A stretch of DNA of 53,445 nt from Campylobacterales bacterium (GTDB taxonomy: Bacteria > Campylobacterota > Campylobacteria > Campylobacterales > Campylobacteraceae): the NCBI GenBank assembly GCA_014859645.1, contig JACUTV010000009.1:1-53445 (forward strand), read 5' to 3'. This document shows, piece after piece, positions 1 to 53,445 of the stretch; within the stretch, counting starts at the first letter, position 1, and each line of letters begins with the position of its first letter. A program made the position numbers and the translations under genes. Below the pieces are notes generated by a model. The model searched no databases. It had not been told where the DNA came from and worked only from the letters and a program-made list of their open reading frames with translations.

Positions 1-12
1 GAGAACATTGCT

Positions 13-1278
13 CTAGTGTTTTAAAATCCCTTGTGCGGCGCGAATGCCGCACGACCATGCGGCGGTAATCCCGCGACTCGTCCCTGCGGCGTCTCCGATG
101 ATGTACACATGAGGGCGCACCGCAAAGTCTCTATTAATGAACGTGGGCTTGTTAGAGTAAGTTTTAATCTCAGGGTAATACAAAATAGTCGAAGGGTGCA
201 AAACGCCCGGGATGATGGTATCTAGCATCTTTAAGGACTTCCAAATATCCCGCAAGATTTTTGCAGGCATGCTCAAGGACAAATCCGCCGCCACCGCGTT
301 TTTGAGGGTGGGTTCAAAGTCATACAAGTCGCTGTTAAAGGTCTCTTTTTTACTGCGCGACCCCAAGCGAAAATCTCCCACCCGTTGCATGATGACCGAA
401 CCGCCGCTGAGTTGCATGACCATTTCCCCCAAAATCTTTCCAAACTGCTGTCCGCTCACCACAGGTTCGGTAAGGCGAATGGTTTTAAGCATGGCAAAAT
501 TTACCAAGCCATTGGACGCATGGTCGCGCGAAAGGGAGTGGCCGTTGACCGAATAATACCCTTTATAGCTTTCCCGCACGATATGGGCGCATCCTGAATT
601 GGTGCAAAAAGTGCGCACCTTACCCGGAAATAAAATCTTCGGGTCATAATAATCCCGCACGATGGGGTAGTTTTCTTCCTTGGTCTCCACGCGAATCCCA
701 ATGTCCACAATGTTGTCGCTGTAGGGTACGTTCATGGCTTCCATTTGCCGTTGCAACCAGTCGTAATCCCCCCGCCCAGGGGCTAACACCACGTCCCCAA
801 ACCCGACCCGCTCCCCAGAACCAAGCTCCACTTCTTTAGTCTCTGCATGTACATGTAAGGCTTCGGTTTCCAAGGCCACGTCCACGCCCAAGGCTTTGAG
901 TTTTTCAATGAGTTCTTTGATGAGCGCGGAAGATTTGTCCGTGCCCACATGGGCTTGGTCGATGCTCAAAATCTCCACGCCAATTTTTTTAGCGCGGGCT
1001 TGGTATGTCGCGATGCGTTGCTTGGTTTCGATGGCAGGGTTTAGGTGGGTTTTGACCTCTTCAAGCAACAGGTGCGCCTCTTCCTTACTCCAATGCTCCA
1101 AGGGAAAACCCACAGGAAAAGTGTAGTTTTGCTTGCAGTCATTACGCAAGCCCCCTGAACTGATTTTTTTCTTTTCCAACAACAACACCGAACGGGTTGA
1201 ATTTTCCGCTAGCTTAAAGGCCGCACCCAATCCCGCAGGGCCAGACCCCACGATGATGACATCATAATAGGGCTTCAT
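13..1278 (-). CDS. COG2509-like FAD-dependent dehydrogenase
   Basis: Predicted cytoplasmic flavoprotein of about 421 residues. The N-terminus has the dinucleotide-binding motif GSGPAGLGAA followed by an acidic residue at the end of the second strand (LLLEK). The C-terminus has the second FAD motif, VYIIGDAAGTSRGI. The middle contains NSGCAHIVRE, which I associate with the uncharacterised FAD-dependent dehydrogenases of COG2509; the substrate is unknown. An open frame extends 19 codons further upstream, but the ATG at 1278 is preferred because AGGAG lies seven bases before it and the longer form would run well into the upstream gene. It overlaps the 3' end of the small gene 1275-1634 by four bases, so the two are probably co-translated. 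Family assignment is fairly sure; function is not known. Confidence 0.8.
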   Translation of the reverse strand: MKPYYDVIIVGSGPAGLGAAFKLAENSTRSVLLLEKKKISSGGLRNDCKQNYTFPVGFPLEHWSKEEAHLLLEEVKTHLNPAIETKQRIATYQARAKKIGVEILSIDQAHVGTDKSSALIKELIEKLKALGVDVALETEALHVHAETKEVELGSGERVGFGDVVLAPGRGDYDWLQRQMEAMNVPYSDNIVDIGIRVETKEENYPIVRDYYDPKILFPGKVRTFCTNSGCAHIVRESYKGYYSVNGHSLSRDHASNGLVNFAMLKTIRLTEPVVSGQQFGKILGEMVMQLSGGSVIMQRVGDFRLGSRSKKETFNSDLYDFEPTLKNAVAADLSLSMPAKILRDIWKSLKMLDTIIPGVLHPSTILYYPEIKTYSNKPTFINRDFAVRPHVYIIGDAAGTSRGITAAWSCGIRAAQGILKH

Positions 1279-1634
1279 GCACGCTCCTTTAATGCGCGCG
1301 AAACCAAGGCTTTCATGCTTTCTAAGTCCTTGCACCCGTTAAGTTCTTCTGCGCTAATCCAAGGCTTTACGCCCTGCTCATCTTTAAATAAAATGGCAGG
1401 TAAGGAAAGGTCTTTAATTCCATATGTCGCCTCAAGCTCGTCTGCGTGTAAAAATTCCTTCTCTATATCCAAGCTCTCCAAATACTCCTTCCACTCTTTG
1501 CGCATCCCCAAAGGCGTGTGGGTAACTCCACATAAATTGCACGCGTAAGTGCTCGGGGAAAACACCTTGTGGGCGATGTCGCCAAGGGTGTTAAACAGTC
1601 CGCTATTAGCGTTATACACAAACACAATACTCAT
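1275..1634 (-). CDS. Uncharacterised 119-residue protein with a CxxC motif
   Basis: I do not recognise a function. The protein begins SIVFVYNANSGLFNTLGDIA and carries a CNLC motif near residue 33, followed by a Trp/Lys-rich segment and a C-terminal half (LPAILFKDEQG) that recalls a thioredoxin-like strand. Similar short proteins of the form YNANSG...YxCNLC occur in several bacterial groups as conserved hypotheticals; I recall this from memory only. It overlaps the start of the downstream FAD dehydrogenase by four bases, which suggests a joint redox role, but this is inference. It starts at an ATG with GGAAT shortly upstream, and lies just downstream of the cation ATPase gene. Confidence 0.65.
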   Translation of the reverse strand: MSIVFVYNANSGLFNTLGDIAHKVFSPSTYACNLCGVTHTPLGMRKEWKEYLESLDIEKEFLHADELEATYGIKDLSLPAILFKDEQGVKPWISAEELNGCKDLESMKALVSRALKERA

Positions 1635-1643
1635 ACAATTCCT

Positions 1644-4307
1644 TTACATGTAAAGACGGCGCAAAAGGGCTTTTTCAGCCTCTACTATAGCAAAAATCGC
1701 CGCACCAATCCCTAAAGGAATCAGCCAATGCCGCCATTCAAGCGCGCTAGAAGCAAACAACACGTGCATAAAAGGCGCGTAGACAAACACCAGTTGAAAC
1801 ACCAACAACACGCCCACGCACACCCACGCGATGGGGTTAGAAAAAAGCTTGTGAACGCTCAAGCTCGAAGCGCGCAAAAACCGCGTATTAAAGAGGTAAA
1901 AAATCTCCCCAAACACAAGGGTATTGACCGCGATGGTTCGCGCCACTTCCACACGCACTCCTTGGTGTATTTCGTAAAAAAAGATTCCCATGGTTGCCCC
2001 GCCGATGAGCACAGAAACAAACCCAATGCGCCACACCAACACCCCATCCAAAATGCGTTCCCCACTTTTGCGCGGTGGACGACGCATAATATCAGGCTCT
2101 GAAGGTTCAAAAGAAAGAGCAAGGGCGAGCGTCACAGCCGTGACCATGTTGACCCACAAAATCTGCAACGGTGTCAAAGGAAGGGCCAGACCAAACAACA
2201 CTGCCACCAAAATAACTAACCCTTCGGCCCCATTGGTGGGCAAAATAAACACGATGGCTTTTTTGAGGTTGTCGTAGATAGTACGTCCCTCTTTGACCGC
2301 CGCGGCGATGGAGCTAAAGTTATCATCCGCAAGGACAATCTTGGCCGCCTCTTTTGTGGCTTCCGTCCCTTTGATGCCCATAGCCACACCCACATCAGCG
2401 CGCTTAAGAGCAGGCGCATCATTGACCCCATCACCCGTCATGGCCACCACCAAACCGTTAGCTTGAAAAGCTTTCACAAGGCGGAGTTTGTGTTCAGGAC
2501 TGGTTCGGGCAAAGACGTTACATGTAAGGACTTTTTCGCGCAAAGAAGCCTCGTCTGCCGTTTCGATTTCCTCACCCGTAATCACCTCTTCGCCTTCAAT
2601 CCCCATCTCTTTGGCAATAGCACGTGCTGTGCCGCCATGGTCTCCGGTAATCATCACCACCCGAATGCCAGCACTATGGCACGTTTTGATGGCTTCTATG
2701 GCTTCAGGTCGCGGCGGGTCAACGATGCCAGCAAGCCCTAAAAAGACTAACCCTTCTTCCACGTCTTCCATCCCAAGGGTCTCTTGGGTTTTTCCCGCTT
2801 CTTTTTTGCACGCTGCCAAGACCCGCAAACCTTGCGCACTCAACCTTTCAATCTGCGCTTTCCAAAACGCTTTATCTAAAGGCTCCACCCCCGAAGCCCC
2901 TAGCTGAAACATCGCGCGCTCCAACAATCTATCGGGCGCACCTTTGAGGAAAATCTCCCGTTTTTCGCCCTCGATCAACGTCGCCATAAATTTGTTTTCT
3001 GACTCAAAGGGAATGACGCCTAGGCGCTTGGCTTCTGGCACCACGCCTAGTTTCATCCCAAAGGCCCGCAAGGCACCTTCAGTGGGTTCGCCTACGAGTT
3101 CCCAGCCCTCTTCTTTTTGGACGATACTCGCATCATTGCACACTTGCATGGCGTACGTAAACTGACCAAGCACCTTGTGCTCATCAAGGGTGATGCTCTT
3201 TCCATCAACATGCACTTCCCCCACAGGCGCATACCCCACGCCACTCACTTCGTACACGCCTTCTTGGGTCACCACGTGGCGCACGGACATTTCGTTGCGG
3301 GTAAGGGTGCCTGTCTTGTCTGAACAAATCACGCTCACCGACCCCAAAGTTTCCACCGCGGTGAGTTTTCGCGTGATGGCATTGCGCTTAGCCATGCGCT
3401 CTACCCCAAGGGCAAGGGTGATGGTCATGATGGCAGGAAGCCCTTCAGGAATGGCCGCTACGGCAAAGCCGATGGCCGCTAAAAACACTTCTTCAAGGCC
3501 GTAACCATGCAAAAGCCAGCCTGTTAAGCCTAGAAATGCTGAAAAACCCACGATGGCCAAAGAGAGTATTTTCCCAAAGGCTTCCATCTGAAGGGTGAGG
3601 GGCGTTTGCAGGGTTTCTACTTCTAGCATCATCGTCCCAATGCGCCCAATCTCACTGCGCGGTCCCGTGGCGCTCACCACACCCAAACCGCGTCCTGCCA
3701 CCACAAGTGTACTCGAATGCGCGATGCACGCGCGGTCTCCCACGCCTGCGTCTTCGCCCACGGGTGTGCTTTGCTTAAAGACAGGCTCAGACTCTCCTGT
3801 GAGCGCGGCTTCTTCGATGCGCAGTCCCGTCACTTCCAAAAGACGCATGTCTGCACTCACACGGTCACCTGAGCGCAACCGCACCACATCGCCCACGACT
3901 AAAAGGGCCGCGTCCACTTCTTTCCACGCCCCATCGCGCAAAACCATTGCTTTAGAAGCGAGCATTTGGCGTAGCCCCTCTAGGGCTTTTTCTGCCTTAC
4001 CTTCTTGCACAAATCCGATGATGGCATTGGCTAGCACCACCCCAACAATCACTCCTGTATCAATCCAGTGCTCCAACACAGCAGTCAACACCGCAGCGCC
4101 TAGGAGTACGTAAATGAGCACATTGTGAAATTGGTAAAGAAAGCGCATCAAAGCGCTCTCTTTGGGAGGTTCGCTCAAGCGGTTTGGGCCATCACGCTTA
4201 AGGCGCAACGCGGCCTCTTGGGAACTTAACCCTTTAGGGGAACTCTTTACATGTAAGAGGGCGTCCTCTACCTCAAGGGCATGCATCGGTATGTTGGTTT
4301 TTTTCAT
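1644..4307 (-). CDS. P2-type cation-transporting ATPase (Ca2+-ATPase/PacL-like)
   Basis: Integral inner-membrane pump of about 887 residues. In order: an N-terminal cation-ATPase domain with LSSQEA, two membrane helices, the actuator domain with TGES (about 170-173), helix 4 with the ion-binding motif PEGLP (about 287-291), the phosphorylation motif DKTGTLT (Asp about 330), the nucleotide domain with KGAPD, the hinge GDGVNDAP (about 625-630) and a C-terminal set of about six helices. PEGLP plus the long C-terminal membrane region places it in the P2 group (Ca2+-ATPase/PacL) rather than among heavy-metal P1 pumps, but the ion is not certain. A 29-codon N-terminal extension is open upstream; the MKKTNIP start at 4307 is preferred because the extension overlaps sulP too deeply. 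The remaining overlap with the sulP end is 35 bases. The stop codon is embedded in a TTACATGTAA palindrome, giving the last residues LYM. Confidence 0.85.
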   Translation of the reverse strand: MKKTNIPMHALEVEDALLHVKSSPKGLSSQEAALRLKRDGPNRLSEPPKESALMRFLYQFHNVLIYVLLGAAVLTAVLEHWIDTGVIVGVVLANAIIGFVQEGKAEKALEGLRQMLASKAMVLRDGAWKEVDAALLVVGDVVRLRSGDRVSADMRLLEVTGLRIEEAALTGESEPVFKQSTPVGEDAGVGDRACIAHSSTLVVAGRGLGVVSATGPRSEIGRIGTMMLEVETLQTPLTLQMEAFGKILSLAIVGFSAFLGLTGWLLHGYGLEEVFLAAIGFAVAAIPEGLPAIMTITLALGVERMAKRNAITRKLTAVETLGSVSVICSDKTGTLTRNEMSVRHVVTQEGVYEVSGVGYAPVGEVHVDGKSITLDEHKVLGQFTYAMQVCNDASIVQKEEGWELVGEPTEGALRAFGMKLGVVPEAKRLGVIPFESENKFMATLIEGEKREIFLKGAPDRLLERAMFQLGASGVEPLDKAFWKAQIERLSAQGLRVLAACKKEAGKTQETLGMEDVEEGLVFLGLAGIVDPPRPEAIEAIKTCHSAGIRVVMITGDHGGTARAIAKEMGIEGEEVITGEEIETADEASLREKVLTCNVFARTSPEHKLRLVKAFQANGLVVAMTGDGVNDAPALKRADVGVAMGIKGTEATKEAAKIVLADDNFSSIAAAVKEGRTIYDNLKKAIVFILPTNGAEGLVILVAVLFGLALPLTPLQILWVNMVTAVTLALALSFEPSEPDIMRRPPRKSGERILDGVLVWRIGFVSVLIGGATMGIFFYEIHQGVRVEVARTIAVNTLVFGEIFYLFNTRFLRASSLSVHKLFSNPIAWVCVGVLLVFQLVFVYAPFMHVLFASSALEWRHWLIPLGIGAAIFAIVEAEKALLRRLYM

Positions 4308-5988
4308 CGTGTACCACCAGTGTGTTCGCGTGAATGAGTGCTTGGTCAATGTGGTCAAAGATGTTTTCTTCTCCCACACGCCCAACAAATCCAAAGCGTT
4401 TTAAATCTTTCAACAAGGGCGGTTGCACGCCTGAGAGCACCAGAACTGTCCCTTTGGCAACGCATTTTTCTTGAAACTCTTTGAGCGCGTACATGCCCGT
4501 CGCGTCGATAAAAGGCACGTGGCGCATCCGCAAGACAAACACACGGGGTGTTACCCCGATAGCGTCTAGTACAAATTTGAGGCGATCGGCAATTCCAAAG
4601 AAAAAAGGCCCGTTAATCTCATACACCTCAACCCCTTCTTTGATAGCCTTGTGTTCAATCCCATCGGGGTCATTGAACGCTTCGGGCAGGGGTTCGTACG
4701 TCGTGATTTTATTGTCCAAAATAGCACTCACCGAAATGATACGCTTGATGAACAAAATAGCCGCAAGCACCACACCCACTTGCACCGCGACGGTAAGGTC
4801 GATGAGCACCGTGAGTAAAAACGTCGTCGCTAAAACAGCCACGTCACTGGTGGGCGCTTTAAATAAATGCTTGACGTTTTCAATTTCCGACATATTCCAC
4901 GCCACTACCATCAAAATAGCCGCGAGTGCTGCCAGAGGAATCATGACAATATACGGCGCGAGGTAGAGCATAAACAACATTAACACTACCGCATGGATGA
5001 TACCAGAAACGGGTGTTTTTCCGCCGGCTTTGATATTGGTCGCCGTACGGGCGATAGCCGCGGTTGCAGGGATGCCCCCAAAAGCCATAGAACCCATGTT
5101 GGCAATCCCTTGGCCCACAAGCTCACTGTTGGAATTATGACGTGAGCCTATCATTCCATCGGCTACCACGGCACATAACAACGACTCGATGGCCGCTAAA
5201 AGCGCGATGGTCATGGCTGAGGGCAAAAGAAGTTTGATGTTTTCAATGGAAATATCTAAGGCAAAATTAGGGGATGGAATCGTAGTGGAAATCTCCCCAA
5301 AACGGCTGTAAATCGTCTCCACAGGAAGGTTAAACACCTGCACTACCACCGCTCCAAAGATGACCGCTACGATGGGTCCAGGCACTCTAGGAAACACCCG
5401 TTTTGTCCCCACAATCAGTCCGATGCACACCAACCCCAAGACCAAAGCAATGAGGTTTGTTTGGGTTAAGTGTGTCACGATCACTTCCCATTTGGAGAGA
5501 AAATCTCCTGGCATTTTTGCTATCTTTAACCCCAACATATCCGCCACTTGGGAGGAAAAAATAAGCAAGGCAATCCCGGCTGTAAAGCCTGTGATGACAG
5601 GATAAGGGATGAACTTAATGACCGCACCTAGGCGAAACAAACCCATGAGGATGAGCATCGCGCCTGCCATCAACGTCGCTAAGGCAAGCCCTTCGTACCC
5701 GTGCCGCAGTACAATGTCATAAATCACCACCACAAAAGCACCCGTTGGACCGCTAATTTGAACGCGACTGCCCCCAAATAAAGAGGCTAATATGCCCGCA
5801 ATAATCGCCGTGATGATGCCTTTTTCAGGCCCCACGCCACTAGCAATCGCAAAAGCCATCGCCAAGGGAAGCGCGACAATCGCCACGGTAATCCCACCAA
5901 AAAGGTCTCCACCAAGGTATTCTTTTTTATAGCCAGATTGAAACACCAAAAACATCTCTGGAACAAACGATTTCAACAAAAGTTTCAC
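4273..5988 (-). CDS. SulP family inorganic anion transporter with STAS domain
   Basis: 571-residue inner-membrane anion carrier. The N-terminal half has the sulfate-transporter signature region (DLFGGITVAIVALPLAMAFA) and the conserved ISGPTGAF segment near residue 80. About 10-12 hydrophobic helices follow to about residue 420, and then a cytoplasmic STAS domain with VFVLRMRHVPFIDATGMYAL. Members of this family move sulfate, bicarbonate or dicarboxylates; the sequence alone does not settle which. The downstream ATPase gene overlaps its 3' end, so the two are likely co-transcribed. The start at MKLLLKSF is supported by a purine-rich GAGGAAATAGAGCG stretch directly upstream. Confidence 0.9.
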   Translation of the reverse strand: MKLLLKSFVPEMFLVFQSGYKKEYLGGDLFGGITVAIVALPLAMAFAIASGVGPEKGIITAIIAGILASLFGGSRVQISGPTGAFVVVIYDIVLRHGYEGLALATLMAGAMLILMGLFRLGAVIKFIPYPVITGFTAGIALLIFSSQVADMLGLKIAKMPGDFLSKWEVIVTHLTQTNLIALVLGLVCIGLIVGTKRVFPRVPGPIVAVIFGAVVVQVFNLPVETIYSRFGEISTTIPSPNFALDISIENIKLLLPSAMTIALLAAIESLLCAVVADGMIGSRHNSNSELVGQGIANMGSMAFGGIPATAAIARTATNIKAGGKTPVSGIIHAVVLMLFMLYLAPYIVMIPLAALAAILMVVAWNMSEIENVKHLFKAPTSDVAVLATTFLLTVLIDLTVAVQVGVVLAAILFIKRIISVSAILDNKITTYEPLPEAFNDPDGIEHKAIKEGVEVYEINGPFFFGIADRLKFVLDAIGVTPRVFVLRMRHVPFIDATGMYALKEFQEKCVAKGTVLVLSGVQPPLLKDLKRFGFVGRVGEENIFDHIDQALIHANTLVVHDEKNQHTDACP

Positions 5989-6006
5989 GCTCTATTTCCT
6001 CTTTAT

Positions 6007-6624
6007 TTAAGGGGTGGTTAACACCTTAACCCCTAATACACCAAGCGCAACACCAGCCACGCGATCTATTCCTGTTTTGAGTCTTAAATACGCCTGTTGT
6101 GCCTTGGGGCGCGAAAAAAGCAACACCACGGTTGCATACCACCCCACGTCAGTCACAAGCCCCATGAGCGCCAAAAGCCACGGGGTAAAAGGCGGGATTT
6201 CTCGGGGTAAAAACGCCACCACGATACTCCCGATAACAATGGCTGTCTTAGGGTTGCTTAGCTGCACCGCCAATCCGTATCCTACGTACCCTAGCCAGTG
6301 TTTCTCCTTGGCACGTTTCACCGTGCTTAAAGGGGTTTTGGCATGCTTGATAATCATCACTGCCAAATAACATAAGTACAATCCTCCCGCGATTTTCAAA
6401 GCCATGTACAGCAAGGGTACGGTTTCCAAAATAGCGTACAATCCAAACGCCGCCAAGAGAAAAAAGCATGCCGCACCCAGCCCCATGCCAAGGGCCACTG
6501 CGAAACCAGATTCTTTAGATTCCCCTAAAGCCGTCTTGGCCACGATGACAAAACTGGGCCCAGGACTCATGGCACCCAAAAGATTGACTGCCGCTAAAGG
6601 CAATAAAAAAGTGTATTCGCTCAC
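6007..6624 (-). CDS. LysE/RhtB family amino-acid exporter
   Basis: 205-residue polytopic membrane protein with about six hydrophobic helices. The N-terminal signature GAMSPGPSFVIVAKTALGES with the SPGP motif near residue 20, and QLSNPKTAIVIGSIV in the middle, are typical of the LysE/RhtB exporters that move amino acids such as homoserine, threonine or lysine outward. The substrate cannot be told from sequence. The start overlaps the end of the upstream asparaginase gene by four bases, so the two are translationally coupled. Pairing with an asparaginase is suggestive of amino-acid overflow control, but this is inference only. Confidence 0.88.
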   Translation of the reverse strand: MSEYTFLLPLAAVNLLGAMSPGPSFVIVAKTALGESKESGFAVALGMGLGAACFFLLAAFGLYAILETVPLLYMALKIAGGLYLCYLAVMIIKHAKTPLSTVKRAKEKHWLGYVGYGLAVQLSNPKTAIVIGSIVVAFLPREIPPFTPWLLALMGLVTDVGWYATVVLLFSRPKAQQAYLRLKTGIDRVAGVALGVLGVKVLTTP

Positions 6625-7622
6625 GGGTGTTTTGTCAGTACAAAGTCGTACGCCACACGCCCTACGACTTCGCCACGGTGGTTGGTGCGTTTGGGTGAAT
6701 GAAACTCCTCAAGGGCGTCAAACCCTTCTTGAGACAACACCCCAAGCTGATGCAACACATGGATAATTAGCCCTTCGCAAATGGCCACATTACCATCTTC
6801 CACTTTACATGTAATGCCTAATCCAAGGCTTGGCACGCCTGCCATGTAGTAGCCATCTGCGCCCAGTTTCACAAAAGCTTTACCCATGGCTTCTTCCATG
6901 AGGCGCGTACACACCCGACCCGAACCCGCCACCATGAACGGATGCGCCATCATCGCTTTAGCAATGCGTTTAAGATAGGCTGCGCGTTTAGGCTCCAACG
7001 TGCTTGGATCCGCCATGCGCGCAGTGGCCAACGCAAAAGAGCGCAACGCAAGCGCATGCACTGGCACCCCACATCCATCTGTCGCTAAACCGATGCTCTT
7101 TTTTGGCGTGTCACTAAGCTGTGAGAGGACGTCCAAAATACGCTCTTGGTGCGGATGCGAAGGGTCTAAGTAGGTCGTAACATCTTCGCCTAGCCATTGG
7201 GTCGTGATGAGCATGCCCGTGTGTTTTCCTGAGCAATTAGAATAGGCATTGGTAAGCACAGAAGGTTGGGTTTTGGCAACCGCAGGCGTCAAGGAAGGAT
7301 GGGTGCCACACTGCAACGCCCCTTCGCCCAGTCCCGCTTTTTCTAAAATCTCTACCACACGCTTTACATGTAAGGGCTCCCCATTGTGAGAAGCACACAA
7401 CAAGGCCAGTGCTTCATCGTTCAATCCATACCCCTCAACCGCGCCACTCTCGCACGCCACAAGGGCTTGAAAAGGTTTTGCGGAGGAGCGAATAAAGGTA
7501 AACCGTTCAGGGTCACCCAAACTGTACAACACTTTGCCACTCGTATCCACCACTGCCACGTGGGCTTGGTGGGTCAAATCTAGCCATTTTCCGCGGTACA
7601 CGCGCGCAACCGTATTGTTCAT
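6621..7622 (-). CDS. Asparaginase (L-asparaginase II/AnsA-like family)
   Basis: 333-residue enzyme of the family often annotated L-asparaginase II (Pfam Asparaginase_II), distinct from the E. coli type I/II fold. Supporting segments are RSSAKPFQA near residue 46, CASHNGEP, YSNCSGKHTGML with the SGKH motif near residue 130, and ATDGCGVPVHAL. Expected reaction is L-asparagine to aspartate plus ammonia. There is no signal peptide, so it is probably cytoplasmic. It overlaps bcp upstream and the LysE exporter downstream by four bases each, giving a tight three-gene operon. Two TTACATGTAA palindromes lie inside the gene, read as LHVK and ITCKV. Confidence 0.85.
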   Translation of the reverse strand: MNNTVARVYRGKWLDLTHQAHVAVVDTSGKVLYSLGDPERFTFIRSSAKPFQALVACESGAVEGYGLNDEALALLCASHNGEPLHVKRVVEILEKAGLGEGALQCGTHPSLTPAVAKTQPSVLTNAYSNCSGKHTGMLITTQWLGEDVTTYLDPSHPHQERILDVLSQLSDTPKKSIGLATDGCGVPVHALALRSFALATARMADPSTLEPKRAAYLKRIAKAMMAHPFMVAGSGRVCTRLMEEAMGKAFVKLGADGYYMAGVPSLGLGITCKVEDGNVAICEGLIIHVLHQLGVLSQEGFDALEEFHSPKRTNHRGEVVGRVAYDFVLTKHP

Positions 7623-8086
7623 GCTTGCAGCTTTGCTAGGGTTTCGCGCACCGCTTTGGTGTGGTCTTTAACTTTGACATTTTCCCACACGTGGGCAATC
7701 TTGCCTTGCGGGTCGATGATAAACGTCGTGCGCACGATGCCCATGTACTCTTTGCCACACATTTTTTTTAACTGCCATACGCCGTATTCTTGGGCCATCT
7801 GGGTACTTTCATCGGCCAACAACGTGATACCTAGCTCCTTTTTTTCAATAAAACTGCGGTGTTTTTTGGGGCTATCAGGGCTCACGCCTAGCACGACCGC
7901 ATCGAGGGCGTCAAAAGCTGGCAACGCGGCGGTAAAATCGCACGCTTCGGTAGTGCATCCAGGCGTGTTGTCTTTGGGGTAAAAATAAAGCACAATCCAT
8001 CTTCCTTTAATGTCGCGCAAACATACTTCAGCTTCGTCTTGATTGGGAAGGCAAAATTCTGGGGCAAAGTCTCCACATTTTGGCAT
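7619..8086 (-). CDS. bcp: Thioredoxin-dependent peroxiredoxin Bcp
   Basis: 155-residue atypical two-Cys peroxiredoxin that reduces hydroperoxides with electrons from thioredoxin. It contains YFYPKDNTPGCTTEACDF: the peroxidatic Cys lies in PGCT and a candidate resolving Cys follows five residues later. The conserved Arg is in IVRTTFIID. Length matches the Bcp/PrxQ family. First gene of the bcp-asparaginase-LysE operon. AAGGAGACCTT precedes its ATG, and an extended -10 promoter lies upstream at 8111-8119. Its reductant is encoded elsewhere in this window (trxA, trxB). Confidence 0.93.
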   Translation of the reverse strand: MPKCGDFAPEFCLPNQDEAEVCLRDIKGRWIVLYFYPKDNTPGCTTEACDFTAALPAFDALDAVVLGVSPDSPKKHRSFIEKKELGITLLADESTQMAQEYGVWQLKKMCGKEYMGIVRTTFIIDPQGKIAHVWENVKVKDHTKAVRETLAKLQA

Positions 8087-8110
8087 AAGGTCTCCTTGAA
8101 ATTTTTGTGT

Positions 8111-8119
8111 ATTATAGCA
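8111..8119 (-). promoter_or_regulatory. Extended -10 promoter for bcp
   Basis: On the minus strand the sequence reads TGCTATAAT, a perfect extended -10 element, about 25 bases before the bcp start codon. The TTACATGTAA palindrome at 8131-8140 occupies the place of a -35 box, 14 bases upstream of the TATAAT. Sigma-70 promoters of this phylum rely mainly on the -10. Confidence 0.6.
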
Positions 8120-8147
8120 CTTCCCGCTTTTTACATGTAAGGCCCTA

Positions 8148-8170
8148 AAAAGGAGATTAAACCTCCTTTT
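8148..8170. other. Hairpin in the bcp-ilvE divergent region
   Basis: AAAAGGAG and CTCCTTTT form a perfect 8-bp inverted repeat around a 7-base loop. It lies between two divergent genes, about 64 bases before the ilvE start. It could be a 5' leader hairpin of ilvE or an insulating terminator; no amino-acid leader peptide is evident. Confidence 0.45.
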
Positions 8171-8233
8171 AAAGAATTCTTAGTTAGACTATGTGTCCTT
8201 TATATCCCTTTATTTTCAACCAAAGGCAAAACG

Positions 8234-9148
8234 ATGAATAAAGCAGAATTTATCTGGATGGATGGCACATTTGTCCCCTGGGATGAAGCCAATGTTCACA
8301 TCTTAACCCACACCCTCCACTACGGAAATGGTGTTTTTGAAGGTACACGTGCCTACCAAACCGAAAAAGGCTTGGCCATCTTTAAATTGCGCGAGCACAC
8401 CACACGGTTGCTCAACTCCGCTAAAATTACGATGATTACCCCTAGTTTCGACCTTGAAACCCTAGAGCAAGCACAAATTGAGCTCTTGCGCAAAAATCAC
8501 TTTAAAAGCAATGTCTATTTGCGCCCCCTTATCTTTTTGGGCTACGGTGTCATGGGCTTGTACCATGTCAGTGCTCCCGTGCGCACAGCGATTGCTGCGT
8601 GGGAATGGGGCACATACCTAGGCGAAGAAGGGCTAGAAAAAGGCATCCGTGTCAAGATCTCTTCGTTTGTGCGCAACCCCGCTAAATCTACCATGGGTAA
8701 AGCCAAAGCGGTAGCCAATTACCTCAACTCTCAAATGGCCAAATTTGAAGCCAAAGATGCAGGGTATGATGAAGCGTTACTTTTGGACGATGATGGTTTT
8801 ATCGCCGAAGGAAGCGGGGAATGTTTCTTTATCGTTCGCAATGGCGTGCTGATTTCTCCGCCTAATGACAACTCACTAGAAAGCATCACCCAAGGTATGG
8901 TACTTGAACTCGCCCGCGCCAAAGGCATCCCTGTTGAGCGCCGTCGGGTCACACGCGACGAAGTCTATATGGCCGATGAAGCCTTTTTTACAGGTACTGC
9001 CGCTGAAGTCACGCCTATTCGCAACGTGGATGGCCGTGTCATCGGGGATGGCGCACGTGGCACCATGACCAAGGAGCTTCAAGAAGCCTATTTCGATGTC
9101 GTGTACGGACGAAACCCCGCATACGCGCATCTTCTCACGTATATTTAA
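8234..9148 (+). CDS. ilvE: Branched-chain amino acid aminotransferase
   Basis: 304-residue PLP enzyme of fold type IV that interconverts Val, Leu and Ile with their 2-keto acids using glutamate. Recognisable segments: HTLHYGNGVFEGTRAY near residue 28, the region with the PLP lysine (STMGKAKAVANY, about 155), LLLDDDGFIAEGSGECFF, and the EAFFTGTAAEVTPI phosphate-binding loop near residue 250. Length is normal. AAAGG lies about eight bases before the ATG. First gene of a plus-strand run with the SPFH gene 14 bases downstream. Confidence 0.93.
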   Translation: MNKAEFIWMDGTFVPWDEANVHILTHTLHYGNGVFEGTRAYQTEKGLAIFKLREHTTRLLNSAKITMITPSFDLETLEQAQIELLRKNHFKSNVYLRPLIFLGYGVMGLYHVSAPVRTAIAAWEWGTYLGEEGLEKGIRVKISSFVRNPAKSTMGKAKAVANYLNSQMAKFEAKDAGYDEALLLDDDGFIAEGSGECFFIVRNGVLISPPNDNSLESITQGMVLELARAKGIPVERRRVTRDEVYMADEAFFTGTAAEVTPIRNVDGRVIGDGARGTMTKELQEAYFDVVYGRNPAYAHLLTYI

Positions 9149-9162
9149 CCCAAAGGATACAC

Positions 9163-10254
9163 ATGCCAGCAGATTTGAACGACTATTTTAAGAAACGCAA
9201 CAATGCCAACAATGGTGGCGGAGGAAGCGGTGGTGGCGGAGGTCCAAGCTTCAACTTTGAACCGCCTACTTTTTTCAAAGATTTTGGAAAAAAAGCAGGA
9301 TTTTTTTACGTACTTATCGCCCTCATCGTCATTATTGTTATCGCTAAACCTTTTGTCATTATCAACTCTGGTGAAGTGGGCATTAAAGCCACCGCGGGTA
9401 AATTTGACCCCATTCCTATGCAGCCAGGCTTTCACTTGTTTGTGCCGTTTATCCAGCAAGTCATCGTCGTAGACACCAAAGCGCGCATCATTAACTACGC
9501 TTCCCAAGAAGACGTGGGCGAAACACTCCAACGCGGCTCCGGTATTTCACGAAAAGCGTCTATTTCTATTTTGGATGCAAGGGGTCTTCCTGTTTCTATC
9601 GACATTACCGTTCAGTACCGACTCAACCCCGCCAATGCGCCACAAACTATCGCCGCTTGGGGTCTTTCTTGGGAAGATAAAATCATCAACCCAGTCGCTC
9701 GTGAAGTGGTACGTTCGGTTGCAGGTAAATACGCGGCAGAAGAACTTCCTATGAACCGTAACGAAATCGCCACTTTAATCGAGGAAGGGATTCGTATTCG
9801 CATGGAAAGCCAACCCAACATGCCTGCGGATTTGCTTTCAGTGCAATTACGCGAAATCATCCTTCCAGCGAAAATCAAAGAGCAGATTGAGCGCGTTCAA
9901 GTAGCCCGCCAAGAGGTTGAGCGTACCCGCTACGAAGTGGAACGTGCTAACCAAGAAGCTCTCAAACGTGCCGCTTTGGCCGAAGGTACAGCACAAGCGC
10001 GTATCATTGAAGCGCGCGGTAATTCAGACGCTATCAAAATCGAAGCCGACGCCAACGCATACGCCAACATCGAAATCTCAAAAAGTTTAACACCACGCCT
10101 TTTGGAACTTCGCCAAATCGAAGTACAAGGCAAGTTTAACGATGCCTTGCGTGAAAACACAGATGCGAAACTCTTCCTTACTCCTGGTGGTGCCGTGCCT
10201 AATATTTGGGTGGATAGCAAAGACACGCAAAAAAGCACAAGCGTTTCCCAATAA
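9163..10254 (+). CDS. SPFH/prohibitin-family membrane protein
   Basis: 363 residues. A short N-terminal tail with a glycine run (about residues 15-27) precedes one membrane helix (about 48-65), then an SPFH/band 7 domain starting at VIINSGEVGIKATAGKF. A long charged helix follows (about 245-300, rich in VERTRYEVERANQEA-type heptads), and the end is Gly-Pro rich. This architecture is shared with prohibitins and HflK/HflC, which form large membrane rings that regulate FtsH protease or organise membrane domains. Which partner it has here cannot be told. The C. jejuni homologue that I remember is also a single gene without a linked hflC. Confidence 0.85.
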   Translation: MPADLNDYFKKRNNANNGGGGSGGGGGPSFNFEPPTFFKDFGKKAGFFYVLIALIVIIVIAKPFVIINSGEVGIKATAGKFDPIPMQPGFHLFVPFIQQVIVVDTKARIINYASQEDVGETLQRGSGISRKASISILDARGLPVSIDITVQYRLNPANAPQTIAAWGLSWEDKIINPVAREVVRSVAGKYAAEELPMNRNEIATLIEEGIRIRMESQPNMPADLLSVQLREIILPAKIKEQIERVQVARQEVERTRYEVERANQEALKRAALAEGTAQARIIEARGNSDAIKIEADANAYANIEISKSLTPRLLELRQIEVQGKFNDALRENTDAKLFLTPGGAVPNIWVDSKDTQKSTSVSQ

Positions 10255-10257
10255 CCC

Positions 10258-10947
10258 ATGGACACGTCTTTCGCAGTTGACTGGAAGAAGGTAGATGGCC
10301 TTCTTCCCGTGGTGGTTCAAGACTCCCTTTCCAAAGAAGTGCTTATGCTCGCTTACATGAACGAAGAAGCATACGGGCTTACATGTAGGAGTGGCTATGC
10401 GCACTATTTTTCCCGCACCAAACAACGCTTGTGGAAAAAAGGTGAAAGCAGTGGGCATGTGCAAAAAGTGGACGCCATCTTTTTAGACTGCGACAACGAC
10501 ACACTTTTGCTACATGTAACCCAAACGGGCGTTGCGTGCCACACAGGGCGGCCTTCGTGTTTCTTTAACCGTGTAGACACAGGTGAAGTTATCGGGCAAG
10601 AAGATGCGGGCACGGTGGCCATCTACGGCGTCATCGACCACTTATATCATGTCATCAATGAACGTAAACTTGCCGACCCTCAAACTTCTTACGTGGCCAA
10701 ACTCTACGCCAAGGGCGAAAATACACTCCTTAAAAAAGTGGCTGAAGAAGCGGCGGAGTTTTGTTTTGCTATCAAAGACGATAACACCGAAGAAGCCATT
10801 TATGAAGCGGCAGATTTGCTCTTTCACACCCTCGTAGCCCTAGGCTACCGCGACATTCATCCCGACAGGGTCAAACAAGAACTTGCACGCCGTTTTGGAC
10901 TAAGCGGCATCGAAGAGAAAAACGCGCGGGGCCATGGAAACACCTAA
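10258..10947 (+). CDS. hisIE: Bifunctional phosphoribosyl-AMP cyclohydrolase / phosphoribosyl-ATP pyrophosphatase
   Basis: 229-residue histidine biosynthesis enzyme catalysing steps two and three. The N-terminal HisI domain has VVVQDSLSKEVLMLAYMN, the SRTKQRLWKKGESSG stretch and the metal-binding pattern LDCDNDTLLL with GVACHTGRPSCFF. The C-terminal HisE domain has KLYAKGENTLLKKVAEEAAEF and YEAADLLFHTLVAL. Only three bases separate it from the SPFH gene, and no clear Shine-Dalgarno is seen, so translation is probably coupled. Two TACATGTA cores lie within its first 260 bases. Confidence 0.94.
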   Translation: MDTSFAVDWKKVDGLLPVVVQDSLSKEVLMLAYMNEEAYGLTCRSGYAHYFSRTKQRLWKKGESSGHVQKVDAIFLDCDNDTLLLHVTQTGVACHTGRPSCFFNRVDTGEVIGQEDAGTVAIYGVIDHLYHVINERKLADPQTSYVAKLYAKGENTLLKKVAEEAAEFCFAIKDDNTEEAIYEAADLLFHTLVALGYRDIHPDRVKQELARRFGLSGIEEKNARGHGNT

Positions 10948-11461
10948 ACACCCCTTGGCTATTTACATTAGCCATTTTCAAATGGGTGATTACATTGCCT
11001 TTGCTTGGCTTGTGTTGCTGTTTTTCTTGTTTATTTTTCTGGCCATTGTACTGGCAAAAAAACGTCCGTTGGGCGCCATCGTTATCGTCTTGCTTGATTT
11101 GATGTTGCTTTTTGGCGCACCTTTTGCCATGAAACACTACCTTGATGCGGCCTTACGTAGCGCTTCTGTTGAACTTTTGGTTGTTAAACAACTTCTGTTC
11201 ACAGACACACTCTTGGTTCAAGGCACCCTGCACAATACTGCACCAAAAGATTTTGCATGGTGCCGCGTCACCCTGACAATTACCCCAAAAAAAGAGGGGA
11301 CACTGCTACGGTATGTGTCCGCGTTTAAGCCCTTGCATCAGGAGTCGATATTCATTCAAACGCCACCTGCGCGTGGTGAGATTGTGGATTTTAAAACGAT
11401 GATTGAGCCTTTTAGGCTAGACGATACCATGGAAATCATGGCAAAAGCGGAGTGCTACTAA
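10934..11461 (+). CDS. DUF2393-type membrane protein (first of tandem pair)
   Basis: 175-residue protein with two hydrophobic helices near the N-terminus (about 22-41 and 47-65), followed by a domain predicted outside the cytoplasm. It resembles the DUF2393 family found mostly in Campylobacterota, where it often occurs as two adjacent genes, as here. No function is known. The ATG overlaps the 3' end of hisIE by 14 bases. Its stop overlaps the next gene's start as TAATG. Confidence 0.7.
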   Translation: METPKHPLAIYISHFQMGDYIAFAWLVLLFFLFIFLAIVLAKKRPLGAIVIVLLDLMLLFGAPFAMKHYLDAALRSASVELLVVKQLLFTDTLLVQGTLHNTAPKDFAWCRVTLTITPKKEGTLLRYVSAFKPLHQESIFIQTPPARGEIVDFKTMIEPFRLDDTMEIMAKAECY

Positions 11462-11997
11462 TGGGATACTTTACTCTTTTACATATCTTAGTACTGCTCT
11501 TTCTTTTTGTTCTTTTTGTTCTTCTTACGGTATTAGCGCGCCGAGAAAAACGCCCTAAAATTTTTTGGTCCATCATTTTTTCCAACATTCTCGTTACGCT
11601 TGTGCTCATGATTTTTGCCATGCTCGTACTCGACAAATACACCAAAAGCGCGGTCATCGAAAACCTTACCCAAAAAAGAATCCTCATCTCTGAGCAGATT
11701 ACTTTTTCAGGTCAAATACGCAACGTTGGGAATTTTACTATCGGAAAATGTTTTTTTGAAGTCAAACTTGTTAATAATCCGCTCAGCGCCGGTGGCCTTA
11801 GTGGAGGACAGGTCTTTAAACCAACCAAAGGACTCTCTTTTGGCTCTAGCCAAGAAGAGCGTAGTTCAACCGTTGTTGAGACCTTTCTTATTGCTACCCA
11901 TCTACGGCCAGATGAGCTACGAAATTTTAGTGTTTCTATGGCCTATCCTAGCCATTTCCAACGCACCACTACCTTTCAAAAACTCCACTGTCGCTAA
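11461..11997 (+). CDS. DUF2393-type membrane protein (second of tandem pair)
   Basis: 178-residue protein with two N-terminal hydrophobic helices and an extracytoplasmic C-terminal half (SEQITFSGQIRNVGNFTIGK). Its layout matches the preceding gene, so the two are probably diverged tandem paralogues acting together. The ATG at 11461 is preferred to an in-frame GTG at 11452, because GGAG lies about seven bases before the ATG and the stop of the preceding gene overlaps it as TAATG. Its own stop overlaps by four bases with the stop of the convergent yhcC-like gene. Confidence 0.7.
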   Translation: MGYFTLLHILVLLFLFVLFVLLTVLARREKRPKIFWSIIFSNILVTLVLMIFAMLVLDKYTKSAVIENLTQKRILISEQITFSGQIRNVGNFTIGKCFFEVKLVNNPLSAGGLSGGQVFKPTKGLSFGSSQEERSSTVVETFLIATHLRPDELRNFSVSMAYPSHFQRTTTFQKLHCR

Positions 11998-12989
11998 TAA
12001 TACAACCCCGCTTTTTCTAAAGCCAATCGAATCTGTTTGCGCTGTTCTTTTAAGTTACCACACCACGCAGGTGCAATGAGTGTGTCATCGTCCACGCCCG
12101 CAGTAATGCGTTGCACCACCACGTTTTTTGGCAACATCTGCAAGGTTTTTACCAAGGTATCAAGGTAGAGTTCTTCACTCATAGGCGTAAATGCCCCCTT
12201 GGCATACTGCGTAGCAAGAGTGGTGCGCTTTGTCACGTAAAGAGGGTGAATTTTAATGGCGTCTATCCCAAGCGCAACCGTTTTTTGCACACTCTCTAGC
12301 ATCATCTCTTGGGTTTCATCGGGAAGACCAAAAATCACATGGGCACAGACTTTTAGTCCGCTCGCCTTGCTTTTTTGAATCCACGTCGCCGCGTTGGCAA
12401 AATCATGGCCGCGGTTAATGCGCTTTAAGGTCGTATCATGGCACGATTGCACGCCAAATTCCACCCACACTTCTTTGGTTTTTGCCAACGATGCAAGGTA
12501 TGCCAACGTCTCTTCGGTCAAGGCATCTGTACGCGTCCCAACACTAATCCCCACCACCCCTTCAAAGCTCAACGCTTTTTCATACAGCGCTTTGAGGGTG
12601 TCAAGCGGCGCGTAGGTGTTGGTAAAAGACTGGAAGTAAATGAGGAATTTTTTGGCTTTAAATTTATGCACCAATTTAGACTTGGTTTCAATCACTTGGG
12701 CTTCAAGTTGGACAAGTTGCTCTTCTAAAAGAGGGTTTTCACTGGTGAGGTTAAGACGAAAGCGCTTGGGTTGCACGACGCCCCCAAGATTGGGGCTAAA
12801 AGATTCATTTTCACAATAAATACACCCGCCCTTTGCCACTTTGCCATCGATATTTGGGCAGGTAAATCCCATGAGCGATACAGGCACTTTGTATACGCTC
12901 ACGCCAAAGGTTTTACGAAAATATCGCCCCGTAGTGAGCACCTCTTTGATGGAGGTGCTTGGATTATTGGATGAAGTAATCGCCGTCAA
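11994..12989 (-). CDS. TIGR01212/YhcC family radical SAM protein
   Basis: 331-residue radical S-adenosylmethionine enzyme. The cluster-binding cysteines are in CPNIDG...GCIYCENESF (about residues 44-59), in the longer spaced form typical of the YhcC/TIGR01212 family rather than CxxxCxxC. Further family features are FQSFTNTYAPL, GTRTDAL and VEFGVQSCHD. The reaction is unknown; an RNA or tRNA modification role is often presumed. The start is uncertain: the first in-frame start is a TTG at 12989 overlapping purF by 26 bases, and a GTG at 12941 would begin within a hairpin. Convergent with the DUF2393 pair. Confidence 0.82.
   Translation of the reverse strand: MTAITSSNNPSTSIKEVLTTGRYFRKTFGVSVYKVPVSLMGFTCPNIDGKVAKGGCIYCENESFSPNLGGVVQPKRFRLNLTSENPLLEEQLVQLEAQVIETKSKLVHKFKAKKFLIYFQSFTNTYAPLDTLKALYEKALSFEGVVGISVGTRTDALTEETLAYLASLAKTKEVWVEFGVQSCHDTTLKRINRGHDFANAATWIQKSKASGLKVCAHVIFGLPDETQEMMLESVQKTVALGIDAIKIHPLYVTKRTTLATQYAKGAFTPMSEELYLDTLVKTLQMLPKNVVVQRITAGVDDDTLIAPAWCGNLKEQRKQIRLALEKAGLYY
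12937..12959 (-). terminator. Hairpin just after the purF stop codon
   Basis: AGCACCTC and GAGGTGCT form a perfect 8-bp stem with a 7-base loop, five bases beyond purF. There is no T-run behind it, so it is more likely an mRNA-processing or translation-control hairpin for the overlapping yhcC-like start than a simple terminator. Confidence 0.4.
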
Positions 12990-14301
12990 AACTTACCAAC
13001 GAATAGCGTCGATCGTCTCCGATGCTTTTTACCAACGCATCGATAGAAAGAAAGGAGAGCGAATCCGCCCCCACATACTCACACACTTCTTCTACGGTGT
13101 GATTAGCACTGATAAGTTCTTCATAACTAGGCGTATCAATCCCATAACGGCACGGGTGTTTAATAGGCGGCGCGGCAATTTTCAAATGCACTTCTTTGGC
13201 ACCAGCGCTTTTTAAAAGCCGCACAATTTGTTTACATGTAGTGCCTCGCACGATACTATCATCAATCACCACCACGCTTTTTCCTTCCAATACTGAACGC
13301 ATAGGAGAAAGCTTGAGTTTGACTTTTAAATCACGCATTTTTTGGGTAGGTTCGATGAACGTACGGCCCACGTAGTGGTTGCGCACAATGGCCATCTCAA
13401 AAGGCACACCGCTCTCTTTAGCGTACCCAAGTGCTGCGGCTACGCCACTATCTGGCACAGGAATGACTAAATCTGCTTGACTGGGGGATTCTTTGGCTAG
13501 GGCACTGCCCATGCGTTGGCGCGCTTGGTAGACATTTTTACCCTCGATGATGCTATCGGGTCTGGCAAAGTAGATGTACTCAAACGCGCAAATACGGGGA
13601 TCTGGTTCAAAAAGTTGAATGCTTTTGGGTGCTTTTTTTCCTTCTTCAAAAATCAGCATTTCCCCAGGGCGCACGTCTCTTACAAATTCCGCGCCCACTA
13701 AATCAAACGCGCAGGTTTCGCTTGCCACGATAAATCCACCATCAGCAAGTTTACCCAACGCCAACGGACGCACCCCGTAAGGGTCACGAATGGCGAACAT
13801 CTTGTGGCGGGATTGAATCAGCAGCGAATAGGCCCCTTTAATGGCTTTTAGCGCCTCCACAATGCGGTCTTGCAGCCGTTCTTCTTGGCTACGGGCGATG
13901 AGGTGAATAATGTTTTCCGTGTCCATGGAAGATTGAAAAATCGCTCCCTCTTCAATCAACCTGCTACGCACTTCATTTTTGTTGACCAAATTTCCATTGT
14001 GTACAATCGAGATTTGGCCAAGTTGATAGCTAGCTGTCACAGGTTGCGCATCCAAAACTGACGCACTGCCTGCGGTTGAGTACCGATTGTGTCCAACTGC
14101 CATGTGTCCTTGCAAAAGCTTAAACGCCTCCTCATCAAAGACTTCTGTCACCAACCCACGTCGCTTCACGGTTTTAATACACTCTCCGTTGCTTGCACTA
14201 ATCCCAGTGGCTTCTTGGCCTCGGTGCTGCATTGCAAAAAGTGCATAATAAGCGACCTTGGCCGCTTCTTTTGAATCAAATATCCCAACAACTGCGCACA
14301 T
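12964..14301 (-). CDS. purF: Amidophosphoribosyltransferase
   Basis: 445-residue enzyme catalysing the first committed step of purine synthesis: PRPP plus glutamine to phosphoribosylamine. The catalytic Cys is residue 2 after the initiator Met (MCAVVGIFD), so no long propeptide is present. The glutaminase domain shows MQHRGQEATGI, HNRYSTAG and HNGNLVN. The phosphoribosyltransferase domain has the PRPP motif VVVIDDSIVRGTT near residue 345. A CRYGIDTPS segment follows. Upstream dapB ends 11 bases away. Confidence 0.96.
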   Translation of the reverse strand: MCAVVGIFDSKEAAKVAYYALFAMQHRGQEATGISASNGECIKTVKRRGLVTEVFDEEAFKLLQGHMAVGHNRYSTAGSASVLDAQPVTASYQLGQISIVHNGNLVNKNEVRSRLIEEGAIFQSSMDTENIIHLIARSQEERLQDRIVEALKAIKGAYSLLIQSRHKMFAIRDPYGVRPLALGKLADGGFIVASETCAFDLVGAEFVRDVRPGEMLIFEEGKKAPKSIQLFEPDPRICAFEYIYFARPDSIIEGKNVYQARQRMGSALAKESPSQADLVIPVPDSGVAAALGYAKESGVPFEMAIVRNHYVGRTFIEPTQKMRDLKVKLKLSPMRSVLEGKSVVVIDDSIVRGTTCKQIVRLLKSAGAKEVHLKIAAPPIKHPCRYGIDTPSYEELISANHTVEEVCEYVGADSLSFLSIDALVKSIGDDRRYSLVSFDGDYFIQ

Positions 14302-14312
14302 TTTGCTATCCT

Positions 14313-15083
14313 TTAGTTAAGCCCGAGACAATCACTAATGTGATACAACCCGTTCTCTTGCATCGCAATCCATTTTGCCGCGCGGATCGCCCCCTTGGCA
14401 AAGGTGTTGCGACTAGTGGCGGTGTGGTTCATCTCGATAAATTCACCGTCATTGTAAAATCCTACCGTATGGCGCCCGACGATATCGCCTCCACGGAGTG
14501 CCATGATGGCAATCTCATCCTTCGTGCGCTCCCCAATCATGCCATTGCGTCCGCTGATACGCACATCGTTCAAATCCAACCCACGGCCGCGTGCTGCGTG
14601 CTCACCCAAAGTCATCGCCGTTCCACTTGGAGCATCTTTTTTATAGCGGTGGTGCTGTTCTACGATCTCAATATCAAATTCACGCAAACTTTTAGAAGCC
14701 AATTCTACCAAACGGTTCATTACCGCCACGCCCAAAGACATGTTGGTCGAATACAAAATAGGCATTTGTGTCGCTGCCTCTTTGAGCAAGTTTTGCTGAT
14801 GTTCACTCAATCCCGTTGTTCCAATCACAAGTGGACGGGGCGATTTTATCGCCGCTTCGAGAAGAGCTTCGGTGCCAACAGGTAGGGTAAAATCAATGAT
14901 GACATCACTGTGTTCGCACAACGTGGCAAGGTTATCTGTCACCATAGCCTCAAGAGGCGGCGTAAAAGAAAACGCTTCAATGGCGTGCAACACGGCCACA
15001 TTGGCCTCCAAATCCTCTTCCAAATTTTCAATAATCATCCGACCCATACGGCCCGTAGAGCCGTGGATTCCAATCTTTAGCAT
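14313..15083 (-). CDS. dapB: 4-hydroxy-tetrahydrodipicolinate reductase
   Basis: 256-residue NAD(P)H-dependent enzyme of lysine and diaminopimelate synthesis. The Rossmann motif [12 protein letters not shown] opens the protein. The substrate-binding and catalytic region is [18 protein letters not shown] (about residues 150-168), with the conserved His pair and Lys. Length matches the family. Its ATG follows directly on the trxB stop codon, so the two are one transcription unit. A second enzyme that could feed this pathway, the aminotransferase at 18491-19708, is in the same gene run. Confidence 0.95.
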
Positions 15084-16028
15084 TTATTTACTCTCCCAGT
15101 GTTCAAGGTAGGCCATTGCACTTAGCGCTGCTGTGGCGCCATCGCCCGCAGCACACACCACTTGTTTGGGTGCCTCGATGCGGATATCTCCTGCTGCAAA
15201 TAACCCTGGTGTGCTTGTTTTCATGGACAAATCGACAATCACTTCACCTGCTTTGTTGAGCTCGCACAGCACGTCTCCATTTTCTTGGCGTAAAATGCCG
15301 TTATTCACATTCATACCTACGAAAGTAAAAATGCCAGGCACCTTAAGATCGCGCTCTTTGCCTTCTTTGTCTACAATAATCACGCCATCAACGCCCATAG
15401 GACCGCCATAAACTTTTTTGACACTAGCATTTAGCACTAGCTCAATATTGGCAGTTTTTTTTACTTTTTCAACGGTCACTGGCGAGGCACGGAAGGTATC
15501 TCTTCGGTGAATAAGGTAGATTTTACTGGAAGTTTTTGCAAGGTGAAGGGCTTCTTCCAAGGCAGTATCACCCCCGCCTAACACTGCCACTTCTTTGCCT
15601 TTGTAGAAAAAGCCATCGCACGTGGCGCAGGTACTGACACCCTTGCCAAAAAAAGCATCTTCTCCCTCAAAGCCAGCGCGCTTAGGCGTACTTCCTGTAC
15701 ACACAATGACGCTTTTAGCCTGCACGGTTTTTCCACCTACTAGGGCAAGTTCAAAGGTATTGTTGGCCTGTTTGCTCACGCGCAACACTTCTTGCATCTC
15801 GTGCTTTAGCCCAAAACGCATGGCTTGTTCTGTCCACGGCTCCATAAACTCTAGGCCTGTGAGCACTTCGGGGGAACCTGGATAGTTTTCAATTTCACTG
15901 CTTTGGGTGATTTGCCCACCAGGCATCCCTTTTTCGAACATCACAACATCGGCTAGTCCGCCACGCGTGGCATACAAACCAGCAGTTAATCCTGCGGGGC
16001 CTCCCCCGACAATCGCTAAATCCAACAC
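15084..16028 (-). CDS. trxB: Thioredoxin reductase
   Basis: 314-residue NADPH flavoenzyme that reduces thioredoxin. Features in order: FAD motif [17 protein letters not shown], redox-active CATC near residue 136 (in [13 protein letters not shown]), NADPH-binding [11 protein letters not shown] near 153, and the C-terminal FAD motif GLFAAGDIR. Typical low-molecular-weight bacterial TrxR. The gene lies two genes downstream of trxA with one membrane-anchored protein gene between them. Confidence 0.95.
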
Positions 16029-16037
16029 AATTTCTCC

Positions 16038-16490
16038 TTAACGAATCGTCCGCATGGGACTGTTTTGTTTATAAAGTGCACCTTGCTCTTTGGTGATTTC
16101 AAAGGCGGTAGGAATTTCATAAATTCCAAACCGTTGCACAAAAGGCAACAGGGTATTCATCCCTGCACTCACGTACTGCATCTCTTCGGTAGATGCTTCT
16201 CTTTTTTGATACAAATCCACAACTACCACGGGGTATTTTGTCTTCATTTTTGGTAACAATGCATCCACATCATCCATGTTTGAACTTAAAACAAGCACAG
16301 TGTAGTCGTCGGAAGTGGGTTGAAATAGTTCCGACTTTTGGTAGAAAATCCATTCACTAAAATCGATGAATTTATACTCAGAAAATCGGTAGTTGTAGTA
16401 TGCAAACGCACTTGCAATCATCAATGCGCCGAAAAAAGAAGCAAAAAGGTAATTAAGGGAGAAGGGACTTCTCCCTCTAGCATTTCTCAT
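16038..16490 (-). CDS. Membrane-anchored protein between trxA and trxB, function unknown
   Basis: 150-residue protein with one hydrophobic segment near the N-terminus (about residues 13-30) after a positively charged start, so the rest is probably periplasmic. The C-terminal domain (YTVLVLSSNMDDVDALLPKM, then YPVVVVDLYQKRE) has alternating strands and helices that suggest a thioredoxin-like fold, but there is no CxxC pair and no cysteine at all. If so, it is a non-redox member. It sits 9 bases before trxB and overlaps the trxA stop by one base, so it is almost certainly co-expressed with the thioredoxin pair. Confidence 0.6.
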   Translation of the reverse strand: MRNARGRSPFSLNYLFASFFGALMIASAFAYYNYRFSEYKFIDFSEWIFYQKSELFQPTSDDYTVLVLSSNMDDVDALLPKMKTKYPVVVVDLYQKREASTEEMQYVSAGMNTLLPFVQRFGIYEIPTAFEITKEQGALYKQNSPMRTIR

Positions 16491-16804
16491 TAGAGCAATG
16501 AATTAAGCTTATCCGCCAAAACTTGTTTTGATGAAGCGCCGACCATTTGGTCTACCATTTCGCCGTCTTTAAAAAAGAGGATGGTAGGGATAGAACGAAT
16601 GCCAAACTGAATAGCAATGTCTTGCTCTTCGTCTGTATTTACTTTGCAAATTTTTGCTTTGCCTTCGAACTCTTCTGCCAACTCTTCAATCACAGGAGCA
16701 ATCATGCGACACGGTCCACACCAAGGGGCCCAAAAGTCAACCAACGCAACACCTTCTTTAGAAATATCAAAATTTGATGCGTTTAAATCAATGTATTTTC
16801 CCAT
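16490..16804 (-). CDS. trxA: Thioredoxin
   Basis: 104-residue cytoplasmic thioredoxin with the canonical active site WCGPCR near residues 31-36, the buried Asp at VDFWAPW, and the cis-Pro in RSIPTILFF. AAGGAGAGAAA precedes the ATG. It reduces peroxiredoxins such as the Bcp encoded at 7619-8086 and is recycled by the trxB product. Confidence 0.96.
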   Translation of the reverse strand: MGKYIDLNASNFDISKEGVALVDFWAPWCGPCRMIAPVIEELAEEFEGKAKICKVNTDEEQDIAIQFGIRSIPTILFFKDGEMVDQMVGASSKQVLADKLNSLL

Positions 16805-16833
16805 TTTCTCTCCTTAGGTATTCAATAGGAGGC

Positions 16834-16839
16834 ATTATA
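16834..16839 (-). promoter_or_regulatory. -10 promoter element for trxA
   Basis: The minus strand reads CGCTATAATGCC about 30 bases before the trxA ATG. The TATAAT is flanked by an inverted repeat (GAGGC and GCCTC), which could be a small operator or chance. This suggests trxA has its own promoter inside the longer gene run. Confidence 0.5.
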
Positions 16840-16891
16840 GCGCCTCTAAGTTTAAAGAAACCATAGCGATGGGCATTACTCCTCTTGCCCT

Positions 16892-17212
16892 TTAATAGCT
16901 TATGTTTTCAAGCCATTCAAGGTCATTTTTTGTCACAATTATTGCGTCAATTTGGTAGTTACATGTAAAGGAATGTTTGTACAAAAAATACGCAATTGTT
17001 TTTTGTATCTTTTGCATTTTTGCAGGAGTAATGCGTGCAAGGGCATCTTCATGTTTAGTGGTTTTGACTTCAATAAAATGAAGGGTTTCGTGACTTTTAG
17101 CAACGATGTCTATCTCGCCAAAACGGGAGTGAAAATTCGTCGCAATAATGTTTAAGCCTTGGGCAAGAAGAAAGGCGCGTGCCCTTTCCTCTCCTTCTTG
17201 CCCAAGGCCCAC
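16892..17212 (-). CDS. UPF0102/YraN family endonuclease-like protein
   Basis: 106-residue protein with the restriction-endonuclease-like core of the YraN family: GEERARAFLLAQGLNIIATN, then GEIDIVAKS and FIEVKTT, which supply the D-ExK pattern of that fold. The cellular role is unsettled; DNA recombination or repair has been proposed for the family. The ATG is 3 bases from the hom stop. The C-terminal half contains a TTACATGTAA palindrome, read as FTCNY. Confidence 0.85.
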   Translation of the reverse strand: MGLGQEGEERARAFLLAQGLNIIATNFHSRFGEIDIVAKSHETLHFIEVKTTKHEDALARITPAKMQKIQKTIAYFLYKHSFTCNYQIDAIIVTKNDLEWLENISY

Positions 17213-17215
17213 AGC

Positions 17216-18487
17216 CTATTCCTCAATCCGAATCATATGGGGAACATCACAGACAAAATCTAAGTTTGAAATGGCTGCTATCGCTTTTTTTGCGTTGAAC
17301 TCTTTACATGTATGGGTTGCAAACAACAAGGTAACATCTTTGCGACTAGAAACATCGGGTTTTTGCAAAAAGCTATCAATAGAAATATCACATTCATTCA
17401 AGATGGTAGCGATCTTGGCTAGTACCCCTTTTTCATCCCTTACATGTAAGCGCAAATAGTACTTGGTTTCAATCTCATCTTTAGGCATCAAGGTCAAACT
17501 CACCTCTTCAAGAGGCTGTTTAAATCCAAGCATCGGCGAACCTTGGGCATCTCTGGCGATGTCAATCAAATCAGAAATCACCGCGCTCGCCGTAGCATTT
17601 CCTCCCGCGCCTGGACCATAATACATGGTCTCACCCACGGCGTCGCCAACAACACTAATGCCGTTCATCACGCCATCCACTTTGGCAATCATCTTTTCAC
17701 TAGGCACCAACGCAGGATGCACACGCAATTCCACTTGAGAGCCACGACGCTTCGCGATGCCAAGAAGTTTAATGGTGTAGTCAAATTCTTTGGCAAAATA
17801 AATATCTTCTTGGCTAATGCGTTCAATCCCTTCAATTAAAATATCTTCAGGATCCCCGTGCACACCATACGCAATGCTCGCTAAAATCAACAGCTTGTGG
17901 GCCGCGTCAAATCCACCCACATCAAAAGTCGGGTCTGCTTCGGCGTATCCAAGTGCTTGGGCTTCTTTTAGCACCGTGTCAAAACTGACTTTTTCGTGCA
18001 TCATTTTGCTCAAAATATAATTACTCGTGCCGTTCATAATGCCTTGAATGGACTCGATATGATTAGCACTCAGCCCCTCGCGCAAGGCTTTGATGATGGG
18101 AATGCCTCCTGCTACGCTGGCTTCAAAGCCGATAGCTACGCCACCCGCCACTGCTTGCAAGTCATAACGGTGGTACGCCAACAGGGCTTTATTCGCTGTC
18201 ACAACGGGTTTGCCTTTAGACAAAATGCGTTTTACAATTTCATGGGCGTGTGTGACCCCGCCCATTAATTCCACATAAATATCAATATCTTCACGGGCAA
18301 GTACTGCCTCTAGGTCATCAGTGAGTGGCAAAGACGTATCTCTAGGTTTATCCACGTTTTTCACAACCCCAATCACCGGCACAATCTCTTTACCACTGCG
18401 GGCTTTGATGATATTTTTATTTTTCAGTAAAATGTTTGCAACAGCAGTACCCACCGTGCCAACGCCTAAAATAGCTACCTTAATCAT
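17216..18487 (-). CDS. hom: Homoserine dehydrogenase
   Basis: 423-residue enzyme that reduces aspartate semialdehyde to homoserine for threonine and methionine synthesis. The N-terminal Rossmann motif is GVGTVGTAVANIL, followed by VELMGG and VTANKALLA. The catalytic core has FEASVAGGIPII and the conserved GYAEADPTFDVGG segment near residue 200. A C-terminal ACT domain (YYLRLHVRDEKGVLAKIATIL, about 345-365) suggests allosteric control, usually by threonine. Two TACATGTA cores fall within or near the ACT domain. Confidence 0.95.
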   Translation of the reverse strand: MIKVAILGVGTVGTAVANILLKNKNIIKARSGKEIVPVIGVVKNVDKPRDTSLPLTDDLEAVLAREDIDIYVELMGGVTHAHEIVKRILSKGKPVVTANKALLAYHRYDLQAVAGGVAIGFEASVAGGIPIIKALREGLSANHIESIQGIMNGTSNYILSKMMHEKVSFDTVLKEAQALGYAEADPTFDVGGFDAAHKLLILASIAYGVHGDPEDILIEGIERISQEDIYFAKEFDYTIKLLGIAKRRGSQVELRVHPALVPSEKMIAKVDGVMNGISVVGDAVGETMYYGPGAGGNATASAVISDLIDIARDAQGSPMLGFKQPLEEVSLTLMPKDEIETKYYLRLHVRDEKGVLAKIATILNECDISIDSFLQKPDVSSRKDVTLLFATHTCKEFNAKKAIAAISNLDFVCDVPHMIRIEE

Positions 18488-18490
18488 TCC

Positions 18491-19708
18491 CTACTTTCCT
18501 TCCTGCAACTCTTTGAGGTACTTTTTGACATTGCGTGCCGCTTGGCGGATACGGTTTTCATTTTCAATCAGGGCAATACGCACATACCCGTCTCCTTGTT
18601 CGCCAAATCCAATCCCTGGACTCACCGCTACTTTGGCGCGCGTGAGCAATTGTTTTGAAAACTCCATACTTCCCAAATGCTGTGCACATTCTGGCAATTT
18701 TGCCCAAATAAACATGGTGGATTTTGGCTTTGCCATCACCCATCCTGCGTTTGCAAAGCTCTCTAGCAACACATCCCGTCGCTTTTCATACACCCCTTTA
18801 ATCTCTTCCACACACTCTTGCGGGCCATCAAGGGCGATGGTTGCAGCCACTTGAATGGGCGTAAACATCCCATAATCAAACCACGATTTAATTTTTTTAA
18901 GCGCGGTGATAAGCTTGGCATTGCCCACCACAAAGCCTACGCGCCATCCTGCCATGTTGTAGCTTTTTGAAAGTGTGTAGTTCTCAACCGCCACATCCTT
19001 AGCCCCTTCCACTTCAAAAATCGAAGGTGTTTTGTACCCATCGAAGGTCAACTCTGCGTAAGCGATGTCGCTGATAATATAAAAGCGTTCTTTTTTGGCC
19101 ATAGCCACCAAACGCTCATAAAAACTCTTCTCCACCGTCACGGTTGTGGGGTTGTGGGGAAAGTTCACCACGACAAATTTGGGTTTTGGGATAGAATCGT
19201 GAAAGGTTTTTTGAAGTTTTTCAAAAAAAGCGTTTTCGTCTAACTCAAAGGCTTCGTTAAACTCAAGCCCCATCTTATGCACATTTCCCCCTGCGATGAT
19301 AAAAGCTTGGGTGTGGATAGGGTAGGCAGGTTCTGGCACCACAGCCACGTCACCAGGATTGATGATAGCGTGCACCAAATGCACAAACCCTTCCTTGCTT
19401 CCCAAGGCTACGACCGCTTCGGTATCAGGGTCAAGGATGACATTGTATTTGCGTTTGTACCAATTACAAATGGCCAAGCGAAGCTTGAAAATGCCCTGAC
19501 TGGCCGAATACCCATGGGTTTTGTCTTTTTGGGCAGACTCTACCAATTTGTCAATAATGTGCTGAGGCGTTCTCCCATCAGGGTTGCCCATAGAAAAGTC
19601 GATGATATCTTCGCCTGCGCGTCTGGCGGCAAGTTTGATCGCATTTACTTCAGCAAATACATAATTGGGAAGGCGTTCAATTGTGTTAAACCTAATTTCA
19701 TCAAACAT
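18491..19708 (-). CDS. Class I/II aminotransferase (AlaC/LL-diaminopimelate aminotransferase-like)
   Basis: 405-residue fold type I PLP enzyme. It has GYSASQGIFKLR, the PLP-contacting NFPHNPTT and SDIAYAEL segments, and the PLP lysine in SKSYNMAGWRVGF near residue 238. It lies next to hom and is commonly annotated LL-diaminopimelate aminotransferase in this phylum, but AlaC-type alanine/glutamate specificity is equally possible. The start is placed at MFDEIRF: GAGGAG lies eight bases before that ATG, while the longer TTG-initiated form would include the ribosome site. The Shine-Dalgarno region overlaps the end of the upstream gene. Confidence 0.88.
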   Translation of the reverse strand: MFDEIRFNTIERLPNYVFAEVNAIKLAARRAGEDIIDFSMGNPDGRTPQHIIDKLVESAQKDKTHGYSASQGIFKLRLAICNWYKRKYNVILDPDTEAVVALGSKEGFVHLVHAIINPGDVAVVPEPAYPIHTQAFIIAGGNVHKMGLEFNEAFELDENAFFEKLQKTFHDSIPKPKFVVVNFPHNPTTVTVEKSFYERLVAMAKKERFYIISDIAYAELTFDGYKTPSIFEVEGAKDVAVENYTLSKSYNMAGWRVGFVVGNAKLITALKKIKSWFDYGMFTPIQVAATIALDGPQECVEEIKGVYEKRRDVLLESFANAGWVMAKPKSTMFIWAKLPECAQHLGSMEFSKQLLTRAKVAVSPGIGFGEQGDGYVRIALIENENRIRQAARNVKKYLKELQEGK

Positions 19709-19712
19709 GTGT

Positions 19713-20528
19713 TCATCTCCTCTCAAGGTAAAGGCTTAAGCCTCGCTTTATATTGTCTAACGTATAGCGGTCTTCAATGCGTGCATACACGGCATTTTCA
19801 GGAATACTAAGGCGCAATTGCGCCCGTGAATTTTCTTCTTGGACTTCTTCAATGAGCTGCAAGGTTTTATCAAAAAAAGCAACCCGCGGAAACCAGCGGT
19901 CTGCCGCGTGCGCACGCAAGGTCATACGGTCTGCCTCTGAAACATTCACCCAGTAGGGATTAATAGGGTTTCCTAAAGGCACCGTTGTCATGAGTGGATG
20001 TGGTTCCACCTTGGCCCTTGCTTCTTTCAAGTCAATCACATACCGCCATTGGCCTTGAGTGTCTTTTGCGATGGTTTCAATACTCCCCCCACGCACTTCA
20101 ATCTGGCGTGAGAGCAACACAGGGTCCACCACATGTTGGGTATTCATCACAATCACCCACACAACGCCTTCGCTGTTTTTTTCCATTTTTTGCGTGAGGT
20201 AAAAGGTATAGCCCATGGCTTGCAAGGACTCATTTACAATGCGTATAAACAACAAAGGGTTTTCTTTGGCATGAAAGGAAAGCTCCACCGAACGGGCTTC
20301 GGGGTAAATAAGGCGTAACAAGCCATTCTCTTTTAACGTTTTTAAAATCTCTAGGGTATTGGGTATATTTGCGTTCATATAACGGGTTTCGTTAGCAAAC
20401 AAAATCCGCACAAGATTACGCTGAGACTGGTATGAGGTCTCTCCCATAAACTGAATAATAGTTTTTTCCAACGTGGAAGCATGTAGCATGCTAGCTAAGC
20501 ATACTATGGCGAAAAGTTTCGTTACCAA
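19713..20528 (-). CDS. Conserved periplasmic protein, function unknown
   Basis: 271 residues with a clear N-terminal signal peptide (about residues 1-17, ending near MLHAS). No known enzymatic motif is visible. The body contains several pieces of probable beta structure, and NPINPYWVNVSEADR followed by a Trp-Phe-Pro segment. It overlaps the upstream membrane protein gene by seven bases. In C. jejuni the equivalent position between an aminotransferase and an rRNA methylase also holds a periplasmic and a membrane protein (from memory, Cj0151c and Cj0152c). Envelope or cell-shape role is a guess based on its RodZ-like partner. Confidence 0.6.
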   Translation of the reverse strand: MVTKLFAIVCLASMLHASTLEKTIIQFMGETSYQSQRNLVRILFANETRYMNANIPNTLEILKTLKENGLLRLIYPEARSVELSFHAKENPLLFIRIVNESLQAMGYTFYLTQKMEKNSEGVVWVIVMNTQHVVDPVLLSRQIEVRGGSIETIAKDTQGQWRYVIDLKEARAKVEPHPLMTTVPLGNPINPYWVNVSEADRMTLRAHAADRWFPRVAFFDKTLQLIEEVQEENSRAQLRLSIPENAVYARIEDRYTLDNIKRGLSLYLERR

Positions 20529-21412
20529 GCAGTGCCTTTGTTGAGGGTTACAAATTCTTGATAACTGATTTCTCTAAGAACATTATTTTTGATATGAAAC
20601 CGCTTGGGAAGCTGTGAGGTGTACGCATGGCGTTCTTCCTCTTCTACTAACGTAAAATTTCCATGTCCGGTTGTAATAATTTGCTCTCTAGAAAAATCCA
20701 ACGTTATCGCATTGGAAGTTAAATGGGAGGCACGCTTCATGGTATCAAGATACACGATGCCTACCCAAATATTCACGTTGGGTATAATCGTGCCCTCTTG
20801 TACATGTACAGAAGTTACCACTTTCTCTTCTGCCACCGCTTCTTCAACAGCAGTTTCTGGCGTCGCAGGCACCTCAACACTAGGCACCTCCAAAGAAAGT
20901 GGCGCGGGAACAGAGGCATTGGTTTCTTGTTCTATTGCACCCACTTCTTCTGTAGGCACTTGTTGCACAAGGTCCAAAGACTCTTTTGCTTCTTCTACCA
21001 CAGGGGCCACCGTAAAGGCGACAGGTGCCTCTTGTTTCATGTTTTCTTCAAAATAAACGCGTGCTTTTTCCCATGCATCAAAATACCATAGGGCTACAGC
21101 CGCCAATGCTACAAGTACCAACACAAAGCGCAAGGGCTTAAGTGGACTACTCGGAGTATTGATCATAAATACAGGGTCTTTAGAATCGTCTTGGTCTTTG
21201 GTGCTTTTCCAATACTCCTCAAACTCTTCTTGCCACTGGGTAAGGTCCAAATGAAATTCTCGGCTTACAATTTTCAAAAAACCTAGGGTATTGATACGGC
21301 CAAGCTTGTCAAATTGTTTATCCACCATGTATTGAAGGGTTTTTACTTCAATATGTGTTTTTCTGGAAACTTCTTGCAAGCCTATTTCTTCGAGTGTTTT
21401 CATATCACGCAT
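20522..21412 (-). CDS. RodZ-like single-pass membrane protein
   Basis: 296 residues with three parts: an N-terminal cytoplasmic region (about 1-85) that looks like a helix-turn-helix fold (EIGLQEVSRKTHIEVKTLQY), one membrane helix at about 94-112, and a periplasmic part with a long acidic, Pro/Ala/Val-rich linker (about 135-205) and a C-terminal beta-rich domain. The same order occurs in the cytoskeletal adaptor RodZ, but the HTH similarity is by eye only. The ATG at 21412 has GGAT six bases upstream and overlaps the rlmB end. The neighbouring signal-peptide protein is probably its partner. Confidence 0.6.
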   Translation of the reverse strand: MRDMKTLEEIGLQEVSRKTHIEVKTLQYMVDKQFDKLGRINTLGFLKIVSREFHLDLTQWQEEFEEYWKSTKDQDDSKDPVFMINTPSSPLKPLRFVLVLVALAAVALWYFDAWEKARVYFEENMKQEAPVAFTVAPVVEEAKESLDLVQQVPTEEVGAIEQETNASVPAPLSLEVPSVEVPATPETAVEEAVAEEKVVTSVHVQEGTIIPNVNIWVGIVYLDTMKRASHLTSNAITLDFSREQIITTGHGNFTLVEEEERHAYTSQLPKRFHIKNNVLREISYQEFVTLNKGTAW

Positions 21413-22088
21413 TGGCTATCCTATCACACAGCACTGCCGCAGCAGCACTTACGTTGAGAGAGTCAAAGGCTCTCGCCATGGGTATGGCCACTTTGTGGTG
21501 GCATCGACGCAACGCTTTTTCAGGTATCCCTTCTCCCTCGCTTCCAAGCACCAATACTTTTTTTTCGGCAAGCACAACACTTCTGATGTCTGCCCCACTT
21601 GCATCTGCACCGTAGAGTGTAAAACCACTTTGCACCAGTTCGTTCATTAGTCCTAAGCCATCGCTCGCATGGGCGATAGGCATTTCAAATGCCGCGCCAC
21701 TGCTTGTGCGAAGCACGCCCTCAAGGTTTAAGTGCTTGATGTTAGCAACAATCACACCATCCGCGCCAAAGGCATAAGCACTTCGGCAAATAGCGCCGAT
21801 GTTTCCCATGTCCGTTAAGCCATACAGCAGTACTAAAAACGTTCCTTGTTTTAGCGTTTCCACAGGAGTGGGTTCCAAGGGCGTAATTTCCGCCAAAAAC
21901 CCTTGATGGTTTCCTCCTTTTGCCAGTGCTTGCGCATGCTTGGCATCTAGCCTAACAATGGGAACTTTTAGGGCTGCAATGCGTGAAAATTGCTTTTTGT
22001 CGCACTCCTTGGCCAAGTAAATGGTACGCAACATTGCTGGGGCGCTCTCAAGGAGATGAAAAAAGAGTTGTTTGCCATAGATTATCAT
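21405..22088 (-). CDS. rlmB: TrmH/SpoU family rRNA 2'-O-methyltransferase (RlmB-like)
   Basis: 227-residue SPOUT methyltransferase. The C-terminal catalytic domain has the three SPOUT motifs: DMGNIGAICRSAYAFGADGV, LVLGSEGEGIPE and IPMARAFDSLNVSAAAAVL, the last forming the knotted SAM site. The N-terminal YGKQLFFHLLES region resembles the RlmB substrate-binding domain, which targets G2251 of 23S rRNA in E. coli. The exact target here is inferred. The start MIIYGKQ is preferred to a TTG six codons upstream, on family resemblance. Confidence 0.88.
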   Translation of the reverse strand: MIIYGKQLFFHLLESAPAMLRTIYLAKECDKKQFSRIAALKVPIVRLDAKHAQALAKGGNHQGFLAEITPLEPTPVETLKQGTFLVLLYGLTDMGNIGAICRSAYAFGADGVIVANIKHLNLEGVLRTSSGAAFEMPIAHASDGLGLMNELVQSGFTLYGADASGADIRSVVLAEKKVLVLGSEGEGIPEKALRRCHHKVAIPMARAFDSLNVSAAAAVLCDRIANA

Positions 22089-22135
22089 GGGGAAGAGTGT
22101 AGCCAAATTCCCTTAAATATTGACTTATGAGTGGC

Positions 22136-22951
22136 TTACGCTTGCAATGTTGCGTACCACTCCTTGACACTTTTGCCTGTCATTTTGGCTAGCAATTTTG
22201 CTTTTTCTTTGGGAGGGAGGGAGAGGCTTAAAATGTCTTCGACGATTAAAGGGGAAGTGGCAACTTGCGCAGGGGCAGTGTGGATGACCAAAGCCCATTC
22301 GCCTTTCAAGTTGGCTTCTTGCATGCATGCCTTTACATGTAAGACCGTGCCGACAAAGGTTTTTTCATGTTTTTTGGTGGCTTCTTTAATGGCAAAAAGA
22401 AGGCGGTCGGGGGCTTTTTTGGCTAATTCGTCCATCAAAAGTTCAATGCGGTGAGGGGATTCGTAAAGGATGACATTCAAAGGGTGGGACAACAGTGCAT
22501 CTAGGGCCAATTCGCGTTCTCTTCCTTTGTGGGGCAAAAACCCAAAAAAACTAAACGCCGTCTCTTCAAAGCCACTTGCCGCATATGCAAGCAAAGCGGC
22601 ATTTGCACCCGGTACGACTTCGTATGCAATGCCCTTTTCCTGGCAAAAACGCACCAACGCAGCACCCGGGTCACTAATGCCGGGCATGCCCGCATCGCTT
22701 ACGTATACACAGGGGTGTTCAAAAAGCGCGACATCAAGGGTTTTTAAAACGGCTGTCTCATTGTGAGAATGCAAGGAAATAAATGTTTTAGGGGCGCTCT
22801 CAAGGCCGTAGCGTTCCTTAAGGAGCATCAAAAGGCGTTTGGTAATGCGAGTGTCTTCACAAAAAAGGGTGGTAGCGCAGGTGAGGAGCCGAAGGCTCCT
22901 GTGCGAAATGTCTTCTAAATTTCCTATCGGTGTAGGAATAAAATATAACAC
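22136..22951 (-). CDS. rsmI: 16S rRNA (cytidine-1402-2'-O)-methyltransferase
   Basis: 271-residue enzyme that 2'-O-methylates C1402 of 16S rRNA. It has the tetrapyrrole-methylase-like fold: YFIPTPIGNLEDISHRSLRLL, the SAM loop SDAGMPGISDPG near residue 86, and the LYESPHRI segment near 162. It starts with GTG and has no obvious Shine-Dalgarno; an AACAC-GTGTT hairpin straddles the start. It follows rpmE by 18 bases, so rpmE and rsmI are probably co-transcribed. Confidence 0.93.
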   Translation of the reverse strand: MLYFIPTPIGNLEDISHRSLRLLTCATTLFCEDTRITKRLLMLLKERYGLESAPKTFISLHSHNETAVLKTLDVALFEHPCVYVSDAGMPGISDPGAALVRFCQEKGIAYEVVPGANAALLAYAASGFEETAFSFFGFLPHKGRERELALDALLSHPLNVILYESPHRIELLMDELAKKAPDRLLFAIKEATKKHEKTFVGTVLHVKACMQEANLKGEWALVIHTAPAQVATSPLIVEDILSLSLPPKEKAKLLAKMTGKSVKEWYATLQA

Positions 22952-22969
22952 GGAGTGTTACAACTGTAC

Positions 22970-23170
22970 TTACTGAAGGTTATATTTTCGTTTAAACTTC
23001 TCAACCCGTCCTGCAGCATCTACAATCTTTTCGCTACCTGTAAAAAACGGGTGGCAAGCGTTGCAAATATCGATTCGCATTTCTGGTTTGTTGGAGTTTG
23101 TCACAAAACTATTTCCACATGCACACGAAACGGTGCACTCTACGTATTCTGGATGAATCTCTTTCTTCAT
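22970..23170 (-). CDS. rpmE: 50S ribosomal protein L31 (zinc-binding type)
   Basis: 66-residue ribosomal protein. The metal-ligand cysteines are present as CACG near residue 14 and CNAC near 35, so it is the C+ form that binds zinc. A longer open frame runs 10 codons upstream, but MKKEIHPEY at 23170 is the conventional start and has GAAGGAAT nine bases before it. No zinc-free paralogue is visible in the window. Confidence 0.94.
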
Positions 23171-23253
23171 CGGTGATTCCTTCGTTCTATTCAAAATCAA
23201 ATGCCGCAGACTTTTGGGAGTCCACTGCTATCTAAGGGTATTAGGGAAGTGGA

Positions 23254-23262
23254 AGTATAACA
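23254..23262 (-). promoter_or_regulatory. Extended -10 promoter for rpmE
   Basis: The minus strand reads TGTTATACT, an extended -10 element about 85 bases before the rpmE ATG. Spacing and orientation fit a promoter for the rpmE-rsmI unit. Confidence 0.45.
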
Positions 23263-23300
23263 GAAAGTTCAGCCTTTTTCAAGGTTTTTTTAGCTCTTTT

Positions 23301-23352
23301 TTGCAAGAAGTCAAAGCACCAAGGGTGCGCGGGCTTTGTGCGCAGGAGAACT
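23301..23352 (+). repeat. Truncated copy of dispersed hairpin repeat
   Basis: Part of the same repeat family as 24536-24625 and 26765-26938. The first half is clear (CAAGAAGTCAAAGCACC, GGGTGCGCGGGC, then GCAGGAGAAC), while the second half with AGCGTTAGCGTAGC is missing. Here it lies between rpmE and rsmE and points opposite to them. The rest of 23171-23385 contains the rpmE promoter, a short CCTT-TTTC-AAGG hairpin with seven T residues at about 23272-23290, and GGAGGT at 23371-23376 with no plausible gene behind it. Confidence 0.6.
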
Positions 23353-23385
23353 TATAGAACCCTCAAAGAAGGAGGTGACTTTTTT

Positions 23386-24051
23386 TTAGGTCAAAATCTT
23401 CGACGCCATGGCCACTACTGCACTTTCACTCCGTAAAATGTACGGGCTGTCCAATCCCACCACGGTTCGTTTTTCAAACAAGGCGCGCTCTTTGGGGCTA
23501 AAACCACCTTCACAACCCACTAAAAAAGCAGTGGGCTTTTGGCTTCCTAAACGGTTGGGTGAAAAATCAACCACCACGCCTTCAGGGTTTGCTTCCAACC
23601 ACGCGGCCACGCTAGGGGATTCTTCCCACACCAGTAAATCACTGCGCCCGCACTGTTGGCAAGAGCTAATCACCATGCGCTCTAAGCGGGCAAAGTCCAT
23701 CTTAACGTTCCCTTGTGCGTAGTCACTTTTGACAAATACGATTTTACGCACGCCCATTTCATTAAGCATAGGCAAGGCTTTTTCGACGGTTTTTTGCTCC
23801 ACCATCGCCCACCCAACACTCAAAGAATGCAAAGACGGCAATACTAAGGGCGTGGTGGCTTTGAGCAAGGCGTGGGCTTTGTTGCGAGAAATGCTTTCTA
23901 GTTGATACACGTATTCTATTGGCTCTTGTAAATTCCTTACATGTAAGGCTTCTCCCACCCGCGAACGGCGAGATTTCACCAAGTGCGCAAAGGAGTCTCC
24001 CTCAAACAACAACGCCTCTTGACCCGCGCGCCCATCGTACACAAACTGCAT
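23386..24051 (-). CDS. rsmE: 16S rRNA (uracil-1498-N3)-methyltransferase
   Basis: 221-residue SPOUT-family methyltransferase that methylates U1498 of 16S rRNA. The N-terminal PUA-like part (residues 1-70) includes HLVKSRRSRVGEALHVRN. The SPOUT domain has MVEQKTVEKALPMLNEMGV, ISSCQQCGRSDL, VGCEGGFSPKE and the C-terminal knot LRSESAVVAMASKIL. Length is slightly short but complete. The gene is directly downstream of a small membrane protein gene. Confidence 0.92.
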   Translation of the reverse strand: MQFVYDGRAGQEALLFEGDSFAHLVKSRRSRVGEALHVRNLQEPIEYVYQLESISRNKAHALLKATTPLVLPSLHSLSVGWAMVEQKTVEKALPMLNEMGVRKIVFVKSDYAQGNVKMDFARLERMVISSCQQCGRSDLLVWEESPSVAAWLEANPEGVVVDFSPNRLGSQKPTAFLVGCEGGFSPKERALFEKRTVVGLDSPYILRSESAVVAMASKILT

Positions 24052-24061
24052 GTTTCCCCCC

Positions 24062-24466
24062 CTACGCTAACACAAATAACAACGCTAACATCAGTGCGTC
24101 AAGGGCGTATTTCTTTTTCGCAAACCGCACAAAATGTCCTTGCGTTTCCTCAGTGAGGTGAAATTTTGTCTTTTTAAACAAACTGTACGTCTTGATACTT
24201 CCCCCAAGCATCACCACCCACACCACAAGCATAATCCCCACCCAATGGGTAACATGAAAATGCATCACCGCAAGAGCAATGAGTCCTGTAAAAAAGAGAC
24301 CGCTTAACAAAAGATAATAAGCGGGAATGAGCACATGAATCTTTTTGCCAAGACGCTGGGCGTCTTTGATTCCCACCAAAAGTCCAAGATGCAACAAAGC
24401 TGTCCCTAGTGTTCCAAGAACAAAAAAGAGGTGCAACATAACGCTCATGCGTAATAATTCATCCAT
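24062..24466 (-). CDS. Small polytopic membrane protein, function unknown
   Basis: 134 residues with about four hydrophobic helices (roughly 7-30, 43-67, 74-90 and 118-134) joined by basic loops. Several His residues are located in or near the helices (HLFF, HLGLL, HFHVTHW). This could suggest haem or metal binding but is not diagnostic. No family is recognised with confidence; C. jejuni has an integral membrane protein gene at the same place upstream of rsmE. AAGGAAAAGTC precedes the ATG. Confidence 0.6.
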   Translation of the reverse strand: MDELLRMSVMLHLFFVLGTLGTALLHLGLLVGIKDAQRLGKKIHVLIPAYYLLLSGLFFTGLIALAVMHFHVTHWVGIMLVVWVVMLGGSIKTYSLFKKTKFHLTEETQGHFVRFAKKKYALDALMLALLFVLA

Positions 24467-24492
24467 GACTTTTCCTTGGTCTGTTTTGAAGT

Positions 24493-24501
24493 TGCTATAA
24501 T
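24493..24501 (+). promoter_or_regulatory. Extended -10 promoter for moeA
   Basis: TGCTATAAT on the plus strand, about 185 bases before the moeA start codon. The leader between them carries one copy of the dispersed hairpin repeat. The same bases read TATTAT on the other strand and could also serve the divergent membrane protein gene. Confidence 0.5.
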
Positions 24502-24535
24502 ACCAAAAATAGACTTCTTACAAAACGTGTTTTTA

Positions 24536-24625
24536 CAAGAAGACAAAGCACCAAAGGTGCGCAAGCTCTCCGCTGAGGAGAACACAGCGTTAGCGTAGCT
24601 TTTAGAACTTTGCTTCAAAAGCGTT
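24536..24625 (+). repeat. Dispersed hairpin repeat in the moeA leader
   Basis: About 90 bp containing consecutive short hairpins: GCACC-AAA-GGTGC, CTCC-GCT-GAGGAG and AGCGTTAGCGTAGC, then CTTTGCTTCAAAAGCG. The 62-base core 24552-24613 matches the reverse complement of the queF copies at about 52 of 62 positions, counted by eye. It is in the same orientation relative to the downstream gene as the queF copies. Confidence 0.75.
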
Positions 24626-24685
24626 ATTAAAAAGTAAAGCCTCAGCCCCCCTAGGCATTTTGTAAACAATCTTTTAGGAGCAGGT

Positions 24686-25795
24686 GTGAAATTAAGCCTT
24701 AGTGACGCCATTGCGCAAATCTCTTCCCATATTATCCCCCTAGAAACCGTGGAAACTGTCCCCCTCATGAAAGCCTTTGGGCGCATTAGTGCGACGCCTA
24801 TTCTTGCCCGCTTTAGCGTCCCGCCTTTTCCTATCTCGTTGCGGGATGGAAAGGTGGTTCCTTTTAGTGCTTTGCCTCTTGCTTCTCTTGAAGGCCTTGC
24901 CTCCATCTCCACCGGAGGGCGCGTTCCAGAGAACACCGCGTGCATTATAGAAAATGAAACCCTTCACACGTGTGACCCCACACAGGTCGTCCCTGATAGC
25001 AGTTTTATCAAAGCCCAAGGAGAAGACATCGTAGCGGGAGAATGCTTGGTGCAAAAAGGGCAAAAAATAGGCCCTTTTGACATCACCAACCTTGCCAGCC
25101 AGGGTATGCAAACCCTGCGTGTTATCAAAGAAGCGCGCATTGCGTATGTAGGTATTGGGGATGAGCTTATCGACGTGCAAGAATCACCTAAAGCTGGGCA
25201 TATTTACAATTCCAACGCCTACACGATGGCAGCGCGCGGTGAAATGATGGGCGCGCGCACTGCGACTATCACCCACACAAGCGACACACCTGAAGCCATT
25301 ATGGCAACCCTGGCGTCCTTGCAAAATGCTGATGTTATCGTGACTAGTGGGGGCATGAGTGCACAAGATGCCATGCACTCTTTGTTAGGGTCTGGCCCTC
25401 TCCGCACTTTGTTTAAAGGGGTGGCCATGGCTCCTGCGGGATTGACCGCATTGAGTTTTTTAGGAACGGTTCCCGTGGTACACCTTCCAGGACTTCCCAT
25501 GTCTTCTTTACTTGGGTTTGAAGTCATTGGTGCGGCACTCATTCGCAAGCTTTATGGCATGGACGAGGCCCAAGGGCTCATCAGCACCTTTACCGCTAGC
25601 CCCATCAAGGCCCATCCCTATTCTCAAAGTATCGTGCCGGGGTTTTTTGACGGAAGTGCCTTTCACCCTAAACACATTGCTGCGGGGATGATTAACGTAT
25701 TAAACCGGTGCAATGGGTTTATCTTAACCGACACAAACCGCCCCCTTGAGCGTGGGGAAGCGGTCACGTTTCGGTCGTTTTTAGCGTGGAGTTAG
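24686..25795 (+). CDS. Divergent MoeA-like molybdopterin molybdenumtransferase
   Basis: 369-residue protein with the MoeA order of domains: N-terminal MoeA_N region, the MPT-binding domain starting at RIAYVGIGDELID (about 152) with ADVIVTSGGMSAQD (about 217), and a C-terminal domain IV. MoeA inserts molybdate into adenylylated molybdopterin. Several signature positions differ from canonical MoeA: the usual SAMDGYA region reads ISLRDGKVV, the usual GGxSxGxxD reads GGMSAQD, and the usual PGNPxSA reads PGLPMSS. It may be a paralogue with altered activity. It starts with GTG, with AGGAG six bases upstream. moaA lies about 1.2 kb away on the other strand. Confidence 0.8.
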   Translation: MKLSLSDAIAQISSHIIPLETVETVPLMKAFGRISATPILARFSVPPFPISLRDGKVVPFSALPLASLEGLASISTGGRVPENTACIIENETLHTCDPTQVVPDSSFIKAQGEDIVAGECLVQKGQKIGPFDITNLASQGMQTLRVIKEARIAYVGIGDELIDVQESPKAGHIYNSNAYTMAARGEMMGARTATITHTSDTPEAIMATLASLQNADVIVTSGGMSAQDAMHSLLGSGPLRTLFKGVAMAPAGLTALSFLGTVPVVHLPGLPMSSLLGFEVIGAALIRKLYGMDEAQGLISTFTASPIKAHPYSQSIVPGFFDGSAFHPKHIAAGMINVLNRCNGFILTDTNRPLERGEAVTFRSFLAWS

Positions 25796-25811
25796 CCCTT
25801 ACATGTAAGGA

Positions 25812-26360
25812 TTAAAGGTGTTTGTGTAGGGTTCTGTTTTGAAGCTTGATGGCAAAGAGGTAGAAAAACGGCGTGTCTAAAAGGGCTAAAGCAACCTTAA
25901 CGAGATAATCCCCGATGATGAGTTTCACGAGCATGGACGCAGGCATCGTACCCCCAAAAGCAAGGGTAAAAAACAAGGCGGTATCGAAAAGTTGAGACGT
26001 AAGCGTACTGACGTTGTTGCGTAGCCACCACAGTTTTGCATACTTTTGTTTTAACGCGTGGAAAATGACCACATCCAACTGCTGAATCACAAAAAACGTC
26101 ACAATAGACGCAAAGGCGATTCTTCCATCGGCCACAAGCAAGGTCGGCACAATCGCTAACACCACCCCAACGCGCACCACTTTTAAGGTTTCTTGTTTGC
26201 TGTAGCGTTCTGAGAGAATGTCAGACATCAAAAAGGTAAAGGGGTACATGAGTGCCCCATAGGTAATCCACGTATTGATAGGAAATTGCACCGTGTAGTT
26301 AGCTAGAGCGATAAGCAGGGCAAAAATCGCCCCGTACATGTAGGTTTGTTTTAAACGCAT
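25812..26360 (-). CDS. Queuosine precursor transporter (YhhQ/VUT family)
   Basis: 182-residue membrane protein with about six hydrophobic helices. LMYPFTFLMSDILSERYSKQE near residue 37 and the QQLDVVIFHALKQK and LRNNVSTLTSQLFDTALFF segments are typical of the VUT/YhhQ family, which imports queuosine precursors such as preQ0 or preQ1. It starts 2 bases after queF, the enzyme that makes preQ1, which supports the role strongly. Convergent with moeA; only 16 bases separate the two stop codons, and they contain a CCTTACATGTAAGG palindrome. Confidence 0.88.
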   Translation of the reverse strand: MRLKQTYMYGAIFALLIALANYTVQFPINTWITYGALMYPFTFLMSDILSERYSKQETLKVVRVGVVLAIVPTLLVADGRIAFASIVTFFVIQQLDVVIFHALKQKYAKLWWLRNNVSTLTSQLFDTALFFTLAFGGTMPASMLVKLIIGDYLVKVALALLDTPFFYLFAIKLQNRTLHKHL

Positions 26361-26362
26361 AC

Positions 26363-26749
26363 CTAACCCCGAGACACTACTGACGAATCAATCTCAATGA
26401 CCGTGTGTACGTTGCCACGCGGGTTAAAATCGGCCACAACTTTGAGCCATTTTGGCGCGAGTTTACGCATCAGCACATCATAGATTTCATTGGCACTGTC
26501 TTCGTGGCTAATGGCGCGGGTCATGAAACTGTTGATGTAGAGTTTAATGGCTTTTAGCTCTACCACCAAAGCATCGGGAGTGTATTCAAGCTTAATGGTC
26601 GCAAAGTCAGGATACCCACTGCGCGGACACAAACAGCAAAATTCTGGCAAGGTGATGTGAATCACATAGTTTTTTTGGTGCTTGTTAGGCCACACTTCCA
26701 AGTCGTTTTCCACGTCAAAGGTGGTGATAATTTTCTCTCCGTATTTCAC
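26363..26749 (-). CDS. queF: NADPH-dependent 7-cyano-7-deazaguanine reductase
   Basis: 128-residue type I QueF that reduces preQ0 to preQ1 in queuosine synthesis. The nucleophilic Cys is in LCPRSGYPDF (about residue 41), and the QueF motif region is ELKAIKLYINSFMTRAISHED with the substrate-binding Glu and His. The start is a GTG (VKYGEKI) with AAGGAA five bases before it. A longer ATG-initiated frame to 26788 would translate the repeat DNA (ELCSKS) and is rejected. Two repeat copies and a promoter lie upstream. Confidence 0.92.
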   Translation of the reverse strand: MKYGEKIITTFDVENDLEVWPNKHQKNYVIHITLPEFCCLCPRSGYPDFATIKLEYTPDALVVELKAIKLYINSFMTRAISHEDSANEIYDVLMRKLAPKWLKVVADFNPRGNVHTVIEIDSSVVSRG

Positions 26750-26764
26750 GTCTTTCCTTTTAGA

Positions 26765-26838
26765 TACGCTTTTAGAGCAAAGCTCCAAAAGCTACGCTAA
26801 CGCTGAGTTCTGCTCGGCGCAGGGCCCGCGCACCCTTG
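26765..26838 (-). repeat. Dispersed hairpin repeat, copy proximal to queF
   Basis: The 62-base core 26777-26838 is identical to the core at 26865-26926, giving a tandem pair with an 88-base period. On the minus strand it carries GGTGCGCGGGCCCTGCGC, AGCGTTAGCGTAGC and CTTTGC motifs that can form short stems. It ends about 16 bases before the queF start. Confidence 0.8.
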
Positions 26839-26852
26839 CTTTTATTTTTGAT

Positions 26853-26938
26853 AACGCCTTTGAAGCAAAGCTCCAAAAGCTACGCTAACGCTGAGTTCTG
26901 CTCGGCGCAGGGCCCGCGCACCCTTGGTGCTTTTTCAT
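26853..26938 (-). repeat. Dispersed hairpin repeat, copy distal to queF
   Basis: The core 26865-26926 is identical over 62 bases to the proximal copy. It has the complete 5' end of the element, including GCACC-AAG-GGTGC. Perfect identity of the two cores suggests recent duplication or gene conversion. Confidence 0.8.
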
Positions 26939-26966
26939 CTTGTAAACCATAGTTGCAAAGATGTCT

Positions 26967-26999
26967 AATGCGCAATTTTTGGTAAAAAAGCGCGCATTA
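26967..26999. other. Inverted repeat between moaA and queF
   Basis: AATGCGC and GCGCATT flank TTTTT-GGT-AAAAA, so the segment can fold as a long imperfect hairpin. It follows the moaA stop codon and overlaps the queF -10 region. It could be the moaA terminator or a regulatory site. Confidence 0.4.
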
Positions 27000-27004
27000 T
27001 AGCA
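26996..27004 (-). promoter_or_regulatory. Extended -10 promoter for queF
   Basis: The minus strand reads TGCTATAAT about 250 bases before the queF start. The predicted leader would contain both hairpin repeats. Confidence 0.5.
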
Positions 27005-27006
27005 CA

Positions 27007-27975
27007 TCAGCCGCCGGTTTGGTAAAAGGCGCGGTCGCTGCTTTCGTTTTCGTTGTCTTCACTCCAGCGGTTTTTTTCAGGTTTGTTGGCAAGTACCGTG
27101 CGCAAAACTTCTGCGGCGCCTGCTACGTCGCCTTTGCGTACAGAATCTTTAATGCTCATCGCTTCATCAAAATACAAACACGGGATAAGCATACCCTCCG
27201 CCGTCAAACGGATGCGGTTACAGGTTTCGCAAAAATCGTGCTTGTGCGGGTCAATAATCCCAAACACGTACCCGTCTTCCAAGCGGTAGAGTTGTGCAGG
27301 ACTAGAGCCTTGACGACCCAAATCTTCAAAGGGGTATTTAGCCCCGACAATGGCTTTAATCTCTTCGGATTTAAGCCCTTTAAGGTCAGGGTTTGCGTGG
27401 TGGTTTTCCATGTATTCGATAAACCGAATGGGCATGTTGCGCGCTTTTGCGTATTCCATGATGTCGAGCAATTCTGCGTCATTGATACCCTTCATAGGCA
27501 CCGTGTTAATCTTTACATGTAAGCCTGCTAAACGGGCTGCTTCGATGCCCCCAAGAACGCGTCCTAACACCTCTTTTTGAGCCACTTGTTTCGCCACTTC
27601 GGGCTTCAACGAATCAAGCGAAATATTCACCCGACGCAATCCCGCGTCGTAGAGTTTTTGCGCCACATCGGCAAGCAAAAACCCGTTAGTGGTCAGCGCG
27701 ATGTCTAGCCCACTTTTGTAGTCATTAATCATGCCGATAAACCCGTCTAACCCGTGGCGCAAAAGGGGCTCACCGCCGGTGATACGGATTTTTTTAATGC
27801 CCTCATCCACAGCAACTTTGATAAACAAAAACAGTTCTTCGAAACTGAGTAACTTCTCTTTAGGTACCCACGAAAACGGCTTTTCGGGCATGCAATACTG
27901 GCACCGAAAATTACACCGTTCCGTGACCGAAACCCTAAGATAACTTACCTCTCTTCCATGACCATCGATTAACAT
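27007..27975 (-). CDS. moaA: GTP 3',8-cyclase (molybdenum cofactor biosynthesis)
   Basis: 322-residue radical SAM enzyme for the first step of molybdopterin synthesis. The N-terminal cluster is [11 protein letters not shown] (about residues 21-29), then ITGGEPLLR. The C-terminal [4Fe-4S] cysteines are in [21 protein letters not shown], and the protein ends with the conserved GG tail needed for activity. AAAGGTCTACT precedes the ATG, and a TATAAT on the minus strand at 28024-28029 is a likely promoter. Confidence 0.95.
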
Positions 27976-28023
27976 AGTAGACCTTTTTTCTCTTTTTTTA
28001 GAAGCTTATCGCAATTTTTGTGC

Positions 28024-28029
28024 ATTATA
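28024..28029 (-). promoter_or_regulatory. -10 element for moaA
   Basis: The minus strand reads GGTATAATGC about 50 bases before the moaA ATG. The divergent region 27976-28131 also holds the leader of the PAS gene; nothing else is seen there. Confidence 0.45.
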
Positions 28030-28131
28030 CCTGAGATTTCTGCCATTTTTCTTTGGCCAAAGCACCCTTTAATTGTCCTAAGGATACAATCAAAGATTAT
28101 CTATTTTTTACATCAAAGGAACCCTTCCGCC

Positions 28132-28644
28132 ATGAAACGCCCTACTCCAACGAGTGTGGAGAGACAGGTCAGAGACGATGCATTTTTAGTATCAAAAACC
28201 GATACCAAAGGTCGCATTACCTATTGTAATCTCCCCTTCATCGACATCGTTGGCGCCACCGAGCAAGAGTTGCTTGGCAAGCCTCATAATATCGTCAGAC
28301 ACCCTGACATGCCCCGCTGTATTTTCAAGCTCTTGTGGCACAACATTAGCTCCAAAGAAGAGATTTTTGCCTATGTGAAAAATATGAGCTTTGATGGCTC
28401 TTTTTACTGGGTCTTTGCCAATGTCACCGCTTCGCTGGATCGCAATGGAAACATTGTTGGTTTTTATTCGGTGCGCCGAAAACCCAATCCTAAAGCATTG
28501 CAAGTGATTGTTCCGTTGTATAAAGAACTTCTCGCCAAAGAAAAAAGTGGTGGCATCGAAGTGGCAGAAGCTTATATGAAACACCTATTAGACGAAAAAG
28601 GAGTAAGTTATGACGCCTTTGTTAACGCGCTTCAGCGATCCTAA
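28132..28644 (+). CDS. PAS-domain sensor protein (CetB/Aer-like)
   Basis: 170-residue soluble protein with one PAS domain close to the N-terminus: [40 protein letters not shown] is the usual Aer/CetB PAS region, and [32 protein letters not shown] is its second half. In C. jejuni the CetB PAS protein binds FAD and signals to the chemoreceptor CetA for energy taxis. The start at [12 protein letters not shown] is chosen since AAAGGAA precedes it and the 38-codon extension has no homologous look. It overlaps the receptor gene by 35 bases. Confidence 0.82.
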
Positions 28645-30040
28645 ACTCCTTGGCGTTGTCGCCTTGTTTATCGCCGTGACTTTTGGTTTTGCAACCGATG
28701 CGCTTTTGGGTAGCACGTTGCTAGCAGGAGCGGTCATGGGAGGATTTTTTGGCTCTTCACGCAAAATGGAAGTGGATGTAGCGATTTACGAAAAAACCCT
28801 TGCAGTGGTACAAGAAGCAGCCAATGGCAACCTTGAACCACGCATTGTTGATATCGATCCTAAAAAACCCCTAGGCAAGGTGGCGTGGGCTATCAATGAC
28901 TTGCTAGACCAAGTAGAAGCCCTGCAACGCGAAGCCAACACCTCTGTTAAAGCAGCGAGTGAAGGGAAAACGTACCGCAACTTGTTCAACGAAGGATTTC
29001 GCGGGCTTTTTTCTGCCAATGCCAAAGGATTTATCCAAGGGGTTGAGGGGATTAAAGCGGGCCAAAAAGGCAAAGTACGCGGTGTACTTTCAGAAAAATT
29101 TGGCGAGCTTGGCAACGGCAATGCGGGGATTAACGCCGTGCAAGAAGACTTAACCTACAGCATTCAAGAAATGGCGCGCATCACCGAAACCGCCTCAGAT
29201 ACGGCGCGCAAGTCTAACGAGAGCCTCGATACGGTCAACGCCCTAGCAAGCGACGTCAAAGAACTCACCCAACTGATTGCGCGCACAGACGAAGCCATCA
29301 AAAGCCTCAGTGAACGCACCTCAGAAATCTCCTCAGTGGTCAGCCTCATTAAAGACATCGCCGACCAAACCAACCTTCTCGCCCTCAACGCAGCCATTGA
29401 AGCGGCGCGCGCGGGTGAACACGGACGCGGATTTGCCGTCGTGGCTGATGAAGTGCGAAAGTTAGCCGAACGCACCCAAAAAGCGACCCAAGAGATTTCC
29501 ATCACCATCCAAACCTTGCAACAAGAAACCAATGAAATCAACGCCAACTCTGACCGCATCAACGGCATCGCCGAAACAGCGGGGGTTAATGTGGTAAACT
29601 TTGAACAAACCCTCAACCAGTTTAACACCAACGCCAATCGTACCGCGACCATTTCTTACAGCATGGAAAACAAAACCTTTACGATTCTTGCTAAACTTGA
29701 CCACATCGTTTATAAAACCAATGCGTACAATTGCGTCATCAATGAGCGCTGTGAGAAAGAGCAAGTCGAGGCAGAAGCGTGCACCTTTGGAAAATGGTAT
29801 GTGGGAGCAGGAAAAGAGCGCTTTGAGAGCACAAAAGCGTATGGGCTTATCGACGAACCCCACCAAGCGGTGCACCATTACACCAACCAAAATACCCGCG
29901 AGGCGTCCAAGGGCTACACTATGGACAACATGCATACCTTCGTGGAACGCTTTAAGAAAACCGAGGAAGCCAGCAAACAACTCTTTAGCTTGCTCGACCA
30001 AATGGTAGAAGAGAAAAAATTAGAAAAGATACGCCTCTAG
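28610..30040 (+). CDS. Methyl-accepting chemotaxis protein with C-terminal CZB domain (CetA-like)
   Basis: 476-residue chemoreceptor. Two close hydrophobic helices (about 13-48) form a membrane hairpin with no periplasmic sensor, as in CetA. A cytoplasmic coiled region follows, then the signalling domain with the conserved hairpin tip [36 protein letters not shown] (spans about residues 245-285). The C-terminus has a chemoreceptor zinc-binding domain: [18 protein letters not shown] and HQAVHHYTN supply the 3-His/1-Cys set. AGGAG lies seven bases before the ATG. Signals probably come from the PAS partner and also from zinc or oxidants through the CZB domain. The last base pairs overlap the ung stop. 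Confidence 0.87.
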
Positions 30041-30744
30041 GCTTTATTTAATAAGCATTTAGGACCAAAATACGCCTGCACCTTTGCATCATGGATAAAT
30101 CCAATGTTGTAAGGGTGTTGGGTTTTAACTAGCGTGTAGGCGTGGTATGAGGGCAAAAGCTTTTCAACGTCTTTAGCCAAATTTCCAAACAAAATCAACT
30201 CTTTGTTCTCCTGCGAAAGTCCCTCTAAAAGGACTTGCATAAAAGGTTTAAAGGCCTTGACATGGTACGAAGTTTCTTCTTTACATGTAAAGACAAGGGC
30301 GGTGTTTAACAGTAAAATACCTGCACGTTCAAAGTTTGCGCGAAGTTCTTCCATGGTTTCGATCAACCCACGTTTGTCCACTTTAGCGATGGCTTCTTGA
30401 GAGAGTGTTTCGGGATGCAGTAAGCCTTGGGAAAGCAGTTGCATCTTTAAAAAATTGCGTAAACTGGTGGCGCGGTTGACAGGTTTTGAAAATCCAGAAG
30501 GAGAAAACAACCCCTTCACCGCCCCGTCAATAAACGCATACCCAATAGCACTCTCATATCTTGGATAAGGATCTTGTCCAAATAAAATCGCCCGCGTCCC
30601 TTGCCGCGATAAAGAGCTAAACGCCGCTAAAAAATGGGTGGGGAAGTAGCCCTCTTGGGCTTCTAAAAAAGCACGGTACTGGGGCGAAAGTGCTTGGTAA
30701 GCCGCTTCAAGAAGTGGTTTCCACGAAGGATGTGCACGGGTCAT
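30037..30744 (-). CDS. ung: Uracil-DNA glycosylase (divergent family 1-like)
   Basis: 235-residue DNA repair enzyme that removes uracil. The water-activating motif is GQDPYP (about residue 55-60), where canonical Ung has [15 protein letters not shown] contains the uracil-specific Asn. The Leu-loop motif HPSPLS of canonical Ung is replaced by HPYNIG, keeping the His only. The GQDPY Asp is intact. Specificity may differ from standard Ung. It overlaps the next gene's end by four bases and is convergent with the chemoreceptor gene, sharing a CTAG at the two stops. Confidence 0.72.
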
Positions 30745-31250
30745 TTGAGGTAATTCATTTTCAAAATAAACTGCACTTCACCCAGTCCCAAGCGCAACTC
30801 CTTGGCAATCTCATGCTCTTTTTTTCCCTCTTTAAACATAGAAATGACTTGTTTTTCATTGGAAGTAGCCGAAGGGGCGGCAAAACGGTTGATGGTTTTG
30901 GTGCGTTCTTCCAAGGAACTTAACCTGTCTTGTTGTTCTTCTTGAAAACTTTGCATAATGCCCTCAATCTCCCGCAAGGAGTTAAGCAACGGCATCACGT
31001 TCGTGTTTATCTCTTCTTGAACGCGCTTGCGAAAATACTCTTCAAAACTGGCATTTTTTGCCTTCATCTCTTTTTCTTGGGCAAGCATATCGCGGCGCAA
31101 TTGGTGGTTTTGTTGCATCAGTTCTTCTACCATGCGCTCAAATTTGATAAATTTTTGATTTGCTTCACTGTCTTTAAAATAGACCATCAAAAATATGAGC
31201 ACCAACAGCACCCCAATACCCGCGTATACTAAAAGATCAAAGTCCATCAC
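30741..31250 (-). CDS. Membrane-anchored coiled-coil protein with C-terminal helix-turn-helix-like end
   Basis: 169 residues. One membrane helix at about 7-25, then a long charged coiled coil (about 30-115), a short Ser/Ala linker and a C-terminal segment (KQVISMFKEGKKEHEIAKEL, then GLGEVQFILK) resembling a sigma-like helix-turn-helix. Proteins of this type occur across Campylobacterota as conserved hypotheticals (I think DUF6115-like, not certain). The coiled coil would be cytoplasmic with the helix-turn-helix at the distal end. It overlaps both neighbours, so it belongs to an operon with ung and the next gene. Confidence 0.6.
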   Translation of the reverse strand: MMDFDLLVYAGIGVLLVLIFLMVYFKDSEANQKFIKFERMVEELMQQNHQLRRDMLAQEKEMKAKNASFEEYFRKRVQEEINTNVMPLLNSLREIEGIMQSFQEEQQDRLSSLEERTKTINRFAAPSATSNEKQVISMFKEGKKEHEIAKELRLGLGEVQFILKMNYLK

Positions 31251-31758
31251 GTTCTGCCTTCATTTGTCGAATCATCACGCGTTCTCGCGCCATCACGTAA
31301 GCATTCCAGTCGCTCTCGTCGCTCTCATGCAACCGCACCATCTTGGCCAAATCTGCCCTTTCGGCCTCAAAAAAAAGGGGAAATTCGCGCTTAGGAAACA
31401 CGGGCATCAGCACCCTGCCATAGTACCGTTTCCCCACTTCCAGAACAGGAGATTTCAAGTGAAAATACTCAAACCCAATCTGGTCAATCTCTCCAGTCTC
31501 CTTCAACGGCAAATACTCTGGCTGTTCGTTACGCACATACGCTCCCAAAGCATCAATCTTACGGTGAAGCTCCACCATCAAGGTTAACAGCACAGGGTCG
31601 CTCTCGCTAGCTTCTCCGCGCGCTTTAGCGATCTTAAGCCACTGTCCCACGGGGTCTTCGTCGCTCAAGCTCATCTTTTCAAACTCTTTTACATGTAAGC
31701 GCTCATCGTCCACTGCTTCAAAGGCGATTTTTAAGGGTGCGTTTACGAGACGTGCCAT
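31237..31758 (-). CDS. Conserved cytoplasmic protein, function unknown
   Basis: 173 residues, acidic and soluble, without signal peptide or membrane segment. The second half (FEYFHLKSPVLEVGKRYYGRVLMPVFPKREFPLFFEAE, over residues 95-132) looks like a beta-barrel, reminiscent of PilZ-type c-di-GMP domains, but the RxxxR and D/NxSxxG motifs are not evident. Treat the resemblance as a guess. It overlaps the downstream coiled-coil gene by 14 bases and lies 2 bases after mqnP. Confidence 0.55.
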   Translation of the reverse strand: MARLVNAPLKIAFEAVDDERLHVKEFEKMSLSDEDPVGQWLKIAKARGEASESDPVLLTLMVELHRKIDALGAYVRNEQPEYLPLKETGEIDQIGFEYFHLKSPVLEVGKRYYGRVLMPVFPKREFPLFFEAERADLAKMVRLHESDESDWNAYVMARERVMIRQMKAERDGL

Positions 31759-31759
31759 C

Positions 31760-32635
31760 TTACGCTCCTAATCTGTCCAGAAAGACAAAACAAAAAAACA
31801 AAATGCCAAGGTAACCATTAAGGGTAAAAAACGCACGGTCAATCTTGCTAAAATCCCGCGCCACGATGCGGTGTTCTTGGGCCAAAATAGCCGCGCACGC
31901 CACAACGCCTAGCCAACCAATCACCCCAAGCCCGACCGCCCACGCAAAGAGTGCCCAAAACAGCACCGCAAGAGCGTGAAAGAGTTTGGAGATAAAAAAG
32001 GTTGCCTCTTTGCCAAAATGAGAAGGGATGGAGTGCAGTTTGTGTTGGGTGTCGTATTCCATGTCTTGCAAGGAATAGAGCAAATCAAACCCTGCCACCC
32101 AAAACACCACGCCCAAAGAAAGCAGCACCGCCCACAACGGGATCTGCTCACTCACCGCCACCACACCTGCAATGGGCGCAAGCCCCAAAGAGAGTCCCAA
32201 CACCAGATGCGCCAATGGGCTAAAGCGTTTAAAGAGCGAATACCCGCCAAGCACACACAAAATAGGCACGCTCAGGTAAAAAGCCAGGGGATTAATCAAC
32301 CACGCACTCCCTATAAAAACCAAGCCATTGATAGCGATAAACAGTTGCATATTGCGCGTTCCGATGCGCCCGTCCACGCTCGGACGGGTCGCCGTGCGAG
32401 GGTTCGCTTTGTCAATGTCACGGTCAGCGTATCGGTTAAAACCCATGGCAAAGTTGCGCGCACTTACCGCTGCTACTAGCCCAAAAAAGAGAAGCTTCCA
32501 CCCAAACCACACCGACTGGCTGTCCAAATGACGCGCCACAATCATTGCCACAAAAATAAACGGGAGCGCAAACACCGAATGCTTGAACATAATGAGCTCG
32601 TTAATATCCTTAAGCACCCTGACAAAACGTTCCAC
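31760..32635 (-). CDS. mqnP: UbiA-type prenyltransferase, probably menaquinone biosynthesis MqnP
   Basis: 291-residue membrane enzyme with about eight helices. The two Asp-rich motifs are present: NRYADRDIDKANPRTATRP (about residues 68-86) and the second, YSLQDMEYDTQHKLHS (near 183). It transfers a polyprenyl chain to an aromatic ring. Campylobacterota make menaquinone by the futalosine pathway, where this step is by MqnP; orthology to UbiA of E. coli is by family only. It starts with GTG, with AAAGGAG four bases upstream. Confidence 0.85.
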   Translation of the reverse strand: MERFVRVLKDINELIMFKHSVFALPFIFVAMIVARHLDSQSVWFGWKLLFFGLVAAVSARNFAMGFNRYADRDIDKANPRTATRPSVDGRIGTRNMQLFIAINGLVFIGSAWLINPLAFYLSVPILCVLGGYSLFKRFSPLAHLVLGLSLGLAPIAGVVAVSEQIPLWAVLLSLGVVFWVAGFDLLYSLQDMEYDTQHKLHSIPSHFGKEATFFISKLFHALAVLFWALFAWAVGLGVIGWLGVVACAAILAQEHRIVARDFSKIDRAFFTLNGYLGILFFCFVFLDRLGA

Positions 32636-32717
32636 GCTACTCCTTTTAAAAAAACAATATGCCTTGATTTTACCTGATTTCTCATTAGATTTAGATTACC
32701 AAAAAAAACACAAAGCT

Positions 32718-32726
32718 TGCTATAAT
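32718..32726 (+). promoter_or_regulatory. Extended -10 promoter for the DadA-like gene, abutting a TTACATGTAA palindrome
   Basis: TGCTATAAT on the plus strand, five bases before the palindrome at 32732-32741. The predicted transcription start falls inside the palindrome; AAGGAAG precedes the ATG at 32758. This promoter is about 83 bases from the divergent mqnP start. Confidence 0.55.
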
Positions 32727-32757
32727 ACCCCTTACATGTAAGGCAAAAAGGAAGGTA

Positions 32758-34002
32758 ATGTCCCAATCAATTGTGATTATCGGTGGGGGAATTGCGGGCC
32801 TCATGAGTGCGTACGCACTCGTTCAAAAAGGGCATCGCGTCACCATTCTCGACCAAGGAACCATCAGCAACACTCCCTCTTTTGGTAACGCAGGATTACT
32901 CTCTGCTTTTGAAAAAGCACCCCTAGCAGCCCCTGGGGTCATCACCAAAACCCTCAAGCTCATGCTCCAAGGCAAAAGCCCCATCGTATTACGCCCCAAC
33001 CTCGACCCTCACTTTTACCAATGGCTCGTGCGTTTTATGGCCAGTACCACCCAAGCGCGCTTAAAAAAAACCCTCATTTTATTTGAACGTTACGGAGCAC
33101 AAAGCACCCAAGCCTATCACCGCCTCACCCAAGAAGAAGGCCTTGATTTTGACTTTCACCACGACGGGGTGATGCTCGTTTTTACTGATGCCAAAAGTTA
33201 CCGCGACAAACTCCGCCACGCCAAAGACCCCACCAAATACGAAATATTAGACTACGCCTCTGCCAAAGAACGCTTAGGGTTTGTGCGCCCTAATATCGAA
33301 GGAGTGATACACCTCAAACGCAACGCCCGCCTTAATCCTGGAGAGCTCATGGAGCAACTCAAAGCCTTATTAGTGCGCAAAGGGGTCACATTTATCTTTG
33401 AAGAAGAGATTGTGGATTTTGATGTCACGGCGGGGCGTATCAAAAGTGCGCGCAGTAAAACCAACACTTACGAAGCTGACACGTTTATCTTAGCTTCGGG
33501 GCATCAAACAGCCTTGGCTAAAAAGCTAGGAACCCCCCTCATGCTGCTTCCTGCTAAAGGGTACAACATCACCTTTGAGATGGAAGAAAGCATCAAGCCC
33601 AAGCAATGCGTCATGTTTAATGACCTATTTATCATCGCCACCCCACGTCGGCATGACATGCGCCTAACCTCCAAGCTGGAAATTGGCGCAGTAGATGGGC
33701 GTGTTGATATGCGCCGCGTTGAGAGCATCGTGAGAAACCTCAAAGCCCACACGGTAGATTTTGAACTCCAACGTCCCCGCTATTGGACAGGGTTTCGTCC
33801 CCTCACGCCCAACGATATGCCACTCATCGGACGCGATAGCACCTACCGCAACATGGTCTACGCCATGGGATATGGCTGGCTTGGGATGACTTTTGGGCCT
33901 GCTCTTGGGGAGATTATTGGGCGGTTGATTGATGAGGATTTGGACAACCACCAAAGCGATGATGTGTTGTTGTTTTCAGGCTTTTACCAAGGGTGTTTGT
34001 GA
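32758..34002 (+). CDS. FAD-dependent D-amino acid dehydrogenase-like oxidoreductase
   Basis: 414-residue DadA-type flavoprotein. It has the N-terminal FAD motif VIIGGGIAGLMSAYALVQKGH, the early SFGNAGLLS segment, and the C-terminal TGFRPLTPNDMPLIGRD and YAMGYGWLGMTFGPA regions, matching D-amino acid dehydrogenases that pass electrons to the quinone pool. Substrate is not certain. It overlaps miaA by four bases at GTGA. Confidence 0.85.
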   Translation: MSQSIVIIGGGIAGLMSAYALVQKGHRVTILDQGTISNTPSFGNAGLLSAFEKAPLAAPGVITKTLKLMLQGKSPIVLRPNLDPHFYQWLVRFMASTTQARLKKTLILFERYGAQSTQAYHRLTQEEGLDFDFHHDGVMLVFTDAKSYRDKLRHAKDPTKYEILDYASAKERLGFVRPNIEGVIHLKRNARLNPGELMEQLKALLVRKGVTFIFEEEIVDFDVTAGRIKSARSKTNTYEADTFILASGHQTALAKKLGTPLMLLPAKGYNITFEMEESIKPKQCVMFNDLFIIATPRRHDMRLTSKLEIGAVDGRVDMRRVESIVRNLKAHTVDFELQRPRYWTGFRPLTPNDMPLIGRDSTYRNMVYAMGYGWLGMTFGPALGEIIGRLIDEDLDNHQSDDVLLFSGFYQGCL

Positions 34003-34892
34003 AGCAAGTTGCTATTCTTGGGCCTACAGCCTCGGGAAAAACAGCGTTAGCCCTAACGTTAGCACGTCGTTATAAGGGGGTTATTTTATCCCTTGACTCT
34101 CTGGCTTTATACAAAGAGATTGACATTGCTTCGGCTAAACCCACCTTGGAAGAGCGGGGTGATGTGCCCCATTTTGGCATTGATGTCATTACACCAGACA
34201 TGCCTTTTAACGTGACGCTTTTTTTTGACCTTTACCGCAAAGCCAAGGCTTTTGCAAAGGAAAAGGGACAGCCACTCATTATGGTGGGGGGTACAAGCTT
34301 TTACCTCAAAGCGATGCTTGAGGGCATGAGCGAAAAACCGCCCATCTCCACTGCAACCAAGGCACGCGTTCAAGCAGCCCTTGAAGACATCGCCGCTGTG
34401 CAAACCCTTGCCCAAACCCTTGACCCTGTGTTTGCAGCCCGTACTGAAAAATTTGACCGTTACCGTTTGGAAAAATGGCTAGAACTTTACTACGAAACGG
34501 GTGAGATTCCCACTGCTTTTCAAGCGCGCACCCTGCAAGCACCGCTTATTGACTCGTTGCCACTTTTTGAAATCGAGGTTGAGCGAGCGCTGTTGCGTGA
34601 GCGCATTAAAGAGCGCACGCAGGGTATGTTAGCCCAAGGGTTAGTCACCGAAGTGCAAAGCCTTGAAGAACGCTATGGTAGAAAACCTGCGTGCATGAAG
34701 GCTATTGGGATTAAAGAAGTGTTAGGGTATTTGGATGGGATGTGCAGTTATGAACAAATGGAAATAGACATTGCCACCCATACGGCGCAACTGGCAAAGC
34801 GCCAGCGCACCTTCAACAAAACGCAGTTTCGTCAACCGATTATTAAAAAACCCGTTGACGCACTTGCCCAGGCTATATCCCCTTACATGTAA
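33999..34892 (+). CDS. miaA: tRNA dimethylallyltransferase
   Basis: 297-residue enzyme that isopentenylates A37 of tRNAs reading UNN codons. P-loop GPTASGKTAL near residue 8, DSLALYKEIDIASAKPT near 33, and the MVGGTSFYLKAML region are typical. An in-frame GTG lies two codons upstream; the GTG at 33999 is preferred, with AAGGG five bases before it and a GTGA overlap with the preceding stop. Its final residues SPYM and stop codon are encoded by a CCCTTACATGTAAGGG palindrome, which could act as a hairpin with a CATG loop at the end of the transcript. Confidence 0.94.
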   Translation: MKQVAILGPTASGKTALALTLARRYKGVILSLDSLALYKEIDIASAKPTLEERGDVPHFGIDVITPDMPFNVTLFFDLYRKAKAFAKEKGQPLIMVGGTSFYLKAMLEGMSEKPPISTATKARVQAALEDIAAVQTLAQTLDPVFAARTEKFDRYRLEKWLELYYETGEIPTAFQARTLQAPLIDSLPLFEIEVERALLRERIKERTQGMLAQGLVTEVQSLEERYGRKPACMKAIGIKEVLGYLDGMCSYEQMEIDIATHTAQLAKRQRTFNKTQFRQPIIKKPVDALAQAISPYM

Positions 34893-34897
34893 GGGAA

Positions 34898-35188
34898 TTA
34901 TTCGGCATCGCGGCGCAAAATCTCCAAAACAGACTGGGAATACAACGCAGGGTCAATCGTAAACAGCGAATGCCAGCGGTTTCGGTCAGGGTCTTTCCAC
35001 TCTAAAAAGTCCAACATTTCACTCTCGCCACCCGTTGCTACGCGGAGTTTTGGTTTTTTATCGACTGTTTTTACTGTTGTTGGGCCAAGTTTTCGCAAAT
35101 CCGAAATCTCTTGTGCTCTTAACTTGCTCGTACTTAAAATCATTTCACGTAAACCTCGGCTTACACCTCTAACGATATACATTTTCAT
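34898..35188 (-). CDS. Small uncharacterised protein
   Basis: 96 residues, basic in the first half and acidic in the second, with no membrane segment or signal peptide. I do not recognise it. A GAGGAG six bases before the ATG supports translation. It lies between miaA (convergent, five bases away) and pflA. The preceding 80 bases (35189-35268) show weak similarity to the second half of the dispersed hairpin repeat (GGCGTTAGTG, GAGCGTATC on the minus strand), but too little for a firm call. Confidence 0.55.
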   Translation of the reverse strand: MKMYIVRGVSRGLREMILSTSKLRAQEISDLRKLGPTTVKTVDKKPKLRVATGGESEMLDFLEWKDPDRNRWHSLFTIDPALYSQSVLEILRRDAE

Positions 35189-35268
35189 GCATTACTCCTC
35201 TTTTGCTTTGATACGCTCCTAAGGCAAAACACTAACGCCTAACAAGAAGTCCATTGTAACACGTTTTT

Positions 35269-37653
35269 TTAAGGAATTAACTCAAGATGTTGCTCACACA
35301 CCCCTTTCCACGAACTCTCTTCCACCGCTTCTGCACACTGTTTAAAATACCCTTTTGCCTCGGCCACTTTTCCTAGCTTAGCACTTAACTCTCCCGCATA
35401 ATACTGCGAGCGAATCCTCTCTTGGGGTGAATGCACGCGGGGGATGAGCGCGACCGCTATTTCTAACGCTTCGGCCACTTTCCCTAAACGCTGAAGGGCT
35501 TGGATGGTTTCGTATTCGAGTTCTGGCGTAAATAAAAATACATTCATGCGCTCTTGCACTCCCAGCGCTTCGTTAGCGTAAATTTCTAACAGCAAATCAT
35601 TGCCCTGAGCCTTAGCATACCGCATCACTTCTAGGTACACTTCCACGCTTTTATAGACACCTGGAAGCGTGCGCATAATTTGTTGAGCAACCTCAAGCGC
35701 TCTCTCATTTTCTCCTAAGCGTACGAGTGCAAAAAACTTCTCAAACAACGCTTCTTTCGCTTTGGGCTCTTTTACTAAAACCCCAAGCTCTATAATATCT
35801 TCACTAATCTTCACCACTTCGCGCCATCTTCCCACTTTAACAAGCGCTTGATTAAGACGCATCATCCATGCCAACCGAGTCCGCAAATCACGCTCTTGCA
35901 CATGGGCGCTAGCTTCTTCTGCTGCTGCGTCAAACCGCGAAAGGCGCATCAAACACTCAAAGAGCTTTTCTCGTTCTTGTAGCTGTGCTCCGATTCCATA
36001 GCGCTCAATGAGCATCACTGCTCCTTGGCACTGATCTTCTTTTAAAAGCAGTGTTGTTTGCTCAAAGGCGGTCGAGGAGAGGGTTTGCAAGGCTTCTTCT
36101 GCCAAACTCACGTCCCCAATAGCCCGAAGCAAACCGTCTAACTCCAACACTTGGGCGTATTTTGCCTCTTTGTGCAAAAGTTTGGCTTTTTCCACAAGGG
36201 CCTTTTCGGAGATTTCATTGTCGTAGCGCTCCATCAACGTGTCGTAATATGCTGTTAGTTTTGTGCTGTTAGTTTCTGCTAATTCAAAAAAGAGACGGTC
36301 TAACCCCTCTTGAACCTGTACGGAAAATTCTCCTTCTGGGAATTGGGTTTGGTAGCGCGTAAGGTACAAATGCCCCTTACTTACTTCTCCTGATTCCCCA
36401 TACCACAACCCCGTATTTTTCAATAACACTTCGTACAACGGATGGGCGCGACCTTTGTTTGTCAGCAACGATTCTGAAATTTGCGCAGCAATATCTTCAA
36501 GGCGGTTGTGGGCTAACTTTTCGGCTAACTCATACGCCGCGGTATCGTCTTTGAGTAAAAATTCGGCATTGGCATTCAAAATCTTCACAAGGTACTCTTT
36601 GGCTTCGTTCACTTTTCCTAAATCAATACTGTTTTGCGCCAATCGAATCGCCGCTTCTGAAGCCATGTCTAAGTCTTTAGCTGTATACAACACATCGTTA
36701 TACAACCGGAGTGCTTCTGCGCGTTTTGTGCCATTGTAGAGGGTATCTGCGTAGAGCAAGATAGCCCATTTAGTAAAACGGTTTTCTGGATATTCGGTAA
36801 TGAGAATGTCTAAAAAATAGTTAGCATCGCTCGAAAATCCCATTTTTAGGTAATTTTTAGCCACCAACATAAGCACTTCAGCAATGTTTTCATCGGAGGA
36901 AAAGTTTTTCATCCACGCCTTTCCTTCACTAACCACATCATTGCGGTCAAGAGTCGAGAAAGGATTGGCTTCGTCCACGTCCAACAAATGGTCCATGGCG
37001 CGGATTTTATACAAGGCAAATTCACTTTTAAAGATGGTTTGAGGGTAGAGCATCATGGCTTCTTGGGCTTGTTCCATTACATTTTCAAAATGCCCCGCTT
37101 CGTAACTTCGCTTCATGTCCAAATAGGCATTAATATCTCGGCTTCGCACGTACCCAATAGGTGCGCCGTTTAAATCAAGAGCTCCTACACTGGGGCGCTG
37201 AAATTGCGGATAGGCCACCGGAAAATTAATACCATCTTCAATCACTGGGTTCACAAAAGGCAATTCTTGGTAGATAAGAATAGCCCAGTGTTTAGCCCTG
37301 CCTCTTGGCGCAAGAGGCGCCTCAATGCTCTCATGAAGTGCCACATCCATGTTGTGCATTTTTGAATCAAAAGTCGGGGTAATAATGATTTCAAAACTCT
37401 CTTCATGTTCCACAAACTCAATCTGCACCAAAGGGGTTTTTTGAGAAGCAATGCGGTTGGTTAAAATCTTTTCAAACTGGCAGGTGTATTTTTTTTGGCC
37501 CAAAGGAAGGTCTGTAATGAAGCATTCAATAGGTGTGTCATTCATCAAATGCAAGATAGCATACGGGCGATTATCTTCTTGTGCACTGTTGAGTACCAAT
37601 GTCACAGAGTGCACTGATGAAAGTAAAATAATGAGGGCAAGGAGGTGTTTCAT
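35269..37653 (-). CDS. pflA: Paralysed-flagella protein PflA, TPR periplasmic motor component
   Basis: 794-residue periplasmic protein with a signal peptide (MKHLLALIILLSSVHS). The N-terminal beta-rich domain (to about 165) is followed by a long array of TPR-like helical pairs to the C-terminus, including YLKMGFSSDANYFLDIL and AIRLAQNSIDLGKVNEAKEYL. Length, architecture and position directly after nuoN match C. jejuni PflA (about 788 residues, next to nuoN), from memory. PflA with PflB forms the spoke/disk that holds stators in the motor. No Shine-Dalgarno precedes any of the three ATGs at 37662, 37659 and 37653; MKHLL is chosen because the signal peptide starts there. Confidence 0.82.
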   Translation of the reverse strand: MKHLLALIILLSSVHSVTLVLNSAQEDNRPYAILHLMNDTPIECFITDLPLGQKKYTCQFEKILTNRIASQKTPLVQIEFVEHEESFEIIITPTFDSKMHNMDVALHESIEAPLAPRGRAKHWAILIYQELPFVNPVIEDGINFPVAYPQFQRPSVGALDLNGAPIGYVRSRDINAYLDMKRSYEAGHFENVMEQAQEAMMLYPQTIFKSEFALYKIRAMDHLLDVDEANPFSTLDRNDVVSEGKAWMKNFSSDENIAEVLMLVAKNYLKMGFSSDANYFLDILITEYPENRFTKWAILLYADTLYNGTKRAEALRLYNDVLYTAKDLDMASEAAIRLAQNSIDLGKVNEAKEYLVKILNANAEFLLKDDTAAYELAEKLAHNRLEDIAAQISESLLTNKGRAHPLYEVLLKNTGLWYGESGEVSKGHLYLTRYQTQFPEGEFSVQVQEGLDRLFFELAETNSTKLTAYYDTLMERYDNEISEKALVEKAKLLHKEAKYAQVLELDGLLRAIGDVSLAEEALQTLSSTAFEQTTLLLKEDQCQGAVMLIERYGIGAQLQEREKLFECLMRLSRFDAAAEEASAHVQERDLRTRLAWMMRLNQALVKVGRWREVVKISEDIIELGVLVKEPKAKEALFEKFFALVRLGENERALEVAQQIMRTLPGVYKSVEVYLEVMRYAKAQGNDLLLEIYANEALGVQERMNVFLFTPELEYETIQALQRLGKVAEALEIAVALIPRVHSPQERIRSQYYAGELSAKLGKVAEAKGYFKQCAEAVEESSWKGVCEQHLELIP

Positions 37654-37679
37654 GGGCATCATTATAGCACATGCCCATG
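37651..37679 (-). promoter_or_regulatory. Perfect inverted repeat over the pflA start and an extended -10
   Basis: CATGGGCAT (37651-37659) and ATGCCCATG (37671-37679) are a perfect 9-bp inverted repeat with an 11-base spacer. On the minus strand the spacer contains TGCTATAAT (37661-37669), an extended -10, and the right arm contains the pflA start codon. It may be an operator, or a hairpin that hides the start when transcription comes from nuo. Transcription from the -10 would give an almost leaderless mRNA. Confidence 0.6.
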
Positions 37680-37692
37680 AAAAGAAAAACGC

Positions 37693-39174
37693 CTAAAAAC
37701 CACTAGCGATCACATACTCCGCGATAAACCCGATGAGTGAATCCACAAATAACACGGCACAAAGGGTCATCACAAGAGCAAACCCAATAATGCTTTTTAG
37801 TGGCGTAGAAGCATTGATAGCGTAGATACTGCCATCTTTAGCAATAGGGTCTTTTAAGAACATAAACACCACCAACTTCATGTAATAATAAACCGCGATA
37901 GCACTGTTGAGTGCCATAATAACAGCCAACCCAATGTACCCCGCATTCACCGCAGCACTCATTAAAAAGAGTTTGCCCCAAAAAATAGAAAAAGGCGGAA
38001 TACCTGCAAGGGAGAACATAAATACACCCATAATCGTAGCCGCCATCGGACTGACTTTAACCATCCCTGAAAACTTCGTAAATGGGTGTTGGTACCTAGC
38101 GTCCCACAGGTTTTGCTTGTTGCGGGCAATCCACAGCATGGAAAAGGCACCAAGGTTAGTAAATAAAAACATCATCCAGTACAAAAAGAATCCCACATTC
38201 GCTTGGGTTGTGCCAATCAAAATAGCCGCAAGCACAAAACCTGCATGAGAGATGGAACTAAAGGCTAACATGCGTTTGACGTCCGTTTGCACTAACGCCA
38301 TCAAGTTTGCCAAGGTCATGGTAAGCACGACGGCCACGAACAGCACATCTTCAAGCCACACCACGCCTGATTGGGCTAACATTTCAAACAAACGCATCGC
38401 TACTACAAAACCCGCGACTTTAGGGACAATGGACATATACCCTGCTAACGCCGCGCTTGAACCTTCATACACATCAGGTGTCCACGTGTGGAACGGAATG
38501 ATGGAAAGTTTAAACCCAAGGGCCGCCAACATGAATACCGTAGCCCCAAGCACACCTATCATGGGGTCAAAGCCACGCTCATAAAGAACATTGACAATCA
38601 CGCCAATCTCTACACTGCCTGTGAGGGCATAAAAAAGCAAAGCAGAAAAGGCGTAAAACCCTGCGGCTAATGCACCCATGGTAAAGTACTTAATAGCGGC
38701 TTCAATGGCTTTGAGGCGGTTGTGCATGGCAATCATGGTGTAAAGTGCCAACGAAGCTGTCTCTAGCCCAATAAAAATCAAAATCAAGTTGTCGCTTGAG
38801 ACCATAAACAAAAATCCTGCCACCATAAACAAAAACAGGGCAAAAAATTCAGGCATGGTAAACTCATGAAAACGCTTAGAACTGAGCGCCAAAGGAATAA
38901 ACAGCACCGATGTTACCAAGATAATCAACCCCGAAAGTACCGCAATGCCGTCCATGAGCATCATGTCAAAAAAGCCACGCTCCGAACCGCTAAGCCCCAA
39001 GGTTGCTCCAATGGAAAGGATGATTACCAAGACGGCAATCATGGTATAAAAACTGCGTGAGAGGTCGCGTTTAAACAAATCAATACAAAGAATCGCAAGA
39101 GCACCGATCACCAAAATCAAGGTAGGCATCAGCGTTGCCATATTGAGCGTTGCTAGGTCAATGGAAATAGGCAT
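37693..39174 (-). CDS. nuoN: NADH-quinone oxidoreductase-like complex I subunit N
   Basis: 493-residue antiporter-like membrane subunit with about 14 hydrophobic helices. GLETASLALYTMIAM with the essential Glu in TM5 and KLSIIPFHTWTPDVYEG with the key Lys are present. Last gene of the nuo operon; its start overlaps the nuoM stop as TAATG. GGAGGT lies upstream. The 39-base gap to pflA holds the inverted repeat. Confidence 0.95.
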   Translation of the reverse strand: MPISIDLATLNMATLMPTLILVIGALAILCIDLFKRDLSRSFYTMIAVLVIILSIGATLGLSGSERGFFDMMLMDGIAVLSGLIILVTSVLFIPLALSSKRFHEFTMPEFFALFLFMVAGFLFMVSSDNLILIFIGLETASLALYTMIAMHNRLKAIEAAIKYFTMGALAAGFYAFSALLFYALTGSVEIGVIVNVLYERGFDPMIGVLGATVFMLAALGFKLSIIPFHTWTPDVYEGSSAALAGYMSIVPKVAGFVVAMRLFEMLAQSGVVWLEDVLFVAVVLTMTLANLMALVQTDVKRMLAFSSISHAGFVLAAILIGTTQANVGFFLYWMMFLFTNLGAFSMLWIARNKQNLWDARYQHPFTKFSGMVKVSPMAATIMGVFMFSLAGIPPFSIFWGKLFLMSAAVNAGYIGLAVIMALNSAIAVYYYMKLVVFMFLKDPIAKDGSIYAINASTPLKSIIGFALVMTLCAVLFVDSLIGFIAEYVIASGF

Positions 39175-40700
39175 TAGCGCACCTCCCCTACAGTATTTAC
39201 ATCTCTAAGCAGTAACTTGGTTTCTTGACGCTCTGCTTTTTGTTCCATGAGTGAAATCATTTTTTTCACACTCGCATCCACGGGTCCTAAAATGGGCTTA
39301 GGATAAATCCCCAAGAGCACCACCAGCGCTACTAACGGCACCAAGGCGGTTAGTTCTCTGCCATTTAAGTCAGATAGCCCGCGGTTGGCCTCATTGGTGA
39401 CCACACCAAAGAAAGAGCGTTTGTACAGTGTTAGCATATAAATGGCACCTAGGATGATGCCCGTCCCCGCCAAAGCGGTAAGTACCATGCTCACTTTAAA
39501 AAAGCCCATTAACGCCAAAAACTCACCGACAAACCCGATGGTAAGCGGTAACCCCACCGACCCCATAAGCATGATGCCAAAGACCGTTGCAAAGCCAGGC
39601 ATCACCGAAGCAAGGCCGCCAAATTCTTTCATGAGCTTGGTGTGACGCCGTTCATAAATCACGCCCACGAGCATGAACAGTGCCCCACTGACAATCCCGT
39701 GCGAAATCATCAAGAAAATAGACCCCGTAATGCCCTCCGCATTAAGAGCAAAAGTGCCTAGCACGATAATCCCCATGTGGGAGATAGAACTGTACGCGAT
39801 CACTTGTTTCATGTCTTCTTGCGCATACGCAATCATCGCCGCGTAGATGACCATCACAATGGCCACAATGGCAATAGGAATCATAAATGTCACCGCAGCA
39901 TCAGGAAACAACGGAAGAGAGAAACGGACAAAGCCGTAGGTTCCCATCTTTAAAAGCACGGCGGCTAAAATCACCGAACCAATGGTCGGTGCTTGGCCGT
40001 GAGCATAGGGAAGCCACGTGTGAAAAGGCACCATGGGCACTTTGATAGCAAAGCCCAAGAAAAAGGCGCCAAAAAGCCACAACTGAACGTCGTAAGGGAC
40101 TTGCATCAAATGCCAATCTGGCAGTGCAAAACTCCACACGCCTGTGGTTTGAAAATACAAATAGGCCATAAACAAGATACCCACCAACATAAACACGGAC
40201 CCGAAAAAGGTGTAGAGGAAAAATTTTACGGCGGCGTAAATGCGCTCTCCCGAACCCCATGCCCCAATGATATAGAGCATCGGCAAGAGAGACATTTCCC
40301 AAAAGACGTAAAACAAAATAACATCAAGGCTCAAAAACACGCCCACCATGGTCATTTCCAAAAAAAGCACGGAAATTACGAGGTTTTTAACGTCTTCTTT
40401 AACACTAAGCCCAATGAGTGCAATGAGGGTCATAAAGGCACTCAAGATGACCAAAAAGAGTGAAATACCGTCCACTCCAAGGTAATAACTCACCCCAAAC
40501 TGGGCGATAAGCGGGGCGTATTCGACAAACTGAAAGCCCGCGTTGGTGGTATCAAACCCAACCCACAACCACAGCGTCAAACACAATTCAATGGCGGCCA
40601 CACTAATAGCATACGCCTTGGCGCTTTCTTTGTGTACCACAAACCCAAGCAACCCCGCAAAGGCTGGAAAAAAGATAATAAGTGAAAGTATATGATCCAT
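39174..40700 (-). CDS. nuoM: Complex I subunit M
   Basis: 508-residue antiporter-like proton-pumping subunit. FYVFWEMSLLPMLYIIG has the TM5 Glu, and AIKVPMVPFHTWLPYAHGQAPT the central Lys region; HMGIIVLGTF follows. A 23-codon N-terminal extension is open, but MDHILSLI at 40700 is the right start: GGAG lies seven bases before it and the extension would overlap nuoL. Confidence 0.95.
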   Translation of the reverse strand: MDHILSLIIFFPAFAGLLGFVVHKESAKAYAISVAAIELCLTLWLWVGFDTTNAGFQFVEYAPLIAQFGVSYYLGVDGISLFLVILSAFMTLIALIGLSVKEDVKNLVISVLFLEMTMVGVFLSLDVILFYVFWEMSLLPMLYIIGAWGSGERIYAAVKFFLYTFFGSVFMLVGILFMAYLYFQTTGVWSFALPDWHLMQVPYDVQLWLFGAFFLGFAIKVPMVPFHTWLPYAHGQAPTIGSVILAAVLLKMGTYGFVRFSLPLFPDAAVTFMIPIAIVAIVMVIYAAMIAYAQEDMKQVIAYSSISHMGIIVLGTFALNAEGITGSIFLMISHGIVSGALFMLVGVIYERRHTKLMKEFGGLASVMPGFATVFGIMLMGSVGLPLTIGFVGEFLALMGFFKVSMVLTALAGTGIILGAIYMLTLYKRSFFGVVTNEANRGLSDLNGRELTALVPLVALVVLLGIYPKPILGPVDASVKKMISLMEQKAERQETKLLLRDVNTVGEVR

Positions 40701-40711
40701 CAAGCGGCTCC

Positions 40712-42565
40712 TTAAGGTCGATAGAAAACGGCTAAGACTAACAAGGTCACCAAGCCCACAACCATCCAACGTAACATCGTTGAAAGGTTGCCAGTTTGCA
40801 TGCCATTAGCACCTTTTCCAAGGCGCACCAATCCGCTCGCAATCACATCCACTGTTTTGTCTACAATCTTTTGGTCAACACTTTTCCACAAGAAGGTAGA
40901 AAGAGTTGTAAAAGGCTTCATAATGCCCTCTTTATACAACTGTGGAATGTAGTATTGATTAGAAAGCAATTTATAACAAAAACGTTCTTCCATCCACGCG
41001 GGAAACCCGCCTTTTTTGCCATACATGTAAACTGCAAACCCAATGCCACTAAGGGCGATGAGCAAGGTTCCGCCGATGAGCAAATACGCTGTCGAATGGG
41101 GAATGTGCATGGAATATTCGGGCAACAACGTCGTCACAAAATGGTGAAAACTTTTTTCAAAAAATCCTGCAATGACGGCCAACACACCAAGGGGTGCCAT
41201 CGCCATAAGCACGTAGGTATAGGCTTCGTGCGGATGGACGCCATTTTTTTCGTACTCTTTTTTTCCAAAGAAGACAAGCATCACCAAACGGAAGCTGTAA
41301 AATGCCGTAAGTCCCGCCCCGATAAACAAAGCGCCCCACAACACATACGCCCCTTCGTTAAAGGCGACTTCGAGGATTTTATCTTTGGAGAAAAAGCCCG
41401 CGAAGGGATAAATCCCCGCCAGAGCGATGGAGGCTAAAACCATCAAAATAGCCGTAACTTTCATGCTCTCATACAAACCGCCCATCTTTTTAATGTTAAG
41501 CTCATCGTGCATGGCGTGCATGACATTGCCCGCACCCAAAAACAAGAGAGATTTAAAAAAGGCGTGGGTCATGAGGTGAAACAACGCAATCCAATACGCC
41601 CCAAGTCCCGCAGCCACAAACATGTAGCCTAGTTGTGACAAGGTTGAGTACGCGATAATGCGTTTTAAGTCATTGTTCACCAGCGCCATGGTCGCGGCAA
41701 ACACCGCCACAAACGCTCCCAATGAGGCGATGAAAAACCCAACTTGGGGAATGATTTCATAAATAGGATGAGCACAAATGACCAAATAGACCCCCGCTGT
41801 TACCATGGTCGCGGCATGAATGAGCGCGGAGACTGGCGTGGGGCCTTCCATGGCATCGGCTAGCCACGTATGAAGGGGGAATTGGGCCGATTTTCCCATC
41901 GCGCCGATAAAGAGTAAAATACCAATGAGCGCTACCACCGAAGGGGCTACAAATTCGATGCGTTCAAACACCGCGTCGTACTGCAAACTTCCCACTTGCC
42001 AGTAGATGAGAAAAAGTCCCATAAGCATGCCCAAATCGGCAATGCGGTTCATGATAAAGGCTTCATTGGCCGCCCAAGAGGCTGAATGCTTGTGGTACCA
42101 AAAGCCAATCAAGAGCCATGAACACAGACCCACTCCCTCCCAGCCGATGAACAAGCCTACGAAGTTATCGCTCATAATCAAAATCATCATGGAAAACACA
42201 AAGGCAGAAAGGTAAGAAAAATAACGGTTAAACCCTTTGTCGTGGTCCATGTAGCCGATAGAATACACATGCACGGCTGTAGAGACTACCGTGACGGTGA
42301 CCATCATGATGACAGACACTTGGTCTACCACAAAACCAAAAGGCACGCTAAAGCTTCCCGCACTAATCCAATCAAACAGCGTTACATGTACACGGGTAGA
42401 AGCGTCCACATGGGAAAGCAACAGCAACGAAGCGACCATCGAAACCGCTAAAAGCAAGGAGGTCACGATGCCGGTAAAAAGCATCTTGGGACGCGCGCCA
42501 AAGAGTGCTGCAAACAACGAACCCACCAGTGGAGCAAACAGTGCGGTGTAAAGTAAGTCTTCCAT
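40712..42565 (-). CDS. nuoL: Complex I subunit L
   Basis: 617-residue subunit with the N-terminal antiporter-like helices (VHVYSIGYMDHDKGFNRYF; GWEGVGLCSWLLIGFWYHK; KSAQFPLHTWLADAMEGPTPVSALIHAATMVTAGVYL near 230-265) and a C-terminal lateral helix. Proton pumping in the membrane arm. AAAGGATAGCCC precedes the ATG. A TACATGTA core is read as VHVTLFD near residue 60 and another as YMYGKKG near 513. Confidence 0.96.
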   Translation of the reverse strand: MEDLLYTALFAPLVGSLFAALFGARPKMLFTGIVTSLLLAVSMVASLLLLSHVDASTRVHVTLFDWISAGSFSVPFGFVVDQVSVIMMVTVTVVSTAVHVYSIGYMDHDKGFNRYFSYLSAFVFSMMILIMSDNFVGLFIGWEGVGLCSWLLIGFWYHKHSASWAANEAFIMNRIADLGMLMGLFLIYWQVGSLQYDAVFERIEFVAPSVVALIGILLFIGAMGKSAQFPLHTWLADAMEGPTPVSALIHAATMVTAGVYLVICAHPIYEIIPQVGFFIASLGAFVAVFAATMALVNNDLKRIIAYSTLSQLGYMFVAAGLGAYWIALFHLMTHAFFKSLLFLGAGNVMHAMHDELNIKKMGGLYESMKVTAILMVLASIALAGIYPFAGFFSKDKILEVAFNEGAYVLWGALFIGAGLTAFYSFRLVMLVFFGKKEYEKNGVHPHEAYTYVLMAMAPLGVLAVIAGFFEKSFHHFVTTLLPEYSMHIPHSTAYLLIGGTLLIALSGIGFAVYMYGKKGGFPAWMEERFCYKLLSNQYYIPQLYKEGIMKPFTTLSTFLWKSVDQKIVDKTVDVIASGLVRLGKGANGMQTGNLSTMLRWMVVGLVTLLVLAVFYRP

Positions 42566-42568
42566 GGG

Positions 42569-42871
42569 CTATCCTTTCATGATTTGCAAGCTATCAAGGT
42601 CAATACTGCCCGTGCGCTTGTACCATAAGACTAACAGTCCTAACCCCACCGCCACTTCACTTGCGGCCACTGCAATGATAAAAAAGGCAAAGATTTGCCC
42701 CGTGATGTCTCCGTAAAACTTCGACACGGCGGCAAACCCAACATTGGCCGCGTTCAAAAGAATTTCCGTGGAAAAGAAGAGCATCAAGAGGTTTTTACGC
42801 CGCATAATTCCCACCAAACCAATAGCAAACATCGCGCCTGCCACCACAAGGTAGTGTGTTAGGGTAATCAT
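42569..42871 (-). CDS. nuoK: Complex I subunit K
   Basis: 100-residue subunit with three membrane helices. GIMRRKNLLMLFFSTEILLNAANV contains the conserved Glu of TM2, and a second acidic residue is in AVAASEVAVGLGLL. GAGGAG precedes the ATG, which overlaps the nuoJ stop by four bases. Confidence 0.96.
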   Translation of the reverse strand: MITLTHYLVVAGAMFAIGLVGIMRRKNLLMLFFSTEILLNAANVGFAAVSKFYGDITGQIFAFFIIAVAASEVAVGLGLLVLWYKRTGSIDLDSLQIMKG

Positions 42872-43416
42872 AATGCCTCCTCTTTTGGGTCTTCTTCATG
42901 AAGTGTAATGCTGTGGTCTAGCCGCTTGCTTACCAAAATAATCCCCGAAATCATCGCCACAAGCAACATGACTGCCGCGAGTTCAAAGGGGACGAGGTAT
43001 TTGGTAAAAAGCACTAACCCGATGGTTTGGACGTTTCCGAGTTCTGCACTCACGGGATACGTTGCTTCGATGTTTGCCCCCAAAATAGGTGCGGCTACAA
43101 TCACCACAATCAGTACTGCACTGAACAAAGAGAGCGCGTAGAGGGTCTTTTTGCATTCGGTTTTTTCCCGTACTTCTTGGGTGGTGTCAAAAAACATCAT
43201 CCCAAACGCGTACAAGGCCATCACAGCCCCTGAGTAGACGATGATTTGTACCACGCCCAAAAACTCTGCGTCTAGCAAAAAAAAGAATCCTGAGATGAAA
43301 ATCATCCCACCCGCCAATGCGCTCATGGAATACAGCGCGTGCTTACTTAACACAGTGATGCTAAACATCCCTAGTGTTAACGCCGAAAAAAGGTAAAAGG
43401 CTATTGCTTCATACAT
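42868..43416 (-). CDS. nuoJ: Complex I subunit J
   Basis: 182-residue membrane subunit with five helices; LGVVQIIVYSGAVMALYAFGMMFF carries the pi-bulge helix TM3. MYEAIAFYLF at 43416 is the start, with AGGGG before it; an upstream extension of 13 codons would run into nuoI and is rejected. Confidence 0.95.
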   Translation of the reverse strand: MYEAIAFYLFSALTLGMFSITVLSKHALYSMSALAGGMIFISGFFFLLDAEFLGVVQIIVYSGAVMALYAFGMMFFDTTQEVREKTECKKTLYALSLFSAVLIVVIVAAPILGANIEATYPVSAELGNVQTIGLVLFTKYLVPFELAAVMLLVAMISGIILVSKRLDHSITLHEEDPKEEAL

Positions 43417-43424
43417 CGTAACCC

Positions 43425-44030
43425 CTAATATGCTAACGGTGTTTTTGTGACCCACTGGTCCGCTTCTTTTGAAAGCGCGCCAAAGCCATCGTATTCACGT
43501 TGTTTGTTTGCTTTGAATGTTTCTAACGGTGTTACCATGTCTTCTTTGAGTGCAAAATGCGCCCGTTGTTCGCTGGCATTTTCGTACTCTCCCCCATGCA
43601 CAATGGCAAGTTCTGGACACACCTCAGCACAAAACCCGCAAAAGATACATCGCCCAAAATTAATGGTGTATTCGCTTACTTTTTTGCGTCCATCTTCCCC
43701 TAGTTTCGTGTCCATGCGAATGCAGTTGGCGATGCAGATTTTTTCACACAACCCACAGCCGATGCAACGCTCATTACCGCTTTCCACTAAGACCAAAAGC
43801 TTATGAATAGCGCGGTAGCGTGGGCTCATGGGGATTTTTTCAAGGGGGTATTGGATGGTTGCACAGTTGTCTTTTTTAATCATTTCTCGAAACACAATCC
43901 AAAGTCCCACAAAAAGCTCGCCCTTAAAGGTGCGGGCAATCACTTGCCTAAACTGCTCCCAAGGTGTCGTTGGGTGTACTTCTTCTTGGACGTACATGTA
44001 AGCACTGTTTCGCGTGTTTAATGGTTTCAT
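43425..44030 (-). CDS. nuoI: Complex I subunit I (two [4Fe-4S] clusters)
   Basis: 201-residue ferredoxin-like subunit. The ligands are CIGCGLCEKICIANC and CIFCGFCAEVCPELA, binding clusters N6a and N6b that link the peripheral arm to NuoB. AGGAGG lies seven bases before the ATG. The N-terminus (SAYMYVQEE) includes a TACATGTA core. Confidence 0.96.
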   Translation of the reverse strand: MKPLNTRNSAYMYVQEEVHPTTPWEQFRQVIARTFKGELFVGLWIVFREMIKKDNCATIQYPLEKIPMSPRYRAIHKLLVLVESGNERCIGCGLCEKICIANCIRMDTKLGEDGRKKVSEYTINFGRCIFCGFCAEVCPELAIVHGGEYENASEQRAHFALKEDMVTPLETFKANKQREYDGFGALSKEADQWVTKTPLAY

Positions 44031-44038
44031 AACCCCTC

Positions 44039-45034
44039 CTAAAGTATCACAATGCCCGTGATTAGGATGTTAAGCAGTGCCAATGGCATCAACACTTTCC
44101 AACACAACCACATGAGCTGATCTGGGCGAATATGTGGCCACGCGGCCCGCACCCACATAAAAAAGAAAATCAAAAAACAAACTTTTAAGATAATCGCCAA
44201 GGCTCCAGGGATAAACCACATGGGGTTAAACCCACCGAGGAAAATCAATGAAACCAAAAAAGAAGCGGTAAACATGTTGGCGTATTCTCCGATGAAGAAC
44301 ATCCCCCAACGCATTCCCGAATACTCCGTGCCATACCCCGCCGTAATCTCTGTTTCGTGTTCCAAAAGGTCAAAAGGCGTACGGTTGGTTTCCGCAAAAA
44401 TTGCGATGACAAACAACACAAAAGCCAAAGGCTGTTTCCAAATAATCCACTCCGCAACCCCACCTATTTGGTAGTTGTTAATGTCGATGAGCGACAACGA
44501 CCCGATAATCATAATCGGTGCCAACAAGGCAAACCCTGAAACCACTTCAAAGGAAAGCAACTGCACCACGGCTCTGGCGGAAGCTAACAATCCCCATTTG
44601 TTGGAGCTACTCATCCCTGCAAGTAGCGGTGCGTACATGCTCACGGAAGCCACACCCATGACAAACAACACGCCCACACCCACGTCTGCTAAGATAGGAC
44701 GCACCGTGTGCCCAAAAACCGTAAATTCAGGGAACAACGGCACCGCGGCTAAAGCGGTCATAGCCGCGATGGCCGCGATGAGAGGCGCGATGAGAAAGAT
44801 GGGTTTAACCGCATTTTTAGGCACCACGTCCTCTTTGGTAAAGAGCTTAATCATGTCCGCAACCAATTGCAACAACCCGTAAGGTCCGACCATCATTGGC
44901 CCCAAGCGGCGTTGCATGAAGGCCAAAATCTTTCGCTCTACGTAGGTTGCAAACCCTGCCAACGCCGAAAACAGCGCAATAATTACAAGGGCTTTTACCA
45001 AGGTTTCAATCACATAGGCCATCTCGCTACTCAT
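44039..45034 (-). CDS. nuoH: Complex I subunit H
   Basis: 331-residue membrane subunit at the quinone entry site. YVERKILAFMQRRLGPMMVGPYGLLQ near residue 30, and FAETNRTPFDLLEHETEITAGYGTEYSG near 215, are the conserved loops with the acidic residues that carry protons. GAAGGAG precedes the ATG, which overlaps the nuoG stop by eight bases. Confidence 0.96.
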   Translation of the reverse strand: MSSEMAYVIETLVKALVIIALFSALAGFATYVERKILAFMQRRLGPMMVGPYGLLQLVADMIKLFTKEDVVPKNAVKPIFLIAPLIAAIAAMTALAAVPLFPEFTVFGHTVRPILADVGVGVLFVMGVASVSMYAPLLAGMSSSNKWGLLASARAVVQLLSFEVVSGFALLAPIMIIGSLSLIDINNYQIGGVAEWIIWKQPLAFVLFVIAIFAETNRTPFDLLEHETEITAGYGTEYSGMRWGMFFIGEYANMFTASFLVSLIFLGGFNPMWFIPGALAIILKVCFLIFFFMWVRAAWPHIRPDQLMWLCWKVLMPLALLNILITGIVIL

Positions 45035-47483
45035 GGCTCACTCCTTCAAACGTTACCTGCGCAAAACGGTATCCTGAAAAGAACGGAGCCGTTTCAAGCT
45101 TGGTGTCAAACGTGGGCAAGTAGGGAATCATGCCTTCCCAAAAAGAATCGACTTTCATCGCTACCACCAACGTGTGTCCCTCTTGGCCCGTTAGTTTTAC
45201 CATCTGCCCGTCTTTCCATCCTTTGGCTTCTAAAAACGTAGAAGAGACATACAAGGCCCCCGCTTCGTTTAGCTGGTGGGCTTTATTGGTAAAGGGGCTA
45301 AAGTGGTGCACGGGATTAGCGCGATACACCAAACTTTCATCAAAAGAGCTTACATGTAAGGGAGAAAGATGCTCTTGGGGCGCGCATTCGTTTACATGTA
45401 AACAATACCCGCGAAGCTGTGTGCCATCATTGGCAAAACAATTGGGCAGCGTGTCAAAAGGTCTTGCTTCGTACCCTTTATCTTGGGGCAATTGCTCGGT
45501 GTAATCCACCGTTAACGCCGCTTGAATCCCGAGGGCATTGGCTAGGTCATTGAGGCAATACCCGTGATAAGGAAGGGCAACATTGGTAGGCACAACGCGC
45601 TTGTCCATGTTGGTAAAAGTGCCTTCTTGCTGATTAAGGGCAGGCATGTCTAAGATTCCTTTGCCTAGGGCACTAAGTACCATGTCGCCCTTTTCGTTGT
45701 AGCCAAGCACTTTGCCTTCTTTGGCTTCGTCTAATTCGCACAACAAAGCAACGCCTAGGGTGTTGGTTTGAGAGGGAACAAGCATCACGTCAAAAGGAGT
45801 ATAGCGGGCGATGAGTCCCAACAGCGCGCTAAGCTCTTTGGCACGCGGATGGGCGTAAAGGTCTTCCCCCGCAACCAAACTAAAGCGTTCTTTTTTCTCT
45901 AAAAGCTTTTGAATACTCTCATCCAAATCTTCCACACCCATGGTCTCCCACAAGGTGTTTTGTGTTACTTCTACGGTTTTTGTCACCGTTTTACTGAGGG
46001 TTTTTTCAACCTCTTTGCGCTCACCCGTTGCTTCATCGACCACTGTTTCCGTGACCACTTCTTTCACAACCTCACTAACTTCCTTAGTGCCTTTGACCAC
46101 AAAGCCCTCAAGTAAGGTGGTGATGTGGCTAGGCAGTTCTTCTCCAAAGCGTCCAAGCAACCACAACAGCACGGCTTCTTCGCTTCCGACCTTATGGGTC
46201 ACGCTTAGCATGTTTTTGGAATACCCCGAAACCACCGCGTCAGGAACAGGATGAAAATAAACGCCCGCACCTTTATTCATGGTAAGCGCATTGTTTACCG
46301 CATAGCCCGCGTTGGGCGCGTCAGTTTTAAGAGCCGTTCCCACAGAAACGATAAAATCACTCTGGGTAATGGTCTCGAGGGTGGCGCCGTATAAACTTTT
46401 TCCGCTAGTGCTAGAAAATCCTGCTAGAAACGCTTGGTATGCTTTTGCCTCAGGATTTACCAAACGAACACCTAGTTTTTCTTTGAACTTTTGCAAGATA
46501 AAAGCTTCTTCGTTGGTGATGAAACTGTTAAAAGAAACAGTTTTCACTTCACCACTTTGCAAAGCATTTACCACAGTGTCAAAAGCATTTTTGTCTTTTG
46601 TGGCCACCGTATTTTCAAAATCATACCCGTAGCGCGCCGCGCCGTTTAAGGTACCAAAATGAATATCATTCGTGACACGGTAAATGGTCTCTTGTGGGTG
46701 TTGGATGCTTTTGTGTCTCACTTCATAATACATTAACGCGCAATCGCTACTGTGGGGGTTAGACGCAGGAATCCTTGTAAGCTCCCACGCATTTGCACGG
46801 TATTGAAAGTCCGTTCCCACCAACGCTCCAACAGGACACACGGCCGTACATTCCCCACAAAACGTACACGAAAGGGTTTCGCCTTGCGTTGGCCCGATGA
46901 GGGATTTTTGCAGTTTATTCCACATGGCAAAGGCGTCTTTGGGGACCTTTTCTTTCCACTCTTTATCCAAAGGTTCGCCACCTCGTGGAACGGTTTTTAG
47001 GGCAGATTCTCCGATTTTATCTTTACACACGGTGATACACCGTTCACACACGATGCACAAAGAAGGGTCATAATGAATCTTTCCCCATGTTTTGGCAGGG
47101 CGGTGGGTGTCTTGGATAGCAAAGGCTTGGTGGTCTACGCCCATTTCAAGGGTGTAATTTTGAAGTTCACACTCCCCACTTTGGTCGCATACACCACATT
47201 CAAGGGGGTGATTGATGTCATACACCTGCATGATGGCCTTGCGTTCTGCCTCAATCTCCTCGGTTTTTGTGATAACATTCATGCCTTCTTTGGCTTTGGC
47301 GTTACACGCGTACGAACGCTTACCGTCAATATCCACCAAACATAGCCGACAGGCAAGGGTAGGCGAACATCCACTGACGTAACACAGCGCGGGAATAAAA
47401 ATGCGATGCCGTCGCGCGACATTTAAAACAAACTCCCCTTCCGTTGCTTGACAAGGGATTTGGTCAATTGTAATTGTAATCAT
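45027..47483 (-). CDS. nuoG: Complex I subunit G with extra [4Fe-4S] motif
   Basis: 818-residue peripheral arm subunit. It has the N-terminal [2Fe-2S] set C34/C45/C48/C60, the His-Cys3 cluster H92/C96/C99/C105, and two full four-Cys motifs: C143/146/149/153 (CIVCERCITVC) and C206/209/212/216 (CTFCGECTAVC). E. coli NuoG lacks the three extra Cys in the second motif. The E. coli N7 motif CxxCxxxC is not seen. Residues about 462-508 are a Lys/Glu/Val/Thr-rich insertion. The pattern looks like the Fe-S module of Fe hydrogenases. Two TTACATGTAA sites lie within 52 bases of each other. Confidence 0.95.
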   Translation of the reverse strand: MITITIDQIPCQATEGEFVLNVARRHRIFIPALCYVSGCSPTLACRLCLVDIDGKRSYACNAKAKEGMNVITKTEEIEAERKAIMQVYDINHPLECGVCDQSGECELQNYTLEMGVDHQAFAIQDTHRPAKTWGKIHYDPSLCIVCERCITVCKDKIGESALKTVPRGGEPLDKEWKEKVPKDAFAMWNKLQKSLIGPTQGETLSCTFCGECTAVCPVGALVGTDFQYRANAWELTRIPASNPHSSDCALMYYEVRHKSIQHPQETIYRVTNDIHFGTLNGAARYGYDFENTVATKDKNAFDTVVNALQSGEVKTVSFNSFITNEEAFILQKFKEKLGVRLVNPEAKAYQAFLAGFSSTSGKSLYGATLETITQSDFIVSVGTALKTDAPNAGYAVNNALTMNKGAGVYFHPVPDAVVSGYSKNMLSVTHKVGSEEAVLLWLLGRFGEELPSHITTLLEGFVVKGTKEVSEVVKEVVTETVVDEATGERKEVEKTLSKTVTKTVEVTQNTLWETMGVEDLDESIQKLLEKKERFSLVAGEDLYAHPRAKELSALLGLIARYTPFDVMLVPSQTNTLGVALLCELDEAKEGKVLGYNEKGDMVLSALGKGILDMPALNQQEGTFTNMDKRVVPTNVALPYHGYCLNDLANALGIQAALTVDYTEQLPQDKGYEARPFDTLPNCFANDGTQLRGYCLHVNECAPQEHLSPLHVSSFDESLVYRANPVHHFSPFTNKAHQLNEAGALYVSSTFLEAKGWKDGQMVKLTGQEGHTLVVAMKVDSFWEGMIPYLPTFDTKLETAPFFSGYRFAQVTFEGVSHE

Positions 47484-47486
47484 CGG

Positions 47487-48296
47487 CTATCCTACTTGCT
47501 TGATAGTGGAGTGCACATAGCGAAATTGTGCAGGAACATGGGCGTAAGGCAACAAGGCTACGGTGCCTTTCATGGCTTCATCCATGTAAAAGGTACGCAC
47601 TTGCACCCCTAGGGCACTGTGAATCTCTACCGTGTCTCCGTGTTTGACTTTCGCCGCAATTCCAAATTGGCGTGAGCCCAACAGTTGCGACTCTTCTTCT
47701 TTGGTTAAAGCGGGACAGGCATACGCAATCGTCCCATCAAAACTCTCCAACACCTCTGGAGGCTGGGGCAGTTCAAGGGGAAGTGTCTGAACCTTTGTGG
47801 CCTCATGGCCTGCCATCACAAAGGAAACCGTAGCGACATGTGAAAGCAGTTTTAACCACTGAGCAAGAAGAGGAGCGTGAAAATGGTGCTCCAAATCCGC
47901 ACCAAGTACACACATCACCCGCCGTCCTTGTAACGCAGTCGCCACTTCGAGAGCTTCTTCTTCACCAACGTTACATTCTGCACTCAAATACCCTTCATCT
48001 AGCGCGTCAAAAAAAACTTCAAGGGAAGGGTCTGTGCCTTGGTAGAGTGCTTTGGTGAGGATGCCAAGTACGCCCTCTTCCGTTCCTGCCTCGTATTTAT
48101 AAAACGCACCAAGGCGCGGGTCTTCCATGGTGGAGAGTGCCACAAAAGGAAGTTCTGACCCTAACACTTCGCCAAGTAAATGAGCATCGTCTCGCCCAAT
48201 AAATGCCCCAAATAAGAGCACCGTATCCACATCTTGTGAGGCAAATGTTTCCAAAGGTACGCCAAAGTGATGCAGTGCTTCCGAGAGTTTCATCAT
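47487..48296 (-). CDS. NuoF-replacing complex I protein (Campylobacterota type)
   Basis: 269 residues, in the place of nuoF between nuoE-like and nuoG. It lacks the NuoF FMN and NADH motifs and the cluster N3 cysteines, so it cannot oxidise NADH in the usual way. C. jejuni has similar unrelated proteins (Cj1574c and Cj1575c) and its complex I takes electrons from flavodoxin instead of NADH; the same is likely here. The start at 48296 is preferred, since AGGA lies five bases before it. Its precise role (adaptor for flavodoxin or ferredoxin) is inference. Confidence 0.75.
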   Translation of the reverse strand: MMKLSEALHHFGVPLETFASQDVDTVLLFGAFIGRDDAHLLGEVLGSELPFVALSTMEDPRLGAFYKYEAGTEEGVLGILTKALYQGTDPSLEVFFDALDEGYLSAECNVGEEEALEVATALQGRRVMCVLGADLEHHFHAPLLAQWLKLLSHVATVSFVMAGHEATKVQTLPLELPQPPEVLESFDGTIAYACPALTKEEESQLLGSRQFGIAAKVKHGDTVEIHSALGVQVRTFYMDEAMKGTVALLPYAHVPAQFRYVHSTIKQVG

Positions 48297-48303
48297 CTTC
48301 ATC

Positions 48304-48534
48304 CTAACTCGCTTTTTTCTTGACGACAATCGTCCAATCCACTTCGTTAAACTTCAACGAATTCATGAGTTCATGCCCCAAAGATTTCACCACATCTGCG
48401 CTTTTTTGCACAGGCGAAAAATCGCCCACTTCAAACATGAAAATAGCGACTTCGCTGGGCGCCATTTCGTTTAAAATCGCTTCCATGCGTGGGTAAAAAT
48501 CCTCTTTTAAGTGTCGTAAATCATAGCGTTGCAT
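48304..48534 (-). CDS. NuoE-replacing small complex I protein
   Basis: 76 residues, no cysteines, so it cannot carry the NuoE [2Fe-2S] cluster N1a. It sits between nuoD and the NuoF-replacing gene, exactly where nuoE is expected, and corresponds by position to C. jejuni Cj1575c. GGAGAGGGA precedes the ATG at 48534; the longer open frame to 48642 would lie inside nuoD and is rejected. Confidence 0.75.
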   Translation of the reverse strand: MQRYDLRHLKEDFYPRMEAILNEMAPSEVAIFMFEVGDFSPVQKSADVVKSLGHELMNSLKFNEVDWTIVVKKKAS

Positions 48535-48542
48535 TCCCTCTC

Positions 48543-49775
48543 CTATCGGTCGATTTCGCCCAAAATAATGTTCGAATTTCCAAGGATGGTCACCACATCC
48601 GCCAAATATTGCCCCACCATCCACTCTTGGTAAAACCCACAATGGTAAAAACTAGGTGCGCGTACCTTTAAACGGTAAGGATACGGGTCACCTTGGGAGT
48701 TGATGTAAAAGCCAAGCTCTCCTTTGGGAGATTCGGTTGCCACGTACACTTCTCCTTTAGGAGGGCGCATCCCTTGGGTTACGAGCACAAAGTGTTGCAT
48801 GAGCGCGTAGTTTTGCGTCATGAGTTGCTCTTTAGGGGAACTGATGTATTGGGGGGCGTGGGCCATGATGCCAGGTGCACTCTCTTGGTACAAACGGATA
48901 AGTTGTTTGAGCATGCGCGTACTTTGGCGCATCTCTTCCATGTAAAGCAAATAGCGCGCGTAGCTGTCGCCTTCTTTGGCCACAGGCACGTCAAAATCTA
49001 GCTCTTCGTACACGGCGTAAGGTTCTTCTTTTCGGATGTCCCACTCTATACCAGCCCCCCGTAAAATCACCCCCGTACAACCCCAACTTTTGGCTTGTTC
49101 GGCGGTGACGACGCCTACGCCCTCAAGGCGCATTTTCCAGATGCGGTTTTTGGTCAAAAGCCCTTCATAGTCGTCTATATCGTTGGGGAATTTTTCACAA
49201 AAAGCGGCCAGTTTTGCTGTCCAGCCTTCAGGCAAATCCAACGGAACCCCGCCGATGCGAATGGCTGAGTGCGTAAGGCGTGCACCACAGTAGGCCTCTA
49301 TGAGGTCTAGGACATATTCACGCTCTCTAAAGGCGTACAAAAAGATGGTCATGGCACCCACATCTAGGGCGTGGGTTGCAAGCCACAACAAGTGAGAAGT
49401 GATGCGGTTGAGTTCCAAAAGAATCGTACGGACGACTTCCGCACGTCTGGGGGCTTGGATGTCCAACAGTTTTTCCACAGCCAAAGCAAAGCCGTAGTTG
49501 TTGGACGAAGCCGCCACATAATCCATGCGGTCCGTGGTGGGGATAAACTCGTTGTAAATCATGTTTTCGGCCATTTTTTCCATGCCTCGATGCATGTAGC
49601 CTACGCAAGGAACGGCTTTAGTAATCATTTCGCCATCAAGTTCTAAGATGAGCCGCAACTGTCCGTGGGCAGAAGGGTGCTGGGGGCCCATATTGATAAC
49701 CATGCGGTTATCTTCGCGCTCAAAGGCAATGTTTTCAAAAAAAGGTCGAAGTCTGTTTGGGGATTGGTTTTCCAT
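48543..49775 (-). CDS. nuoD: Complex I subunit D
   Basis: 410-residue 49-kDa subunit that forms part of the quinone site. [21 protein letters not shown] (about residues 29-49) has the His region that lines the quinone cavity, then [13 protein letters not shown], and the C-terminus has [20 protein letters not shown]. nuoC and nuoD are separate genes here, unlike the fused form of E. coli. Confidence 0.96.
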
Positions 49776-49777
49776 GC

Positions 49778-50572
49778 TTAGGGTCTCTCTTTCAAGGTCT
49801 TAGCACCCTCTTTGGTGACATTACTCACCACGGCGATGCCGCCTTTTTCTTGGTATTCTTGGGAGATGGGCGTCGCGCTGTAAGGTGCGCCCGCTTCCAC
49901 TTCGTGGCCTATGCGCGAAAAGTGGGTCGTATCGCGCTCGTCTACCCGCGCAGGATCACGATTTTCAGGGCCAACGACCTCGCGGTATTCTTTGCCAAAG
50001 ATGGTATCGATCTCGTACCATTGAGCCGCTTCGTCCCCTTGAAGAGGGTAAGTTTTAAGCAGCGGATGCCCTTGCCAATCATCGGGCATCAACAGCCGTT
50101 TCATGTAAGGATGGTTTTCAAGTAAAATCCCGAACATATCGTACATTTCTCGTTCTGACCAGTTGGCACTTTTATACACGGATGTCACGCTGTGTAAAGT
50201 TTCTCCTTGGGGCACAAAACACTTTACCCTAGCGCGCTCGTGTTTTTCCATGGAAAGCAGCTGATAAAACACTTCAAAGCCACCCTTTTGGGCGATAAAA
50301 TCCACCGCGCTCATTTCGCTAAGGTTTTCATAGCCTGCTGTTTTAAAGGCTTCAAGGGCACACACATTGGCCGTGGGTGCAACCCATACCACCAACTGGC
50401 CTGCTTCCACGTATGCCTCCAAAACATCCACCAAACCCTTTACATGTAAGAGCGTAGCATGAAAAGAAGAGTCTTCTGCGACTTCAAGGCGTGGCAGGGA
50501 AGGCTGGATGTTGAAACGGTCCGTATAGTACGCTTTTTTTTGCACATTGTGCTTATCTTGGTAGGGTCGCAT
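49778..50572 (-). CDS. nuoC: Complex I subunit C
   Basis: 264-residue 30-kDa subunit. The family signature [43 protein letters not shown] lies at about residues 137-179, and the rest is variable. Its ATG overlaps the nuoB stop as TAATG. A TTACATGTAA site is read as LLHVKGL near residue 43. Confidence 0.95.
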
Positions 50573-51081
50573 TAGACCAACCTTTTGGGGGCTTGCTTGC
50601 GGTTAGCACCTTGACGACGAATCTTTTTTTGCAAAAGCATCAAGGCGTACTGCAAGGTTTCGGGGCGCGGGGCGCATCCTGGCAAGTAAATATCGACAGG
50701 AATGATGCGGTCGACTCCTTGAACCGTGGAGTAGGTGTTAAACATGCCCCCTGTGTTTGCACAGCTTCCCATGCTGATGACCCATTTGGGTTCTGCCATT
50801 TGGTCGTACAAACGCCTCGTAAATTCCGCGTGTTTTTTGGTCAACGTCCCCGCGATAATCATGACATCTGAGTGCCTAGGACTGGCACGAAAGATAGTCC
50901 CAAAGCGGTCAAAGTCGTACCGACTGCCCCCTGCTGCCATCATTTCAATGGCACAACAGGCCAACCCGTAGCTCAGCGCCCACACGGAGTTGCTACGCCC
51001 CCATTGAACCAACTTGTCTACCGAAGTCAGCGCGATGGGAAGTCCACCGCTGTTTAAATACTCTACTTGATGCTGTGCCAT
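50572..51081 (-). CDS. nuoB: Complex I subunit B (cluster N2)
   Basis: 169-residue subunit binding the terminal [4Fe-4S] cluster N2. The tandem Cys is in [18 protein letters not shown] (about residues 41-42), with the other ligands in [11 protein letters not shown] and LPGCAPRPE. The ATG overlaps the nuoA end by 19 bases, with AGGAG upstream. Confidence 0.96.
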
Positions 51082-51452
51082 TCAAGTGCTCCTTTTTTCC
51101 ACTCGTACAAAAAGCCGATGGTTAATAGTCCTAAAAAGAAAATCATGGCTACGAAACCAAACCATCCGAGGACTTTAAAATTCACTGCCCACGGAAACAT
51201 GAAAATAATCTCAATATCAAACAAGATAAACAACAAAGCAAAGGTGTAAAACTGGGCGGAGATGCGGTTGGGTTGCTTGGTCGGTTCTGGGCCGCACTCG
51301 TAAATGGAGAGTTTTAATTTTTCCGTGTCTTTTCTGGCAAATTTATTGCCCACTGTGCGGGCTAAAAATACAATGCCAAAAAAGATGACCGTGGCAAACG
51401 TCAACATCACAAATACCCCAAAATAGGGGTGGGCAAAGTCCATATGCGTCAT
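51063..51452 (-). CDS. nuoA: Complex I subunit A
   Basis: 129-residue three-helix membrane subunit; [39 protein letters not shown] (about residues 50-88) is the conserved loop and helix. First gene of the nuo operon. The start is the ATG at 51452 with AAGGAT upstream; the long upstream frame (to 51689) has no family support. Confidence 0.95.
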
Positions 51453-51485
51453 AAATATCCTTTTCAATGAAGGTACAGGGTAGTC

Positions 51486-51491
51486 AATATA
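51486..51491 (-). promoter_or_regulatory. Possible -10 of the nuo operon
   Basis: The minus strand reads TATATT about 34 bases before nuoA, the only reasonable -10-like sequence close to the start. The rest of 51453-51579 is AT-rich and has a TTACATGTAA palindrome at 51556-51565 and a short AACAC-GTGTT repeat after the AAA gene stop. Confidence 0.35.
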
Positions 51492-51579
51492 CAAAAAAGA
51501 TGGTTTAGAAAACCTTTCAAAAGTCCCATTTTTATCCCATCTTTTTAGATAGTCCTTACATGTAACACTTTTGGGGTGT

Positions 51580-53313
51580 TTATTGGGCAAATCCCATGGT
51601 TTTACCCTCCCCAAAGGCACCGCTTGTTTCTCGCGTAATGGCTTGAATAAAATCCTCCATGGTAAAAATTGGTTCTTCTTTGATGGCAACTTTGAGTGCT
51701 GTGTTTTTCAACACCACCACGATCTGCCCACCGCTTAGAGGGTAGTTGGCCAAGATTTCAATGTTAAAATCCGCCTCATACACCGCGCTTTCTGGAAGCA
51801 CACGCCGCCATAAATCAAGGCGTTGTTTGAAGTCGGGTTTTTCAAAAGCGATTTTATAATCAAACCGTCTTGAAAAAGCCACGTCCAAACTCTCCAAAAA
51901 GTTGGTCGTTGCAATCAAAATGCCTTCAAAGCGCTCAATTTGCTCTAGGAAAATATTTTGCATTTGGTTGTGCATCTTATCCGCACCCGAACCTCCATCG
52001 GCACTTCTGGCACTCAAAAACTGGTCCGCTTCGTTTAACAGCAACACGGGTTCGCTTTTGGTTTTGATGCACATCTCTTTATACGTGTCAAAAATCTTGC
52101 GCACGTTTTGCTCGCTCTCACCCACGTATTTGGAGAGGATTTTTGAACAATCAAAACTAAGCACCCGCTTTTTCAACGACTTTGCCAACGAAACCGCCGT
52201 CATGGTTTTACCTGTACCCGGAGGCCCGTACAACAACACTTTCGCGTCAATCCCGCGCCTGTTTTTTTTGATGCCCCACTCTTTTAAGCGCGCTACCACC
52301 GTGCGGTCTACTTGCTTTAACAAGGTGTTCATGAGCTCTCTGGTTTTAGGGTGCATGACCACATCATCCAAGGAGGTTTTGGGGTCGATGAGTTCAAAAA
52401 TTTCTTGTTGTTCTACGAGCATGTCGAGTTTGATTTTTTTGTTTTTTTTCTCTTTATCGGGGTGCATGATTTTTTGCAAAATATCTTCTTGAATGTAAAA
52501 ACTGCGCGCCACACCCCCAAACGCGGTGAGCATTTCATCATAATCAATCAACCCACTCTCCACAAGTTTGGAGCCTTCCTCCAAAAGCGCACGGTTTTTG
52601 ATTTTTTCATAATCATCATAACTCACCAAAGAGATGAGGGTATTCATTTCGCGCAAGCTTTCAAATTCGCCCGCGTATTCTTCTTTTAAAAGGGCGAGAA
52701 AGATGATTTGCTCTTTTTCTTCCAGCAAATGCTCTTCAAACAACGCCTCGATGATGATTTCGTTTTTTGTCGCTTTAATGCGCTCAGCGATTTTCGCTTC
52801 TAGCATCACAAGGGTGGTTTGCAAGCGGTTAAAGCCGTGGGAAAATTCCGGGCCATTTTGGCGTGTCGCGCCTAGTTTTTGGTACAGTTCAATACGGAAA
52901 AATTGGTCTTTGAGGTATTCAAGGTGATCAGCATAAGGAGTGGTTTCAGGCAAAATCATCTCCAACGTTCCTTCCTCTAAGAGTTTCAAAAAAGTCGTGC
53001 TAAGGCACACCGACGAGTTGAAAAGTTCCAAGTTAGACACCTCGCCCATCTTCAGTCCCGCAAAACTGCTTTGGATGACCCAGCCTGAATCCATCAAGCT
53101 TTTCATCACTGGCAAATGGTTAAGGTGGTTGTACGCTTTGGTGCCAAAAAGCTCCATCAATACCTCACTCACCGAAAGGTCGATGGTGCCTGCTAGGTAC
53201 TGAGAGGTCATGTGACGCAGGGCAAGGGCTTCTTCTTTGGAGCATTTGAGGTGCGTAAACACGTGGGTTTTTTCAATGGCGTCATTGTCTAAAAAATCAA
53301 TTAAAAACTTCAT
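51580..53313 (-). CDS. AAA+ family ATPase
   Basis: 577-residue protein: an N-terminal helical region of unknown function (about 1-300) and one C-terminal AAA+ module with Walker A GPPGTGKT (363-370), Walker B LLLNEAD (about 424-430), and the Arg finger region AFSRRFDYK. The Walker B first Asp is replaced by Asn, as in several proteins of this subgroup that I remember from Campylobacterota. CDC48/FtsH-like proteins unfold or remodel substrates; the substrate here is unknown. MKFLIDF at 53313 is chosen for AAGGAAG upstream. Confidence 0.82.
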   Translation of the reverse strand: MKFLIDFLDNDAIEKTHVFTHLKCSKEEALALRHMTSQYLAGTIDLSVSEVLMELFGTKAYNHLNHLPVMKSLMDSGWVIQSSFAGLKMGEVSNLELFNSSVCLSTTFLKLLEEGTLEMILPETTPYADHLEYLKDQFFRIELYQKLGATRQNGPEFSHGFNRLQTTLVMLEAKIAERIKATKNEIIIEALFEEHLLEEKEQIIFLALLKEEYAGEFESLREMNTLISLVSYDDYEKIKNRALLEEGSKLVESGLIDYDEMLTAFGGVARSFYIQEDILQKIMHPDKEKKNKKIKLDMLVEQQEIFELIDPKTSLDDVVMHPKTRELMNTLLKQVDRTVVARLKEWGIKKNRRGIDAKVLLYGPPGTGKTMTAVSLAKSLKKRVLSFDCSKILSKYVGESEQNVRKIFDTYKEMCIKTKSEPVLLLNEADQFLSARSADGGSGADKMHNQMQNIFLEQIERFEGILIATTNFLESLDVAFSRRFDYKIAFEKPDFKQRLDLWRRVLPESAVYEADFNIEILANYPLSGGQIVVVLKNTALKVAIKEEPIFTMEDFIQAITRETSGAFGEGKTMGFAQ

Positions 53314-53409
53314 GCACTTCCTTATGGATGGCAAAATCATAGCGAAGAGGCATGATACTAAAATGATGCTTGTGTTTGGATGTGAAAATTAAGGTAACTC
53401 GTCAGTGGG

Positions 53410-53431
53410 TAAGGACCCCTAAGCGTCCTTA
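53410..53431. other. Hairpin overlapping a TTACATGTAA palindrome
   Basis: TAAGGAC (53410-53416) and GTCCTTA (53425-53431) form a 7-bp stem with an 8-base loop. The last three bases of its right arm are also the first three bases of the palindrome at 53429-53438. Otherwise nothing is seen in 53314-53445. Confidence 0.4.
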
Positions 53432-53445
53432 CATGTAAGGCATTA

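Follow-up and report, generated by a model that had tools for sequence, protein, structure and literature searches.

The start codon of pflA in a Campylobacterales bacterium lies in the 3′ arm of a 12-bp inverted repeat, the loop of which is occupied by the extended −10 element of the same gene (contig JACUTV010000009.1, positions 1–53,445; this whole stretch of 53,445 nucleotides is referred to below as the window). This hairpin, together with an internal promoter that very probably directs synthesis of a leaderless mRNA, probably acts as an insulator of pflA from read-through transcription of the upstream nuo operon, as judged by comparison of related sequences. Hairpin insulation of a leaderless gene, with the extended −10 of that gene as the loop and the start codon in the 3′ arm, may well have arisen at least twice at the nuoN–pflA junction, as an alternative to a terminator that is present in a sister lineage.

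The nuoN–pflA Locus

Both nuoN and pflA lie on the minus strand, and the sequence that follows the nuoN stop codon (37693–37695, 39 nt upstream of the pflA start) is GCGTTTTTCTTTTCATGGGCATGTGCTATAATGATGCCCATGAAACACC. The features of the locus, in the direction of transcription, are as follows.

37693–39174, minus strand: nuoN, final gene of the nuo operon (NCBIfam NF004444 NuoN, 783 bits)
37671–37682, minus strand: 5′ arm of the predicted hairpin in read-through RNA, TTTCATGGGCAT; first 10 nt invariant in four genomes
37661–37669, minus strand: extended −10, TGCTATAAT, within the hairpin loop; hexamer kept across two families
37657–37662, minus strand: two additional in-frame ATGs, not conserved in genome G012; both precede the predicted RNA 5′ end
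37648–37659, minus strand: 3′ arm of the predicted hairpin, ATGCCCATGAAA, which includes the start codon
37651–37653, minus strand: pflA start codon (MKHLL) and predicted transcription start (A 37653 or C 37654), 7 nt past the −10; the ATG of MK is conserved in relatives
35269–37653, minus strand: pflA, putative paralysed-flagellum protein A, a periplasmic motor scaffold (coordinates from the inferred start)

In a domain search, the product of 35269–37653 has Pfam PF24323 (DUF7494) at its N-terminus and weak TPR matches. This is as expected for PflA, in which a TPR superhelix, the part that makes up the proximal-disk spokes, comes after an N-terminal β-sandwich (PMC12222027). From this domain layout and the nuoN neighborhood, we infer that the product is PflA. 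Orthologs are present in 121 of 153 genomes of the window's family, 43 of 44 genomes of the neighboring family and 297 of 397 genomes in the class sample; named members of the two families include Campylobacteraceae MAGs and Sulfurospirillum species. A literature search for Cj1565c, or for pflA together with nuo, gave nothing bearing on the 5′ end of pflA.

Promoter and Start Codon of pflA

Three in-frame ATGs follow the −10 (37660–37662, 37657–37659, and 37651–37653), and direct reading of the sequence finds no Shine-Dalgarno before any of the three, as the initial annotation had stated. The true pflA start, conserved in relatives, is the third ATG (MKHLL). G012 has ATA in place of the first ATG, and G001 and G012 have GTG in place of the second; both positions also lie upstream of the predicted RNA 5′ end, and they were rejected as starts.

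The upstream regions of 134 orthologs were compared. Across the two families, 86 of 99 genomes have an exact TATAAT 5–7 nt upstream of the pflA start: 45 of 58 in the sample from the window's family and 41 of 41 in the second, where TGn precedes it in every case. The spacing in the window is TATAAT-N7-ATG. TATAAT at 5–7 nt is also kept where pflA is not adjacent to nuoN, which indicates that the pattern belongs to pflA. Families f7 and f10 likewise have TATAAT before the pflA start; in families f16 and f4, a purine-rich, ribosome-site-like sequence precedes the start and no such −10 is seen. Because TATAAT is kept across two families despite differing upstream genes, the pflA mRNA of this bacterium is very probably leaderless, with its 5′ end placed from the conserved anatomy. 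Leaderless transcription from this −10, as originally proposed, is thus well supported.

The pattern TATAATN6–7ATG is found at 28 sites in the whole genome of this bacterium (12 for a reversed control). Further candidate leaderless genes with TATAAT-N6/7-ATGAAA include L192, L204, L205, L198, and L203, two of which are response-regulator-like (MKLLLLEDDPILSEIIEEF, MKILLLEDNTRLNATITKR). A stem of the kind seen at pflA is present at only one of the 28 sites; hairpins as a general habit of leaderless genes were rejected, as the stem is at most 7 bp at the other 27. One of the loci considered, L190, has a 6-bp stem, and its relatives gave only mixed paralogs; it was dropped as a second candidate.

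An Inverted Repeat Enclosing the −10 and the Start Codon

The initial annotation described a 9-bp inverted repeat, CATGGGCAT-N11-ATGCCCATG, at 37651–37679. The repeat is present, and its perfect arms actually extend to 12 bp around the loop of 11 nt (TTTCATGGGCAT, 37671–37682; ATGCCCATGAAA, 37648–37659). No other perfect inverted repeat in the 53-kb window has arms of 10 bp or longer around a loop of 3–20 nt, and six shufflings of the window gave one repeat with 10-bp arms and none longer. When the −10 and the ATG are held fixed and the upstream and spacer bases are shuffled, a stem of at least 12 bp arises at the start codon in 4.5e-5 of shuffles. The RNA of the region folds better than 200 of 200 shuffled versions (z = −3.2). 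The 2.78-Mb genome has a single copy of the exact dyad, and the form TCATGGGC-N8–24-GCCCATGA is found among 397 Campylobacterota genomes only at pflA of the window's genus; looser dyads occur elsewhere, above the level of a reversed control.

A consensus scan for an intrinsic terminator between nuoN and pflA found none. The stem itself was rejected as an intrinsic terminator for nuo because a T-run is absent on both strands: past the stem, the minus strand reads CACCTCC and the plus strand AGAAAAACG.

Two neighboring features were recorded separately. On the plus strand, antisense to the junction (window positions 37641–37696), the strong ribosome-site-like sequence AGGAGGTG is followed by the 14-codon open reading frame MGIIIAHAHEKKNA (37652–37696). 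This frame, with its AGGAGG-like site, was rejected as a gene: the congener retains it, but a stop codon breaks it in G012 and it is not maintained in G009. Its ribosome-site-like sequence is merely the reverse of the KHLLA codons. In the congener G001, a different, 11-bp inverted repeat, CTTGACTTTTGCACTATAATAGTACAAAAGTCAAG, brackets a TATAAT (L219, 1452–1486) directly before a small nucleotidyltransferase-like gene and its partner, and looks like a putative operator of an MNT/HEPN-type pair.

Conservation of the Hairpin

The pflA hairpin is carried by four genomes of three genera (G000, G001, G012, and G009). In their alignment, the left arm TTTCATGGGC, TATAAT, and the right arm GCCCATGAA are invariant, and the flanks and the remainder of the loop drift. 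At four-fold degenerate sites of pflA, the pairwise identity of the same genomes is 23–42%, and of the 84 four-fold sites that they share, only 4 show no variation among the four genomes. An invariant 10-nt arm that lies outside the gene, at a divergence that saturates four-fold sites, indicates that the arm is under selection. The repeat was thus found conserved in the close relatives, where the initial annotation had taken a lack of conservation as an argument against its proposal.

A stem of at least 10 pairs is predicted in all four genomes (counting G-U in one), at about −17 to −19 kcal/mol. In the predicted read-through RNA of each, the AUG is about 0% unpaired; in the predicted leaderless RNA, it is 38–85% unpaired. 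Three of the genomes have 15 nt between the invariant arms; G009 has 12 nt, and pairing is retained. Such a change in arm distance, with the helix preserved, is more readily reconciled with the loop of an RNA than with two half-sites for a protein, the spacing of which would be fixed in an operator and is not so here (15, 15, 15, and 12 nt). No compensatory change or covariation in the arms is found within the four-genome clade. Some positions of the right arm are constrained by the start and lysine codons, and possibly by a spacer preference, so that recognition of the sequence by a protein could also account for the unvarying left arm.

The Same Junction in Sulfurospirillaceae and Other Relatives

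In nearly all Sulfurospirillaceae in which pflA adjoins nuoN, an intrinsic terminator follows the nuoN stop codon (e.g., AAATAAGGGGTGAAAATCCCCTTATTTT). Its T-run leads directly into GCTATAAT, with ATGAAA six bases on, and the terminator ends about 6–13 nt before TATAAT. Terminators fused to the extended −10 of pflA were recorded at L005, L051–L075, L078, and L079, about 20–60 nt upstream of the start.

In two members of this family, G207 and G208, the terminator is displaced or degraded, and a different 10-bp stem (ATGGGTACAT/ATGTACCCAT) brackets the same TGCTATAAT. This stem covers the AU of AUG and has a chance frequency of about 4e-4; in the longer predicted RNA, the AUG is less firmly paired than in the four-genome clade (27–29% unpaired). 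The sequence upstream of the repeat differs between G207 and G208, and the repeat does not. On these sequence features, the arrangement appears to have originated a second time here. Folding of the start codon in read-through RNA, as the initial annotation envisaged, is supported in these structure predictions by the invariance of the arms in four genomes and by this second hairpin in another family. We infer that the nuoN–pflA junction is separated either by termination of the RNA or, putatively, by hiding of the start.

The nuoN-adjacent relatives in genera g3 and g4 of family f1 have neither terminator nor hairpin, which indicates that insulation is not compulsory. Two low-G+C genomes of genus g2 (loci L180 and L181, upstream of pflA) have A+T-rich repeats of 10–12 bp, in which the left arm overlaps the −10 and the right arm is inside pflA, with the AUG left in the loop; these are possibly due to chance in such sequence.

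Proposed Mechanism and Alternative Explanations

Transcription from the promoter of pflA itself, with an extended −10 located 7 nt before the start codon, would yield an mRNA with its 5′ end at, or within one base of, the AUG. RNA that reads through from nuo would contain both arms and form the 12-bp hairpin, with the transcribed promoter as its loop. With the AUG in the 3′ arm, the start would be hidden in the read-through copy, which also has no Shine-Dalgarno. RNA from the internal promoter would be without the 5′ arm, as the position of the conserved −10 requires, so that the hairpin could not form and the RNA would be translated. The net effect would be to insulate pflA from nuo transcription, and the same job is apparently done in most Sulfurospirillaceae by the terminator that abuts the same −10. 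Read-through from nuo into pflA is assumed here because a terminator is lacking in this clade, and translation of the read-through RNA might be weak even if no hairpin formed, Shine-Dalgarno being absent. The device is not essential, as judged from the g3 and g4 relatives. The initial annotation went further and proposed a switch between respiratory transcription and motor-protein synthesis. This is unsupported, as nothing shows reciprocal control of nuo and pflA; the terminator at the same spot in Sulfurospirillaceae points to plain insulation of pflA from nuo rather than to a switch, and insulation is the simpler reading.

The −10 is bracketed by symmetrical arms that are invariant without covariation in four genomes, as is typical of a protein site, and the arms could be a DNA operator: a dimeric regulator would occupy the two arms, spanning the −10, and repress transcription from the pflA promoter. 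We regard this as unlikely, because the 3-nt difference in arm distance (12 versus 15) would rotate the half-sites by about 100°, the full dyad, unlike looser dyads, is absent elsewhere in its own genome and in the 397 genomes, and another sequence fills the role in G207 and G208. The site of a general regulator was rejected because the exact dyad is not found elsewhere. It is also rather doubtful that the promoter alone is functional, with the left arm kept for the promoter spacer or for stability of the nuo mRNA 3′ end and with the hairpin either incidental or a barrier to 3′ exonuclease. Such a reading would accommodate the retention of the promoter without the hairpin in most relatives, and a stem that has no T-run and hence is not an intrinsic terminator. 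However, TTTCATGGGC is located upstream of the same promoter in no other sampled genus and is thus dispensable for the promoter, and the match of the left arm to the arm that holds the start codon, at a chance of 4.5e-5, recurs with another sequence.

Translational coupling, in which ribosomes that end nuoN translation open the hairpin so that pflA is translated from the polycistronic RNA, is favored by the position of the nuoN stop codon about 10 nt before the left arm, where a terminating ribosome could disturb the base of the stem. We consider it very improbable, given that pflA is without a Shine-Dalgarno, that 39 nt separate stop from start, that a stable stem would re-form and that the leaderless spacing is conserved also where nuoN is not upstream. 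Chance extension of the self-complementary CATG at the start codon into a longer repeat deserves least credence: CATG is its own reverse complement and supplies four pairs free, but the stem arises in only 4.5e-5 of shuffles, is conserved at saturating divergence and has a second, independent counterpart. Insulation of pflA by the hairpin and the internal leaderless promoter is the reading that we prefer.

Comparison with Known Systems

The proposed arrangement resembles that of gene e of phage T4 (and of soc, 49, and I-TevI), in which a late promoter is located inside a hairpin that sequesters the start. The long early RNA of gene e hides the initiation region, and the promoter within the region of the 5′ strand gives a shorter, well-translated RNA (PMC3014915). 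Similarly, the pflA start codon lies in a predicted hairpin of the longer RNA, with a 12-bp stem and an AUG predicted to be about 0% unpaired. Unlike gene e, pflA belongs to the motor genes of a bacterium and follows a respiratory operon, and its short RNA is predicted to be leaderless; in addition, its −10 forms the loop, and its promoter is of the σ70 type and is not timed by a phage sigma factor.

Insertion sequences offer a related case. In IS10 and IS50, RNA that enters from outside folds over the transposase start, and RNA from the internal promoter does not; it is the Shine-Dalgarno region that is sequestered, in a mobile element. In contrast, pflA is neither mobile nor Shine-Dalgarno dependent.

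Leaderless genes of Campylobacterota have been described in the dRNA-seq analysis of C. jejuni, in which TAnAaT directly precedes the ATG, the transcript 5′ end is at the start codon and a ribosome site is absent (Porcelli et al., 2013; PMC3847290). The pflA −10, located 5–7 nt before a start that has no Shine-Dalgarno, is of the same design. According to that study, leaderless genes are little conserved from one species to another, and a single gene is leaderless in all of them (Porcelli et al., 2013; PMC3847290), whereas the pflA layout is kept through two families. If leaderless transcription is confirmed, pflA, which is needed for the high-torque motor, would be a leaderless case maintained through both.

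A further comparison is with the terminator–promoter of Sulfurospirillaceae, which has the same junction, −10 and start and also separates nuo from pflA. It differs in that it stops the RNA rather than hiding the start, has a T-run and leaves the start codon outside. The junction therefore offers a natural comparison, in related bacteria and with the promoter constant, between stopping an RNA and hiding its start codon; if the proposed mechanism is true, it would show that the design known from phage T4 is also used in an ordinary bacterial operon and with leaderless translation.
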